Assembly (NCBI RefSeq): GCF_023256255.1
Contig: NZ_JAGDXD010000005.1
Location: 1 to 44,655 of the forward strand
DNA length: 44,655 nt
Source of the DNA: Caldivirga sp.
Lineage (GTDB): Archaea; Thermoproteota; Thermoprotei; Thermoproteales; Thermocladiaceae
Reading direction: 5' to 3'
Below are positions 1 to 44,655 of the stretch, piece after piece. The notes beneath the pieces were generated by a model. The model did no database searches. It worked only from the letters and a program-made list of their open reading frames with translations, and was not told where the DNA came from. Numbering within the stretch: the stretch's first letter is position 1; the number at the start of each line of letters is the position of its first letter. A program made the position numbers and the translations under genes.

Positions 1-152
1 TGAACGCAAGCATAAACATTCTAAGGAAAGGGGACTGGAAGCCAACCCAACAGCCCCACCCAATACCCCTAGCCAATGGCCAAGGGGCAAGGCGAGACAA
101 TGAAACAGGAAACTCCGCTTTTCAAGACAGGGTAGCTCACAAATGTACCTAA
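1..152 (+). pseudogene. C-terminal end of an IS605-type TnpB, cut by the window edge
   Basis: The open frame entering from the left edge (codons from base 3, stop at 150-152) reads NASINILRKGDWKPTQ and about 34 further residues. NASINI matches the last part of the RuvC-III segment of TnpB (DxDxNAAxNI). The proline- and glycine-rich tail after it is usual for TnpB, where the 3' end of the gene overlaps the guide RNA scaffold. The rest of the gene lies outside the window, so intactness cannot be judged; the type reflects only partial visibility. Two complete or near-complete relatives in the window show the same motif at the same distance from their ends. Confidence 0.7.
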
Positions 153-214
153 GCTCATAATTGCATATAGTAAGCTAGGCTTGGTGACTCCTCATTCATG
201 CTACCTGAAATGCA

Positions 215-2623
215 TCATATGTACCCAAGTCTCCTAAGCATTAGTACTACTATTACTGCGATTACCACTACTATTATTACAGGTAGCATTAATCCTATTA
301 GCCTAACGCTTAACGGTGCCGGCATGAGACCGTTTATTATTAAACGCTTAGTGTAGGAGTTTACGTAGTATGGTCCATTTATCCGTATTAAATAGTCACC
401 GCTTAACAGTGGTATTGCCAGTAATGCTTGGGTTGATCTTAGTTTTAACGTGTATGGTTGACCATTAAACTGAACACCCACTATACTTACCGTGTATTGC
501 CCTAGGCCTAGTATAGTGTTGACCTTAACTATGAGTGTATAGGATACTGGTGTGAACGTTAACGTAACGTTAACCCCAGCGCCATTAATTACTACATTCT
601 GGGTTGACCCACTGTATGGATTATTGAACCCATTGAAGAAGTTTGAAGCTGAAGATACTGTGTATGATCCATCAGGCAGCATGAGTGTTACTGAATCACT
701 GGGTGAAATTAGGGTTGTTGCGTAAGAGTAGTGGGTACCATTGAAGAATACGCCGCTTACGCTTAAACTCCACTTGACATTGTTAATTAACCCGGTTTCA
801 CTTATCTTAAGTGGATAATAGTTAACATTAAGGGTTAGGTTAATGTTCCTAGCCCCAGCCCACACTGTGAAGGCTAGGTTATTTGAAGTGGGTGATGCAA
901 CACCGTTATATGCCCCATACGTTACATCGGTGATTGTAAGCGTGTATTCACCATCAGGAAGCAGTATTGTGTAGTAGGGTACCATTATGGTTAGGTTCTC
1001 ATTAATTGCAGTGCCAGCTATTGATACTCCATGCACCATTGCCTTAACGCTTAGGCCACTCATCATGTTAATTATGTTAATGTTAACTGGGTAATTAATT
1101 AAAGTGAAGTTAATTGGAACCACTATGCTACCAGCCGAGGATACTGATACTGAACCACTCACCGGTATTGACGAGTACCCAAACACTGGGTTAACATTGA
1201 ACCTGTATGATCCAGGTTCAAGGTAAAACACTATTTCCTCACCAGCTGGGGCCATTTGTGTTTCATTGAATAAATTACCGTAGGCTGTTAACCCATAAAC
1301 CCAGACACTCCACGTGTCATTTGATGCTAATCCCTCCTCCGTAAATATGAGCTTATACGAGGTGTACACAGGTGCAATTATCTTGATGGTTGAGTCATGT
1401 ACCGCGAACATTACGCTAGCTGGCTGGATATAGTAACCTTTAGGTGTGGTTATGGTTAAGTTATATATGCCATTTGGCAGCATCACAGTCGTATTATAGT
1501 GAAGGTTAGTTAGCCTTATATTCACTGGGCCGCTTAATGTTATGTTATAGTATGATGAATTCACGTAAAGGTAAAGCGGATATAGGCCACTTGGGCTCTT
1601 ATAGAACGTTACCTCATCAATGATGCCTAGGCTGGGTAATGCTGCATACAGCTTATTACCAATCATGGTTATTGATGATCCGGCTGACGGTAAATGAATT
1701 ACACCAATTTCAAAATACATGCCCCTAGTGTATTCATAAACATAAACCAGTTTATTATCTAAGGCGTACAGTAGGCTTTCATTTACATTAGCCGTAAGCC
1801 ACGTTGGGGAGACGGAAATATTATATAGTATGCGGCCTGTTGAACCATCCAACGCGTATAAGCCTCCCTTTGTTGAAACGAAGAGTATATTATGCTCCTC
1901 ATCATAATAGGCGTAGAGGGGAGTTGAGTTTAAGTTAACTATTATGCAGTTTACGCAGTAATTCTTGGGAAGCTGCATTACCGTGTAGTTTAGGTATAGG
2001 ACGTAACCGGTAGTGTAGATGACATACAGTAGGTTAAGCTTACCATTAGGGATGATTATCTGCGGCGGCCATAAGTTACTTATGGTGGAAGCTATCTCCA
2101 GGTACTTAAATGATGAGTTAACGGTATTGTATTGGAAGATTTTCCCTGACCCGTAGGCAACCACGTATAGTTGACGTGTGAAATCATCGTAATAAACCCA
2201 CGTTGGCTCAAAGGACACGGTAATTGAACCAATTATTGAGGCTGTGTTACCGCTAATTTCGTAAACCAGGTTACTTATGGGGCATGAAACGTAAATCACA
2301 TTATCCTGGTAATCAATTGCAGCCAAGTATGACGGCACGCAGTTAGGTAAGTTAACATCCCCAACCACACCACCACTACTCATTATTAAGACGCTGCTCG
2401 TTGCATTGACTCCGGTTACGTTAATCCGCGTGTAAAGTATGTATAAGTAGTTTACGCTTGGGTTTGAGTAGATTCCTGTGATTACTGTACCGTAGCCTAT
2501 GTACTGGGCTAGGTTTATCATTGTTTCGTTAACTGGGGTGAATGATTCTAATGTTAAGCTAAGGGCCGTTAGCGGAATCACAGATATACATACTAGTAAA
2601 GCTACTAATATTACTCTACTCAT
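215..2623 (-). CDS. large membrane-anchored surface protein: beta-propeller plus repeated beta domains
   Basis: An 802-residue protein with an N-terminal signal peptide (hydrophobic stretch VILVALLVCISVIPLTALSL) and a C-terminal hydrophobic anchor followed by RRLGYI. Residues about 30-340 contain YVSC-, YVVA- and ALDNKLVYVY-like blades typical of YVTN/NHL propellers. Residues about 410-760 hold at least three repeats of the type FTEEGLASNDTWSVWVYG / ISETGLINNVKWSLSVSG, the beta module found in thermopsin-associated and S-layer-linked archaeal proteins. It is rich in Asn, Ser and Thr with many N-x-S/T sites. It is probably exposed on the cell surface; the ligand is unknown. A TATA box lies about 26-30 bases before the ATG. 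Confidence 0.75.
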   Translation of the reverse strand: MSRVILVALLVCISVIPLTALSLTLESFTPVNETMINLAQYIGYGTVITGIYSNPSVNYLYILYTRINVTGVNATSSVLIMSSGGVVGDVNLPNCVPSYLAAIDYQDNVIYVSCPISNLVYEISGNTASIIGSITVSFEPTWVYYDDFTRQLYVVAYGSGKIFQYNTVNSSFKYLEIASTISNLWPPQIIIPNGKLNLLYVIYTTGYVLYLNYTVMQLPKNYCVNCIIVNLNSTPLYAYYDEEHNILFVSTKGGLYALDGSTGRILYNISVSPTWLTANVNESLLYALDNKLVYVYEYTRGMYFEIGVIHLPSAGSSITMIGNKLYAALPSLGIIDEVTFYKSPSGLYPLYLYVNSSYYNITLSGPVNIRLTNLHYNTTVMLPNGIYNLTITTPKGYYIQPASVMFAVHDSTIKIIAPVYTSYKLIFTEEGLASNDTWSVWVYGLTAYGNLFNETQMAPAGEEIVFYLEPGSYRFNVNPVFGYSSIPVSGSVSVSSAGSIVVPINFTLINYPVNINIINMMSGLSVKAMVHGVSIAGTAINENLTIMVPYYTILLPDGEYTLTITDVTYGAYNGVASPTSNNLAFTVWAGARNINLTLNVNYYPLKISETGLINNVKWSLSVSGVFFNGTHYSYATTLISPSDSVTLMLPDGSYTVSSASNFFNGFNNPYSGSTQNVVINGAGVNVTLTFTPVSYTLIVKVNTILGLGQYTVSIVGVQFNGQPYTLKLRSTQALLAIPLLSGDYLIRINGPYYVNSYTKRLIINGLMPAPLSVRLIGLMLPVIIVVVIAVIVVLMLRRLGYI

Positions 2624-2645
2624 TATAAGGTTTAATTAAGGGAAT

Positions 2646-2656
2646 TATTTAAATAT
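2646..2656. promoter_or_regulatory. divergent TATA box shared by the surface-protein gene and an sRNA candidate
   Basis: The self-complementary AT block ATTTAAATATT is centred near 2651. It lies about 28 bases before the ATG of the minus-strand surface protein (2623) and about 28 bases before the C box of the plus-strand sRNA candidate (2680). That is the archaeal TATA-to-start distance in both directions. Confidence 0.5.
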
Positions 2657-2679
2657 TCCCCCAGGATACGAACAAGCCA

Positions 2680-2728
2680 GTGATGAGTGACACCAGAGCC
2701 TAATGGTGAGGAGAAGTAATTTAACTGA
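2680..2728 (+). ncRNA. C/D box sRNA candidate (2'-O-methylation guide)
   Basis: Boxes in order: C GTGATGA (2680-2686), a 12-base guide GTGACACCAGAG, degenerate D' CCTA (2699-2702), a 4-base spacer, degenerate C' TGAGGA (2707-2712), a 12-base guide GAAGTAATTTAA, and D CTGA (2725-2728). The geometry 12/4/12 and the 49-base span are identical to the much cleaner sRNA at 16727-16775. Internal D'/C' boxes are often degenerate in archaea. A TATA box sits about 28 bases upstream. Targets were not identified. Family knowledge: such RNAs assemble with L7Ae, Nop5 and fibrillarin. Confidence 0.6.
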
Positions 2729-2797
2729 GGTAATACTCACATATGAAGCTAACCTGGGTGAGTTAATATTTAAAATAACTCAGCCGATAGATGTGTT

Positions 2798-3052
2798 ATG
2801 CCCAGGAAACAGACGAACAAGATACTGGAAAGGAAGAATGATATTCTGGATATAATAAGGAAGAAGGGGGAGATATCCACCAATGATCTGGTTAAAACAA
2901 CTGGGCTTAGCCATAGTCAAGTATTCTACATACTGAGGTTACTTCAGAGGGATGGGGCGATTAGGGAGATTAAGAGGGGTAAGGTTGCTTATTGGAGGAT
3001 AGTTGAGCAGAAGCAGGAGGCTGCTGACTCAGAGGACACTGATGTTATTTAA
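2798..3052 (+). CDS. small winged-helix DNA-binding protein
   Basis: An 84-residue basic protein. Residues about 10-70 form a winged helix: ILDIIRKKGEISTNDLVKTTG (helices 1-2), LSHSQVFYILRLLQRDGAI (recognition helix), then the wing REIKRGKVAYWRI. The tail is acidic. It is probably a transcriptional regulator of MarR/ArsR-like fold; the target is unknown. TATTTAAAAT (2766-2775) is centred about 27 bases before the ATG, which supports this start and leaderless transcription. The nearest downstream gene is prephenate dehydratase, but there is a separate promoter and no operon link. Confidence 0.7.
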   Translation: MPRKQTNKILERKNDILDIIRKKGEISTNDLVKTTGLSHSQVFYILRLLQRDGAIREIKRGKVAYWRIVEQKQEAADSEDTDVI

Positions 3053-3138
3053 TGGTTGATCAATGTGGGTGCTTAAGGTTAAAACATTAGCTTAACCATG
3101 GGTTAATGCTTATTAACACTGATCACTGAACCTTAAGC

Positions 3139-4133
3139 ATGGATAAGTCGGAATTCTAAATCAAGTCTCGGTTTTAATTAAGCAGAGTGAGGAATCCATT
3201 AGTAGGCTTAGAAGCCTCCTAAGTAACCTGCCGTTAAACCTGAACCCACTTGACATCATCAGTAATGTAAGGGAACCTGCGGTTTTAAGCATTATTAAGG
3301 AATACCTAAACAGTAACAATAAGGTAGCCTACTTAGGTCCTGAGGGGACGTTTAGCCATGAAGTCGCGTTGATGCTGCTGAATGGCGCCATGACTCCTGT
3401 TAAGGGAATTAACGATATAGTTAAGGGTGTTTATAATGGTCAATTCAACTATGGTATAGTACCCTTTGAGAATAACCTAGCAGGCATAGTGGGTGATACT
3501 ATTGAGGCGTTGATTAAGTGGGATGTGGGCGTTAAGGCTAGTGTTGAGTATAAGGTTTCACTATGCCTAGTAGTGAATAGTGACGTTGACTCCCTTAGTG
3601 AAATCAGGGAAATATACTCGCATCCACATGCCCTTGAGGAATCTAAGGAATTCCTCAGTAGGTTAAACGTGTCCATTAGGCAAACCTCATCAACAGCGGA
3701 GGCATTAAACATGGTGATTGGGCATAGGGATAGGGCTGCTGTTGCGTCAAGGCTTGGTGCACGGTTAAGGGGATTAAAGACCATTACCTGCGGTATTGAG
3801 GATAAGCCTAGCTTCACTAAATTCCTAATACTGCAGAGGAACGTTAGTAACCTTGGTGATAGGTCATTAATAATATTTTCAGTGCCAAATAAGCCTGGTT
3901 CACTATACTCAGCACTGCAGCCATTCGCCGAGGCTGGGCTTAACTTAACAATGATATATTCTAGGCCGAATAAAATGGGCCCATGGGAGTACGACTTCAT
4001 CCTTGAGGTTGAGTGCAGTTTAAGTGAAGCAAAGTGCATTGAAGCCATTAATAGGCTTAGGGAACGTGCAGCCTACGTTAAGGTTTTAGGGAGCTATAGT
4101 TACCTGACGCTTCAGGGGTATGGTGAAGTATAG
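3139..4133 (+). CDS. pheA: prephenate dehydratase (PDT + ACT domains), 5' frame disrupted
   Basis: It converts prephenate to phenylpyruvate in phenylalanine synthesis. Seen: AYLGPEGTFS (from base 3327), GIVPFENNLAG, TSSTAEA (the TSSTA catalytic motif), KPSFTKFLIL, then an ACT domain with YSRPNKMGPWEYDF, the Phe-binding ESRP-like motif. The first in-frame ATG (3369) lies after the essential GPEGTFS segment, so the true N-terminus is upstream. The frame is open back to 3147 but contains no ATG, GTG or TTG. A TATA box (3109-3116) points to ATG 3139, which is in another frame and stops after MDKSEF. One extra base there would give a continuous protein. This is either a frameshift, a sequence error or a non-standard start. 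Confidence 0.8.
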
Positions 4134-4185
4134 CTTCCTTGAAGAACACATTGCCTTTTACACTTAAATAACCTTCATTAAGAAC

Positions 4186-4944
4186 CTACTGGTCTGGAGT
4201 ATTAAAGCCGCTGTATGATATTACCTTCTTAAGTAAATCAGCCTCAGGTGGTACTCCAACGAACTCAACATCACCCGTTGAGCCTTCATTCCTAATAACC
4301 ACTGTTGGTACAGCTGTCACACCATACATGTCCGCTATGTCAGGCTCCTCATAAGCCTCAACAACCACTGACCTAACCTTACCTTTACTTTCATAGGCAA
4401 ACATGTTAGCCAACAGTACAGCGTAGGGGCAGTATGGGCATGATGGAGTAACCACTGTTACCACTTCAACAGTCTTCGCGCCTGAATTAACCATTGAGGC
4501 TAGGGTACTCTTAGTCCTAGTCCTTAATCCAGTTTTGCCCGTTGATATTCTTGTTATGGTTTCTATGAAGGCCCTAACCTCCTCACCCAGTGGTGCCCCA
4601 AGGTACCTTATTATGCCACCATTAATGTATACTACGGGAACCCTGTTCTCCTCAATATTGAACTTAGCTCCATCATCCTTATTTTGATCAATCCTATGCT
4701 TATTAACGATTATTTTACCCTCAGGCGCTAGGCTGGCTAGTAGGTCAATGAGTTCCTCAGTTGGAGTGCACCAATTAGTGTCCCTGCCTGCGCAATTACC
4801 CGTGATGAAGAGGTCGAAGGTAACTGGGTTAATCATTTGGGAAAGCATCTCCCTTATTATGCCCTTCGTCTCCTCATCAACCTCTATATGAACCTCCTCA
4901 GGACCAGTAGGTGGTGTTAGTGGTGTAGCTGACATTGCACTCAA
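4186..4944 (-). CDS. protein disulfide oxidoreductase / archaeal glutaredoxin-like protein
   Basis: A 252-residue tandem-thioredoxin-fold protein. The second domain carries the active-site motif CPYC (TPSCPYCPYAVLLANMF), followed by the cis-Pro segment AVPTVVI. The first domain has a diverged site: CAGRDTNWCTPTEELIDLL, with its cis-Pro segment RVPVVYI. This matches the hyperthermophilic PDO / GlrX_arch family, which forms and shuffles disulfides in the cytosol, where intracellular disulfides are common in Thermoproteales. Only the C-terminal CxxC looks like a classical redox pair. The gene is followed at 4990 by polB on the same strand, but a 45-base gap and no overlap argue against tight coupling. 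Confidence 0.85.
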   Translation of the reverse strand: MSAMSATPLTPPTGPEEVHIEVDEETKGIIREMLSQMINPVTFDLFITGNCAGRDTNWCTPTEELIDLLASLAPEGKIIVNKHRIDQNKDDGAKFNIEENRVPVVYINGGIIRYLGAPLGEEVRAFIETITRISTGKTGLRTRTKSTLASMVNSGAKTVEVVTVVTPSCPYCPYAVLLANMFAYESKGKVRSVVVEAYEEPDIADMYGVTAVPTVVIRNEGSTGDVEFVGVPPEADLLKKVISYSGFNTPDQ

Positions 4945-4989
4945 CGTGACACTGTACTTTTAAAAATCTTTCGCGTAAATGTTAACCCA

Positions 4990-7335
4990 TCAATTAAAGT
5001 AATCAAGTATGCTTCTCCCCGTTTTACCAAGTAGGGTTGCTTCATTTACCCCAAAGACTTCAAGTATCCTTAAGGCTGCTGGAATAACCTGCTTCTCCAC
5101 GTAGTAGTCAACATCAATGGCCTTAACATCATCAATGAATATGTATGGGTAGGCCCTTTGAGTCAACTTGTCGCCGCTATTCTTAATAATCACGAAACCC
5201 ACAGTATCGCCCTTATTAACCATGTAACCCTTCTCTATTAGCCTCCTCGCTGCAATTACATGGGGCTGAAGCGCCTTATACTCATTAACGTCTTTATCTA
5301 GGGTTTTCCAAATTATCACATCATCCAGTGTGAACCTGTAGTTCCTTAAATCATCAATAACTGCCTTAACGTACTTAACGGCCTCATCAACGTTCCTCCT
5401 TAATACCAATTCAGCCACCTTCTCCTGCACATTCCTAGCCAACTCACTCCAGTCACCCCTAACTGCCTCAAAGCCCACTATGTCTACTTCACCATCCATC
5501 GTTAACCCAATGTACCTCTTCTTCGATTCCGTGAATATTAACTTACTGTAGACTTTATCTATCTTAACCTCAAAGCCCATTTCATTAATCTTACTTATTA
5601 TGTCAGTTACCTTATCCTTATCGTAAGTTACGAAGAGGCTGTCCGTATCACCATATATTACGGTTAAACCCCTCTCCTTAGCCATATTCACAGCAGTCTT
5701 AAGTAAATGCCTACCCCACGCCGTTACTGACTCAGCCACCTCCTTAATATACCACCTAGCCCCAAGCCAACCGCAGTAACCATACATGGCGTTAGCCATA
5801 ACCTTAAGGGCCCTTTGCCTCTCATTAAACAGCACCCATTCAGGTGAACCCTCAGGGTGCTTCCTCATCTCATCCCTAGCCTCACGCCTAGCCTCAATAA
5901 GCTTCTGAAGCAGCATTGCGTAAAGCCCCTTTGGACTCTTCCTAAACCTGTAACCAACCTCAGGGGCAATGTAATAGTCTCCATCAGACGAATCAAGCAC
6001 TAACGTGTCTGGTGATATGTTGTATTTCAGCATTATGTTGGGGTACATTGATGAGAAGTCTATTACGGCAATGTTGCTATGAATGCCTGGCTTAGGTTCA
6101 AGTACAATAGCGCCCTTGTAGGATTCATAGGGTCTTTCAACCCTGTTAGGGGCTAGTTCACCCATCTTGTAGGCCTCATGCATAATCATCCACTCCACCC
6201 TAGCGCCCACACTGGCTGGGCCAACTTGATCCAGCGGTAGACCTGACACTGAGGCAAGCTGCATAGCGTATGGTAACAGTACCTTACCTAACCCAAGGGT
6301 ACTTAAGACATCATCCTTAGCGTACTCAATTAACTGCCCACGCTTACTCTCATCATCCCAGTACTGGTAAATCCTATGACCAGGTATGTTAACGCGTTCA
6401 CTCCTCTTCATTATTCCGAAGTACTCCGCAACGTAGTCTAGGCTCTTCCTCTTAACGTTAGTCATATCCTCAATGAAATTGTATAAGTCAACGTGAGCCC
6501 TCCCTATTATTGACCAATGCCCATAAACGCTCTGTTCCGGTGGTGTACCATACTTAGATAACTGCAGTTTAGCATTAAGCGTACTAGCCCTATTAACTAA
6601 GTAGGGCATGTCAAACTTATTCGAATTATAACCGAACAGTATGTCTGGATCCCATTCATTAATCACACTTACCATATCGCTAATCATCTCCCTTTCATGC
6701 TTGTAATTATCCAGCGTCAATAACTTAACGTCACCCTTATGGTTAGCTAAGGCAATTACTATAATGGGGTCCCTCCTAGGGTCAGGGGTGCCTCTTGGGT
6801 TGTAAACCTCAATGTCAAGGGCCGCGTAGTCGAGTTTCGGCATTAACCCTACGTCGATTGAGGTTGGTGGGGCTTCGGTTAAGTAGACGTTACTGATACC
6901 CCCTATTTTAGTGCTCATTGGTTTAAGGTTACTGAACATTAACCAACCTGGCTTAACATCATTATCAATCATGTACCTAATGTAGAACCTAACGTCAGCC
7001 TCTAAGACATCCTTAACATGCTGAATTGACTTAACCCTATCCCTAAGTTCCCTAACCTTATCCGGTATCGTAACAGTAACCTTAATGGCCTTAATTGGCT
7101 TACCGAAGATCCTCCTTTCAGTGACCTCAGTCTTAATAACATTCTGCATCTTGCCAATAGCCCCAGCAATCTGATTTTCAAACCCATCCTCTGGAATCAC
7201 GTAGAAGTATGGCCTAAACCCCCTATCCAGGATGACTAATTTTTCACCATTCTCATCAACGCCGAACATCCTAATTTCAGGTGAGTTACCGATTAATCCA
7301 TAGGTAATATCCACTAGGTAAACCCTCTTCTCCAC
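4990..7335 (-). CDS. polB: B-family DNA polymerase (PolB3-like)
   Basis: A 781-residue replicative polymerase with 3'-5' exonuclease. Exo I is LDIEVYNPRG (D174, E176), Exo II NSNKFDMPYL, Exo III YAKDDVLSTL. Polymerase motif A is DFSSMYPNIM (about 427), motif B runs through KVMANAMYGYCGW (about 515), and motif C is YGDTDSLFV (about 562). All catalytic acids are present in both domains, so both activities should be functional. The N-terminal start VYLVDITYGLIGNSPEIRMFG resembles the PolB3 branch of crenarchaea rather than the inactivated PolB2. Length is normal. A TATA-like AATAAGT lies about 25 bases before the ATG, and the promoter is divergent from the nucleotidyltransferase gene. Confidence 0.93.
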   Translation of the reverse strand: MEKRVYLVDITYGLIGNSPEIRMFGVDENGEKLVILDRGFRPYFYVIPEDGFENQIAGAIGKMQNVIKTEVTERRIFGKPIKAIKVTVTIPDKVRELRDRVKSIQHVKDVLEADVRFYIRYMIDNDVKPGWLMFSNLKPMSTKIGGISNVYLTEAPPTSIDVGLMPKLDYAALDIEVYNPRGTPDPRRDPIIVIALANHKGDVKLLTLDNYKHEREMISDMVSVINEWDPDILFGYNSNKFDMPYLVNRASTLNAKLQLSKYGTPPEQSVYGHWSIIGRAHVDLYNFIEDMTNVKRKSLDYVAEYFGIMKRSERVNIPGHRIYQYWDDESKRGQLIEYAKDDVLSTLGLGKVLLPYAMQLASVSGLPLDQVGPASVGARVEWMIMHEAYKMGELAPNRVERPYESYKGAIVLEPKPGIHSNIAVIDFSSMYPNIMLKYNISPDTLVLDSSDGDYYIAPEVGYRFRKSPKGLYAMLLQKLIEARREARDEMRKHPEGSPEWVLFNERQRALKVMANAMYGYCGWLGARWYIKEVAESVTAWGRHLLKTAVNMAKERGLTVIYGDTDSLFVTYDKDKVTDIISKINEMGFEVKIDKVYSKLIFTESKKRYIGLTMDGEVDIVGFEAVRGDWSELARNVQEKVAELVLRRNVDEAVKYVKAVIDDLRNYRFTLDDVIIWKTLDKDVNEYKALQPHVIAARRLIEKGYMVNKGDTVGFVIIKNSGDKLTQRAYPYIFIDDVKAIDVDYYVEKQVIPAALRILEVFGVNEATLLGKTGRSILDYFN

Positions 7336-7442
7336 ATGGTTTTAACACTGGACTTATTAATAACCCTAACTAAAGCCGCAGGATTAGTAGCGTTAAGGAG
7401 AATGACCGTGGAATTAAAAAACATTAAAGGATTCTGATTAAT

Positions 7443-8135
7443 ATGGCTGTACTCGGTGTAGTTTTAGCCGCTGGGAAGGGTGAGAGGCTAAGGCCGCTTA
7501 CTCTCTACGTACCTAAACCCCTAATGCCTATTCCAGGAGGTAGGCTTGCAATGCAGGATGCTGTGGAGCGTTTACTTCCATTAAGGCCGGTTAAAATATA
7601 CGTTGTTGCGCATTACATGGCTGAGTTAATAATGGATGCGGTTAGGCATTTAAACAAGGCCTATAATGGGTTACTTGAAACTGTTGTTCACGGTGAGTTA
7701 CTGGGTACTGCTGGTCACTTATACTTCCTTAGTAGTTTGGTTAAGGATGATGATATTGTTGTTGTTGAGAATGGTGATGTTATAGCTAACGTAAACATGG
7801 TTGATGCGGTTAATTACCATTTGAGGAGGAGCTTAGACATGACTATAATTGGGTATAGGGCTGGTGTTCAATTAAGGTATGGAGTACTTAACACTGAGGA
7901 TGATGTTGTGAAGGCTTGGGTTGAGAAGCCTACAATTTACTTCACAATATCTACGGGTAATTACATAATTAAAGGTGGGTTACTGAGGCTGCTTAATGGT
8001 GGCTTCATTGATATGAACGATTACGTTAACTTAATTATAAAGGAGGGGGGTAGGGTTGGGGTGTACTTGGTTGATCACTTCATGGATATTGGTACTGTTG
8101 ATGATTACCTTAAGCTTTGGTGCTCAGGGAAATGA
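7443..8135 (+). CDS. sugar-phosphate nucleotidyltransferase
   Basis: A 230-residue GT-A-type nucleotidyltransferase. The signature loop is VVLAAGKGERLRPLT followed by KPLMPI, which binds the NTP and the sugar phosphate. The metal-binding acid is in VVENGDVIANV, and WVEKPTIYFTISTGNYI is the second conserved sugar-binding block. The family makes NDP-glucose, GDP-mannose or similar donors from NTP and sugar-1-phosphate; the exact sugar cannot be told from sequence. No C-terminal left-handed beta-helix is present. TATA-like TTAAAAAAC lies about 25 bases before the ATG, suggesting leaderless transcription. It converges on the small gene that follows. Confidence 0.85.
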   Translation: MAVLGVVLAAGKGERLRPLTLYVPKPLMPIPGGRLAMQDAVERLLPLRPVKIYVVAHYMAELIMDAVRHLNKAYNGLLETVVHGELLGTAGHLYFLSSLVKDDDIVVVENGDVIANVNMVDAVNYHLRRSLDMTIIGYRAGVQLRYGVLNTEDDVVKAWVEKPTIYFTISTGNYIIKGGLLRLLNGGFIDMNDYVNLIIKEGGRVGVYLVDHFMDIGTVDDYLKLWCSGK

Positions 8136-8139
8136 TAAG

Positions 8140-8385
8140 TTAAGGTTTAACGCTCCTATTCTTATCAACAGCAAGTGCGCTCCTCTCATCCTCTATATAC
8201 CACTCCAGCATGTAGTTGAATCTATCGGCTAGTGTTCTAGCCACATCATAGGCCTTATACCACCTTCTACTCACCATTACTATCCTCCAGCCGACTTGAA
8301 CAAGCTCAAGGTCATTTAACTTACCTGTCACTAGTATGCGTGCTTCCCATGGATTCAGTAGGACGTAGTAACGCTTACTTCTCAC
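8140..8385 (-). CDS. small basic hypothetical protein
   Basis: An 81-residue protein rich in Arg, Tyr and Trp: YYVLLNPWEARILV, a central VQVGWRIVMVSRRWYKAYDVAR, and LADRFNYMLEWYIEDERS. I do not recognise a family. There is no signal peptide, membrane segment or metal motif. It ends 4 bases from the 3' end of the convergent nucleotidyltransferase gene, and its codon use is like its neighbours, so it is probably real. A nucleic-acid-binding role would fit the composition, but this is only a guess. Confidence 0.5.
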   Translation of the reverse strand: MRSKRYYVLLNPWEARILVTGKLNDLELVQVGWRIVMVSRRWYKAYDVARTLADRFNYMLEWYIEDERSALAVDKNRSVKP

Positions 8386-8493
8386 AATACTTAAGTATTA
8401 CCGGGCTTTTTTAAACACTAACCTTAATAGTGTTCCTGAGTAGACTAAAAGTTTAAGTAATCTCTCCCTGCCGCATGTTTTAATTTACCTGAA

Positions 8494-8567
8494 ACCTTAA
8501 TAAGGTATTAAACTTTAGGTTTATCAATAGTAACGTAAGGTTTATTAACCGGTAAACCTGAGGTTTA
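8494..8567. promoter_or_regulatory. operator array upstream of the ECF transporter operon
   Basis: Three palindromes stand in the 80 bases before the ATG at 8572: ACCTTAATAAGGT (8494-8506), TAAACTTTAGGTTTA (8509-8523, imperfect) and TAAACCTGAGGTTTA (8553-8567, perfect). A further AGGTTTA half site is at 8538-8544. The half site AGGTTTA/TAAACCT therefore occurs four times. The most proximal palindrome ends 5 bases before the start codon, a good position for a repressor blocking initiation. The regulator is unknown; a vitamin-responsive repressor is the natural inference. Confidence 0.55.
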
Positions 8568-8571
8568 GGCT

Positions 8572-9171
8572 ATGGCACTGGAGGTTTCGTTAAAGGAGAC
8601 TAAGGCCATTAAGATATCCTTGGCTTCAGTAATGGCAGCCTTATCGGTGGCTTTATCCTTCATTCAGATACCGTTCCCAATAGCTCCATTCCTCAAGTAC
8701 GATTTAGCGGGCATCCCATTAATAATAACAGTACTATTAATAGGCCCTAAATACGCACTACTAGCCGACACAATACTAATGATAGCCCTACTCCGTGGTG
8801 GTGACCCAATAGGCGCAGTTATGAAGTGGACCGCTGAGGCATCAACATTCATTCCAATGTACTACACTTACAGGTTACTGGGAGGTAGGTTTAGTAATGT
8901 TAAGGTGCTGTACGCATCATCAGCAACCATGGGTGTAGTGGCGAGGGTTGGATTAATGGTGATTGCAAATTACATTATTGACCCATGGTGGTTCCTAATA
9001 GCCCATTGGGTTGGAACATACGCTAAGGCGGTTTCATTAACAATATACCTACTACCCATTGTAGCCCTCTTTAACTTAACCATAGCCGTAATATACGTTG
9101 CAGTGGCTTACCCAGTCTACTTAACCATTGCTAGAAGGTTTAGGTGGCTTACTGATGCTCACGGTGAGTAA
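8572..9171 (+). CDS. ECF transporter S component (RibU-like substrate-binding membrane protein)
   Basis: A 199-residue membrane protein with about six hydrophobic segments. The segment IQIPFPIAPFLKYDLAGIPLIITVLLIGPKYALLAD closely follows the ECF S-component pattern of the RibU type (FPIP..PFLK.D..D.P.L..G...GP..G). It binds the vitamin, with riboflavin or a related flavin as the best guess, and hands it to the energizing module encoded just downstream. The next gene's likely ATG lies inside its last codons, so the three genes form one operon. It is preceded by a palindrome array that probably controls expression. The specificity is inferred and not proven. Confidence 0.78.
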   Translation: MALEVSLKETKAIKISLASVMAALSVALSFIQIPFPIAPFLKYDLAGIPLIITVLLIGPKYALLADTILMIALLRGGDPIGAVMKWTAEASTFIPMYYTYRLLGGRFSNVKVLYASSATMGVVARVGLMVIANYIIDPWWFLIAHWVGTYAKAVSLTIYLLPIVALFNLTIAVIYVAVAYPVYLTIARRFRWLTDAHGE

Positions 9172-10483
9172 CCTATGGGTGAGGTATGGTAATGGGAGTT
9201 GGGTTTTAAGGGGATTATCACTAAACCTTAAGGATGGGGAGGCTGCATTAATAATTGGTGACACAGGTTCAGGAAAAACCACGTTGGTTAGGGCGCTTGC
9301 AGGCGTAGTTCACTTAACCGGCGGCTTGGCTAAGGGTATTATTAAGGTTAATGACTATGAATTAAGTAATGCTAGTCCTAGGGAAAGAAGCAAACTAATT
9401 GGTGTCCTTTACCAAGACCCGGCAATACACTTCACTTACCCGAGGATTGACGAGGACCTTGAATTAACAGCCCTAGAGAATGGTGTAGGGGTTAAGGATC
9501 TATTGAATGCAGCCGGCTTAAGTGAGGGGGTGTTAGGTAGGTTAGTTACAGAATTATCAATGGGTCAACTACAGAGGCTTGCAATAGCCAAGTTGATTAC
9601 GAGGGGTGTTAAGGTAATTGTGATGGATGAACCATTAGCCCACTTGGATCAGGACGCAGTTGAGCTATTAGCTGCAGTGATTAGGAGAATTAAGAGGAGT
9701 AATGTATCAGTGCTTGTGCTTGAACATAGGTATGAGAACATTATTGACCCAATGGATAAGGTGCTTCAACTTAGTGGTGGTAAGCTAAGTGAAGTAAGCA
9801 CCATTAATGCATCAGTAAGGCGTAGGTACATTATTAGAAGGGTCAGTAACGGTAACGATCATGGTTGGCTTAAGTTAAGCAACGTCTGGTTTAAGTACGA
9901 TGACTCATACGTGCTCAGTAACATTAACCTATCGGCATCATCAAAAAGAGTAATCTTCATAGGGCCTAACGGTGGCGGTAAATCAACACTGCTTAAGTTA
10001 ATAATAGGCATGATTAAGCCAAGTAAAGGTAAGGTTATCATTGATCACTCGCACCCGGTACTTTACATGCCGCAGGACATAAACGTGGTGATGTCCATGA
10101 CTGACACAGTGGGGGAACTGTACCTTGAGTTGGCTAAGGCTGCTGGAAGGAGTACGAGTATTGAGGATCTTAAACGGGAGTTAAGCATGCTTGAAATGAA
10201 TATTGACGCTTCAGATGACCCACTCCACCTGTCGGAAGGACAGAAGAGGATGCTCATGCTTATTATGGCTAAGCTACTGAAACCAACACTCATGGTTGCT
10301 GATGAACCAACCTCAGGGCTTTCAAGTAAGTATAGGGTTGACCTAGCTGAGTTCATTAATCAATCAAACTTAAGAGTAGTGATGGCCACCCAAGACATGC
10401 ATTTCGCATCCCTAATAAAGGATAGTGACGTATTCTACGTGAGGGGGCAGGAGGGGCATGTTGTTAAGGTGAACGTGAGTTAA
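9155..10483 (+). CDS. ECF transporter energizing ATPase, two fused ABC domains (EcfA-A')
   Basis: A 442-residue protein with two complete ABC ATPase domains in tandem. Domain 1 has Walker A GDTGSGKTT, Q-loop YQDPAIHF, signature LSMGQLQR and Walker B VIVMDEPLAHLD. Domain 2 has Walker A GPNGGGKST, Q-loop MPQD, a less usual signature LSEGQKR and Walker B LMVADEPTSGL. In many bacteria A and A' are separate; the archaeal fused form supplies both sites in one chain. I chose ATG 9155 (MLTVSNLWVRYGNG) over upstream TTG 9128 because ABC domains normally begin with such a strand. It overlaps the S gene by 17 bases, and the T gene follows after 1 base. Confidence 0.87.
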   Translation: MLTVSNLWVRYGNGSWVLRGLSLNLKDGEAALIIGDTGSGKTTLVRALAGVVHLTGGLAKGIIKVNDYELSNASPRERSKLIGVLYQDPAIHFTYPRIDEDLELTALENGVGVKDLLNAAGLSEGVLGRLVTELSMGQLQRLAIAKLITRGVKVIVMDEPLAHLDQDAVELLAAVIRRIKRSNVSVLVLEHRYENIIDPMDKVLQLSGGKLSEVSTINASVRRRYIIRRVSNGNDHGWLKLSNVWFKYDDSYVLSNINLSASSKRVIFIGPNGGGKSTLLKLIIGMIKPSKGKVIIDHSHPVLYMPQDINVVMSMTDTVGELYLELAKAAGRSTSIEDLKRELSMLEMNIDASDDPLHLSEGQKRMLMLIMAKLLKPTLMVADEPTSGLSSKYRVDLAEFINQSNLRVVMATQDMHFASLIKDSDVFYVRGQEGHVVKVNVS

Positions 10484-10484
10484 C

Positions 10485-11186
10485 ATGTTTTATGAGTGGG
10501 TTAAGCCAATTGTGAAGGGTGCTGAAGGCCCATTGAGGGGGATGTCAATTATAGGTAAACTTACTGTAACTTTATCATTCATACCCTACCTCGCGTCCTA
10601 CTGGTTCATGAACCCGATTAGGCTAATACCAATTACGGTGGTGGGTTTAGCCGCCAGTATTGCTTACCTAGCATTAATAGGGGATTTGGCTAGGAGGTTA
10701 AGGCCGTTAATGCTCGTGTGGATTCTATCCGAATTCACTGGTTTACTGGCAGTACTACTGTCAGGGAGGGGGGTGGGCTTAATTTCAATGCTGCTTAATG
10801 TAACTGTATTATCAACCCTAATACTAGTGCTAGTAACTGGAGTTGTTGTTTCCCTTGCATTACTTAGGTTAAGTGAGGTAAGGTACATTCTCAGTGCAAT
10901 CGGCTTAAGCACACTGGGTGAATCACTAGTATTATCACTGAGGTACCTGCTGAACGCGTCAATAAGCATGGATGAAGCCTACGCAATGCTTAAGTCACTT
11001 GGTAACGTTAAACCTAAGTTGCTTGTTAATTCACTTGTGGCGAATGGTGTAAGGTACTCTATGATTCTTGCGCAATACATAGAGTACTACGGTATACCCA
11101 GCGTTAAGCCGAAGGTAACCTTAAGTAGGCTTGATTTAATAGCCCTAATTCCACTAATACTTTACGTGATTCTACTCGTACTCTAG
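10485..11186 (+). CDS. ECF transporter T component (transmembrane coupling subunit)
   Basis: A 233-residue membrane protein with about six hydrophobic segments and a cytosolic middle region containing LRYLLNASISMDEAYAMLKSLG and YSMILAQYIEYYGIP. It follows the fused ATPase by one base and completes the ECF module. EcfT proteins usually carry Ala-Arg-Gly-type coupling helices; here the second would align with AQYIEYYGIP, where the Arg is missing, so the coupling motif is diverged. It should transmit ATP-driven movement from the ATPase pair to the S component in the cell membrane. The assignment rests on position plus topology more than on motifs. Confidence 0.75.
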   Translation: MFYEWVKPIVKGAEGPLRGMSIIGKLTVTLSFIPYLASYWFMNPIRLIPITVVGLAASIAYLALIGDLARRLRPLMLVWILSEFTGLLAVLLSGRGVGLISMLLNVTVLSTLILVLVTGVVVSLALLRLSEVRYILSAIGLSTLGESLVLSLRYLLNASISMDEAYAMLKSLGNVKPKLLVNSLVANGVRYSMILAQYIEYYGIPSVKPKVTLSRLDLIALIPLILYVILLVL

Positions 11187-11285
11187 TAATGCTGAATACT
11201 GCACATGCTGTAGAGGATTCAGCATGCTTCCATGCATTTAACAGGCACTATAATGTTTTTAATCAGGAACCCCTTGCCTCCTCTC

Positions 11286-11903
11286 ATGAGGATTAGGGAA
11301 ACCGTTGAGGTTCCTGAACTTGAAGTCAAGGATACTGTCATGGTTGATTCATCTAGGTCTGCTGTACTGGTTATTGATATGCAGAATGATTTCGTTAGAA
11401 GTAATGGTAAGCTCTACGTGCCTGATGCCGAGAGGACTATTAGGCCTATTGCCGATTTACTTACAAAGGCTAGGAAGGCTGGGGTAAGGGTAATTTATAC
11501 CCAGGACTGGCACTTTAAGGATGACCCGGAGTTTAGGATATGGGGTGAACACTGCGTCATGGATACTTGGGGTGCTGAAGTTATTGATGAACTTAAGCCA
11601 CAGCCTGGTGACGTGGTTATTAGGAAGAGGAGGTATGATGCCTTCTTTGGCACTGACCTTGATTACGTACTTAGACATGTTGTTAAAGCTGATACATTAA
11701 TAATAACCGGCACCGTGGCCAACATATGCGTACTTCACACGGCAGGTAGTGCCGCATTAAACTGGTATAAGGTTATTATGCCTATTGACGCAGTGTCCGC
11801 GTTAAATAGGTTTGATTACCTAGCGTCATTAAGGCAAGTGAGCTTCCTATATAAGGGTGATTTAACAACAGTGAATGGTATTGTGTTTGAAGGTTCACGT
11901 TAA
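11286..11903 (+). CDS. nicotinamidase / isochorismatase-family cysteine hydrolase
   Basis: The catalytic triad is visible: Asp in VLVIDMQNDFV, Lys in VVIRKRRYDAFFGT, and the nucleophilic Cys in GTVANICVLHTAG. The metal-binding segment appears as TQDWHFKDDPEFRIWGEHC. Archaeal nicotinamidases convert nicotinamide to nicotinate for NAD salvage; a generic isochorismatase-like hydrolase is the alternative. The frame is open further upstream (ATG 11232), but TTTTTAA lies about 26-30 bases before ATG 11286 and the protein from there (MRIRETVEVPELEV) has the usual family N-terminus, so I use 11286, giving 205 residues. Confidence 0.83.
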   Translation: MRIRETVEVPELEVKDTVMVDSSRSAVLVIDMQNDFVRSNGKLYVPDAERTIRPIADLLTKARKAGVRVIYTQDWHFKDDPEFRIWGEHCVMDTWGAEVIDELKPQPGDVVIRKRRYDAFFGTDLDYVLRHVVKADTLIITGTVANICVLHTAGSAALNWYKVIMPIDAVSALNRFDYLASLRQVSFLYKGDLTTVNGIVFEGSR

Positions 11904-11944
11904 GTACTCGCATGTGCTTACGTTCAATTTTCCTATTAAACCTA

Positions 11945-12496
11945 TTAATTTCTTAAATCCTGGCCTTCATCACATTTGATTAAAGCATCATTAAGTAATG
12001 CGTTTAATTTAATATTATTAACTTTACCCAGCAATTCCTTAACCTCACTTAGGTAGTTTTTAATTAGGGCTAACGTATCATAGCCCAACTCCCTGTAGTA
12101 GCATGCCCTAATCAACGTGGCTAACTTATCACTAATGGCAACTAAGACTGCCTCCTGGCTCTTTAAATCAACATACTCATTAAACTCATTACCGAACCCC
12201 AATTCCCCCACTATGCTTGCCTCAAGCATCCTCCATTGGCTTAGACCCATCTTATCCCTAACCATTTTTGACACATTACCCGTCATTGATTCAGCAGCAT
12301 CATGAACCATAGCCAATAGCGCCGCCTTACCTGCATCTAGGTCCATTGACTTAGCAAGTGAGGCAGCTATGTATGATACTAGGAGGGTGTGTTCAGCCAC
12401 AGTCTCAGGGTGTTTAACACCGGCATTAACCCACCCTATCCTAGGTATCCCCGTTAATGAGTCCACTAGTTTTAAAAGTCTCCATAGATCAAGCAT
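11945..12496 (-). CDS. HD-domain phosphohydrolase (HDDC2/YfbR-like)
   Basis: A 183-residue all-helical HD protein. Metal ligands: His in GVKHPETVAEHTLLV, the HD pair in LLAMVHDAAES, and Asp in VAISDKLATLIRA. The N-terminal LVDSLTGIPRIGWVNAG is the usual opening of the 5'-deoxynucleotidase-like HDDC2 group, which removes phosphate from (deoxy)nucleoside monophosphates. The substrate is inferred from the family only. Its ATG lies 10 bases from the start codon of the divergent rsmA, so each gene's promoter elements must lie partly in the other's coding sequence. Confidence 0.8.
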   Translation of the reverse strand: MLDLWRLLKLVDSLTGIPRIGWVNAGVKHPETVAEHTLLVSYIAASLAKSMDLDAGKAALLAMVHDAAESMTGNVSKMVRDKMGLSQWRMLEASIVGELGFGNEFNEYVDLKSQEAVLVAISDKLATLIRACYYRELGYDTLALIKNYLSEVKELLGKVNNIKLNALLNDALIKCDEGQDLRN

Positions 12497-12506
12497 AATT
12501 GCCCCT

Positions 12507-13328
12507 GTGTTGCCTATTAATGACTTTTACGCAGCAGATAAGCGGACTCTAATTAGGTTAGCTAAGTCAGCCCTAAGACTTGGAGTGAGGATAGGGGGTG
12601 ATGTGCATTTTATGGTTGATCCAACTTACCTTAATGCTATCGCCCAACTAACCAAGGGTGAGAGGGTTCTTGAAATAGGCTTTGGCCTAGGCTACTTAAC
12701 CCACTACCTGGTTAAGCATGCTCAACACGTGTTTGCATGTGACGTGAACCCAATAATGATTAAGGCAATTAAGGCTATTGGGTTAAGTAGGTTTGATGCT
12801 GACTTATTCATCTGCGATGCATTAACGTATAAACCACCCATTGGCTTAACGGTTGTTTCAAACATACCCTACAGCATTACAACACGGTTATTGTTAAGAT
12901 TATTAACCAACTATGAGGCTAGGAGACTAGTATTGACGCTGCAGAGGGAGGTGGCCTTAAGGCTTGCAGCTAAACCCGGCTCCATGGATTACGGTAGGCT
13001 CTCAGTGGTGACTCAATGCTTAAGCCTAGTTAACATTATTAAGCATGTGCCGCCATGGGCCTTTTGGCCCAGGCCTAAAGTATACTCAACGATCGTTGAG
13101 TTAAAGCCCCTGCCTAAGCCATGCGTTGACGTTAGGGCATTAGAATCCTTAACAGGTAAATTATTCACTCAACCTAATAAGAAGGCGCTTAAGGTGATTA
13201 AGCAATTCTACGGTTTAAGGGAAGGGGACTTACCTGGTCAGTTACTTAATAAGAGGGTTAGGGAGTTAAGTGTTGATGAGGTTGCTGAGTTGGTTAATAT
13301 GCTGGTGAATATGGGGAAAATCACGTGA
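12507..13328 (+). CDS. rsmA: 16S rRNA dimethyladenosine transferase (RsmA/KsgA/Dim1)
   Basis: This SAM-dependent enzyme dimethylates two adjacent adenosines near the 3' end of 16S rRNA. Motif I is VLEIGFGLGYLTHYL, the acidic loop is ACDVNP, and motif IV is NIPYSIT, the NLPY catalytic block. The family signature LQREVALRLAAKPGSMDYGRLSVVTQ is almost canonical, followed by PPWAFWPRPKVYSTIV and the C-terminal domain. The frame is open upstream through the divergent HD gene, but that part is antisense coding. GTG 12507 or TTG 12510 (LPINDFYAADKRTL) is the likely start, giving about 273 residues. Confidence 0.88.
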   Translation: MLPINDFYAADKRTLIRLAKSALRLGVRIGGDVHFMVDPTYLNAIAQLTKGERVLEIGFGLGYLTHYLVKHAQHVFACDVNPIMIKAIKAIGLSRFDADLFICDALTYKPPIGLTVVSNIPYSITTRLLLRLLTNYEARRLVLTLQREVALRLAAKPGSMDYGRLSVVTQCLSLVNIIKHVPPWAFWPRPKVYSTIVELKPLPKPCVDVRALESLTGKLFTQPNKKALKVIKQFYGLREGDLPGQLLNKRVRELSVDEVAELVNMLVNMGKIT

Positions 13329-13417
13329 TCATTATCATTTAATATATATAACATGGTGACGCCTATATATTTAACATGTGCTTTTTCTGCATAATTCGCC
13401 TGCTTTTATTAAGTATG

Positions 13418-13990
13418 AGAAATAAACTAATATGTATGCAGAAGTCCATTAACATAATACTAATGAACGAGGGGGAGCTTGATAAGGTGCTTGGGGACTT
13501 AGCCTACATTAATAAGGCTATTAGGGGTGATAAGTCCCCCTCAGTTTACCGTAGGTTAAGGAGGTTTAAGAAAATGGGCGTATTAACCGTGAACAAGGGT
13601 ACTGTTAGATTAGTTACTAACCCGCTTCTTCTAGCGTCATTTGAGGTTAATGAGGATTCAATAAGGATAATAGACTTTGCACTACTGTACCAGAATAAGG
13701 AACTCTACGTCATATCATCAATATGTGGCACAATATGTGAACAGTGCCCAAGGCTGCAGGCATGTTCACTACTACTTAAAGGCATATTTGAGGAGCTGGG
13801 GATATGTACAGCTAGGGGTGTTACCCCAGTTGAGGTTGTTAGATTCATGATTAATGAATGCTTAGGTAACTCAAGGCGCATTAAAATGGTAGTTGACATG
13901 AGGGATCACAACCACAGGTCAATACCCGATGATGGGAAGTACATAATCATAAACACACGTAGTAAGAGTAACCCCACTAGTGTAATGTGA
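13418..13990 (+). CDS. hypothetical protein with winged-helix-like N-half and a cysteine cluster
   Basis: I do not recognise a named family. The N-terminal half contains SVYRRLRRFKKMGVLTVNKGTVRLV, which looks like the recognition helix and wing of a winged helix. The middle has four closely spaced Cys (CGTICEQCPRLQAC), followed by another at ICTARG; this could bind zinc or an Fe-S cluster, making a metal- or redox-sensing regulator possible. TATATATTTAA (13363-13373) is the likely TATA box, which places transcription start near 13394. ATG 13376 is therefore too early; ATG 13418 or 13436 is more likely. It converges on the phosphorylase gene. Confidence 0.5.
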   Translation, partial: RNKLICMQKSINIILMNEGELDKVLGDLAYINKAIRGDKSPSVYRRLRRFKKMGVLTVNKGTVRLVTNPLLLASFEVNEDSIRIIDFALLYQNKELYVISSICGTICEQCPRLQACSLLLKGIFEELGICTARGVTPVEVVRFMINECLGNSRRIKMVVDMRDHNHRSIPDDGKYIIINTRSKSNPTSVM

Positions 13991-14024
13991 TTGATTTAAT
14001 TTAACTCAAAAGAGTTATTATTTC

Positions 14025-15554
14025 CTACAACATATAGTATTGCTTAAGGGCATTAACTATATCGGCCTTACTTATGAATGTTGATGAAGCGTTAACGGCT
14101 ACCCGCCAGTATTCACTACGGTTATTGTAGTATAGTTGAATTACCTGGTTAAGCTTATATGAGAATTCAGAGTACTCCTTCTCATTAATCTCATTAGCCC
14201 TTGGGTCACTACCAATATCCACAAGGCATCTCTCATCAAACCCAAATAACCAGCCGTTGAAGCCATCAGTGATCAACTCTGGTACTGCACCATCCCTGGA
14301 GGCTAATGTTGGGGTTCCATTCATGGATGACTTCATGAATGACGTACCGCTAGCCTCCCAACCTGGGAAGGGGGTGAAGAGAAGTAGCTTAACCTTGGGT
14401 AATACATTCTTGGCTACACTAACGTCGTAATCATGAATGTAGACAACATTACTGTACTTAACGCTCAATTCCTTGAACTTCCTCATCATTGATAACCCCC
14501 ACTCATCAAAGGGGTGGGCTTTACCACCAAGCACGAAAACGACACCATCCCTCTGGGGGTTCTCCTCAATGAACCTCAGTATGAAGTCAGGTCTCTTATA
14601 CCTCGTTAGCCTCCTAATCCACGCAATTGTTAATGAGTCACCAATCTTAATGTCGGACTTATACCTGGATAAATACGACTCCAGTTCACTAGCCATTTCC
14701 CTCTTTATCCTTGATAATTCATCGATGCTTAACCTACCCTCCATGTAGGCCTTAAGCACCCTCTCATCAACCCACCTAACTGAGTCAACACCATTAGTTA
14801 TGGCCTTAACCTTATGCATGTGGTGTGGTATTACCTTGGAGACCACGTCTCTCATTTTTCTAGATACCACAACAGCCTCCCCACTCATTGATAAACCCAA
14901 CTCAGTTAATATGACTGGGTCCTCGAAGAACCTGAAGCCGAATTCCCTTCTAAATAATTCAGCTGGGAATGATGGGTGACCCCAGGGTCCAGGCGTATGT
15001 ATTATGATCCTGTACTTCTGGGGTGGTAGGGGCAGTACTAGTGGTAGTATTGCCGTGTAGGCCTCCTGGAGGTCTATTATGTCAACGTTCCTTAACCCAA
15101 TCCTACTCCTAATGTACTCTGCTGCACCCTTAGCTAATAGGACGTACTTATAGAATTTACTATCAATATCATTCTCAATGTACAACCTATCAACCAGGTC
15201 ATAAGCCCACCTGGGTGATTGCGGGCTTAGGAAGACTACCTTAGCGTTATTAAGCCTATACTCCAGTACGCTCACATAGACTTCACTATTCTTTAAGTTA
15301 ATCCTCAGGTAACCTGCTGGTTTCAGCATATTCCTGAAGGACCTAGGGTGCCTTTGGGGTACTGGCACTGGATTATTGCTGTTATCGAAGATGTAGTCTA
15401 CGTAGCCACTATTGTACATTAATGTTATTACTACGTAAGGCTTATTCATCCTTGCCATTGCGTAGAACTTATCCGCCTCCAGGACCCCAAGCCCACCTGA
15501 GTAGGTGTATCCCTCATCCAGTCCTATTTCAGGCGTTACACTTACAATAACCAC
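14025..15554 (-). CDS. alpha-glucan phosphorylase-like glycosyltransferase (GT35-like)
   Basis: A 509-residue GT-B enzyme. The opening PEIGLDEGYTYSGGLGVLEADKFYAMARM matches the glycogen phosphorylase start (EFG..E.LPIYSGGLGVLAGD). The C-terminal GWEASGTSFMKSSMNGTPTLASRDGAVPELI matches the pyridoxal-phosphate block EASGT.NMKF.LNG...GTLDGAN, with the Lys kept. WIRRLTRYKRPD is the phosphate/sugar-binding strand. It would release glucose-1-phosphate from stored glucan. It is much shorter than animal and bacterial GlgP (about 800) but in the range of short archaeal forms. An ADP-glucose-type synthase is the alternative; the PLP block argues for phosphorylase. Confidence 0.72.
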   Translation of the reverse strand: MVIVSVTPEIGLDEGYTYSGGLGVLEADKFYAMARMNKPYVVITLMYNSGYVDYIFDNSNNPVPVPQRHPRSFRNMLKPAGYLRINLKNSEVYVSVLEYRLNNAKVVFLSPQSPRWAYDLVDRLYIENDIDSKFYKYVLLAKGAAEYIRSRIGLRNVDIIDLQEAYTAILPLVLPLPPQKYRIIIHTPGPWGHPSFPAELFRREFGFRFFEDPVILTELGLSMSGEAVVVSRKMRDVVSKVIPHHMHKVKAITNGVDSVRWVDERVLKAYMEGRLSIDELSRIKREMASELESYLSRYKSDIKIGDSLTIAWIRRLTRYKRPDFILRFIEENPQRDGVVFVLGGKAHPFDEWGLSMMRKFKELSVKYSNVVYIHDYDVSVAKNVLPKVKLLLFTPFPGWEASGTSFMKSSMNGTPTLASRDGAVPELITDGFNGWLFGFDERCLVDIGSDPRANEINEKEYSEFSYKLNQVIQLYYNNRSEYWRVAVNASSTFISKADIVNALKQYYML

Positions 15555-15632
15555 ACATGCGTCAAGTGGGGTGGTTATTAAGCCTTTTCTCGGAGTATTA
15601 CTCTAAAACACGCTAATATTACCCATTACCTT

Positions 15633-16613
15633 TCACTTAATGTTGAGCTTAGTGCCATTACTTATAGCGTACGCCACCAGCCTACTACTACCCCTAGGCA
15701 CTATAAGTCTATTAACTAACCTCTTCCTTAACAGTAGCCTTAATGACGCCCTAACCGTCCTTTGGGGTATAAGGGTCTTTTCAATAATCTCCTTAGGTGT
15801 TAATGGGCCTTCATACTCAAGAACCTTAAGTATTAATTTAGCGCTTGGAGGTAAGTCACTAATCATTGATTCAATAATCCTCCTATAACGATCAAGGGTT
15901 GTTGCCGCCGACATCTTAACGAGCTTAATCTCAGGACCCTTAAATATTGACACCTTGGTTACGTTAATGTTCCTCCTCACTAATCCATCAGCAATAACCT
16001 CTATCTTACTTCTTGAAAGTAAATCACTAATCACTATCCTTGAATCATCAGGAACTATGACCGGAACCCTGGCTATGTTCGTTGAATTAATGGGTACTAT
16101 CTCAAAGGACCTTAAACCCCCATATATGAGTACACCACCAGCACTGAGGGCGTAGGCTGTTGAACCTATGGGTGTTGCCACTATTAAGCCATCGGCGCTA
16201 TCCCTCCATGCGAACTCATTATTTATGATGAGCGTGTACTCCATTAATGTTGCGCTCCTGGCTGGTGCTATAACAATGTCATTAACCGCAATGTATCCCT
16301 GGCCCGTGGTTAAAGTTGGTATAGCCTCAATGGTGTAGTTACCCCTCTTAAGGTTACTTATTAAATCATTGAAATCCGCAACATTAACCGTATTCAAGTA
16401 CCCTGCACCGTAACCTATGGTTATTATTGGCTTATCTAAGCCAGCTAATTTATGGAGGGCACTAAGTATAAACCTATCAGTACCAAGTACACCAATGAAG
16501 TCGAACTTGGAGATAACTGATTCATCAGTGGTAAGTGGGTATGAGACTATTTCACCATTATCGGCGAACTCCTTAGGTAATTCACCATCCTTAGTAAGCA
16601 CCATTATCCTCAT
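15633..16613 (-). CDS. NAD kinase-like protein fused to a C-terminal winged helix
   Basis: Residues 1-250 are NAD kinase: IAVNDIVIAPARSATLMEYTL (the NE/D block) and DGLIVATPIGSTAYALSAGG (almost identical to the family signature). The family makes NADP from NAD with ATP or polyphosphate. The GGDG phosphate-binding motif, however, reads GVLGTDRFIL: the Asp is kept but glycines are lost. Residues about 255-326 are a separate winged helix (LPPSAKLILKVLEYEGPLTPKEIIEKTLIPQRTVRASLRLLLRKRLV), a crenarchaeal HTH type. The fusion suggests NAD(P)-responsive DNA binding, but this is inference. It may be a regulator derived from NAD kinase or an active bifunctional enzyme. Confidence 0.8.
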   Translation of the reverse strand: MRIMVLTKDGELPKEFADNGEIVSYPLTTDESVISKFDFIGVLGTDRFILSALHKLAGLDKPIITIGYGAGYLNTVNVADFNDLISNLKRGNYTIEAIPTLTTGQGYIAVNDIVIAPARSATLMEYTLIINNEFAWRDSADGLIVATPIGSTAYALSAGGVLIYGGLRSFEIVPINSTNIARVPVIVPDDSRIVISDLLSRSKIEVIADGLVRRNINVTKVSIFKGPEIKLVKMSAATTLDRYRRIIESMISDLPPSAKLILKVLEYEGPLTPKEIIEKTLIPQRTVRASLRLLLRKRLVNRLIVPRGSSRLVAYAISNGTKLNIK

Positions 16614-16726
16614 TACGTATTCCGCACTACAGTTAAAGCCAACTCACTATTAAGCTTTACGTAATTACCAGAAGCACCAATATTCTCCCTAAAAACACCG
16701 ACTACGAAGACTTTACGCTGTAGAAT

Positions 16727-16775
16727 TCAGGAATCAGCGGCATCATCAGTGGTCAGTGCTGCAAACCATCATCAC
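16727..16775 (-). ncRNA. C/D box sRNA (2'-O-methylation guide)
   Basis: Read on the minus strand: C box GTGATGA (16775-16769), a 12-base guide TGGTTTGCAGCA, D' CTGA (16756-16753), a 4-base spacer, C' TGATGA (16748-16743), a 12-base guide TGCCGCTGATTC, and D CTGA (16730-16727). All four boxes are exact apart from the shortened C', and the two guides have equal length, the textbook archaeal layout. ATATTAATT about 25 bases upstream of the C box is a plausible TATA element. It lies in the 253-base gap between the NAD kinase and tricorn genes. Predicted methylation positions are the target bases pairing five bases upstream of D and D'. Confidence 0.85.
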
Positions 16776-16866
16776 CAGTGATTAACTCGCACTAATTAAT
16801 ATGCTTAACTAAGCAGTTTAATGCATCCTTCAAGCCATAGCCCAGGTGAAGAAGCCAAGGTAAAAA

Positions 16867-19800
16867 TTAGGATTTAATTTCACTCTCAAGGAACACCTTA
16901 ATGGAATCCACGGTTTCCTCATTCCCTAGTTCCTGTACCGCCACCTCTAACTGCTTATCAATGCCATTTCTGTAATCCTGTGGAAGGTTATCAATGACTA
17001 CATCTGGGTCTACGCCGTAATTTTCAACTCCGAAACCTACATCAATAAACCAGAAGGCATACTTAGGTTGAGTAACTACAGTCCCGTCGACTAAAGAATA
17101 CCTACTGTCAATACCTATTACACCACCCCAAGTCCTAGTACCTACTACCTTACCCAGTTTATAGAGCTTGAAGGCCTTAGTAAATATGTCTGCGTCAGAC
17201 CCGGCTTGTTCGTTAGTTATTAAGGTAAGCCTTGTAGGTGCTACTACAGGATAAGGAATTGGTTCACCCCTCCTAGGTACATCGACACCTATCCTTTTAG
17301 TTAAAAGTCTCTCTATGAGGAGTTGCGAGATGTGGCCACCGCTGTTGTACCTAATGTCTATAATTACGTTACCGTATTTAAACACCTCGTAAGTGTACAG
17401 CCTAAAGAACTCTGCAAAACCCTGAGACATCATGTCCGGTATATGAACGTAACCATAGCCCTTGGAGTTCACATACCTTCTATTCCTCTCAACCCAACTC
17501 CTGTATATCACGTATTTCTCATTCTTCAAAGTCCTAACGGAGAATTTCTTAACCTCACCACTCTTCTTCTTAAGTTCTATAACCACTGGTTCACCAGCCT
17601 TATTTACCAGGAGCTTTTCCGGTGGGTTATTTGGATTAAGCTTTACGCCATCAATAGACACTAGGCAGTCCCCTACCTCAGCGTTAATACCCGGGTCTAG
17701 TAATGGAGACCTCTCATTCTCCTCATTAGGGTCCCCTACGAAAATTTCCGTTATCTCATAGCACTCGCCATTGAACTTATAATCTATCCCTAACCCACCA
17801 ACGTTATAAGGCTTCTCCACATCATAATCACCACTGAACTCATAGGCATGGGAGGTCCTCAACTCACCGTGCATTTCCTTAATTAAGTCGGAAAGCTCAT
17901 AACGCGTGTTTACTTTATCTAAAAGTCTCCTGTATTTTTCTAGGACGCTATCCCAGTTTACCCCATTCATGTCATTTCTCCAATAGTTCTCCTTCATTAA
18001 CCTCCATGCTTCCGTAAGCATTTGCCTCCACTCCTCCTTTAGGTCAACGTAGACTTTTATCCTCAATAAGTTTATTATCCCGGTCTTGGGGTTAGCGTCT
18101 TGTCCTTGTTCAGGCTTCTTATCCTCCTTCAAAACCCTTATCGTATTCCCCTGCCTTATTATTAGAAAGCCTTCCCTATACTCAAAATCAGTAACATTGT
18201 CTAAGTACTGTTCCTTAGTCTTTGTGGAGAAGTCAAAAACCTCAATTAAGCCATCTTGCCTCTGCCCTGAAACCCTCTTAGGTGGGAATCTTAATAACGC
18301 GACCTTGTTTCCTTTCAAACCCCTAATTTTAGAATAATAACCAGGGTCTATGGGTATTGTAGAGACCCTAGTTTCAATCCCGTCTAAGTCTACCTTGGCT
18401 TCAGCATCTTTGTTAATTAGCTGCTTATTAAATGGTGAGAACACTTCCTTATTAAGTACTACTAGGTAGGCCTTAGCTGGGTTTACGAAATCATAGTGGA
18501 AGTAAACCCAATCCATTATAGGTTCAAAATTCCTCGTGGAAAGGAAGTAAAGCATTTTACCGTCTGGGTCAAATGAAAGTGAGAAGTTGTAATAACCTTG
18601 GGTGGTTATGTCCTTAACATTCCTTAAATCACTTATCCTAACCCTATTCCACATCCAATAACTAGACTCTGGGTAAGTATATGCAATCCACTTACCGCTT
18701 GGGTGCCAGACCACCTCCTCAATGTACCACTTCCCCTTGTCTAAAAGTGTCTGTGAACCATCGTTAACATTCACTATCCATAACTCGAAATCGTTGTTTA
18801 CAAGCGCTATTAAACTACCGTCAGGTGAGGGAACCATCTTCTCCACGTAGCCTTTGACCTTAATCTCCTTTACCTTATCCCCCTCAAGGCCGTAAACCTC
18901 TATCTTATCCTCATCTGAATTGAGGACGAAAATTCTACCCTTAACCACCTCTATGGCCTTATACCTAGTACCTTCCCTATTACCTAGTTGCACAACTGGG
19001 CCATCCCAATTAGGCATTAGAAATGGCTTACCTCTAACTATTGCAGCAAAGTAATTTCCATCGGATGAGTAGTATGTGAGGTACTTGTCAACTTCCTTAA
19101 ACTTACCTATCCTATGCTTACCCGTTACTGGAATTTTTACCTCAAGCTTCTTTATTTCCCCATCCTTAAGTAAATAAATGTCACCAGCCATTTGGAAAAC
19201 AATCGAGTTACCATCAGAGCTGGCGTTCCTTACGTAATATTCTGAAAAGTCCGTGTGCCTTCTTAAGTCCCTCCCCTCAACATCTACTGAGTAAATGTTC
19301 CCAGTGCCCTCATGGTCTGAGATGAAGTAGAACCTATCCTTTACCCACATGGGGCTTGTTAGGTTAGCGTTTAAGTCAAGAAATGGTTTAAACTCACCCG
19401 TGTAACCATAGTCAATGTAAAACCTCCCCCTAGTACCACCCCTATACCCCTTCCAGTAGGGTAAATCAATAGTGTTCCTCCCTATAACTAAAGCCTTCTC
19501 ACCAAAGGCTATGGAATCCGCAGGCCCATAGGGTAGCCTCCTAATCTCACCAGTCTCAGGATCTATAGAGAACAATTCCCTCCATTTAAGGAAGGGCCTC
19601 TTAAAGTCGGACCTAACTATTATCTTATTATCTGGACTCCAACCCACAACGTTAGTTACTGGGCTACCGAAGTACGTTAACCTCCTAGGCTCACCACCTT
19701 CTAGAGGAATTACGTAGACCTCCGATAAGGGTTGATCACCAGGCTGATATCTAGCAAAGGCTATCCATTTCTTGTTAGGTGAAATTCTAGGGTTTAATAC

Positions 19801-19938
19801 TATACCGAAATCTGAGGTTAATCTTACCGCTTCATCACTTTTCATATTGTAAAGCCATAAATCATCTTCTGTTGTGAAAACTACCCATTCATCCCTTACA
19901 TCTGGGTACATTAAGTAGGCTTTCACAACATGGCTCAC
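16867..19938 (-). CDS. tri: tricorn protease
   Basis: A 1023-residue cytosolic peptidase acting downstream of the proteasome on short peptides. The N-terminal 600 residues form two beta-propellers (many blades such as NPRISPNKKWIAFARYQ and PSPDGSLIALVNNDFELWIV). A charged linker is followed by the C1 region, a PDZ-like part (GGLGIDYKFNGE...VGDCLVSIDGVKLN) and the C2 protease core. Catalytic residues by family: His in LRTSHAYEF, nucleophile Ser914 in NEQAGSDADIF, Glu972 in VENYGVDPD. Length agrees with the family. The start is GTG 19938. It is a single-gene unit with about 250-base gaps on each side. Confidence 0.93.
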   Translation of the reverse strand: MSHVVKAYLMYPDVRDEWVVFTTEDDLWLYNMKSDEAVRLTSDFGIVLNPRISPNKKWIAFARYQPGDQPLSEVYVIPLEGGEPRRLTYFGSPVTNVVGWSPDNKIIVRSDFKRPFLKWRELFSIDPETGEIRRLPYGPADSIAFGEKALVIGRNTIDLPYWKGYRGGTRGRFYIDYGYTGEFKPFLDLNANLTSPMWVKDRFYFISDHEGTGNIYSVDVEGRDLRRHTDFSEYYVRNASSDGNSIVFQMAGDIYLLKDGEIKKLEVKIPVTGKHRIGKFKEVDKYLTYYSSDGNYFAAIVRGKPFLMPNWDGPVVQLGNREGTRYKAIEVVKGRIFVLNSDEDKIEVYGLEGDKVKEIKVKGYVEKMVPSPDGSLIALVNNDFELWIVNVNDGSQTLLDKGKWYIEEVVWHPSGKWIAYTYPESSYWMWNRVRISDLRNVKDITTQGYYNFSLSFDPDGKMLYFLSTRNFEPIMDWVYFHYDFVNPAKAYLVVLNKEVFSPFNKQLINKDAEAKVDLDGIETRVSTIPIDPGYYSKIRGLKGNKVALLRFPPKRVSGQRQDGLIEVFDFSTKTKEQYLDNVTDFEYREGFLIIRQGNTIRVLKEDKKPEQGQDANPKTGIINLLRIKVYVDLKEEWRQMLTEAWRLMKENYWRNDMNGVNWDSVLEKYRRLLDKVNTRYELSDLIKEMHGELRTSHAYEFSGDYDVEKPYNVGGLGIDYKFNGECYEITEIFVGDPNEENERSPLLDPGINAEVGDCLVSIDGVKLNPNNPPEKLLVNKAGEPVVIELKKKSGEVKKFSVRTLKNEKYVIYRSWVERNRRYVNSKGYGYVHIPDMMSQGFAEFFRLYTYEVFKYGNVIIDIRYNSGGHISQLLIERLLTKRIGVDVPRRGEPIPYPVVAPTRLTLITNEQAGSDADIFTKAFKLYKLGKVVGTRTWGGVIGIDSRYSLVDGTVVTQPKYAFWFIDVGFGVENYGVDPDVVIDNLPQDYRNGIDKQLEVAVQELGNEETVDSIKVFLESEIKS

Positions 19939-20194
19939 CCCTATTGGTAATTAAAAGTTACTTCCAAAAAATTTAATACGCAACATCAACATTGAATTCA
20001 TAGTGCCGAGAACTGACGTAGAGGAACTTAATTTAGATGTAAAGCAAATCCCTTAACGATCTACTTTTATTAAGGATACTATGTTTTTCGCGGGAACTAA
20101 ATATACATACACCTTAATAAAGGAGGCTGAAACAGAGGCACTATGCATGTGGGAGTACTCCTCATTATTGAGCGCATGCTGCTTAAATTAAACC

Positions 20195-21028
20195 TTAGTC
20201 ATGTAGGTAATCAAGTATTGAACCATCCCTACGCCTACTCCTCCACTCATCCTCCTCAGTAATGCAGTTGACGCCGTAACTGCTGCAAAGTTGGCTTAAT
20301 TCACTTATTGTTCTCCTCCACCAATCAGTGGTTGGTATTGGGTTAACGCCTAATTTGCTTTTTATGAGGCCTACGGCTGTTTTCCTTGGTCTAAACCTGT
20401 CTATTATTAATTGGCTATTAGTCTCCTTAGCTAGCCTAATGATTGGTTCATAATCAAGCCTTGAGTCATTAATACCTGGTATTATTGGGCCTAGGAATAT
20501 CCATGTTTTCACACCAGCCCTAGCCAGCTTCCTAATAGTCATTGCCCTAACTAATGGTGCTTGGGTGTTTGGTTCAATTAACTTAAACACATCCCTCATT
20601 GTCGTTATTGTTAAGCCAACATCAACCATGCCGCCACATTGCCTAAGGAGGTCAATATCCCTAAGCACTAGGGCTGACTTAGTCTGAACACTTACGTGGA
20701 ATCCTGAACCGCAGAGTATGCCTAAGGCCCCCCTACTTAACTTATACTTTGACTCAATTGGTTGATACGGGTCCGTTATTGTTGATAAACCCACAATGCC
20801 CCTCCTAACCCCCTTAACCTCATTACTGAGCACCTCAATTAAATTAACCTTAACATACACAACCTCCCCCCACCTAGTAGCCGGTTCCCCACTGGTGAAG
20901 TCCCTTGCGTAACAGTATACGCAACCATGCTGGCAACCTAAGTATGGGTTTAGGGCGTAGTCGTATTCAGGTAGGCCGGATTTACTTAAGGCCTTCTTAA
21001 CCTTAATTTCCCTAATAATAAGGCTCAT
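20195..21028 (-). CDS. radical SAM protein of the SplB-like / DNA photolyase-related group
   Basis: A 277-residue radical SAM enzyme. The cluster motif is in NPYLGCQHGCVYCYARDFTSG (CxxxCxxC plus aromatic), and SLSTITDPYQPIE-like STITDPYQP and TKSALVLRDIDLL are the SAM-binding strands of the spore-photoproduct-lyase-like Rv2578c group. The substrate is unknown in archaea. It overlaps the upstream Nre repair gene by four bases (ATGA), so the two are co-translated; this gives a functional hint toward DNA repair. It has the normal length, with no sign of damage. Confidence 0.82.
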   Translation of the reverse strand: MSLIIREIKVKKALSKSGLPEYDYALNPYLGCQHGCVYCYARDFTSGEPATRWGEVVYVKVNLIEVLSNEVKGVRRGIVGLSTITDPYQPIESKYKLSRGALGILCGSGFHVSVQTKSALVLRDIDLLRQCGGMVDVGLTITTMRDVFKLIEPNTQAPLVRAMTIRKLARAGVKTWIFLGPIIPGINDSRLDYEPIIRLAKETNSQLIIDRFRPRKTAVGLIKSKLGVNPIPTTDWWRRTISELSQLCSSYGVNCITEEDEWRSRRRDGSILDYLHD

Positions 21029-22245
21029 AGTAATCTAGCCTCCCTCAGCCTCCTCAGTACGTAGGATCTTGAAGCCCACTTGGCTAGTGGCAGTTTAAGT
21101 TGACCTGCAGCGAACTTAAGAGCCTCATCAAGGCTACTGAAACTAGCGTACTCGCCCTTAAACATGGCTCTAACATTCTCCCTAACAAACCAAACGCCCA
21201 CGGGTATGTTGAAGCCTGGGTAAATCTCCCGCAATAGTATTACAGCCGCTTGCCTACGCATACTGTGAAGAGCCTCAGCTGCAGCCAACCTAGCCGCGTA
21301 GTAGCATCCACCAATGCTTGGGTAAGTATCCCTACCCCAGTACCCTTCACTATCAATTTCAACCACGGGTTCACTTCCCCAATTGTTCCAAGTGCTCCCA
21401 GGCCACCATAATTCACTCCATTCGTAAAGCCAAGTGTGTGGGGCAAGTATGCCTAGGAAGAGGTTGTTACTGCTTCTCCTGACGTAAACCCTATACTCGC
21501 CTAGTTCAGGGTAATCCTTAACCTCATCTATTAATCTACTTGAAACCTCCTCATCAATGGCCGTTATTGACCACCTAGTTGGTACAAGCCTCCTGGCCCT
21601 ACCCCTACCTATTGCGCCAATGCTCATTAACCTTGAGATAACGTGCACATCTATCCCTGAACTGTAAAGCATCCAGACAGCGTCACTAGCCCTCATGTCT
21701 AAGTCTGAGTACGCCTTCTCCACTGCTCTGGCTGGTTGAGGGGTTGTTGATAATTTAAGGTTCCTTAATGGGGCTGAGGGGCCTATTGGTGGTTCCTGTT
21801 CATTAAAGGTTACGTTACCCTTAATAGGCTTCGCCAACGTTAACTCAGTGTCCACTGGTCTGCTTGAAATAGCCATTACTTGTATTTCATGTAACTGCCT
21901 AGGTGGGTTCCTTGGGTCATTAATGTTAAACACTGTTGAACCTCTAATTAAGGTGAGCCTACTGGTTAGGAAGTCTTCAAGACTCATGCTTAACCAAGCC
22001 TTTGGCTCCTCAAGCCAATCAGTGCTCCCGTGAATTGGTGGTGTAGCTGGGTAAACCCTAACCTTAGGGTAACCTAGTCTACCAACCATGACGCTTGGGG
22101 GCGAGGAACCGTCAACACCTGTTTTACCCTCAAGGGGCTTAATCCTCCTGAAGGCCCTATTATTCACGAGTATTGGGCAGTAAGCTAATCCGCATAGGTT
22201 ATACTCCCCACGACACCTAACGCATAGTTCAGGGTTAATCCGCAC
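21025..22245 (-). CDS. archaeal DNA repair protein of the Nre family
   Basis: A 406-residue archaea-specific protein. The N-terminal zinc-binding CVRCRGEYNLCGLAYCPI is the Nre hallmark. Other conserved blocks visible are PPSVMVGRLGYPKVRVYPA and, near the C-terminus, GCYYAARLAAAEAL and REIYPGFNIPVGVWFVREN. The family (former DUF650/DUF651) is implicated in DNA damage tolerance with PCNA in haloarchaea. A clear PCNA-interacting peptide is not obvious here; QLKLPLAKW near the C-terminus is only vaguely similar. It is the first gene of a two-gene operon with a radical SAM enzyme. Confidence 0.8.
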   Translation of the reverse strand: MRINPELCVRCRGEYNLCGLAYCPILVNNRAFRRIKPLEGKTGVDGSSPPSVMVGRLGYPKVRVYPATPPIHGSTDWLEEPKAWLSMSLEDFLTSRLTLIRGSTVFNINDPRNPPRQLHEIQVMAISSRPVDTELTLAKPIKGNVTFNEQEPPIGPSAPLRNLKLSTTPQPARAVEKAYSDLDMRASDAVWMLYSSGIDVHVISRLMSIGAIGRGRARRLVPTRWSITAIDEEVSSRLIDEVKDYPELGEYRVYVRRSSNNLFLGILAPHTWLYEWSELWWPGSTWNNWGSEPVVEIDSEGYWGRDTYPSIGGCYYAARLAAAEALHSMRRQAAVILLREIYPGFNIPVGVWFVRENVRAMFKGEYASFSSLDEALKFAAGQLKLPLAKWASRSYVLRRLREARLL

Positions 22246-22316
22246 TACGCATTAATGATTCTTAGGATGGTTAAATACCTTTCACTCAATGAGGAAAATA
22301 ACTTACATTGGGGTCT

Positions 22317-22913
22317 TCAGCGTTTAAGCACCCTAACCCCTATTACGTCCTGGAAGAACCTAATGGTCTCCTCCCTAGTTACCCTATGAGCCTTACCCAC
22401 ATCAGCCCTTGCCCTACGCCTATACTGAACCCTATATCCAGGTCTAGCTAAGGTTACTGCAACGTCGAAGCCAAATATGCCTAAGGCAGGCTCATACCTG
22501 GAGCCCGGCACGAGTATGTGCTCCCTAACCCCGAAACTCACGTTACCTGCATTGAAGCTTTCCTCCTTAAGGGTGAAGTCAACTGCAGCCAGCGCCTTAA
22601 GTAGGAACCACACGGCCTCATTCCTCCTTAGGGTGACCAGTAGGCCTATTGGTTCACCCCTCCTTATTCCGAAGTCTTTTATCGACTTATGCGCAAGCCT
22701 ATAGGATGGTGTCCGCCCAGTTAACTCTGACATAACCTTAGCAGCCTTCTCAAGCCTTTCACCACTCTGCCCAATACCCATGTTCACTGCAACACTCCAT
22801 ATGTACACCCTCTTCATTGGGTGGCCTGCGTCAAGGGTGAACTTCCTCCAGTCTACGTCACTTGGCTTTATTGTCCTTAGGTCAATTGTGGATAGGTCAA
22901 TGACCGGCATCAC
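22317..22913 (-). CDS. rpl5p: ribosomal protein uL5
   Basis: A 198-residue large-subunit protein that contacts 5S rRNA. It is recognised from MKRVYIWSVAVNMGIGQSGERLEKA, LTGRTPSYRLAHKSIKDFGIRRGEPIGLLVTLR, NVSFGVREHILVPGSRYEP and GIFGFDVAVTLARPGYRVQYRR. It has an N-terminal extension of about 30 residues before the usual start; the ATG overlaps the eS4 stop (ATGA), so I keep the long form. It is the last gene of the block uL24-eS4-uL5. uS14, uS8 and uL6, which usually follow, are not adjacent here. Confidence 0.93.
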   Translation of the reverse strand: MMPVIDLSTIDLRTIKPSDVDWRKFTLDAGHPMKRVYIWSVAVNMGIGQSGERLEKAAKVMSELTGRTPSYRLAHKSIKDFGIRRGEPIGLLVTLRRNEAVWFLLKALAAVDFTLKEESFNAGNVSFGVREHILVPGSRYEPALGIFGFDVAVTLARPGYRVQYRRRARADVGKAHRVTREETIRFFQDVIGVRVLKR

Positions 22914-23623
22914 TCAGTCACCTTCACCACTGGTGATTCCTTACCAATAACCAGTAGGTAGTCTAGGATTGTTTTAAACTCACCCTCCTTAGCCTTAACT
23001 GTTGCTATTGCATCCCTCTTCCTAAAGGACTTAACCCAGTTAACTAATGTACCGTGCTTACCCACGTTGATACCGCTGAAGGCTATTACGTATTGGTTAG
23101 GCTGCATTGGGTAGTAATCCATTAACTTACCATCCTCAAGGTTAATTACGACGCTTCCAAGTGTCTCATACTTCTTACCCTCATCCTGCTCAACAATGAT
23201 GTTTCTCCCATCATGGAGGTTTAACTGAATCCTACCCTCCTTAACCATTGTCTTATCCTCAATCCTACACACCTTAACGCTTGCCTCAGCCTTATCAATC
23301 CTAATGGGCTTCAGGAAGTTAACGGGGTCAGGTATGATCCTGTAGTATTCGCTTATTGGGGTTAACTCAACAACATCCATTAAGCCAACAGGGTACTTAT
23401 AATCCCTCCTAACCTTACCATCAACCTTAACGTAACCCTTACCTATTATTAACCTAGCCTCCTTAAGAGTCCTAGCGTAGTGGAATACGTCCCTAAGAAG
23501 CACGGCAAGGGGTATGCTTGAGTAGGCTGGATGGGGGCCTGGACTTGGCTTAATCGACCACGGTAACCCCTTCCTTTCCACAGGCCACCATTCAGGTGAC
23601 GTTGACCTCCTCAGGTGAGTCAT
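22910..23623 (-). CDS. rps4e: ribosomal protein eS4
   Basis: A 237-residue small-subunit protein. The opening [42 protein letters not shown] is the standard archaeal eS4 N-terminus. It is followed by the S4-type RNA-binding helix ([31 protein letters not shown]) and a central beta barrel, and the KOW-like end is [47 protein letters not shown]. It overlaps both neighbours by four bases, showing translational coupling with uL24 upstream and uL5 downstream. Confidence 0.94.
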
Positions 23624-24051
23624 GATTGACCACCCTGCTGAGGCACTATAACCTCCCTAGCACCTGCCTTAGCCTCCCTTGCCTTCCTAATCCTCTCAAT
23701 TGCAGCAACCCTAATTTTATCGCTTTGATCAAGCTCCACGATGACTACCTTAGATGGGTGAATTGGGTAATACACAGCCTCACCACTGGGTTTCTTATAT
23801 GAAGCGGAGTCAACGTATATCCTCATCCTCTTGTAATCAACCCTAGTTACCTTACCCCTAGTACCCTTAAAGTCCCCCCTCATTATTAGCACAGTATCCC
23901 CAACCCTAACCGGTATCCTCTTTATGCCCAATTGCCTCTGCAAATCCTTAGATAATGGTGCCGTTAATAACCTACGCCTAGCATGCCAAGGTGCCCTACT
24001 AAGCGCCTTATGCTGCTTCCTGGGTTGACTTGATGATGTTAACACAGGCAT
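23620..24051 (-). CDS. rpl24p: ribosomal protein uL24
   Basis: A 143-residue large-subunit assembly protein. It is recognised from [32 protein letters not shown], the KOW motif [34 protein letters not shown], and [14 protein letters not shown]. It is first in the visible ribosomal block; uL14, which often precedes it in archaea, is absent here. An IS right-end-like remnant lies about 75 bases upstream, so insertion may have separated the genes. Confidence 0.93.
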
Positions 24052-24122
24052 GTTATTATCCTTAAACCCACGCTTAATTGCCCTTATAAAATTAACTATA
24101 AGAGTTTACAACGTACTTGAAG

Positions 24123-24150
24123 TCTCGCTCTTTAGGGTGGGGAGGAGGTT
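24123..24150 (+). repeat. solitary IS605-type right-end remnant
   Basis: TCTCGCTCTTTAGGGTGGGG followed by AGGAGGT differs only slightly from the right end of the tnpA-tnpB element at 34561-34593 (CTCGCTCTTTAGGGCGGGGA, GGAGGTCAG). No transposase lies next to it. It forms the stop codon and last codons of the minus-strand 129-residue gene. Either it is a scar of an ancient insertion or that gene's 3' end was replaced by the element. Confidence 0.5.
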
Positions 24151-24521
24151 AATTGAAGGCAATGCTCCTTAACCTCATTAATCAGGGACGACGCATACTG
24201 TAGGACTCTCCTTAACAATTCATTACCTATTAGGCATTCACCGCTTAAGCCCCTTAATGCCCTTACTAAGCATTGAATAACATTAATGAACTCGCCGCTT
24301 AATGAACCATTCAACTCTTGTTCAGCCACATTTAATTTAACTAACCTTAATGATTGAGTTAAGGCGTATACGCCCAAAACCTTAACTAACTCCTCATTAC
24401 TAATACCCAACTCAGCAACGTCAATTATAGTGTTTTGAACCTCAGAATGAACCTTCTCAAGAAAATCCCCGGAACCGCAACTACTCATTAATCCCCTTAC
24501 TAACTCATCAATATTCAGCAC
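24132..24521 (-). CDS. hypothetical helical protein
   Basis: A 129-residue, probably all-helical protein (SGDFLEKVHSEVQNTIIDVAELGISNEELVKVLGVYALTQSLRLVKLNVAEQEL). I do not recognise a family, and it shows no signal peptide or membrane segment. Cys residues are scattered rather than clustered. Its last six codons, ending in LTSSPP, are made of an IS right-end-like sequence, so the C-terminus may be secondarily changed. It sits upstream of uL24 on the same strand with an 80-base gap, which is not where archaea usually have a conserved gene. Confidence 0.45.
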   Translation of the reverse strand: MLNIDELVRGLMSSCGSGDFLEKVHSEVQNTIIDVAELGISNEELVKVLGVYALTQSLRLVKLNVAEQELNGSLSGEFINVIQCLVRALRGLSGECLIGNELLRRVLQYASSLINEVKEHCLQLTSSPP

Positions 24522-24684
24522 TAGTTGATTAAACGCATGAGTTTATAAATAAAACCCAACATTTTTACGATAAAGATGAATCCAACACTCACTTAATCCT
24601 TATAATCATTTTTAACACCTAGTTAAATTCCCAATTCCCCACATAAGGTGCAGGAGCAAAGGGAAGCCGATTGCATTATGGCTA

Positions 24685-25071
24685 GTGAAGGGATGGGGGA
24701 GGGTAGCTGGGAAGCTTTTTAAAAGGGGTGGTTTAATTTGGGTTCACGTGAAGATAAAGTACTATGAATGGGTTAGGCATGGTATAACTGAACCATTGTT
24801 GAAGGTTCAGATATTCAAAAAGGTTGAGGATGGTAAGGTTGTAGCTATGTATGATATAATGTATTACTCGAATAAGTTAATTACTGCATATGAGAACTCA
24901 ACCTTAGATGGCCCAGTAATAGTTGAGGAGAATGATGAAGCTAATTTAGCTAACGTACTTAAATTAATCAAGAAGTACTACGATGAGGCTAATGATGACT
25001 TAATAATAAGGGGGGAGAGGTACCTTGGAGAGAAGCTTATTGAATTAATAGCACTAGAGGAAAGTGAATGA
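24685..25071 (+). CDS. hypothetical protein
   Basis: A 128-residue protein, mixed alpha/beta: WVHVKIKYYEWVRHGITEPLLKVQIFKKVEDGKVVAMYDIMYYSNKLI, then the acidic helical part EENDEANLANVLKLIKKYYDEANDDL and RGERYLGEKLIELIAL. I do not recognise a family. The GTG start at 24685 is uncertain; GTG 24742 is possible too, because the first 19 residues are basic and unlike the rest. An ATG at 24678 is in another frame and stops soon. It stands alone between the ribosomal block and the decayed pst region. Confidence 0.45.
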   Translation: MKGWGRVAGKLFKRGGLIWVHVKIKYYEWVRHGITEPLLKVQIFKKVEDGKVVAMYDIMYYSNKLITAYENSTLDGPVIVEENDEANLANVLKLIKKYYDEANDDLIIRGERYLGEKLIELIALEESE

Positions 25072-25304
25072 CCCCACTTAAAAACATAAGTAGCCGCAAC
25101 TTAATACCACTCCATAAATGCGGGGAGTCACTAATACGGTAAACCACCAAGCGGTTTCTTAACGTTCCTCAACCTTACAGTATACCATTATCCCCTGCAA
25201 TATTATGAACCTGGTATTACATATTGGGTAAGTTAAAGCTTTAAGCCATTATTGAGGTTTTACCCTACGTTAAAGCTTATGGTTCTTTCTGGAAATTATA
25301 GGCA

Positions 25305-25400
25305 TTATACTCTCCCCACTACGTACATTTCAGTGAGTTTGTTGAATGGAGATGAGAATACTTTTCTAGTGGGCCCCCATTCTATTAATTCACTTCCTAA
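25305..25400 (-). pseudogene. pstB: C-terminal end of pstB, separated from the rest by an IS
   Basis: The minus strand reads LGSELIEWGPTRKVFSSPF, then NKLTEMYVVGRV and stop (25307-25305). This is the normal C-terminus of PstB (LGELVEYGPT..+F..P....T..YV.G). The N-terminal part of the gene ends at 26871 with YVAFLYN. Joining the two flanks gives GCATTCCTATACAATTCATTAGGA, coding AFLYNSLGSEL, without added or lost codons. The insertion is therefore clean and lacks a target duplication, as in IS200/IS605 transposition. Confidence 0.85.
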
Positions 25401-25422
25401 TGAATTAGGAAGCCTCGCCTTT

Positions 25423-26139
25423 TTAAGGCGGGGTTAGGTGTTTTATTGCCCAGTGGAGTGGTACCTTGTCTCTATCCTCACTGAACCCGCACCTTGGGCA
25501 AGCCATGATTCTTACGTGTCTCGTTTTCTCAACCAGCCTTAACCTAGCGCCGCATCTAGGGCAGATGGTGCTGTAGAGCCTCACCTCCTCCCAATAAATG
25601 CCGTACCACGACAGGACGTTTGTTAAGTATTGGGCGAAGGATCTTATAGTCCTCTGCAACGGGCTACCCCTCAAGGATTCATCACTTGGTACATCAATAA
25701 GCACTAACGGCTCCTTACCATGCCCCTTGGCTATCCTCCTAACCCTCCTGACTACCCTATCCACGGTCTGCTGGATCCAAGCCTTACTACTCTTACTCAA
25801 CATCTTCCTTACCAAGGCGGAGTACGTGTTGATTTGTGCCTGTGTTATGGTGCCTTGGTTGTACAGGGTATCCCTTAGCTTCATTAACCACTTAACTTCA
25901 CGCCACATAGCCCCCTTGTTTGGTGGCTTGTACTTTTCCGTCCTTATCAGCTTCCCATCCCAGTAATGGACAACAATGCCATAGGAGCTGTTGAGGTCAA
26001 TCACCACGAGCAGAGGGTCTTCGGGCAACTTCACAACGTTCCTTTTGTGGAGTACTACCTGAGCTACTAGCTGGCCGTCCCTCTCAAACACTCTTACGGT
26101 CTTCTTGTCGGGTTTTCGGCTAAACGTATGTTGAGCCAC
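25423..26139 (-). CDS. TnpB-like protein, C-terminal RuvC/zinc part (second frame)
   Basis: A 238-residue open frame encoding the nuclease half of a divergent TnpB. RuvC-I Asp is in LLVVIDLNSSYGIVV, and RuvC-III in CGFSEDRDKVPLHWAIKHL. The zinc ribbon is CPRCGARLRLVEKTRHVRIMACPRCG. The RuvC-II block reads LVLIDVPSDESLRG, with Ile where canonical TnpB has Glu. It continues the frame at 26094-26534; the alignment changes frame at 26109-26115. The stop lies about 20 bases from the element end. Activity is uncertain; the family is widespread in Thermoproteota. Confidence 0.75.
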   Translation of the reverse strand: MAQHTFSRKPDKKTVRVFERDGQLVAQVVLHKRNVVKLPEDPLLVVIDLNSSYGIVVHYWDGKLIRTEKYKPPNKGAMWREVKWLMKLRDTLYNQGTITQAQINTYSALVRKMLSKSSKAWIQQTVDRVVRRVRRIAKGHGKEPLVLIDVPSDESLRGSPLQRTIRSFAQYLTNVLSWYGIYWEEVRLYSTICPRCGARLRLVEKTRHVRIMACPRCGFSEDRDKVPLHWAIKHLTPP

Positions 26140-26534
26140 TCTAAAGCCCTCTTGGGTATTTCCACCTCAATCGTCTTATTCAGCCTTAAAACAAGCTTCC
26201 CATCCTTTATGTAAGCCCCTTTATTCTCATGCAACGCGTCAACTAGCGGTAGCTTAAGCATTGTTGAGTTTGGCCAAGGCGTCTTCTCAATGCCTCTGAA
26301 TAGGTACATTGGATCCTCCTCATCAATCAAATGCCACCTCCAGTAACTCTTAATCTCATTCCTTACCCTCTCCATAACGGCTTCCGAGGGCTTGACCCTA
26401 AGTCTCCTAGCCCAGTACAGGTGCGAGGCCAAGACCTGGTACCTCCTTATGAACTCTAAAACGTCGTAATCAGCCTTTACTTCTAACGTTAAGACCCTAA
26501 AGCCCTCCTCAACCTTCCGTGAGTACAACCACAA
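26094..26534 (-). CDS. TnpB-like protein, N-terminal part (first frame)
   Basis: A 146-residue frame encoding the N-terminal domains of the same TnpB-like protein: VLEFIRRYQVLASHLYWARRLRVKPSEAVMERVRNEIKSYWRWHL (helical) followed by a beta part NKGAYIKDGKLVLRLNKTIEVEIPKRALEWL. It ends with ENPTRRP and a stop just past the slippery sequence A AAC CCG (26115-26109); a -1 shift there continues into DKKTVRVFERDG of the second frame. The start is a TTG at 26534, immediately after a stop in the same frame. Translation is probably coupled to the small ORF that overlaps it by 26 bases. Confidence 0.65.
   Translation of the reverse strand: MWLYSRKVEEGFRVLTLEVKADYDVLEFIRRYQVLASHLYWARRLRVKPSEAVMERVRNEIKSYWRWHLIDEEDPMYLFRGIEKTPWPNSTMLKLPLVDALHENKGAYIKDGKLVLRLNKTIEVEIPKRALEWLNIRLAENPTRRP
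26109..26115 (-). promoter_or_regulatory. possible -1 ribosomal frameshift site
   Basis: Read on the minus strand in the first frame: GAA AAC CCG, containing the heptamer A AAC CCG of the form X XXY YYZ. Re-pairing as AAA CCC leads directly into the second TnpB frame, and the two protein parts align exactly across this point (ENP then DKK). Whether it is used, or whether this is simply a broken gene, cannot be decided from sequence. Confidence 0.4.
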
Positions 26535-26658
26535 TCACCTCCCTACCCTCCTCATAAAGCCTCCTAGCCCTCTCAGCCACATCCTTAGGAATATAGATTA
26601 TGAACCTACCACCACCATGACTCGATATCCTACCCCTAAAGACAAACTCCACACCCAT
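26509..26658 (-). CDS. 49-residue AbrB/SpoVT-like small protein upstream of the TnpB-like gene
   Basis: A short ORF on the minus strand: MGVEFVFRGRISSHGGGRFI, then IYIPKDVAERARRLYEEGRE and VIVVVLTEG. The strand-helix-strand pattern GRI....RFIIYIPKDVAERA.. resembles swapped-hairpin AbrB/MazE DNA-binding domains (GRI.IPK....). CTTATAAG (26681-26688) stands 23-30 bases before the ATG, a good leaderless promoter. The last 26 bases overlap the start of the TnpB-like frame. It may be a regulator of the element or an antitoxin-like partner; the function is not known. Confidence 0.55.
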   Translation of the reverse strand: MGVEFVFRGRISSHGGGRFIIYIPKDVAERARRLYEEGREVIVVVLTEG

Positions 26659-26762
26659 CACGAAAATATAGAGCAAAAAACTTATAAGCTTTTTGCTCCC
26701 TTAAGTTATTGGAGTTGGGTTGGGGCGAGCCTAACAGGCAATGAGCCCCAGCCTCCCCGGAA

Positions 26763-26870
26763 GCTGACGGCGGGGCCTGAGTAGTGATGCCTCCCCAGTG
26801 AGGGGTGCCTGAAGATGAGGGACGCCCCAGGGGCAGAACCCTCGCCCCTTAAGGGCGGGGAGCCGTCAGC
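26763..26870 (+). ncRNA. GC-rich structured right end; guide-RNA (omega RNA)-like scaffold
   Basis: A 108-base stretch, far richer in G+C than the surroundings, closed by a perfect 9-bp inverted repeat: GCTGACGGC (26763-26771) and GCCGTCAGC (26862-26870). It contains CCCAGTGAGGGGT, CTGAAGA and the terminal hairpin CTCGCCCCTTAAGGGC, all shared in the same order with the 3' end of the tnpB at 34.4-34.6 kb, where TnpB guide RNAs originate. In plus orientation the bases following it (the would-be guide) are pstB sequence. Transcription has not been shown. Confidence 0.5.
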
Positions 26871-27553
26871 ATTGTATAGGAATGCAACGTAGTTAGAAAT
26901 CCTCGCCGCTTGCTGTGGATTGTGAGTTACGATTATTATGGTTATGTTCCTACTTAGCTCAGTGATTAATTCCTCAATCTTTCTCGCATTAACCACATCT
27001 ATCATTGAAGTTGGCTCATCCATGAGGAGGACCTCAGGTTTTAACGCTAATGCCCTAGCAATAACTAACCTCTGCTGCTGGCCACCGGACAGTTTACCAG
27101 CAGGCATCCTTAACCTGTCCTTAACCTCATCCCATAGGTGAACTTTCTCCAACACGTACTTAACCTCCTCATTAAGCTCAGCCTTATCCTTAACGATGCC
27201 GTTAGCCCTAAGTGGATACGCTATATTGTCGTAAATGCTCATGTGTGGGAATGGGGTTGGCTGCTGGAAAACCATCCCAACCCTCCTCCTTAAAGTGACG
27301 GGGTCCATTGAAAATATGTCTTCACCATTCAGGGTAACCTTCCCCTCAACCCTAACGCCTTTGTACAGTTCAATTATCCTATTTAGGGTCTTAAGTAACG
27401 TTGATTTACCTGAACCTGAAGGACCCATTATCGCAAAGATGCTTCCCCTAGTTATGCTAAGGCCGCTAATGTTCTTAATATATGCATATTACCTATCCAG
27501 ACATTAAGCCTATGCACCTCTATGATATGGTTTAAGCCATTCGGGTTACTCAT
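26871..27553 (-). pseudogene. pstB: phosphate ABC transporter ATPase PstB, N-terminal part, frameshifted and interrupted
   Basis: The ABC ATPase of the phosphate importer. From ATG 27553 it reads MSNPNGLNHIIEVHRLNVWI, GNMHILR, then loses frame near 27478-27484; the continuation ISGLSITRGSIFAIMGPSGSGKST is in another frame. One additional A in the run of ATTAAGAAC would restore ILKNISGL. Walker A GPSGSGKST, Q-loop VFQQPTPFP, signature LSGGQQQR and Walker B LLMDEPTSMID are intact. At YVAFLYN (26871) the gene is broken by an IS; the tail is at 25305-25400. With two independent lesions it should be non-functional. Confidence 0.85.
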
Positions 27554-27554
27554 C

Positions 27555-27743
27555 TCAATCACCCCTCCTTAAAGATAACTTGACTGATAGGTAAATGCCT
27601 AATACTATTGTAGTCAATATAAGTGAGGCTGTTGAATTAGCCCTGGCACTAGCAATAACCTTAATAATGTCACTGGTGGTGATTAGTTCAAGTAAATTAC
27701 CTGGTAATTTAGCCAACTCCTCTGTTGATAATACTTTAAGGTC
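27555..27743 (-). pseudogene. remnant of a phosphate permease C-terminus (PstA/PstC-like)
   Basis: The frame is open after a stop at 27744-27746. It reads DLKVLSTEELAKLPGNLLEL, ITTSDIIKVIASARANS, then a transmembrane segment TASLILTTIVLGIYLSVKL and SLRRGD with the stop one base before the pstB start. A final membrane helix followed by basic residues and tight linkage to pstB is what the end of PstA looks like. The rest of the permease is missing, so the operon has been lost upstream as well. The family assignment is from context. Confidence 0.4.
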
Positions 27744-27800
27744 CTACACAATAGGTCATCACTAGCATTACGCCTACTTGAGTAAATCATCGAGATAAAG

Positions 27801-28134
27801 TTACTTGTAACACTCAAACCTCTTAAGGCTAAGACCCTTAACCCTCAATAAGTAGTCAATTACCCTAACCTTCTGTCCCCTAGTAATCCCAGCCAAATCC
27901 AGTAAGCCATGGTCAACCGTGAGACTACAGATTAGCTTATAGTTTCCTTGCTTATCCTTCTCAACTAGTCCATTTAACTTCTTAGGATGAAAAGCCAAGG
28001 CTTAACTTTCTAAACCTGTAACCTCTATATAATCCTCTATATAATTCTGAAAAACTCTTAGGTCCTTTAGCTAGACTTACTATTATCTTTCTTCTGATCT
28101 CATGGGATAATATTTCAAATAAGTCCTCAACCAT
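27801..28134 (-). pseudogene. ArsR-like transcription regulator, frameshifted
   Basis: From ATG 28134 the minus strand reads MVEDLFEILSHEIRRKIIVS, LAKGPKSFSELYRGLYRGYR, a typical ArsR-type first helix and HTH, then runs into a stop. In the +1 frame it continues LAFHPKKLNGLVEKDKQGNY, KLICSLTVDHGLLDLAGITR, the remainder of the winged helix (normally FHLKKLEGLVE.D..G.Y.LT). The shift lies near 27998-28005. It stands just upstream of the pst remnants and may have controlled them. The second half (65 residues) is still open but lacks the recognition helix start. Confidence 0.6.
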
Positions 28135-28247
28135 GTTTTATATTAATGATTTTTCATTTTAAAGATTTTGTAAAATACGTTAAAGTAAAGTGAAATTTAC
28201 CTCATACCTACATTTACTTCATAATAAACCCTATCATTATCTATGAA

Positions 28248-28688
28248 GTGTTTAGTTCCTCGGTAAAACACGTGAGCGGTAACCTTAATATAAGGCTTAG
28301 TATGTCTTATAAAGTGCCTGGGCTTGAGGAGTTCCCCTGGGCTGACTATAGTGTTGAGTTCGCTATACTATTTGGCTCTAGGGCTGGAGGTAGGCTTGTT
28401 AAGGGGGATTGGGATATTGCGGTATGGCTTAGTGACCAGGATAAGTATGCGGACCTCTTGACAGCATTGGCTAAGTTCCTAAATGTTAGGGAAGAGTTAA
28501 TTGACCTAATTCCGCTGAATTACAGGCTACCATGCGTCTTAATAATTGAGATATTTAGGCATAGGCCAGTGTACGTTAGGGATATTGAGAGGTACCTCGA
28601 TATTAGGTTTAGGCTCCAGAACCCATGCATTGACTTCTTCATAAGCAGGAGGGTATTGGGCTTAGGTGAACCACCGTGGCGATTATAG
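28248..28688 (+). CDS. mntA: MntA-type nucleotidyltransferase antitoxin
   Basis: A 146-residue minimal nucleotidyltransferase. The catalytic motif is ILFGSRAGGRLVKGDWDIAVWL (GS...DxD), and a third acid is likely in ELIDLIPL. In the established MntA-HepT system this enzyme adds AMP units to a tyrosine of the HEPN toxin and so neutralises it. It overlaps the hepT start (GTG 28676). The start is GTG 28248 with TATA-like TAATAAA about 25 bases upstream; ATG 28302 (MSYKVPGLEEF) is the alternative. It sits beside decayed genes, in the accessory region. Confidence 0.8.
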   Translation: MFSSSVKHVSGNLNIRLSMSYKVPGLEEFPWADYSVEFAILFGSRAGGRLVKGDWDIAVWLSDQDKYADLLTALAKFLNVREELIDLIPLNYRLPCVLIIEIFRHRPVYVRDIERYLDIRFRLQNPCIDFFISRRVLGLGEPPWRL

Positions 28689-29026
28689 AGAGGTTACTTA
28701 AAATAATTGAGGAGAGGGAGAAGCTACTCGATAGATATTCGCCAAGTGACCTCAGTGACTTTAGGGCCTTTTACTCTGCCTTATACCTACTTCAGACGCA
28801 GGCCCAAGCCCTCATAGACCTGGCTCAGAGGACTGCATCGTTAATGGGCATGGAGGTTAGCGGCTATGTGGATGCTGGGGAGAAGTTAATGATACTGGGT
28901 ATAATATCTAGTGATGATTTAAGGTTTTATAAAAGCATAGTAGCTTTCAGGAATATGGCAATCCACGAGTATTCAACCGTGGATATTGATGTTATTAAGA
29001 GGATTATTGAAAAACAGGGAGTATAG
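28676..29026 (+). CDS. hepT: HepT-type HEPN toxin, C-terminus probably frameshifted
   Basis: A 116-residue helical protein of the DUF86/HepT group. The RNase motif is RNMAIHEY, i.e. Rx4HxY, with both the catalytic Arg/His and the Tyr that MntA modifies. It overlaps mntA by 13 bases. The frame ends IIEKQGV, but the next frame continues smoothly as NREYRRVTELARRIAGRVKD, a normal HepT C-terminus, ending near 29079. One additional A in GAAAAACAGG would join them. The core is intact, so the toxin might still act; the loss could also be a sequencing slip. Confidence 0.8.
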   Translation: MAIIERLLKIIEEREKLLDRYSPSDLSDFRAFYSALYLLQTQAQALIDLAQRTASLMGMEVSGYVDAGEKLMILGIISSDDLRFYKSIVAFRNMAIHEYSTVDIDVIKRIIEKQGV

Positions 29027-29112
29027 AAGAGTTACAGAGTTGGCTAGGAGGATAGCTGGAAGAGTTAAGGATCCTTAAATATGAATTAATGATACCATTT
29101 GATTAGTGGCGC

Positions 29113-29260
29113 TTAGTTCATTATAATTATGCTCGCAGATGCTGAGAGTTCGGCCTTCATCGTGGCTATTAATCGCTCGGCCTCATTACTCCTCCCCGTG
29201 CTGTCTACGGGACTGGCTCTATTCGGGGACGTGGGGGGTTTCATTGGGTGCCCTCCCCAA
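29113..29260 (-). pseudogene. relic of a TnpB C-terminal tail
   Basis: The minus strand contains SNEAERLIATMKAELSASAS after a frame with HPMKPPTSPNRASPVDSTGR. It resembles the tail of the TnpB at 34.5 kb (TPTSNEAMRMKAVNHKP). The DNA GGGGAGGAGTAATGAGG and ATGAAGGCCGAACT is shared with IS ends in the window. Nothing of the catalytic part remains. It fills most of the 316-base gap between hepT and the next gene. Confidence 0.4.
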
Positions 29261-29343
29261 TGCCCACTTTTATTTCATGGATATCTAGCAGAATCATGTA
29301 AGAAGCATTTAATTTTTCATGGTTACTATTCATTAGGGCCACT

Positions 29344-30774
29344 TCACGGTTTAAAAACATGAAGTATGCCATTGTTGTCCAATATTAGTAGATAGCCATC
29401 CGTGAGTACAGGGTTTGCTGACACTGGGGCGTTAACATTATAGCTTGATAACACTTCCCCACTCTGGGCATTTATCGCATACACCATACCTGTGCTTGTT
29501 GCTACATAGACTATCCTGTTTATTGAAACTATTGGAGATGCCAATACTGCACTACCAAGCTTATCATACCATACTATCGAGCCAGTTGAGGCATTAATGG
29601 CCAGTAGTAGGCCATTACTAGTCCCTATGTATAATGCACCATAGGCTACCGCTGGTGTATCTGGGGCTGTTGAGCCTAGGTTATCTACCCAAACCACCCT
29701 ACCACTCAACGACACCTTATACAGGTAGCCTGTACTGGTGGTGAAGTAGAAGTAGCCGTCACTGTAGGCTGGTGTATCAATTATGCTTGATGAGTTTAAC
29801 AGGATACTCCACGCATACTGCCCAGTACCCACGTTAAAAGCCATAACTGCATTGGGGCTACTTAAACCAACAACAACCAAGTCACCACCCACAGTGGGTA
29901 TCGTAGTAACAGTACCCGTGGTGTAGCCTATGGGGGCTGTTAATGAATTATCAGTCCACACAGTTGCCCCATTAGCCACATTCAAAGCCTCCATACCATC
30001 ACCGCCAGCATCAATAACTAAGCCACCGTAAACCGTTATGTAGGGACCGTAAACCTCGTTGGGCAGGTTAGTGCTCCATAAATCCCCACAAACGTAACTT
30101 TCCCCATAGCTTATGCAGAGATTGGAATAGTAAATAATTCCTGGCCAGTATAGTATGGCCGTTCCGTAGGCAATAGGGATATAAATACCGTCAAATCGAG
30201 ATCCAAGCGTGATCACGTTCTCTGTTTGTAGATTGTATTGAGCGACATGCCCACTTTGGCCATTGTCAGCGAATATTAATGTGGGTGAGTAAGCCGTTAG
30301 CCCCATTTCATCCCCACTGCCTATGCCTAGGTTCTCTGTCTGTATTTGCGTTAGTGTTGTTGGTCCTGTGCTGTTTATGAATCCTGCATGCGTGTAGTCG
30401 CCATGGTATTGTGTCTGTTGGGCTGGTTGGGTAATGTTAGTTAAGACTAGGGGTGGTATGCTTGTTATTGTTGTTACAGCTACCACCGATGTTGATGAGG
30501 TCACTGTGCTTGTGGCTGTTGTTGTGATTGTTGATGTTACCGTTGTTGCGCTTACTGAGGTTACTGAGGTAGTCAATGTGGTTGTTACTGTACTTAACAT
30601 TGTTGTGGTTACCGTTGAGTATAGTGTCGTTGTCATTAGTTTTAAAACCGTTGAAGTTAATGTTACTATTGAGGTTGATGTAACCGAGGGTTTTATGTAA
30701 TAACCCATTAAGAGCCCAATAACAACAGCAACCATAACTGTAACCCCAACCCCAATACTTGACCTACTACTCAC
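29344..30774 (-). CDS. membrane-anchored PQQ-type beta-propeller surface protein
   Basis: A 476-residue protein. The N-terminal anchor is GVGVTVMVAVVIGLLMGYYI, followed by a stalk of about 80 residues made almost only of Thr, Ser and Val (TSTVTTTMLSTVTTTLTTSV), typical of O-glycosylated archaeal surface linkers. From about residue 125 to the end there are propeller blades of PQQ type (LLAINASTGSIVWYDKLG, MVYAINAQSGEVLSSYNV, VMAFNVGTGQYAWSILL). No catalytic residues for a dehydrogenase are evident. It probably faces the outside and binds or scaffolds. The repetitive stalk produces a long antisense frame, which I do not count. Confidence 0.75.
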   Translation of the reverse strand: MSSRSSIGVGVTVMVAVVIGLLMGYYIKPSVTSTSIVTLTSTVLKLMTTTLYSTVTTTMLSTVTTTLTTSVTSVSATTVTSTITTTATSTVTSSTSVVAVTTITSIPPLVLTNITQPAQQTQYHGDYTHAGFINSTGPTTLTQIQTENLGIGSGDEMGLTAYSPTLIFADNGQSGHVAQYNLQTENVITLGSRFDGIYIPIAYGTAILYWPGIIYYSNLCISYGESYVCGDLWSTNLPNEVYGPYITVYGGLVIDAGGDGMEALNVANGATVWTDNSLTAPIGYTTGTVTTIPTVGGDLVVVGLSSPNAVMAFNVGTGQYAWSILLNSSSIIDTPAYSDGYFYFTTSTGYLYKVSLSGRVVWVDNLGSTAPDTPAVAYGALYIGTSNGLLLAINASTGSIVWYDKLGSAVLASPIVSINRIVYVATSTGMVYAINAQSGEVLSSYNVNAPVSANPVLTDGYLLILDNNGILHVFKP

Positions 30775-30983
30775 CTAAAATCCCCTCAATGATGCCCACA
30801 GGCATCACTAATCCTTCCATGTTAAAGTTACCTTTTTAAGCTTTACTAATACAATGATTGATAAAATATCTATTATTTAATTTTATATGCAGAGTAATTT
30901 TGTAAAAATATTATAACTATTTAGCAGAGACAGTGATAATTTACGAGGTAGTAAGTATTTAAATAAAGGCTAGGTTAATTTCG

Positions 30984-31065
30984 GGGTCCAGCGGCTACTG
31001 GCTGGCTTTGAATGTGAGGTAATGCTATATTAGGCATTACTCTTCAATTGGTGGCTGCGAAACCA
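30984..31065 (+). ncRNA. structured RNA candidate
   Basis: A GC-rich island in the 369-base gap between the propeller gene and the next gene. TATTTAAATAAAG (30957-30969) lies about 25 bases upstream. The sequence can fold as CCAGC...GCTGG followed by a long hairpin: TTGAA...TTCAA enclosing GTAATGC (31019-31025) and GCATTAC (31034-31040). There is no start codon or coding bias. The class is unknown; the strand is inferred from the TATA box. Confidence 0.4.
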
Positions 31066-31143
31066 TGGCTAATAATCAATGATTTAGCAATTATTATTTT
31101 AAACGCTAGTTATTTAAGCCAGATGGTGAAAAGTTAATTTAAA

Positions 31144-31497
31144 ATGGATTTAGTATTGGTAGTAAGGTTAATAGGAATAGTAGTATCGATACTATATATG
31201 GAAGTCATTATATCAGGGAGTCACAATTCTTCACGATTCGATGAGATTAGGTTAGATGAGATTATATTCACGATTATAACTATTAGTCTCTTAGTTAATT
31301 TTATATTAGTTATTCCAGCCTTGATTCATAAATCGCCTTTAGTATGGCTCATGCTAAGGCTTAGTAAACCCACATTAACATATATAATTGAAGACACGCT
31401 AATTAACTTGTCCGCAGCCATAATTTACGGATTAATACGTGCACTAATCTTCCCTCCTCACCGCCATAAAGAGATTAAGATTTTAATTGAGTACTAG
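31144..31497 (+). CDS. small membrane protein, unknown function
   Basis: A 117-residue protein with about three hydrophobic segments: LVLVVRLIGIVVSILYMEVII, IIFTIITISLLVNFILVIPALI and LINLSAAIIYGLIRALIF, ending in a basic tail PPHRHKEIK. I do not recognise a family. Several codons are AT-rich (ATA, TTA) compared with the housekeeping genes, in keeping with the accessory region. A TATA-like TATTTTAAA lies some 40 bases before the ATG. Confidence 0.45.
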   Translation: MDLVLVVRLIGIVVSILYMEVIISGSHNSSRFDEIRLDEIIFTIITISLLVNFILVIPALIHKSPLVWLMLRLSKPTLTYIIEDTLINLSAAIIYGLIRALIFPPHRHKEIKILIEY

Positions 31498-31585
31498 CTT
31501 GGTAAATCTCAATGAAGTCCGAGTCGAGTCATAGATCTCCTTAGACGGAACCTATTATTAAACTAATCATTGCCTTAATTGAACA

Positions 31586-31692
31586 ATACCCTATTCAGTA
31601 ACTGAATATCCTTACGTGATCAGCTAGGTTGTTAGTGGGTGATGTTTTGCAATAATTTATAAATGGGGGTATTCAGTTACTGAATAGGGTAT
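31586..31692. repeat. 23-bp perfect inverted repeat bracketing the ATPase promoter
   Basis: Arm 1 (31586-31608) and arm 2 (31670-31692) are exact reverse complements over 23 bp. Each contains the odd palindrome TATTCAGTTACTGAATA or its complement, so each arm is itself a dyad. Arm 2 overlaps the ATG (31691) of the ATPase gene. TTTATAAAT (31656-31664) lies between the arms at TATA distance. The layout suits an autorepressor that binds two operators and loops or blocks the promoter. A recombination site is the alternative. Confidence 0.75.
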
Positions 31693-32743
31693 GCTCTTCA
31701 GCCTATATCCTAAGGAGGCTAGGAGTGAATTATTTGGTAGGGATGAGGAGGTTAACTACATTAAGAGGCAGATTCATGCTGGTAATTGGGTAGTGGTGGT
31801 TGGGCAGAGGATGATTGGTAAGACTAGTGTCGTTAAGGTTGCGTTAAATGAGTTAGCCTCCGAGGGGTTTAGGGCTATGTATATTAACCTACAGGGTGTT
31901 AACTCACTTAAGACGCTACTTAACCTAATGATAAATGAGGCTAATAGGAGCATGTTGTTTAGGGATATTGATGCCTCAGTGAACTTAACCATAGGGCCCC
32001 TGGGCATAGAGGTGAGGAGGGGGGCTAGGCCCATGGGTACGCTGCTTGAGTACTTATTATCAATCAGGAGGAACACCGTGATAGCTTTTGATGAGGTTCA
32101 GGAATTAGCATCAGCATCACCTCATTTGCTTAAAATCCTAGGTAACGTCTACTCATCAAATCCAAGGGTCCACTTCATATTAACCGGTTCCTATGTTGGA
32201 TTAGTAAGGACCCTACTTGAACCATCACCAGCATCACCCCTATACGGTAGGCCACCTGTGGAGGTTAGGTTAACACCATTTACGAGGGATCAATCAAGGG
32301 CATTCCTAATGAGGGGGTTTAGTGAATTAGGCATTAGCTTCAGCGGCTACGATAAAGTTATTGATGAGCTCGACGGCATTACAGGCTGGTTAACACTATT
32401 CGGTAACCTTCATGGCGTCAGGGGGCTGCCTATGAATGATGCGTTGAGTAAGGTAATGGAGGAGGGCGCTAAAATAATGGTGAATGAACTCAATAATTTC
32501 CTGAAGGGTAGAACAAATAGGGTACTATACCTAGCTGTACTTGAGGCCCTTAAGCATGTTGATAGGTGGATTGACATTAAGACGTATGTATCATTCATGC
32601 TTAGGCGGGAGGTTGACGATAGGGTTTTAGCCAATGCCTTAACTTCATTAACCAGGTTTAATCTAATTGAGAAGTACGGTGAGGGTAGGTATAGGTTAAT
32701 TGACCCCATCCTTAGGAATATTAAATTTATGGATCTAAGTTAA
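31691..32743 (+). CDS. archaeal AAA-type ATPase (PF01637-like)
   Basis: A 350-residue STAND-related ATPase. The N-terminal FGRDEEVNYIKRQI is the usual opening, the Walker A loop is VVGQRMIGKTSVVK, Walker B is NTVIAFDEVQEL, sensor 1 is HFILTGSYVGLV, and PFTRDQSRAFL is the archaeal ATPase family motif. The C-terminal about 80 residues form a winged helix (DVKTYVSFMLRREVDDRVLANALTSL-like), giving DNA-binding potential. The family is abundant in Thermoproteota and often linked to mobile DNA. The start codon lies inside one arm of a 23-bp inverted repeat, suggesting self-regulation. Confidence 0.8.
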   Translation: MLFSLYPKEARSELFGRDEEVNYIKRQIHAGNWVVVVGQRMIGKTSVVKVALNELASEGFRAMYINLQGVNSLKTLLNLMINEANRSMLFRDIDASVNLTIGPLGIEVRRGARPMGTLLEYLLSIRRNTVIAFDEVQELASASPHLLKILGNVYSSNPRVHFILTGSYVGLVRTLLEPSPASPLYGRPPVEVRLTPFTRDQSRAFLMRGFSELGISFSGYDKVIDELDGITGWLTLFGNLHGVRGLPMNDALSKVMEEGAKIMVNELNNFLKGRTNRVLYLAVLEALKHVDRWIDIKTYVSFMLRREVDDRVLANALTSLTRFNLIEKYGEGRYRLIDPILRNIKFMDLS

Positions 32744-32858
32744 ATTGCTACAAATATCCCTTAGGAAAGTTCAGCCTTCATTGCAATTAATAGTTACATT
32801 GACAAAAGATCGGCAAGCCTTGCCCCTTCTAGGGGTGGGGTAAAGTTTTTAAAATATG

Positions 32859-32874
32859 AATACTTTAAAGTATT
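32859..32874. promoter_or_regulatory. perfect 16-bp palindrome directly before tnpA
   Basis: AATACTTTAAAGTATT is a perfect dyad ending at the base before the GTG start of tnpA (32875). TTTTTAAAATATG just upstream can serve as TATA box. The position suggests either an operator controlling transposase or a subterminal hairpin read by TnpA in single-stranded DNA. Confidence 0.5.
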
Positions 32875-33285
32875 GTGGAATACAAATCAACGAGGCACGT
32901 AAAATATCTGTGTAACTACCATTTCGTATGGATTCCTAAGTATCGTAGAGACATGTTAGCTGGGGAGATTGCTGAATATACTAAAGAGGTCTTGAAATCA
33001 ATTGCGGAAGAGTTAGGTTGTGAAATAATAGCGCTAGAAGTAATGCCAGACCACATACACCTCTTCGTTAACTGTCCTCCTAGATACTCACCATCATATT
33101 TGGCTAACTACTTCAAGGGGAAATCGGCTAGACTAGTCTTGAAGAAATTCCCAGAGCTAAGAAAATACACCAACGGAAAACTCTGGACTAGAAGCTACTT
33201 CGTGTCAACAGCTGGTAACGTATCAAGTGAGACAATAAGGAAATACATTGAGGAACAGTGGGGGAAAGAGGATGAAGAGAACTAA
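32875..33285 (+). CDS. tnpA: TnpA, Y1 HUH transposase of IS200/IS605
   Basis: A 136-residue single-strand transposase. The HUH motif is in MPDHIHLFVNC, the catalytic Tyr in SSETIRKYIEEQWG, and the opening KYLCNYHFVWIPKYRR is canonical. All catalytic residues are present, and length is normal. The start is GTG 32875, immediately after a 16-bp palindrome. The family works as a dimer that cuts single-stranded DNA at the left and right ends next to subterminal hairpins. tnpB begins 14 bases before its end. Confidence 0.93.
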   Translation: MEYKSTRHVKYLCNYHFVWIPKYRRDMLAGEIAEYTKEVLKSIAEELGCEIIALEVMPDHIHLFVNCPPRYSPSYLANYFKGKSARLVLKKFPELRKYTNGKLWTRSYFVSTAGNVSSETIRKYIEEQWGKEDEEN

Positions 33286-34576
33286 CGTAGTTAAACTAAT
33301 AGCAGATAAGAATACCCACGAGAAGCTGAAGGAACTAGCTATACTAACTGCCAAATGTTGGAATGAAATAAACTGGTTAAGGACACAACAATTCAAGAAA
33401 GGGGAGAGAGTAGACTTCGTTAAGACAGAAAAGGAGGTGTATAAGAAGTATAAACACGTGCTGAAGGTTAACACGCAACAAGTCGCTAGAAAGAACGCCG
33501 AGGCATGGAGGAGCTTCTTCTCATTAATCGAGGAGAAGAAGGAGGGAAAATTACCAAAGTGGTTCAAGCCAAGACCTCCAAGGTATTGGAAGGACGAAAA
33601 CGGGGAGTATAGGCTAATCGTCATCATTAGGAACGACCGTTACGAGGTAAACGAAAACGAGAGAGTTATCTACCTAAAGGACTTCAAGCTAGCCTTAAAG
33701 TTCAAGGGGAAACTCAAGTGGCGTGGGAAGCAGGGAAGGTTAGAGATAGTTTACGATGAGGCTAGGAGGAGTTGGTATGCCCATATCCCAGTTGAAGTCG
33801 AAAACACGGTTGAAAACAAGGGTAATTTAAGGGCTTCAGTGGATTTAGGGATCGTTAATTTAGCTACTGTTTATGTTGAGGATGGCACATGGTATATTTT
33901 CAAGGGTGGTAGTGTCCTTGCACAATATGAGTATTATGGTAAGAGGGTAAGTGAAGTTCAGAAAGTTTTAGCTAGACATAAGCAAAAGAGGAGTAGGAAG
34001 CTTAAACTCCTTTACGATAAGAGGAGGAGGTTCTTAAAACACGCATTAAACAGTATGGTCAGGAAGGTTATGGAGGAGTTAAGGGAAAAAGGGATAAGTG
34101 AGGTTATTGTTGGTTATCCTAAGGGGATTAGTAAGAACCACGGCAATAAGCTCACTGTGAACTTCTGGAACTACGGTTACGTCATTAAACGTTTCGAGGA
34201 GATAGGAGAGGAATTGGGGATTAAGATAACGAAAGTAGAAGAATCCTACACCTCTAAGACTTGTTCCCTATGCGGGGAAGCCCACGAGGGTGGGCGTGTT
34301 AAACGTGGTTTGTTTAAGTGTCCCCGCATGGGGAAGGTAATTAACGCCGACTTAAACGCCGCAATAAACATCCTACATATCCCCGAGTCCCTAGGATCTG
34401 GGAGCAGAGGGCAACTCCCAGTGAGGGGTAGGGGTAATGGGCTGAAGACCCAGCCCGTGGTCTACCGCTGGACGAGCAGAGCGGGGTGGGTAACACCCAC
34501 CAGCAATGAAGCAATGAGAATGAAGGCTGTAAACCACAAACCAATGAACCGCCCTAGGGGAACCCTCGCTCTTTAG
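33272..34576 (+). CDS. tnpB: TnpB, RNA-guided nuclease of IS605
   Basis: A 434-residue protein from ATG 33272, overlapping tnpA. The N-terminal helical part contains LTAKCWNEINWLR and NTQQVARKNAEAWRSFF. RuvC-I Asp is in SVDLGIVNLATVYV. The zinc part is SYTSKTCSLCGEAHEGGR...FKCPRMGK, and RuvC-III Asp is in INADLNAAINIL. At RuvC-II the canonical Glu is replaced: EVIVGYPKGIS. A Glu pair in KVEESYTSKTC could substitute. The last about 60 residues are encoded by GC-rich DNA that also forms the guide-RNA scaffold. The family cuts DNA guided by RNA from the right end. Confidence 0.9.
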   Translation: MKRTNVVKLIADKNTHEKLKELAILTAKCWNEINWLRTQQFKKGERVDFVKTEKEVYKKYKHVLKVNTQQVARKNAEAWRSFFSLIEEKKEGKLPKWFKPRPPRYWKDENGEYRLIVIIRNDRYEVNENERVIYLKDFKLALKFKGKLKWRGKQGRLEIVYDEARRSWYAHIPVEVENTVENKGNLRASVDLGIVNLATVYVEDGTWYIFKGGSVLAQYEYYGKRVSEVQKVLARHKQKRSRKLKLLYDKRRRFLKHALNSMVRKVMEELREKGISEVIVGYPKGISKNHGNKLTVNFWNYGYVIKRFEEIGEELGIKITKVEESYTSKTCSLCGEAHEGGRVKRGLFKCPRMGKVINADLNAAINILHIPESLGSGSRGQLPVRGRGNGLKTQPVVYRWTSRAGWVTPTSNEAMRMKAVNHKPMNRPRGTLAL

Positions 34577-34593
34577 GGCGGGGAGGAGGTCAG
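34561..34593 (+). repeat. right end of the tnpA-tnpB element
   Basis: AACCCTCGCTCTTTAGGGCG, then GGGAGGAGGTCAG, contains the tnpB stop TAG. The same pattern closes the pstB-inserted element (26837-26869), the TnpB relic (36597-36622) and the solitary remnant (24123-24150). In TnpB systems the guide RNA ends here and the guide is the adjacent flank. Confidence 0.65.
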
Positions 34594-34825
34594 TTCCTTT
34601 AAGGGAATGGGGTTCATTGAGTACATCCCCACCCCACAACTGCTCGCAGTTTGTATCCTCCGACCTAGAGTTAACATAAAAGCTATAAGCCTCGCACATG
34701 TAGAATCAACTTAATGCACACTACACCTAATACACCTAAACTTGCAGGCTAGGAAAACAACACTCATTCCTTTTCCTTACTAACAAAACCAAGGCACTAG
34801 ACGCAAACAAGAAGATCAATATGGT

Positions 34826-34866
34826 GGGCCCGCCGGGACTTGAACCCGGGTCCTACGGCTCCGGAG
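34826..34866 (-). repeat. 41-bp partial copy of tRNA-Arg(CCG) 3' part (att site)
   Basis: Identical over 41 bases to 36821-36861, i.e. from the first anticodon-loop base (position 32) to the last base of the acceptor stem of tRNA-Arg(CCG). Identity stops sharply at both ends. This is what an SSV-type integrase leaves at the distal end of an insertion. On the minus strand it is followed by ACCA, whereas the full tRNA has discriminator G and no CCA. A split-tRNA 3' half is the other reading; there is no matching 5' half in the window. Confidence 0.75.
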
Positions 34867-34987
34867 ACCCATTTATTAGTGAAACTTACCTTGTCCAGGT
34901 GGATGCGTATAGCTGGAATGTATTAACTATGAGAATGAAGGATCATATTCTAGTGGCTTAATAAATCTTCACTATTATGTATTGCAA

Positions 34988-35428
34988 TTAAGAATGCACA
35001 TTAACGTCAAGTCCCCTTAATACAGCCTTCATGATCTCCACGGCCCTCTTAGCCATATTTAAGGCATTCTCAGCCTCATCTTTGCCGTAAACTTCCCAAG
35101 GTGTAAGTCCCCTTTCGGGTTCTCCATAGGTACTCCTACCATGCTCAGGGGCCAGTCTCCTTACAATCGTCATTAATTCACTTATTAATCCTGTGAAGTC
35201 CTTAGGAAGGTTACTCATTATCTCCTTTAACTCGTCTGAAGGGTCATGGCTCCAGCTTGGTATCCTATACACGGCTATTATGGCCTTGGCGGCGTTTTCA
35301 GAGGCTAATTGCGCATTAGCCACCGTACCCCTCCAATCACCCCTACTGAAGGCGTCACTGGCGTCCCTAAGGTAGTTAACCGCTAGCCTATATCTATAAT
35401 TAACTTCATCAAGCGGATCGTACATCAC
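34988..35428 (-). CDS. HEPN-domain protein (toxin-like partner)
   Basis: A 146-residue helical HEPN protein: YRYRLAVNYLRDASDAFSRGDWRGTVANAQLASENAAKAIIAVY is the conserved first half, and TPWEVYGKDEAENALNMAKRAVEIMKAVL the last helix. RRLAPEH fits an Rx4H motif in roughly the right region, so RNase activity is possible. It overlaps the upstream nucleotidyltransferase gene by 20 bases, the standard toxin-antitoxin arrangement. It lies inside the segment bounded by the tRNA-Arg repeats, thus probably cargo. Start GTG 35428 or ATG 35425. Confidence 0.78.
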   Translation of the reverse strand: MMYDPLDEVNYRYRLAVNYLRDASDAFSRGDWRGTVANAQLASENAAKAIIAVYRIPSWSHDPSDELKEIMSNLPKDFTGLISELMTIVRRLAPEHGRSTYGEPERGLTPWEVYGKDEAENALNMAKRAVEIMKAVLRGLDVNVHS

Positions 35429-35882
35429 CCCTCACTGCCTTAAGCATGGGCTTACCATCGGCCCTAACCCACCCATACTTGCCATCCCTAGTCCTATACC
35501 TAACCAGGCACTCACTTCCAATAAACTTAATTACCGCATCTTTAAAGCGCGTTAAGTCACCCTGCCTATCGCAGATTATCACACCATCGTAGGCTATGTT
35601 CATCGCCAGTGCCGTTAACTTACCGCTAAGCTCACTCCTCCTCATGTCTATAAGCGTGATATCGCGGTTTATGAATCGTTTAAGAACCTCATAGGCCCTA
35701 GCCCTAGTCTCAAGGCCCCTCAGGCTATTGAATAGGACGAGCACATCAACGTCACTACCCTCACCAGCCTCACCCCTAGCCCAGCTACCAAATAGCATTA
35801 AGCCTAAAAATTCATCGCCAAACTCAGACTCAAGACCCCTACACGCGTCCTTAAGCGCGTTAATCAATTCGCCAATGTTCAC
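35409..35882 (-). CDS. MNT-type nucleotidyltransferase (antitoxin-like partner)
   Basis: A 157-residue protein with the catalytic motif MLFGSWARGEAGEGSDVDVLVLF (GS..RG.....SDxD) and a third acidic strand DITLIDMR. It is first of the pair with the HEPN gene. It is clearly different from the 28-kb MntA (helix layout and the ARGEAGEGSD loop), so the two pairs are separate lineages rather than a duplication. By family it would nucleotidylate its HEPN partner. Start GTG 35882, with little space upstream to the relic gene on the other strand. Confidence 0.8.
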   Translation of the reverse strand: MNIGELINALKDACRGLESEFGDEFLGLMLFGSWARGEAGEGSDVDVLVLFNSLRGLETRARAYEVLKRFINRDITLIDMRRSELSGKLTALAMNIAYDGVIICDRQGDLTRFKDAVIKFIGSECLVRYRTRDGKYGWVRADGKPMLKAVRGDVRSA

Positions 35883-35997
35883 GAATGCTCACTAATTCAT
35901 ATTAAGGAACGCTTAAAAACATTATGGCGGCCAAACACCAATGAGCATTATCAACATTTGCCACAACTTAGTAGAGTGCCTTGATGCTATTTAAAAG

Positions 35998-36622
35998 ATG
36001 GTAGACTTAACATCATTAAACGCAGCCATGGGGTTAATAGACTACGATGGTTTAATGTACATAGTGAACTATGTTAGAGACCCTGGTGGCATTAAAGCAA
36101 TAGTAGGTGACATTGGTTTAAGTAACTTATTCGCGGTGACCACCACGAGTGGCTATGCCATCCTAGTGAAGGGCGGCTCCATTAAGAGTGAGTACTACTG
36201 GTGGAAGCGTGAAATAGCCAACCTGGCAATCAGTGAGGGACAAGTCATTGATGAGGTGTTCATTGGCTACCCACACATGGTTAGTCATGATAATGGTAAT
36301 GAGTATAATACCAACATTTGGTGGTTTAGGAAAATAACCCAATGGCTAACCAGCAAGGCTTGTAGTATTTGTGGTGAAATTCATGAGAATGGTAGGGTAC
36401 ATAGGGGACTCTACATATGCTTGAGGACTGGCAGGACAATAAATGCTGATATTAATGCGTCGATGAAAATAGCAAGAAAAGTAGGCTACGAGGTAAAGGT
36501 CAAGCACAAGATACTGAGCTTTCAAGTAACAACAAACAGCACGAAACCATTAAACCCACACCAGAGGGCTAACACCCAAGACCCCCCAACATACCCCACC
36601 CTAAGGTGCGGGAAGGAGGTCA
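35998..36622 (+). pseudogene. shrunken TnpB relic with in-frame deletions
   Basis: The open frame (continuing to 36702) keeps RuvC-I GDIGLSNLFAVTTTSGYAIL, RuvC-II region VFIGYPHMVSHDNGNEYNTN, zinc part TSKACSICGEIHENGRVHRG and RuvC-III INADINASMKIA. Compared with the TnpB at 33.3 kb it lacks most of the N-terminal domain, about 45 residues between KREIANL and EGQVIDEV, and about 16 between KITQWL and TSKAC. All losses preserve the frame. The right end ACCCTAAGGTGCGGGAAGGA, GGTCA closes the relic at about 36622. It is either decaying or a domesticated mini-TnpB. Confidence 0.7.
36597..36622 (+). repeat. right end of the TnpB relic
   Basis: ACCCTAAGGTGCGGGAAGGA followed by GGTCA is a degenerate copy of the right-end motif at 34561-34593. 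It fixes the 3' border of the relic and shows that the bases after it belong to the host element. Confidence 0.45.
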
Positions 36623-36623
36623 T

Positions 36624-36820
36624 ACACAATGCGGGTGGCCTAATACCTTTCCTCTCAACCACGTACCTCAAAATCTCCCTCCTAGTTTCCTTGGGAATCT
36701 GATCCAGGTCCAGGGGGATGCAATCAACTATACCCCTATTGGGGGAAAGGTACTTAATTGTTTCCGTAAATGGGGGAAGTCGAAACAGTAAATGAGGCCC
36801 ATTCAACACCTTAATCTGAC
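36624..36820 (-). pseudogene. possible integrase C-part (int(C)-like) reading out of tRNA-Arg
   Basis: On the minus strand a frame passes through the tRNA T-arm (VGPGFKSRRAR) and continues PHLLFRLPPFTETIKYLSPN, IPKETRREILRYVVERKGIR before meeting the TnpB relic's right end. In SSV1 the integrase gene contains the att core and is followed some 30 residues later by a SAM-like domain with FYDYLMNERGIS; EILRYVVERKGIR is of that kind and at a similar distance. No catalytic residues remain. The assignment is tentative. Confidence 0.35.
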
Positions 36821-36895
36821 GGGCCCGCCGGGACTTGAACCCGGGTCCTACGGCTCCGGAGGCCGCCGCTCTAATCCATGCTGAGCTACGGGCCC
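36820..36895 (-). tRNA. tRNA-Arg (anticodon CCG)
   Basis: A 76-base gene on the minus strand. Acceptor GGGCCCG pairs with CGGGCCC, D-stem GCTC/GAGC, anticodon stem GCGGC/GCCGT with loop CTCCGGA (anticodon CCG, codon CGG), T-arm CCGGG-TTCAAGT-CCCGG, discriminator G. No intron and no encoded CCA. Its 3' 41 bases are duplicated at 34826-34866, so an element integrated here while keeping the gene whole. Confidence 0.95.
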
Positions 36896-36953
36896 TTTGC
36901 ATGTATGGCTTACTATACTATTTTAGTGTTTCTCAATATGAGGTGGTGTTTAA

Positions 36954-37931
36954 TTATGCTTTGAATCTGGCTGCGTATGACTTGAGGTTAATGTAGCCCA
37001 TGTAAATCATGTAAATCATGATGGCGTACATGATTATGGTGACTAGTACTGGTGGTGAGGCGTAGAGCGTGTTTATTCCACCTATGATTAACCATAGGCT
37101 GTTTGCTATTGGTATGAAGAAAGTAACCATGAACACTACAACAACCGCCAGGGCTATAATGAGGATCATACTGTCCCTTAGGGCGTACTTAAATTCCCTA
37201 CGCATGACACTCTGCTTAACCATGTAGGAGTAGGCTGATAATGCTATTGATGCAACGGCCACTGCTATAATTGGGATAACGTTAAGCACGTATATTAATG
37301 GTATGTTTCCAGCAGTCTTAGTTGGCACAGTGAGTACCAGCGATGCTGATACGAAGGCTATTAGGGCTATAATACCTGTGAAGAATCCGTATAGGTAGTA
37401 GTTAGCAGTCTTGTCTAATGGGGACTTCTCCTCGGCCTTAACTTGAACTGGTTGAATGGGTTGACTCATTGGTTGGTTCCAAGACTGCTGCAGTTGGGTT
37501 AACGGTACTGGCTGTACATCAGTTTGGTTAACTATGACTATATCACCAATGGAGCTAACTTTATCCACTGGCACGGCAATGTAGCCTGTTGGCCCAATTA
37601 TCCTCAAGTAAACAGTACCCTCATAATTGTATTCATCGTAAACCACGCCTAACGCCTTACCGCTCACTGTGTAGGCGTATTTCCTGACTGTTGCACCAGG
37701 TACTATGGGTATTGCGTCCCTTGGGTATACTGAATTGTCCACTATGACAATGTCGCCGATTACCTTAACTAAGTCTACTAATATTGGGGCTTGAACAACA
37801 TTAGACCTAACAAGGACGTAAAGCTTCCCATCCTGCCCAGTGTAAATGTTGTAGGCGTACCCAATGAACCAACCATTCTCCGTGTATACTTGCCTACCTA
37901 ATATTAATGAAGGTTCCTGGTTCTTCTGCAC
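36954..37931 (-). CDS. membrane protein with PRC-barrel-like domains
   Basis: A 325-residue protein. Two N-terminal beta domains (about 7-70 and 80-140) each show the pattern GRQVYTENGWFIGYAYNIYT...LVDLVKVIGDIVIVD and GKALGVVYDEYNY...VPVDKVSSIGDIVIVN, resembling PRC barrels. A Gln/Pro-rich linker follows, then about four membrane segments from residue 185 on. In other archaea PRC-barrel proteins are linked to cell division and membrane-associated RNA processes; I cannot assign a role here. It is next to, and transcribed in the same direction as, uL6's gene upstream. Confidence 0.6.
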   Translation of the reverse strand: MQKNQEPSLILGRQVYTENGWFIGYAYNIYTGQDGKLYVLVRSNVVQAPILVDLVKVIGDIVIVDNSVYPRDAIPIVPGATVRKYAYTVSGKALGVVYDEYNYEGTVYLRIIGPTGYIAVPVDKVSSIGDIVIVNQTDVQPVPLTQLQQSWNQPMSQPIQPVQVKAEEKSPLDKTANYYLYGFFTGIIALIAFVSASLVLTVPTKTAGNIPLIYVLNVIPIIAVAVASIALSAYSYMVKQSVMRREFKYALRDSMILIIALAVVVVFMVTFFIPIANSLWLIIGGINTLYASPPVLVTIIMYAIMIYMIYMGYINLKSYAARFKA

Positions 37932-37987
37932 AATTGCCGTTATTCAAGGTGTAGTTAAATATTTTCCGCATAATTATTTACGAGAAC

Positions 37988-38575
37988 CTACTGCTTAATG
38001 TTCTCTGAGGCGTACACGTATATGCCGTCTAATATGCCTGGCGCTGATTCTCTGCCATGGGGACTTGGCCTATTCTTACCCCTGAGCGTGGTGGCTAACT
38101 CAATGTTGGCTGCGAATTGGCTAACTAACTCCTTATCAATACCCTCCACCACCACGTCATCCTTAACCACCTGAACCTTAACACCCTGCGGTATTTGAAG
38201 CGTTATTTTAGACCTTCTACCTAGGAAATTCTCTATGACCACGCTATTACCCTGAACCTTAACGCTTATTGGGAAGTGAGCGTAAACCACCTTAAGCTTA
38301 TACCTCCAGCCCTTCGTCACCCCAATTATCATGTTCCTAATGTGCCCAGCCACGGTGAATACCATTGACTTAGCCTTCCTATCCAGTGTAAAGCCCTCCA
38401 CTACTACTTTACCATCCCTTAAACTCATGAACACCGGTAACCCCTTAAACTCCTTGGTTACTGAACCCAGTGGCCCCTTAACCGTTACCCTGTAGTTCAA
38501 TTCCCCTCCCTCAACACTAATGCTCACTCCCTCAGGCACCTCAATGACCTCTGATAAGTAAGGCACCTTAGCCAT
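37988..38575 (-). CDS. rpl6p: ribosomal protein uL6
   Basis: A 195-residue large-subunit protein: EVIEVPEGVSISVEGGELNYRVTVKGPLGSVTKEF opens domain 1, KAKSMVFTVAGHIRNMIIGVTKGWRYKLKVVYAHFPI links to domain 2, and RRSKITLQIPQGVKVQVVKDDVVVEGIDKELVSQFAANIE and GRESAPGILDGIYVY close it. Length is normal. It is detached from the spc block (uL5 lies 15 kb away), with carbamate kinase upstream on the same strand and a PRC-barrel gene downstream. Confidence 0.95.
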   Translation of the reverse strand: MAKVPYLSEVIEVPEGVSISVEGGELNYRVTVKGPLGSVTKEFKGLPVFMSLRDGKVVVEGFTLDRKAKSMVFTVAGHIRNMIIGVTKGWRYKLKVVYAHFPISVKVQGNSVVIENFLGRRSKITLQIPQGVKVQVVKDDVVVEGIDKELVSQFAANIELATTLRGKNRPSPHGRESAPGILDGIYVYASENIKQ

Positions 38576-38658
38576 TACGTTAGGTTACCCCTAGGCCTTA
38601 ATAAGCTTAATGCTACACTTAAGTATTAACCCAGGGAGGCAGGGTGGTTGAACGCCTC

Positions 38659-39564
38659 TTAAGGTAGTATGATCGTCCCCGTAGCCCCCTTGATTAATTC
38701 ACTTGCCTTACCCAACCTACCTATGTAGGCTCTTTTACCACCACCCTCAATGAATCTAATTGCAGCCTCCACCTTGGGGCCCATGTTGCCCTCGGGGAAT
38801 TGACCATCATCATAGTACCTCCTTAATTCATTAATGCGTATTGTGGTTAGTGGCCTTTGATTAGGTTTACCGTAGTTTAAGTACACGTAATCCACGTCAC
38901 TCAGTATCATTAATTCATCGGCGTTAATACTATTGGCAAGTAGTTGAGTGGCCAGGTCCTTATCGATAACGGCCTCAACACCCTCATGATTAATAACAGG
39001 TACACCACCACCCCCAACTGCAATAACTATGTTGCCGTTACTGATGAGTTGCCTAATAACGTCAGCCTCAACTATGGATACTGGCCTTGGTGATGGAACA
39101 ACCCTCCTCCAGCCACCCCTAGGGTCCTTTTTGAAAACCCAACCCTTAACCTCACTTAACTCAATAGCCTCCGCCTCACGGTAGGTTGGTCCAATGAACT
39201 TAGTGGGGTTTCTGAAGGCATCATCATTACTGTTGACGATAACCCTAGTGACTACGGCAACCGCCCTAGTGCTTAATCCCCTTCGCTTAGCCTCATCCTC
39301 AATTGCGTTTACGAGAAGGTACCCCATCCAACCCTCCGTGGCTGCAACGGCCATGTCTAGGCTTAGTGAATCACTAATCCTCTCAGCTATTAAGCCAACC
39401 TGGGGGCCGTTACCGTGAGTTACAACTACCCTATAGCCTAATTGAATCATGTCCACAATGTCGACTGCAGCCTCCCTAACAGCCTCAAGTTGATCCTTAG
39501 GTGAACCCACCCTTGAGCCAGTCTTGGCGAAGGCATTCCCACCTAGGGCGATAACCAGCATCAT
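38659..39564 (-). CDS. arcC: carbamate kinase
   Basis: A 301-residue amino-acid-kinase-fold enzyme that interconverts carbamoyl phosphate and ATP. Motifs: IALGGNAF near the N-terminus, VVTHGNGPQVG, KFIGPTY, VIAVGGGGVPVI, EAVIDKDLATQLLA and ILSDVDYVYLNYG, then GNMGPKVEAAIRF. All match carbamate kinase and not UMP or aspartate kinase. Archaeal enzymes may run in the carbamoyl-phosphate-making direction. TATTTATATATT lies about 25 bases before the ATG. Confidence 0.92.
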   Translation of the reverse strand: MMLVIALGGNAFAKTGSRVGSPKDQLEAVREAAVDIVDMIQLGYRVVVTHGNGPQVGLIAERISDSLSLDMAVAATEGWMGYLLVNAIEDEAKRRGLSTRAVAVVTRVIVNSNDDAFRNPTKFIGPTYREAEAIELSEVKGWVFKKDPRGGWRRVVPSPRPVSIVEADVIRQLISNGNIVIAVGGGGVPVINHEGVEAVIDKDLATQLLANSINADELMILSDVDYVYLNYGKPNQRPLTTIRINELRRYYDDGQFPEGNMGPKVEAAIRFIEGGGKRAYIGRLGKASELIKGATGTIILP

Positions 39565-39628
39565 AACCTAGGCTCGGTGTTTAAATATTTATATATTTTC
39601 CTTAATTAGAAATAAAGTAAGTAGTGAA

Positions 39629-40762
39629 TCATATTCTAAGTAGTTTAAGCAGTGAACTACGGATGTACTTAACACTACTTGTGAATTCACCATTAATGTT
39701 ATCTAGGAAGCCCATAACCATGTCATAGACTATAAGCTTAATTGCCTCCTCCCTACTTAGGCCCCTCATCCTAAGGTACAGTTCCTGCTCCTCATCAAGG
39801 GATGCGTCTGATGCTGAATGCCTAGCGCCATTAACATCACCCGTATCAACCATTATGACTGGTACTGACATGCCTACTGCGTTACTTGAACCTATGAACA
39901 CCTTACCCTCTATGTTGGTGGATGACCACTTCCCATGTTCACTAATCCTCCCAAACCCCCTATGTATCACTGTGGCTGAATCCAATGCAATGGCTCTTGT
40001 GATGGAGTTGCTTATTGAGTTTTCACCATAATGCATTAGGTTCACCATGTAGTCAAGCCTAGAGGAGCCTGACCCAACTTCAAGTGAATTAACGTTGACT
40101 GATGATTCCCTCCCCTGTAGTACGTAATCCTCCCTGTGGTGGGTCATCTTTCCATTAACGATTATTGAGTATGAATTAACCATGGCCTTAACCCCCTCGT
40201 TAACCCTAATTAGGTTGAAGGCTGGGTCAACGTTAACTGAGTAGACTAGTAGATTCACCACAGCCCCATCGCCAATATTCAACTCAGTAATGTTGGTTCC
40301 ACAGCCCCCATTCCCAATAATGCTTAGGAACACGTTGGCTAAAGCCCCCTCATCAACGTTTATTATAACGTGGTTTGAATGCATTTCATTACTCTCACCA
40401 CTGTAACTCATCATTACCTTAACGCTACTGTCCGATGAGTTGCCTATCCTTAATGATTGTATCTCCCTTACGTTAACGAAGTGCCTCGCTATTATCCTCG
40501 ACTCTGAGGGGTCTATGCCTGTTGCCGCATCATTACTAGTTAATTCACTTCCCTTCACCAGGAGGCCATTGTGAACAACAAGGTCGTATTCATTAAGCTC
40601 AATTGGAGGCGGGGGTGAATTACCATTGCTTGACTCAACGCAATTATCGAAGAGGCTCCACTGGGTGTAGTATTTCACTGTTGGGGAATCCTTAATTAAC
40701 TGGTATGGTATTCTACCTGCTAGTTCCCTAGCCTTAACCCTAAGCTCCTCAGGTATTAACAT
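39629..40762 (-). CDS. sufD: SufD-type Fe-S cluster scaffold subunit
   Basis: A 377-residue protein of the SufB/SufD family: GCGTNITELNIGDGAVVNLLV and IEGKVFIGSSNAVGMSVPVIMVDTGDVNGARHSASDASLDEEQELYLRMRGLSREEAIKLIV, the C-terminal signature with the conserved His. The core beta-helix is diverged compared with SufB. It forms the SufBC2D complex that assembles iron-sulfur clusters, and starts 3 bases after the sufB stop, so it is the third gene of the suf operon. Confidence 0.88.
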   Translation of the reverse strand: MLIPEELRVKARELAGRIPYQLIKDSPTVKYYTQWSLFDNCVESSNGNSPPPPIELNEYDLVVHNGLLVKGSELTSNDAATGIDPSESRIIARHFVNVREIQSLRIGNSSDSSVKVMMSYSGESNEMHSNHVIINVDEGALANVFLSIIGNGGCGTNITELNIGDGAVVNLLVYSVNVDPAFNLIRVNEGVKAMVNSYSIIVNGKMTHHREDYVLQGRESSVNVNSLEVGSGSSRLDYMVNLMHYGENSISNSITRAIALDSATVIHRGFGRISEHGKWSSTNIEGKVFIGSSNAVGMSVPVIMVDTGDVNGARHSASDASLDEEQELYLRMRGLSREEAIKLIVYDMVMGFLDNINGEFTSSVKYIRSSLLKLLRI

Positions 40763-40764
40763 GG

Positions 40765-42189
40765 TTAAGCCACCTTGCCGTACTTACTGAACTCTAGGCT
40801 AATTACCCTGTTTAAGACCATGGCGTACTCGAAGGGTAACCCCTCAGTTACGTCACTTATGAAGCCCAGCACTATTAGGCTCTTAGCCTCCTCCTCACTT
40901 AAGCCTCGGCTCCTCAGGTAGAATAACTTATCCTCATTAATCCTACCGGTGTATGCCTCATGGGTCACAACCGCGGTATCCTCGAATACTTGGTCATGGG
41001 GAATCGTATAAGCCTTAGACTTCTCATCAAGTATTAGTGAATCGCACGCCACATGGGACTTAACGTACTTAGCACCCTTCCTAACATACACAACCCCCTT
41101 ATACACTGCTGTTCCACCGTTGGCTGATATTGACTTGTTCACTATTTTAGAGTACGTGTTTGGCGCATCATGTATAACCTTAGCTCCATTCTCCTTAATG
41201 TGCCTGCCATTAGCCACTGTTATACCCGTTATCTCGGTTCCAGCCCCCTCACCCTTCAGTATTGTTGATGGGTACACGAAACTAGCCATACTACCTATGC
41301 TTGCCTCAACCCACTCAACCTTAGCGTTCCTCTCCGCAATAGCCCTCTTATTATTGAAGTTTATGACGTTCTTACTCCAGTTTTGAACAGTGGTGAACCT
41401 TATCCTAGCCCCCTCGTGGGCGTATAATTCAACCATACCATCGTGGAAACTGTACTTACTGAACCTTGGGGCTGAGCAACCCTCAATGAAGTGTATGTAA
41501 CTGTTCTTATCAGCTATAAGTAACGTGTGCTCGAATTGACCCTCACCGGCGTTACTGATTAGGAAGAAGGCCTCAATTGGCGCCTCAATCCTAACCCCAG
41601 GTGGTACGTAGACGAATACTCCGCCACTCCATAATGCTCCATGGAGTGCAGCGAACTTATGTTCAGGTGGGAATATTTTCATGAAGTACTGCTTAACCAT
41701 GTCTGGGTACTTCTGCACAGCCTCCTCCATGGGCATGACTATTACACCCTTCTCCTCCAATTGCTTCCTAATGTTGAAGTATATCATTTCTGAGTCTAAT
41801 TGAGCACCAAGGCCCATTAACGCCCTCGCCTCTATTTCAGGTATGTTCAATGATTCATAGTACTTCCTAATCTCAGGCGGTATGTCGTCCCAGCTGCTAG
41901 CCCTGTTAATGTCTGGTTTAGCGTACGTTGAGTACTCCTCAAGGTTAATGTTCTCTAAGACCCAGTTAGGCAGCCAGTTTGGCGCCGGTAGTTTATTGAA
42001 TAGTTCAAGGTTCCTTAACCTAAGTCTCCTCATCCAGTCGGGCTCATTCTTAGCCCTAGATATCTCATCAATTACTTCACTGGTTATCTTACCCTTAATC
42101 TCAATACTCCTCCTAATTGGCGCATCCCTACTAAGAACCTCCTCAGGCGTTAAACCCTCCTCCACTAGGCTACGTAAATCCTGCTTCAT
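40765..42189 (-). CDS. sufB: SufB Fe-S cluster scaffold subunit
   Basis: A 474-residue protein. Family blocks: MMAFGAQLDSE-like LMGLGAQLDSEMIYFNIR, ALWSGGVFVYVPPGVRIEAPIEAFF, EGCSAPRFSKYSFHDGMVELYAHEGARIRFTTVQNWS, KGVVYVRKGAKYVKSHVACDSLIL and IPHDQVFEDTAVVTHEAYTGRINEDKLFYLRSRGLSEEEA. The conserved Cys of VACDSL is in place. It is the scaffold of the SufBCD machine, working with the ATPase SufC encoded just upstream (4-base overlap). Normal length. Confidence 0.94.
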   Translation of the reverse strand: MKQDLRSLVEEGLTPEEVLSRDAPIRRSIEIKGKITSEVIDEISRAKNEPDWMRRLRLRNLELFNKLPAPNWLPNWVLENINLEEYSTYAKPDINRASSWDDIPPEIRKYYESLNIPEIEARALMGLGAQLDSEMIYFNIRKQLEEKGVIVMPMEEAVQKYPDMVKQYFMKIFPPEHKFAALHGALWSGGVFVYVPPGVRIEAPIEAFFLISNAGEGQFEHTLLIADKNSYIHFIEGCSAPRFSKYSFHDGMVELYAHEGARIRFTTVQNWSKNVINFNNKRAIAERNAKVEWVEASIGSMASFVYPSTILKGEGAGTEITGITVANGRHIKENGAKVIHDAPNTYSKIVNKSISANGGTAVYKGVVYVRKGAKYVKSHVACDSLILDEKSKAYTIPHDQVFEDTAVVTHEAYTGRINEDKLFYLRSRGLSEEEAKSLIVLGFISDVTEGLPFEYAMVLNRVISLEFSKYGKVA

Positions 42190-42941
42190 TTAGACCTCAC
42201 CCTCAGGAAGTTCTCGTAACCCACCTTCTCAATCTCCTCCACTAGCTCTAACCCACCCTCGGCAATTATCCTCCCCTTGCTTAAGACCAGTACCCTAGTT
42301 GGCTTAAGTGTGTGGAGGATTCTGGCACTATGGGTGGTTAGGACAATGCCTGTCCCTGAGTTAACTAGGTTAAGTAACGCCTTACCAACGGCGAAGATTC
42401 CGTCAACGTCCAGTCCTGAATCAGGCTCATCAATTAAGGCTATCTTAGGCTTAACCATTAGTAACTGAAGAACCTCACTCCTCTTCATCTCACCCCCACT
42501 AAAGCCATGGTTAACGCCCCTGCTTAAGTGGGCTGTTGTTAACCCAACCTCCTGAACACTCTTAACTAGGCTACTTACGAGGCTTGGTGGAGCTGGATCA
42601 GTAAGCTTCTTACCATTCATTTTATTAACCATTGCCGTTATGAGCGTTGATAACCTAACCTCAGGTACAGCAATTGGGGTTTGGAAGGCAACCATTATAC
42701 CCTTCATTACCCTCTCCTCAGGGAGCAATGTGGTTAAGTCATCGTTATCGAGGATTATCCTACCTTTAACAATGGTATACTTAGGGTGGCCGGCAATAGT
42801 CATGAATAGTGTTGTTTTCCCACTACCGTTAGGCCCCATTAACGCTAAAACCTCACCACCCTTAACATTAAATGACACGTCCTCTACAATAATCTTACCA
42901 TCAACTGAAACCGTCAGGTTCTCAACCTTCAACTCAGCCAT
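42186..42941 (-). CDS. sufC: SufC ATPase of the Fe-S assembly machine
   Basis: A 251-residue ABC-type ATPase: Walker A MGPNGSGKTTLF, Q-loop AFQTPIAVPEV, signature FSGGEMKRSEVLQ (the GGE.KR form is SufC-specific), Walker B IALIDEPDSGLDVDG and switch His THSAR. It drives conformational change in SufB/SufD during cluster assembly. It is the first gene of sufC-sufB-sufD. TTTTAAATA lies about 35 bases before the ATG. The SufBCD pathway is the only Fe-S assembly system in most crenarchaea. Confidence 0.95.
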   Translation of the reverse strand: MAELKVENLTVSVDGKIIVEDVSFNVKGGEVLALMGPNGSGKTTLFMTIAGHPKYTIVKGRIILDNDDLTTLLPEERVMKGIMVAFQTPIAVPEVRLSTLITAMVNKMNGKKLTDPAPPSLVSSLVKSVQEVGLTTAHLSRGVNHGFSGGEMKRSEVLQLLMVKPKIALIDEPDSGLDVDGIFAVGKALLNLVNSGTGIVLTTHSARILHTLKPTRVLVLSKGRIIAEGGLELVEEIEKVGYENFLRVRSK

Positions 42942-43170
42942 ACTTGGTACCTCAGTACACCCCTACGTGACACCTATTTAAAACTTTTCGTGGGAGTCAC
43001 AAATATCATATTTATAATTACACCTTTGCATTATTAAACTAAACAATGAAGGTACGGGAACATAGCCGTCATCCCTCCTTTGCAAGCATCCTACCGACTC
43101 CCTTTATCCTGCTAATGAGCGTGGATACTGAGGATGCCTTAATCTTTAGTAATATGGATTAAAGTGAAGA

Positions 43171-43303
43171 TGCCCCACCCCCAGCACGGGCCTTTCCCAC
43201 GGCCTCGCGGACCGCAGTACTCAGCACCGCGGTGGGGCGTTTCACTTCCAGGTTCTGATGAGTCTGGGTGGGTCCACCCCACCTATGGCCGGGTTATGGG
43301 GCA
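43171..43303 (-). rRNA. rrf: 5S ribosomal RNA
   Basis: On the minus strand the 133 bases begin TGCCCCATAACCCGGCCATA and end GGGGTGGGGCA; the two ends pair (TGCCCCA/TGGGGCA). Inside are the conserved CCACCCAGACTCATCAGAAC (loop B/C region) and GCTGAGTACTGCGGTCCGCG (loop E/helix IV region), as in archaeal 5S rRNAs. CTTAAAAGC about 25 bases upstream (43325-43333) is the likely TATA box. No rRNA neighbours, as is usual for Thermoproteales 5S genes. It explains most of the 500-base gap without a long ORF. Confidence 0.93.
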
Positions 43304-43441
43304 GTTAGCGTAGTGGTGCAGTGCTTTTAAGCATTACTAATCATTCAATGTTATATGCATGAATACTATTCCCTAACTCAACTTGGTTAATCGGTTAAGT
43401 CGCAGAAATGCTTTTATAGTGTTTCTCAACACCAGCATCTC

Positions 43442-43606
43442 GTGGGTAAGATTAAGCCTAGTAGAACTAGGGAATTCGGTAAGGGTTCCATTAGGTGCGT
43501 TAGGTGTGGTACTCATGAAGCTATAATAAGGAAGTATGGGTTAATGCTGTGTAGAAGATGCTTCAGGGAAGTGGCCCCTCAACTTGGGTTCAAGAAGTAT
43601 TACTAA
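43442..43606 (+). CDS. rps14p: ribosomal protein uS14 (zinc-binding type)
   Basis: A 54-residue small-subunit protein: (M)[53 protein letters not shown]. The four zinc ligands CVRC and CRRC are present, and the end FRE.A..LGFKKY is canonical. The start is GTG 43442; GCTTTTATAG (43411-43420) is about 26 bases upstream, so it is leaderless. It stands alone between the 5S gene and the LysO gene rather than in the spc operon beside uL5. Confidence 0.95.
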
Positions 43607-43616
43607 AATAATTTAC

Positions 43617-44495
43617 TTAGATTGTTAGAACTAATGGGACAATTATCGGTACAAGTATTGTGAGTAATAGACCATTTGATATTGACGCCACTGAGTAATC
43701 CTTACCCAGTACTGATACGTAAACTGGCAGCGTATCATCCATTGTTGTTGCGCCACCAATACTTATCAAAGCCTGGGGACTGCCTGGTATGAAGGGTACT
43801 AGAATGAAGGTTAACTGCTCCCTAAGGAAATTGGAGAGGAATGCAAGTAAGCCGTAGTATGGCCCCGCGTATAGTGCAACCACTGGTCCAGTGAACGTGT
43901 ACCAACCCATACCTAAGGCTATGGCTAATGACGTGTTCAGCCTAATGTTAAAAATAAATGATAGTAATGAACCTGCGATTACGCTGCCTAAGAGCGCGCT
44001 TACCCCGGCCTGCACTCCAATTCTTCCCCCAGCAATAAGTGACTTAATGCTCATTACCCTACTTGAGGATAAGCCAATAATCCCCGCCAACGCTATTAAC
44101 TCAGCCTCAACAATACTGCCTACGCCTACTACATGGAGGACTGCGCCAAGTAACCAACCCACAGTTAAAGTTACTATGAATACTAACGGTGCCTTACTCA
44201 TAGGCCTAAATGAACCATTACGCCGCCTCTCCCCCATCATAACCCCCACTACGTATGATAACGCCACCGATAATAACGCATACGTTAATGAGTAGGCTAT
44301 GAGAAACCCAGCCCCACTTACGCTTGTTAATTGGCCACCGCCCCACAGGCTTATTGTGAATATTAGAATTATGACAATAGGCATCACCAGCTTATCCGAA
44401 GCCTTACTAACGGCCACTGGAGTTAACTTACCAATAATTATTGATGCTGCAAACACCACTATGAACATAAACCCACTTACGTTCATTAAGGTCAA
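43617..44495 (-). CDS. LysO-like (DUF340) lysine exporter
   Basis: A 292-residue membrane protein with about eight hydrophobic segments. The C-terminal half is typical of LysO/YbjE: ALGMGWYTFTGPVVALYAGPYYGLLAFLSNFLREQLTFILVPFI, then SIGGATTMDDTLPVYVSVLG and ISNGLLLTILVPIIVPLVL. In bacteria LysO exports L-lysine and its toxic analogue thialysine. The N-terminal part is less conserved. It converges on uS14 with a 10-base gap. Confidence 0.82.
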   Translation of the reverse strand: MTLMNVSGFMFIVVFAASIIIGKLTPVAVSKASDKLVMPIVIILIFTISLWGGGQLTSVSGAGFLIAYSLTYALLSVALSYVVGVMMGERRRNGSFRPMSKAPLVFIVTLTVGWLLGAVLHVVGVGSIVEAELIALAGIIGLSSSRVMSIKSLIAGGRIGVQAGVSALLGSVIAGSLLSFIFNIRLNTSLAIALGMGWYTFTGPVVALYAGPYYGLLAFLSNFLREQLTFILVPFIPGSPQALISIGGATTMDDTLPVYVSVLGKDYSVASISNGLLLTILVPIIVPLVLTI

Positions 44496-44507
44496 CTGAT
44501 TAAGACA

Positions 44508-44655
44508 CTATTTATCACTGAGTTTGAGTTCCTTAACCACATAGCCGCATCTTGAGCATGTCCTTGAGGTGTCCCTTGGATTCACTAGCCTAAACTCCTT
44601 ACCGTACTTAATCATTTGCCATTGTATGATGCTTCTAAGCTCATTGAATTCAACG
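44508..44655 (-). pseudogene. truncated TnpB fragment at the window edge
   Basis: The minus-strand frame entering from the right edge reads [47 protein letters not shown] and stop. This is the TnpB segment before and including the first CxxC of the zinc ribbon (normally TSRTCSRCG....F.C..CG...D.D.NAA.NI). The second half of the ribbon and the RuvC-III Asp are missing after a premature stop. What lies beyond the edge is unknown. Confidence 0.75.

Follow-up and report, generated by a model that had tools for sequence, protein, structure and literature searches.

A C/D box sRNA gene of Caldivirga whose D' guide is predicted to target wobble G34 of tRNA-Cys(GCA)

The window, that is, the whole stretch of 44,655 nucleotides of Caldivirga DNA that was analysed, carries an intergenic element that is almost certainly an archaeal C/D box sRNA gene of this genome, and it is probable that the element is both such an sRNA and one whose D' guide is aimed at the wobble nucleotide G34 of tRNA-Cys(GCA). 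A tricorn-like protease gene (16867-19938, minus strand) lies on one side, with its stop at 16867, and an NAD-kinase-like gene (15633-16613, minus strand) on the other, with its start at 16613; the element is on the minus strand as well. Read from 16775 to 16727 on that strand, its sequence is GUGAUGA-UGGUUUGCAGCA-CUGA-CCAC-UGAUGA-UGCCGCUGAUUC-CUGA, with the following parts:

16727-16775, minus: C/D box sRNA core from box C to box D (sequence; motif absent in resampled DNA; homologues in three genera)
16795-16803, minus: TATA-like CATATTAAT, a possible promoter element about 20-28 nt upstream of box C (sequence)
16769-16775, minus: box C, GUGAUGA (DNA GTGATGA); TGATGA identical in all except the Thermocladium-like homologue
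16757-16768, minus: D' guide UGGUUUGCAGCA (DNA TGGTTTGCAGCA), 12 nt, complementary to the anticodon arm of tRNA-Cys(GCA)
within 16757-16768, minus: D' guide core GGUUUGCAGC, invariant in 12 sequences, pairing in 11 genomes
16761, minus: fifth base of the D' guide, C16761, pairing with G34 of tRNA-Cys(GCA)
16753-16756, minus: box D', CUGA (DNA CTGA), invariant in 12 sequences
16749-16752, minus: spacer CCAC between D' and C', 4 nt (sequence)
16743-16748, minus: box C', UGAUGA (DNA TGATGA); UGA.GA invariant in 12 sequences
16731-16742, minus: D guide UGCCGCUGAUUC (DNA TGCCGCTGATTC), 12 nt; core (C)CGCUGA mostly conserved, target not convincing
16727-16730, minus: box D, CUGA (DNA CTGA) (sequence), conserved except in the Thermocladium-like homologue (CUUA)

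Boxes C and D are exactly the RUGAUGA and CUGA of archaeal C/D box sRNAs (GTGATGA and CTGA in the DNA), the internal boxes D' (CTGA) and C' (TGATGA) are both present, and the two guides, at 12 nt each, lie inside the expected range of 10-12 nt; the sole departure is the missing leading purine of RUGAUGA in C' (C-TGATGA). The initial annotation, which had read the region as a C/D box guide RNA, gave coordinates, boxes, guide lengths and complements of both guides that are all correct on the sequence, and the TATA-like box that it had noted upstream is present at 16803-16795. An A+T-rich stretch, TTTAATTAA, is similarly placed in most of the aligned Vulcanisaeta homologues.

That the boxes fell into this arrangement by chance in an intergenic spacer, with no RNA gene behind them, is very improbable. 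The strict motif (four boxes, guides of 9-13 nt, spacer of 2-8 nt) occurs once in the window and in none of 100 windows resampled at first order (dinucleotide), and in G001, a complete related genome of 2.0 Mb, it occurs three times versus none in five resamplings, the count rising to seven when one base of C' is left free. A chance arrangement would agree with the Rfam search, which returned nothing for the element at the gathering score (the matches in the window are only 5S rRNA and one tRNA), and with RNA folding of the element, which yielded no stable fold or signal, but it is already contradicted by conservation, as the same anatomy recurs in homologues of three genera beside different genes. 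A clear terminal stem joining C and D was not found in the window, and G002 (Caldivirga sp. UBA161, of the same genus as the window) would allow one of about 5 bp (TGTAA/TTACA). G001 has genes for fibrillarin and for an L7Ae-family protein; a motif search of that genome did not find Nop5, for which the pattern itself may be at fault.

Of 40 other genomes searched at the DNA level, 11 contain a homologue (E from 1e-19 to 8e-4), and an exact pattern scan of GTDB genomes gave matches in Caldivirga, Vulcanisaeta and Thermocladium, the remaining matches being bacterial and taken as chance. Among the genomes, G018, G020, G022 and G023 are Vulcanisaeta, and G006 is labelled Thermocladium-like because its copy resembles two named Thermocladium copies. 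When 12 sequences are aligned, little or nothing changes in the D' guide core, in box D' and in most of C and C'; the spacer and most of the flanking sequence are variable. The RNA follows a radical-SAM gene in G001 and G002, a gene that in the window stands beyond the tricorn-like gene, and in G007 it has two other genes as neighbours, of which one is exosome-subunit-like as judged from its sequence; a synteny check did not find the tricorn and NAD-kinase genes next to the homologues. Since conservation is centred on the RNA while the flanking genes differ, the comparison argues for a real archaeal C/D box sRNA gene, and the conserved unit is, by the same comparison, the RNA. Reading the element as a C/D box guide RNA is thus well supported by its boxes, by their absence in resampled DNA and by the homologues in three genera. 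In the Thermocladium or Thermocladium-like homologues (L011, L237, L241) box C is RTGCTGA and the expected box D is CTTA, with canonical D' and C'; the two changed bases of C and D would face each other in the kink-turn and may represent a co-change or decay of the D half.

The initial annotation had proposed rRNA or tRNA as the target, to be sought through the complements of the guides. Exact 12-base complements are absent from the rRNA of the four relatives used, the organism's own 16S and 23S being absent from its assembly, and the sequence GCTGCAAACC, tried as an exact target, was rejected, its matches outside the sRNA not being tRNAs and the actual tRNA-Cys sequence being GCTGCAGACC. For scoring, all tRNAs found and the 16S and 23S of G001 and G007 were taken, every complementary run having to include position 5; introns were kept in, except that of the G007 tRNA-Cys, which was removed by hand. 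This narrows the proposal: in both of these complete related genomes the best site of the D' guide is tRNA-Cys(GCA), GGCUGCAGACC, in which G34 faces guide base 5, and the rRNA sites are weaker, 16S G812 (E. coli numbers) being second best in both. As a separate observation, the 16S (L020) and 23S (L016) of G001 measure 1679 and 3241 bases versus 1512 and 3069 in Vulcanisaeta relatives, and the roughly 170 additional bases in each suggest inserted introns.

The predicted duplex between the D' guide and mature tRNA-Cys(GCA) is obtained in 11 of 11 genomes examined; it covers 10-12 positions, includes a U.G pair at G37 in its interior and, in two of the 11, has a further wobble at the far end. 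Position 1 of the window's own guide is mismatched. In all 11 genomes the register of the fifth nucleotide falls on wobble G34 with a standard C-G pair, and the computed energy is 4-8 kcal/mol better than that of the 16S runner-up. The longest uninterrupted Watson-Crick run is 6-7, below the nine uninterrupted Watson-Crick pairs of the general rule in Dennis et al. (PMC4644070). Of 1000 shuffled guides, 37 or 43, depending on which of the two genomes is scored, match the D' score somewhere in the tRNA and rRNA set, so any single genome is modest evidence; the placement of position 5 on the wobble base, repeated across 11 genomes, lends the tRNA-Cys target added weight. Because the genomes are related and the tRNA-Cys site hardly varies, this repetition is to be read as consistency and not as covariation. 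U8 of the guide is kept opposite G37, though C would pair better there.

The retention of U8 could be explained if the element were instead a double-guide rRNA sRNA, with D' on G812 and D on U921 of the 16S (E. coli numbers), sites separated by 109 nt, since opposite U8 there is an A in 16S, whereas G37 of tRNA-Cys allows only a wobble pair. sRNAs whose two guides act within about 100 nt of each other are frequent (PMC7994747, PMC4644070); in G001 and G007 the D' guide has G812 as its runner-up, and in G001 the D guide scores best at U921. This alternative is nevertheless unlikely. In every genome the D' guide pairs better with the tRNA than with 16S, and the U921 match of the D guide contains two wobbles, one of them at the methylation position; 367 of 1000 shuffled guides score as high, and in the three Vulcanisaeta checked the match disappears although their 16S site is unchanged; placement of both guides on conserved rRNA sites within about 100 nt was thus not found. 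In a variant, the D' guide might serve both tRNA-Cys and 16S.

For the D guide, no convincing target was found among the tRNAs, 16S and 23S scored; the D' guide, and not the D guide, was found to complement a stable RNA in such a way that the fifth base forms a standard pair. A pairing with the D-arm of tRNA-Tyr (UCAGCGGCA, 9 bp, in the window's genome) was discarded: it is weaker in G001, and a search beyond Caldivirga did not find the D-arm motif. The initial annotation had let both guides direct methylation, which is not supported, since no site can be assigned confidently to this one. Probably the D guide either lacks a productive target or has one confined to Caldivirga. A targetless D guide would fit the reported habit of tRNA-directed sRNAs, in which one guide serves a tRNA and the other is without a target (PMC7994747).

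A real C/D box sRNA could also have other present targets, its guides being orphans or acting on mRNA or another stable RNA, or the RNA being used as a chaperone, and we regard this as rather less likely still than the double-guide alternative. In its favour, about one third of the sRNAs in seven archaea have no significant rRNA match (PMC4644070), the core of the D guide is conserved without a known target, and the scored set consisted of tRNA, 16S and 23S, with SRP RNA and RNase P RNA outside it; against it, in 11 genomes the D' guide matches a wobble base, and wobble bases are a known class of C/D target. A pattern search for SRP RNA gave one insecure candidate near position 653679 of G001.

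With tRNA-Cys as the preferred target, the sRNA, presumed to be transcribed, would bind L7Ae at C/D and C'/D' and then Nop5 and fibrillarin, and its D' guide would pair with the anticodon arm of tRNA-Cys(GCA). Fibrillarin would then 2'-O-methylate the nucleotide that faces the fifth guide base, turning wobble G34 into Gm34, which may in turn affect the decoding of UGU and UGC codons.

The tRNA-Cys genes bear on when this would happen. An intron follows G37 in six of seven Vulcanisaeta (G007, G010, G013, G020, G022 and G023, not G015) and in G006, the cut after G37 being inferred from the seven-base loop; it varies in length (L256-L261, L279) and is missing from Caldivirga and G015. In Vulcanisaeta the D' duplex covers 8-9 positions on the unspliced tRNA-Cys versus 11-12 on the spliced form, and the computed energies lie at about -13 to -14.5 and at -20.5 to -21.2 kcal/mol, respectively; in G006, whose intron begins with a sequence that mimics the exon, both forms pair. 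Since the duplex crosses the exon junction at 37/38 and is complete only on the spliced tRNA, the sRNA is predicted to act after tRNA-Cys splicing in Vulcanisaeta. Position 34 is also methylated by C/D guides in Haloferax volcanii, which specify Cm34 in pre-tRNA-Met and Cm34 and Um39 in pre-tRNA-Trp, but there the guides base-pair with the intron and have to work before it is spliced out (PMC2584109), whereas the Vulcanisaeta sRNA would span the exon junction and the Caldivirga tRNA-Cys is intronless. The fuller proposal of a family-wide sRNA that places Gm34 on tRNA-Cys(GCA), after splicing in Vulcanisaeta and hence in the order opposite to that of the Haloferax tRNA-Met and tRNA-Trp guides, is tentative, and we put its chances slightly below even.

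In its boxes, 12-nt guides, short D'-C' spacer and small intergenic gene the element resembles the archaeal C/D box sRNAs described so far (PMC7994747; the seven-species set of PMC4644070), from which it differs not in anatomy but in its predicted target, tRNA-Cys G34; with an anatomy typical of the class, it is an ordinary gene with a specific predicted target. The Pyrococcus sRNAs for position 34 of tRNA-Leu(CAA), tRNA-Leu(UAA), tRNA-Met and tRNA-Trp (PMC7994747) likewise place one guide on the wobble base of a single tRNA; the target here is G34 of tRNA-Cys, and the guide is unrelated by complementarity to those tRNAs. With the double-guide rRNA sRNAs the element has the symmetric architecture in common, but it lacks a good pair of rRNA sites and has only the weak matches to 16S 812 and 921. 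In a 2018 review, C/D-guided Cm34 is given for archaea but Gm34 for bacteria only (PMC6313347), Gm34 goes unmentioned in a 2020 survey of three archaea (PMC7668247), and no report of Gm34 in archaeal tRNA-Cys was found in a literature search that excludes the Pyrobaculum catalogue of 110 sRNA families; the novelty of the site is accordingly provisional. The element would provide a concrete predicted methylation site for an sRNA common to three genera of hot-spring archaea, and the intron found in most Vulcanisaeta tRNA-Cys genes and in none of Caldivirga offers a natural comparison of whether guided methylation awaits tRNA splicing; beyond this, it is one more routine member of a large class of sRNAs.

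Some further observations concern neighbouring genes and related elements. Another four-box C/D element of very similar layout, GTGATGATGGGTATCAAACCTGATTACTGATGACCTCACGACGATCTGA, lies at 1032706 (minus strand) of G001 and is probably a second sRNA with different guides. The tricorn-like gene (16867-19938) stands between the radical-SAM gene and the sRNA in the window and not in G001 or G002, and would therefore have been gained here or lost there. The NAD-kinase-like protein (15633-16613) has a C-terminal MarR-like winged-helix stretch, just below the Pfam cut-off, which is an unusual pairing.
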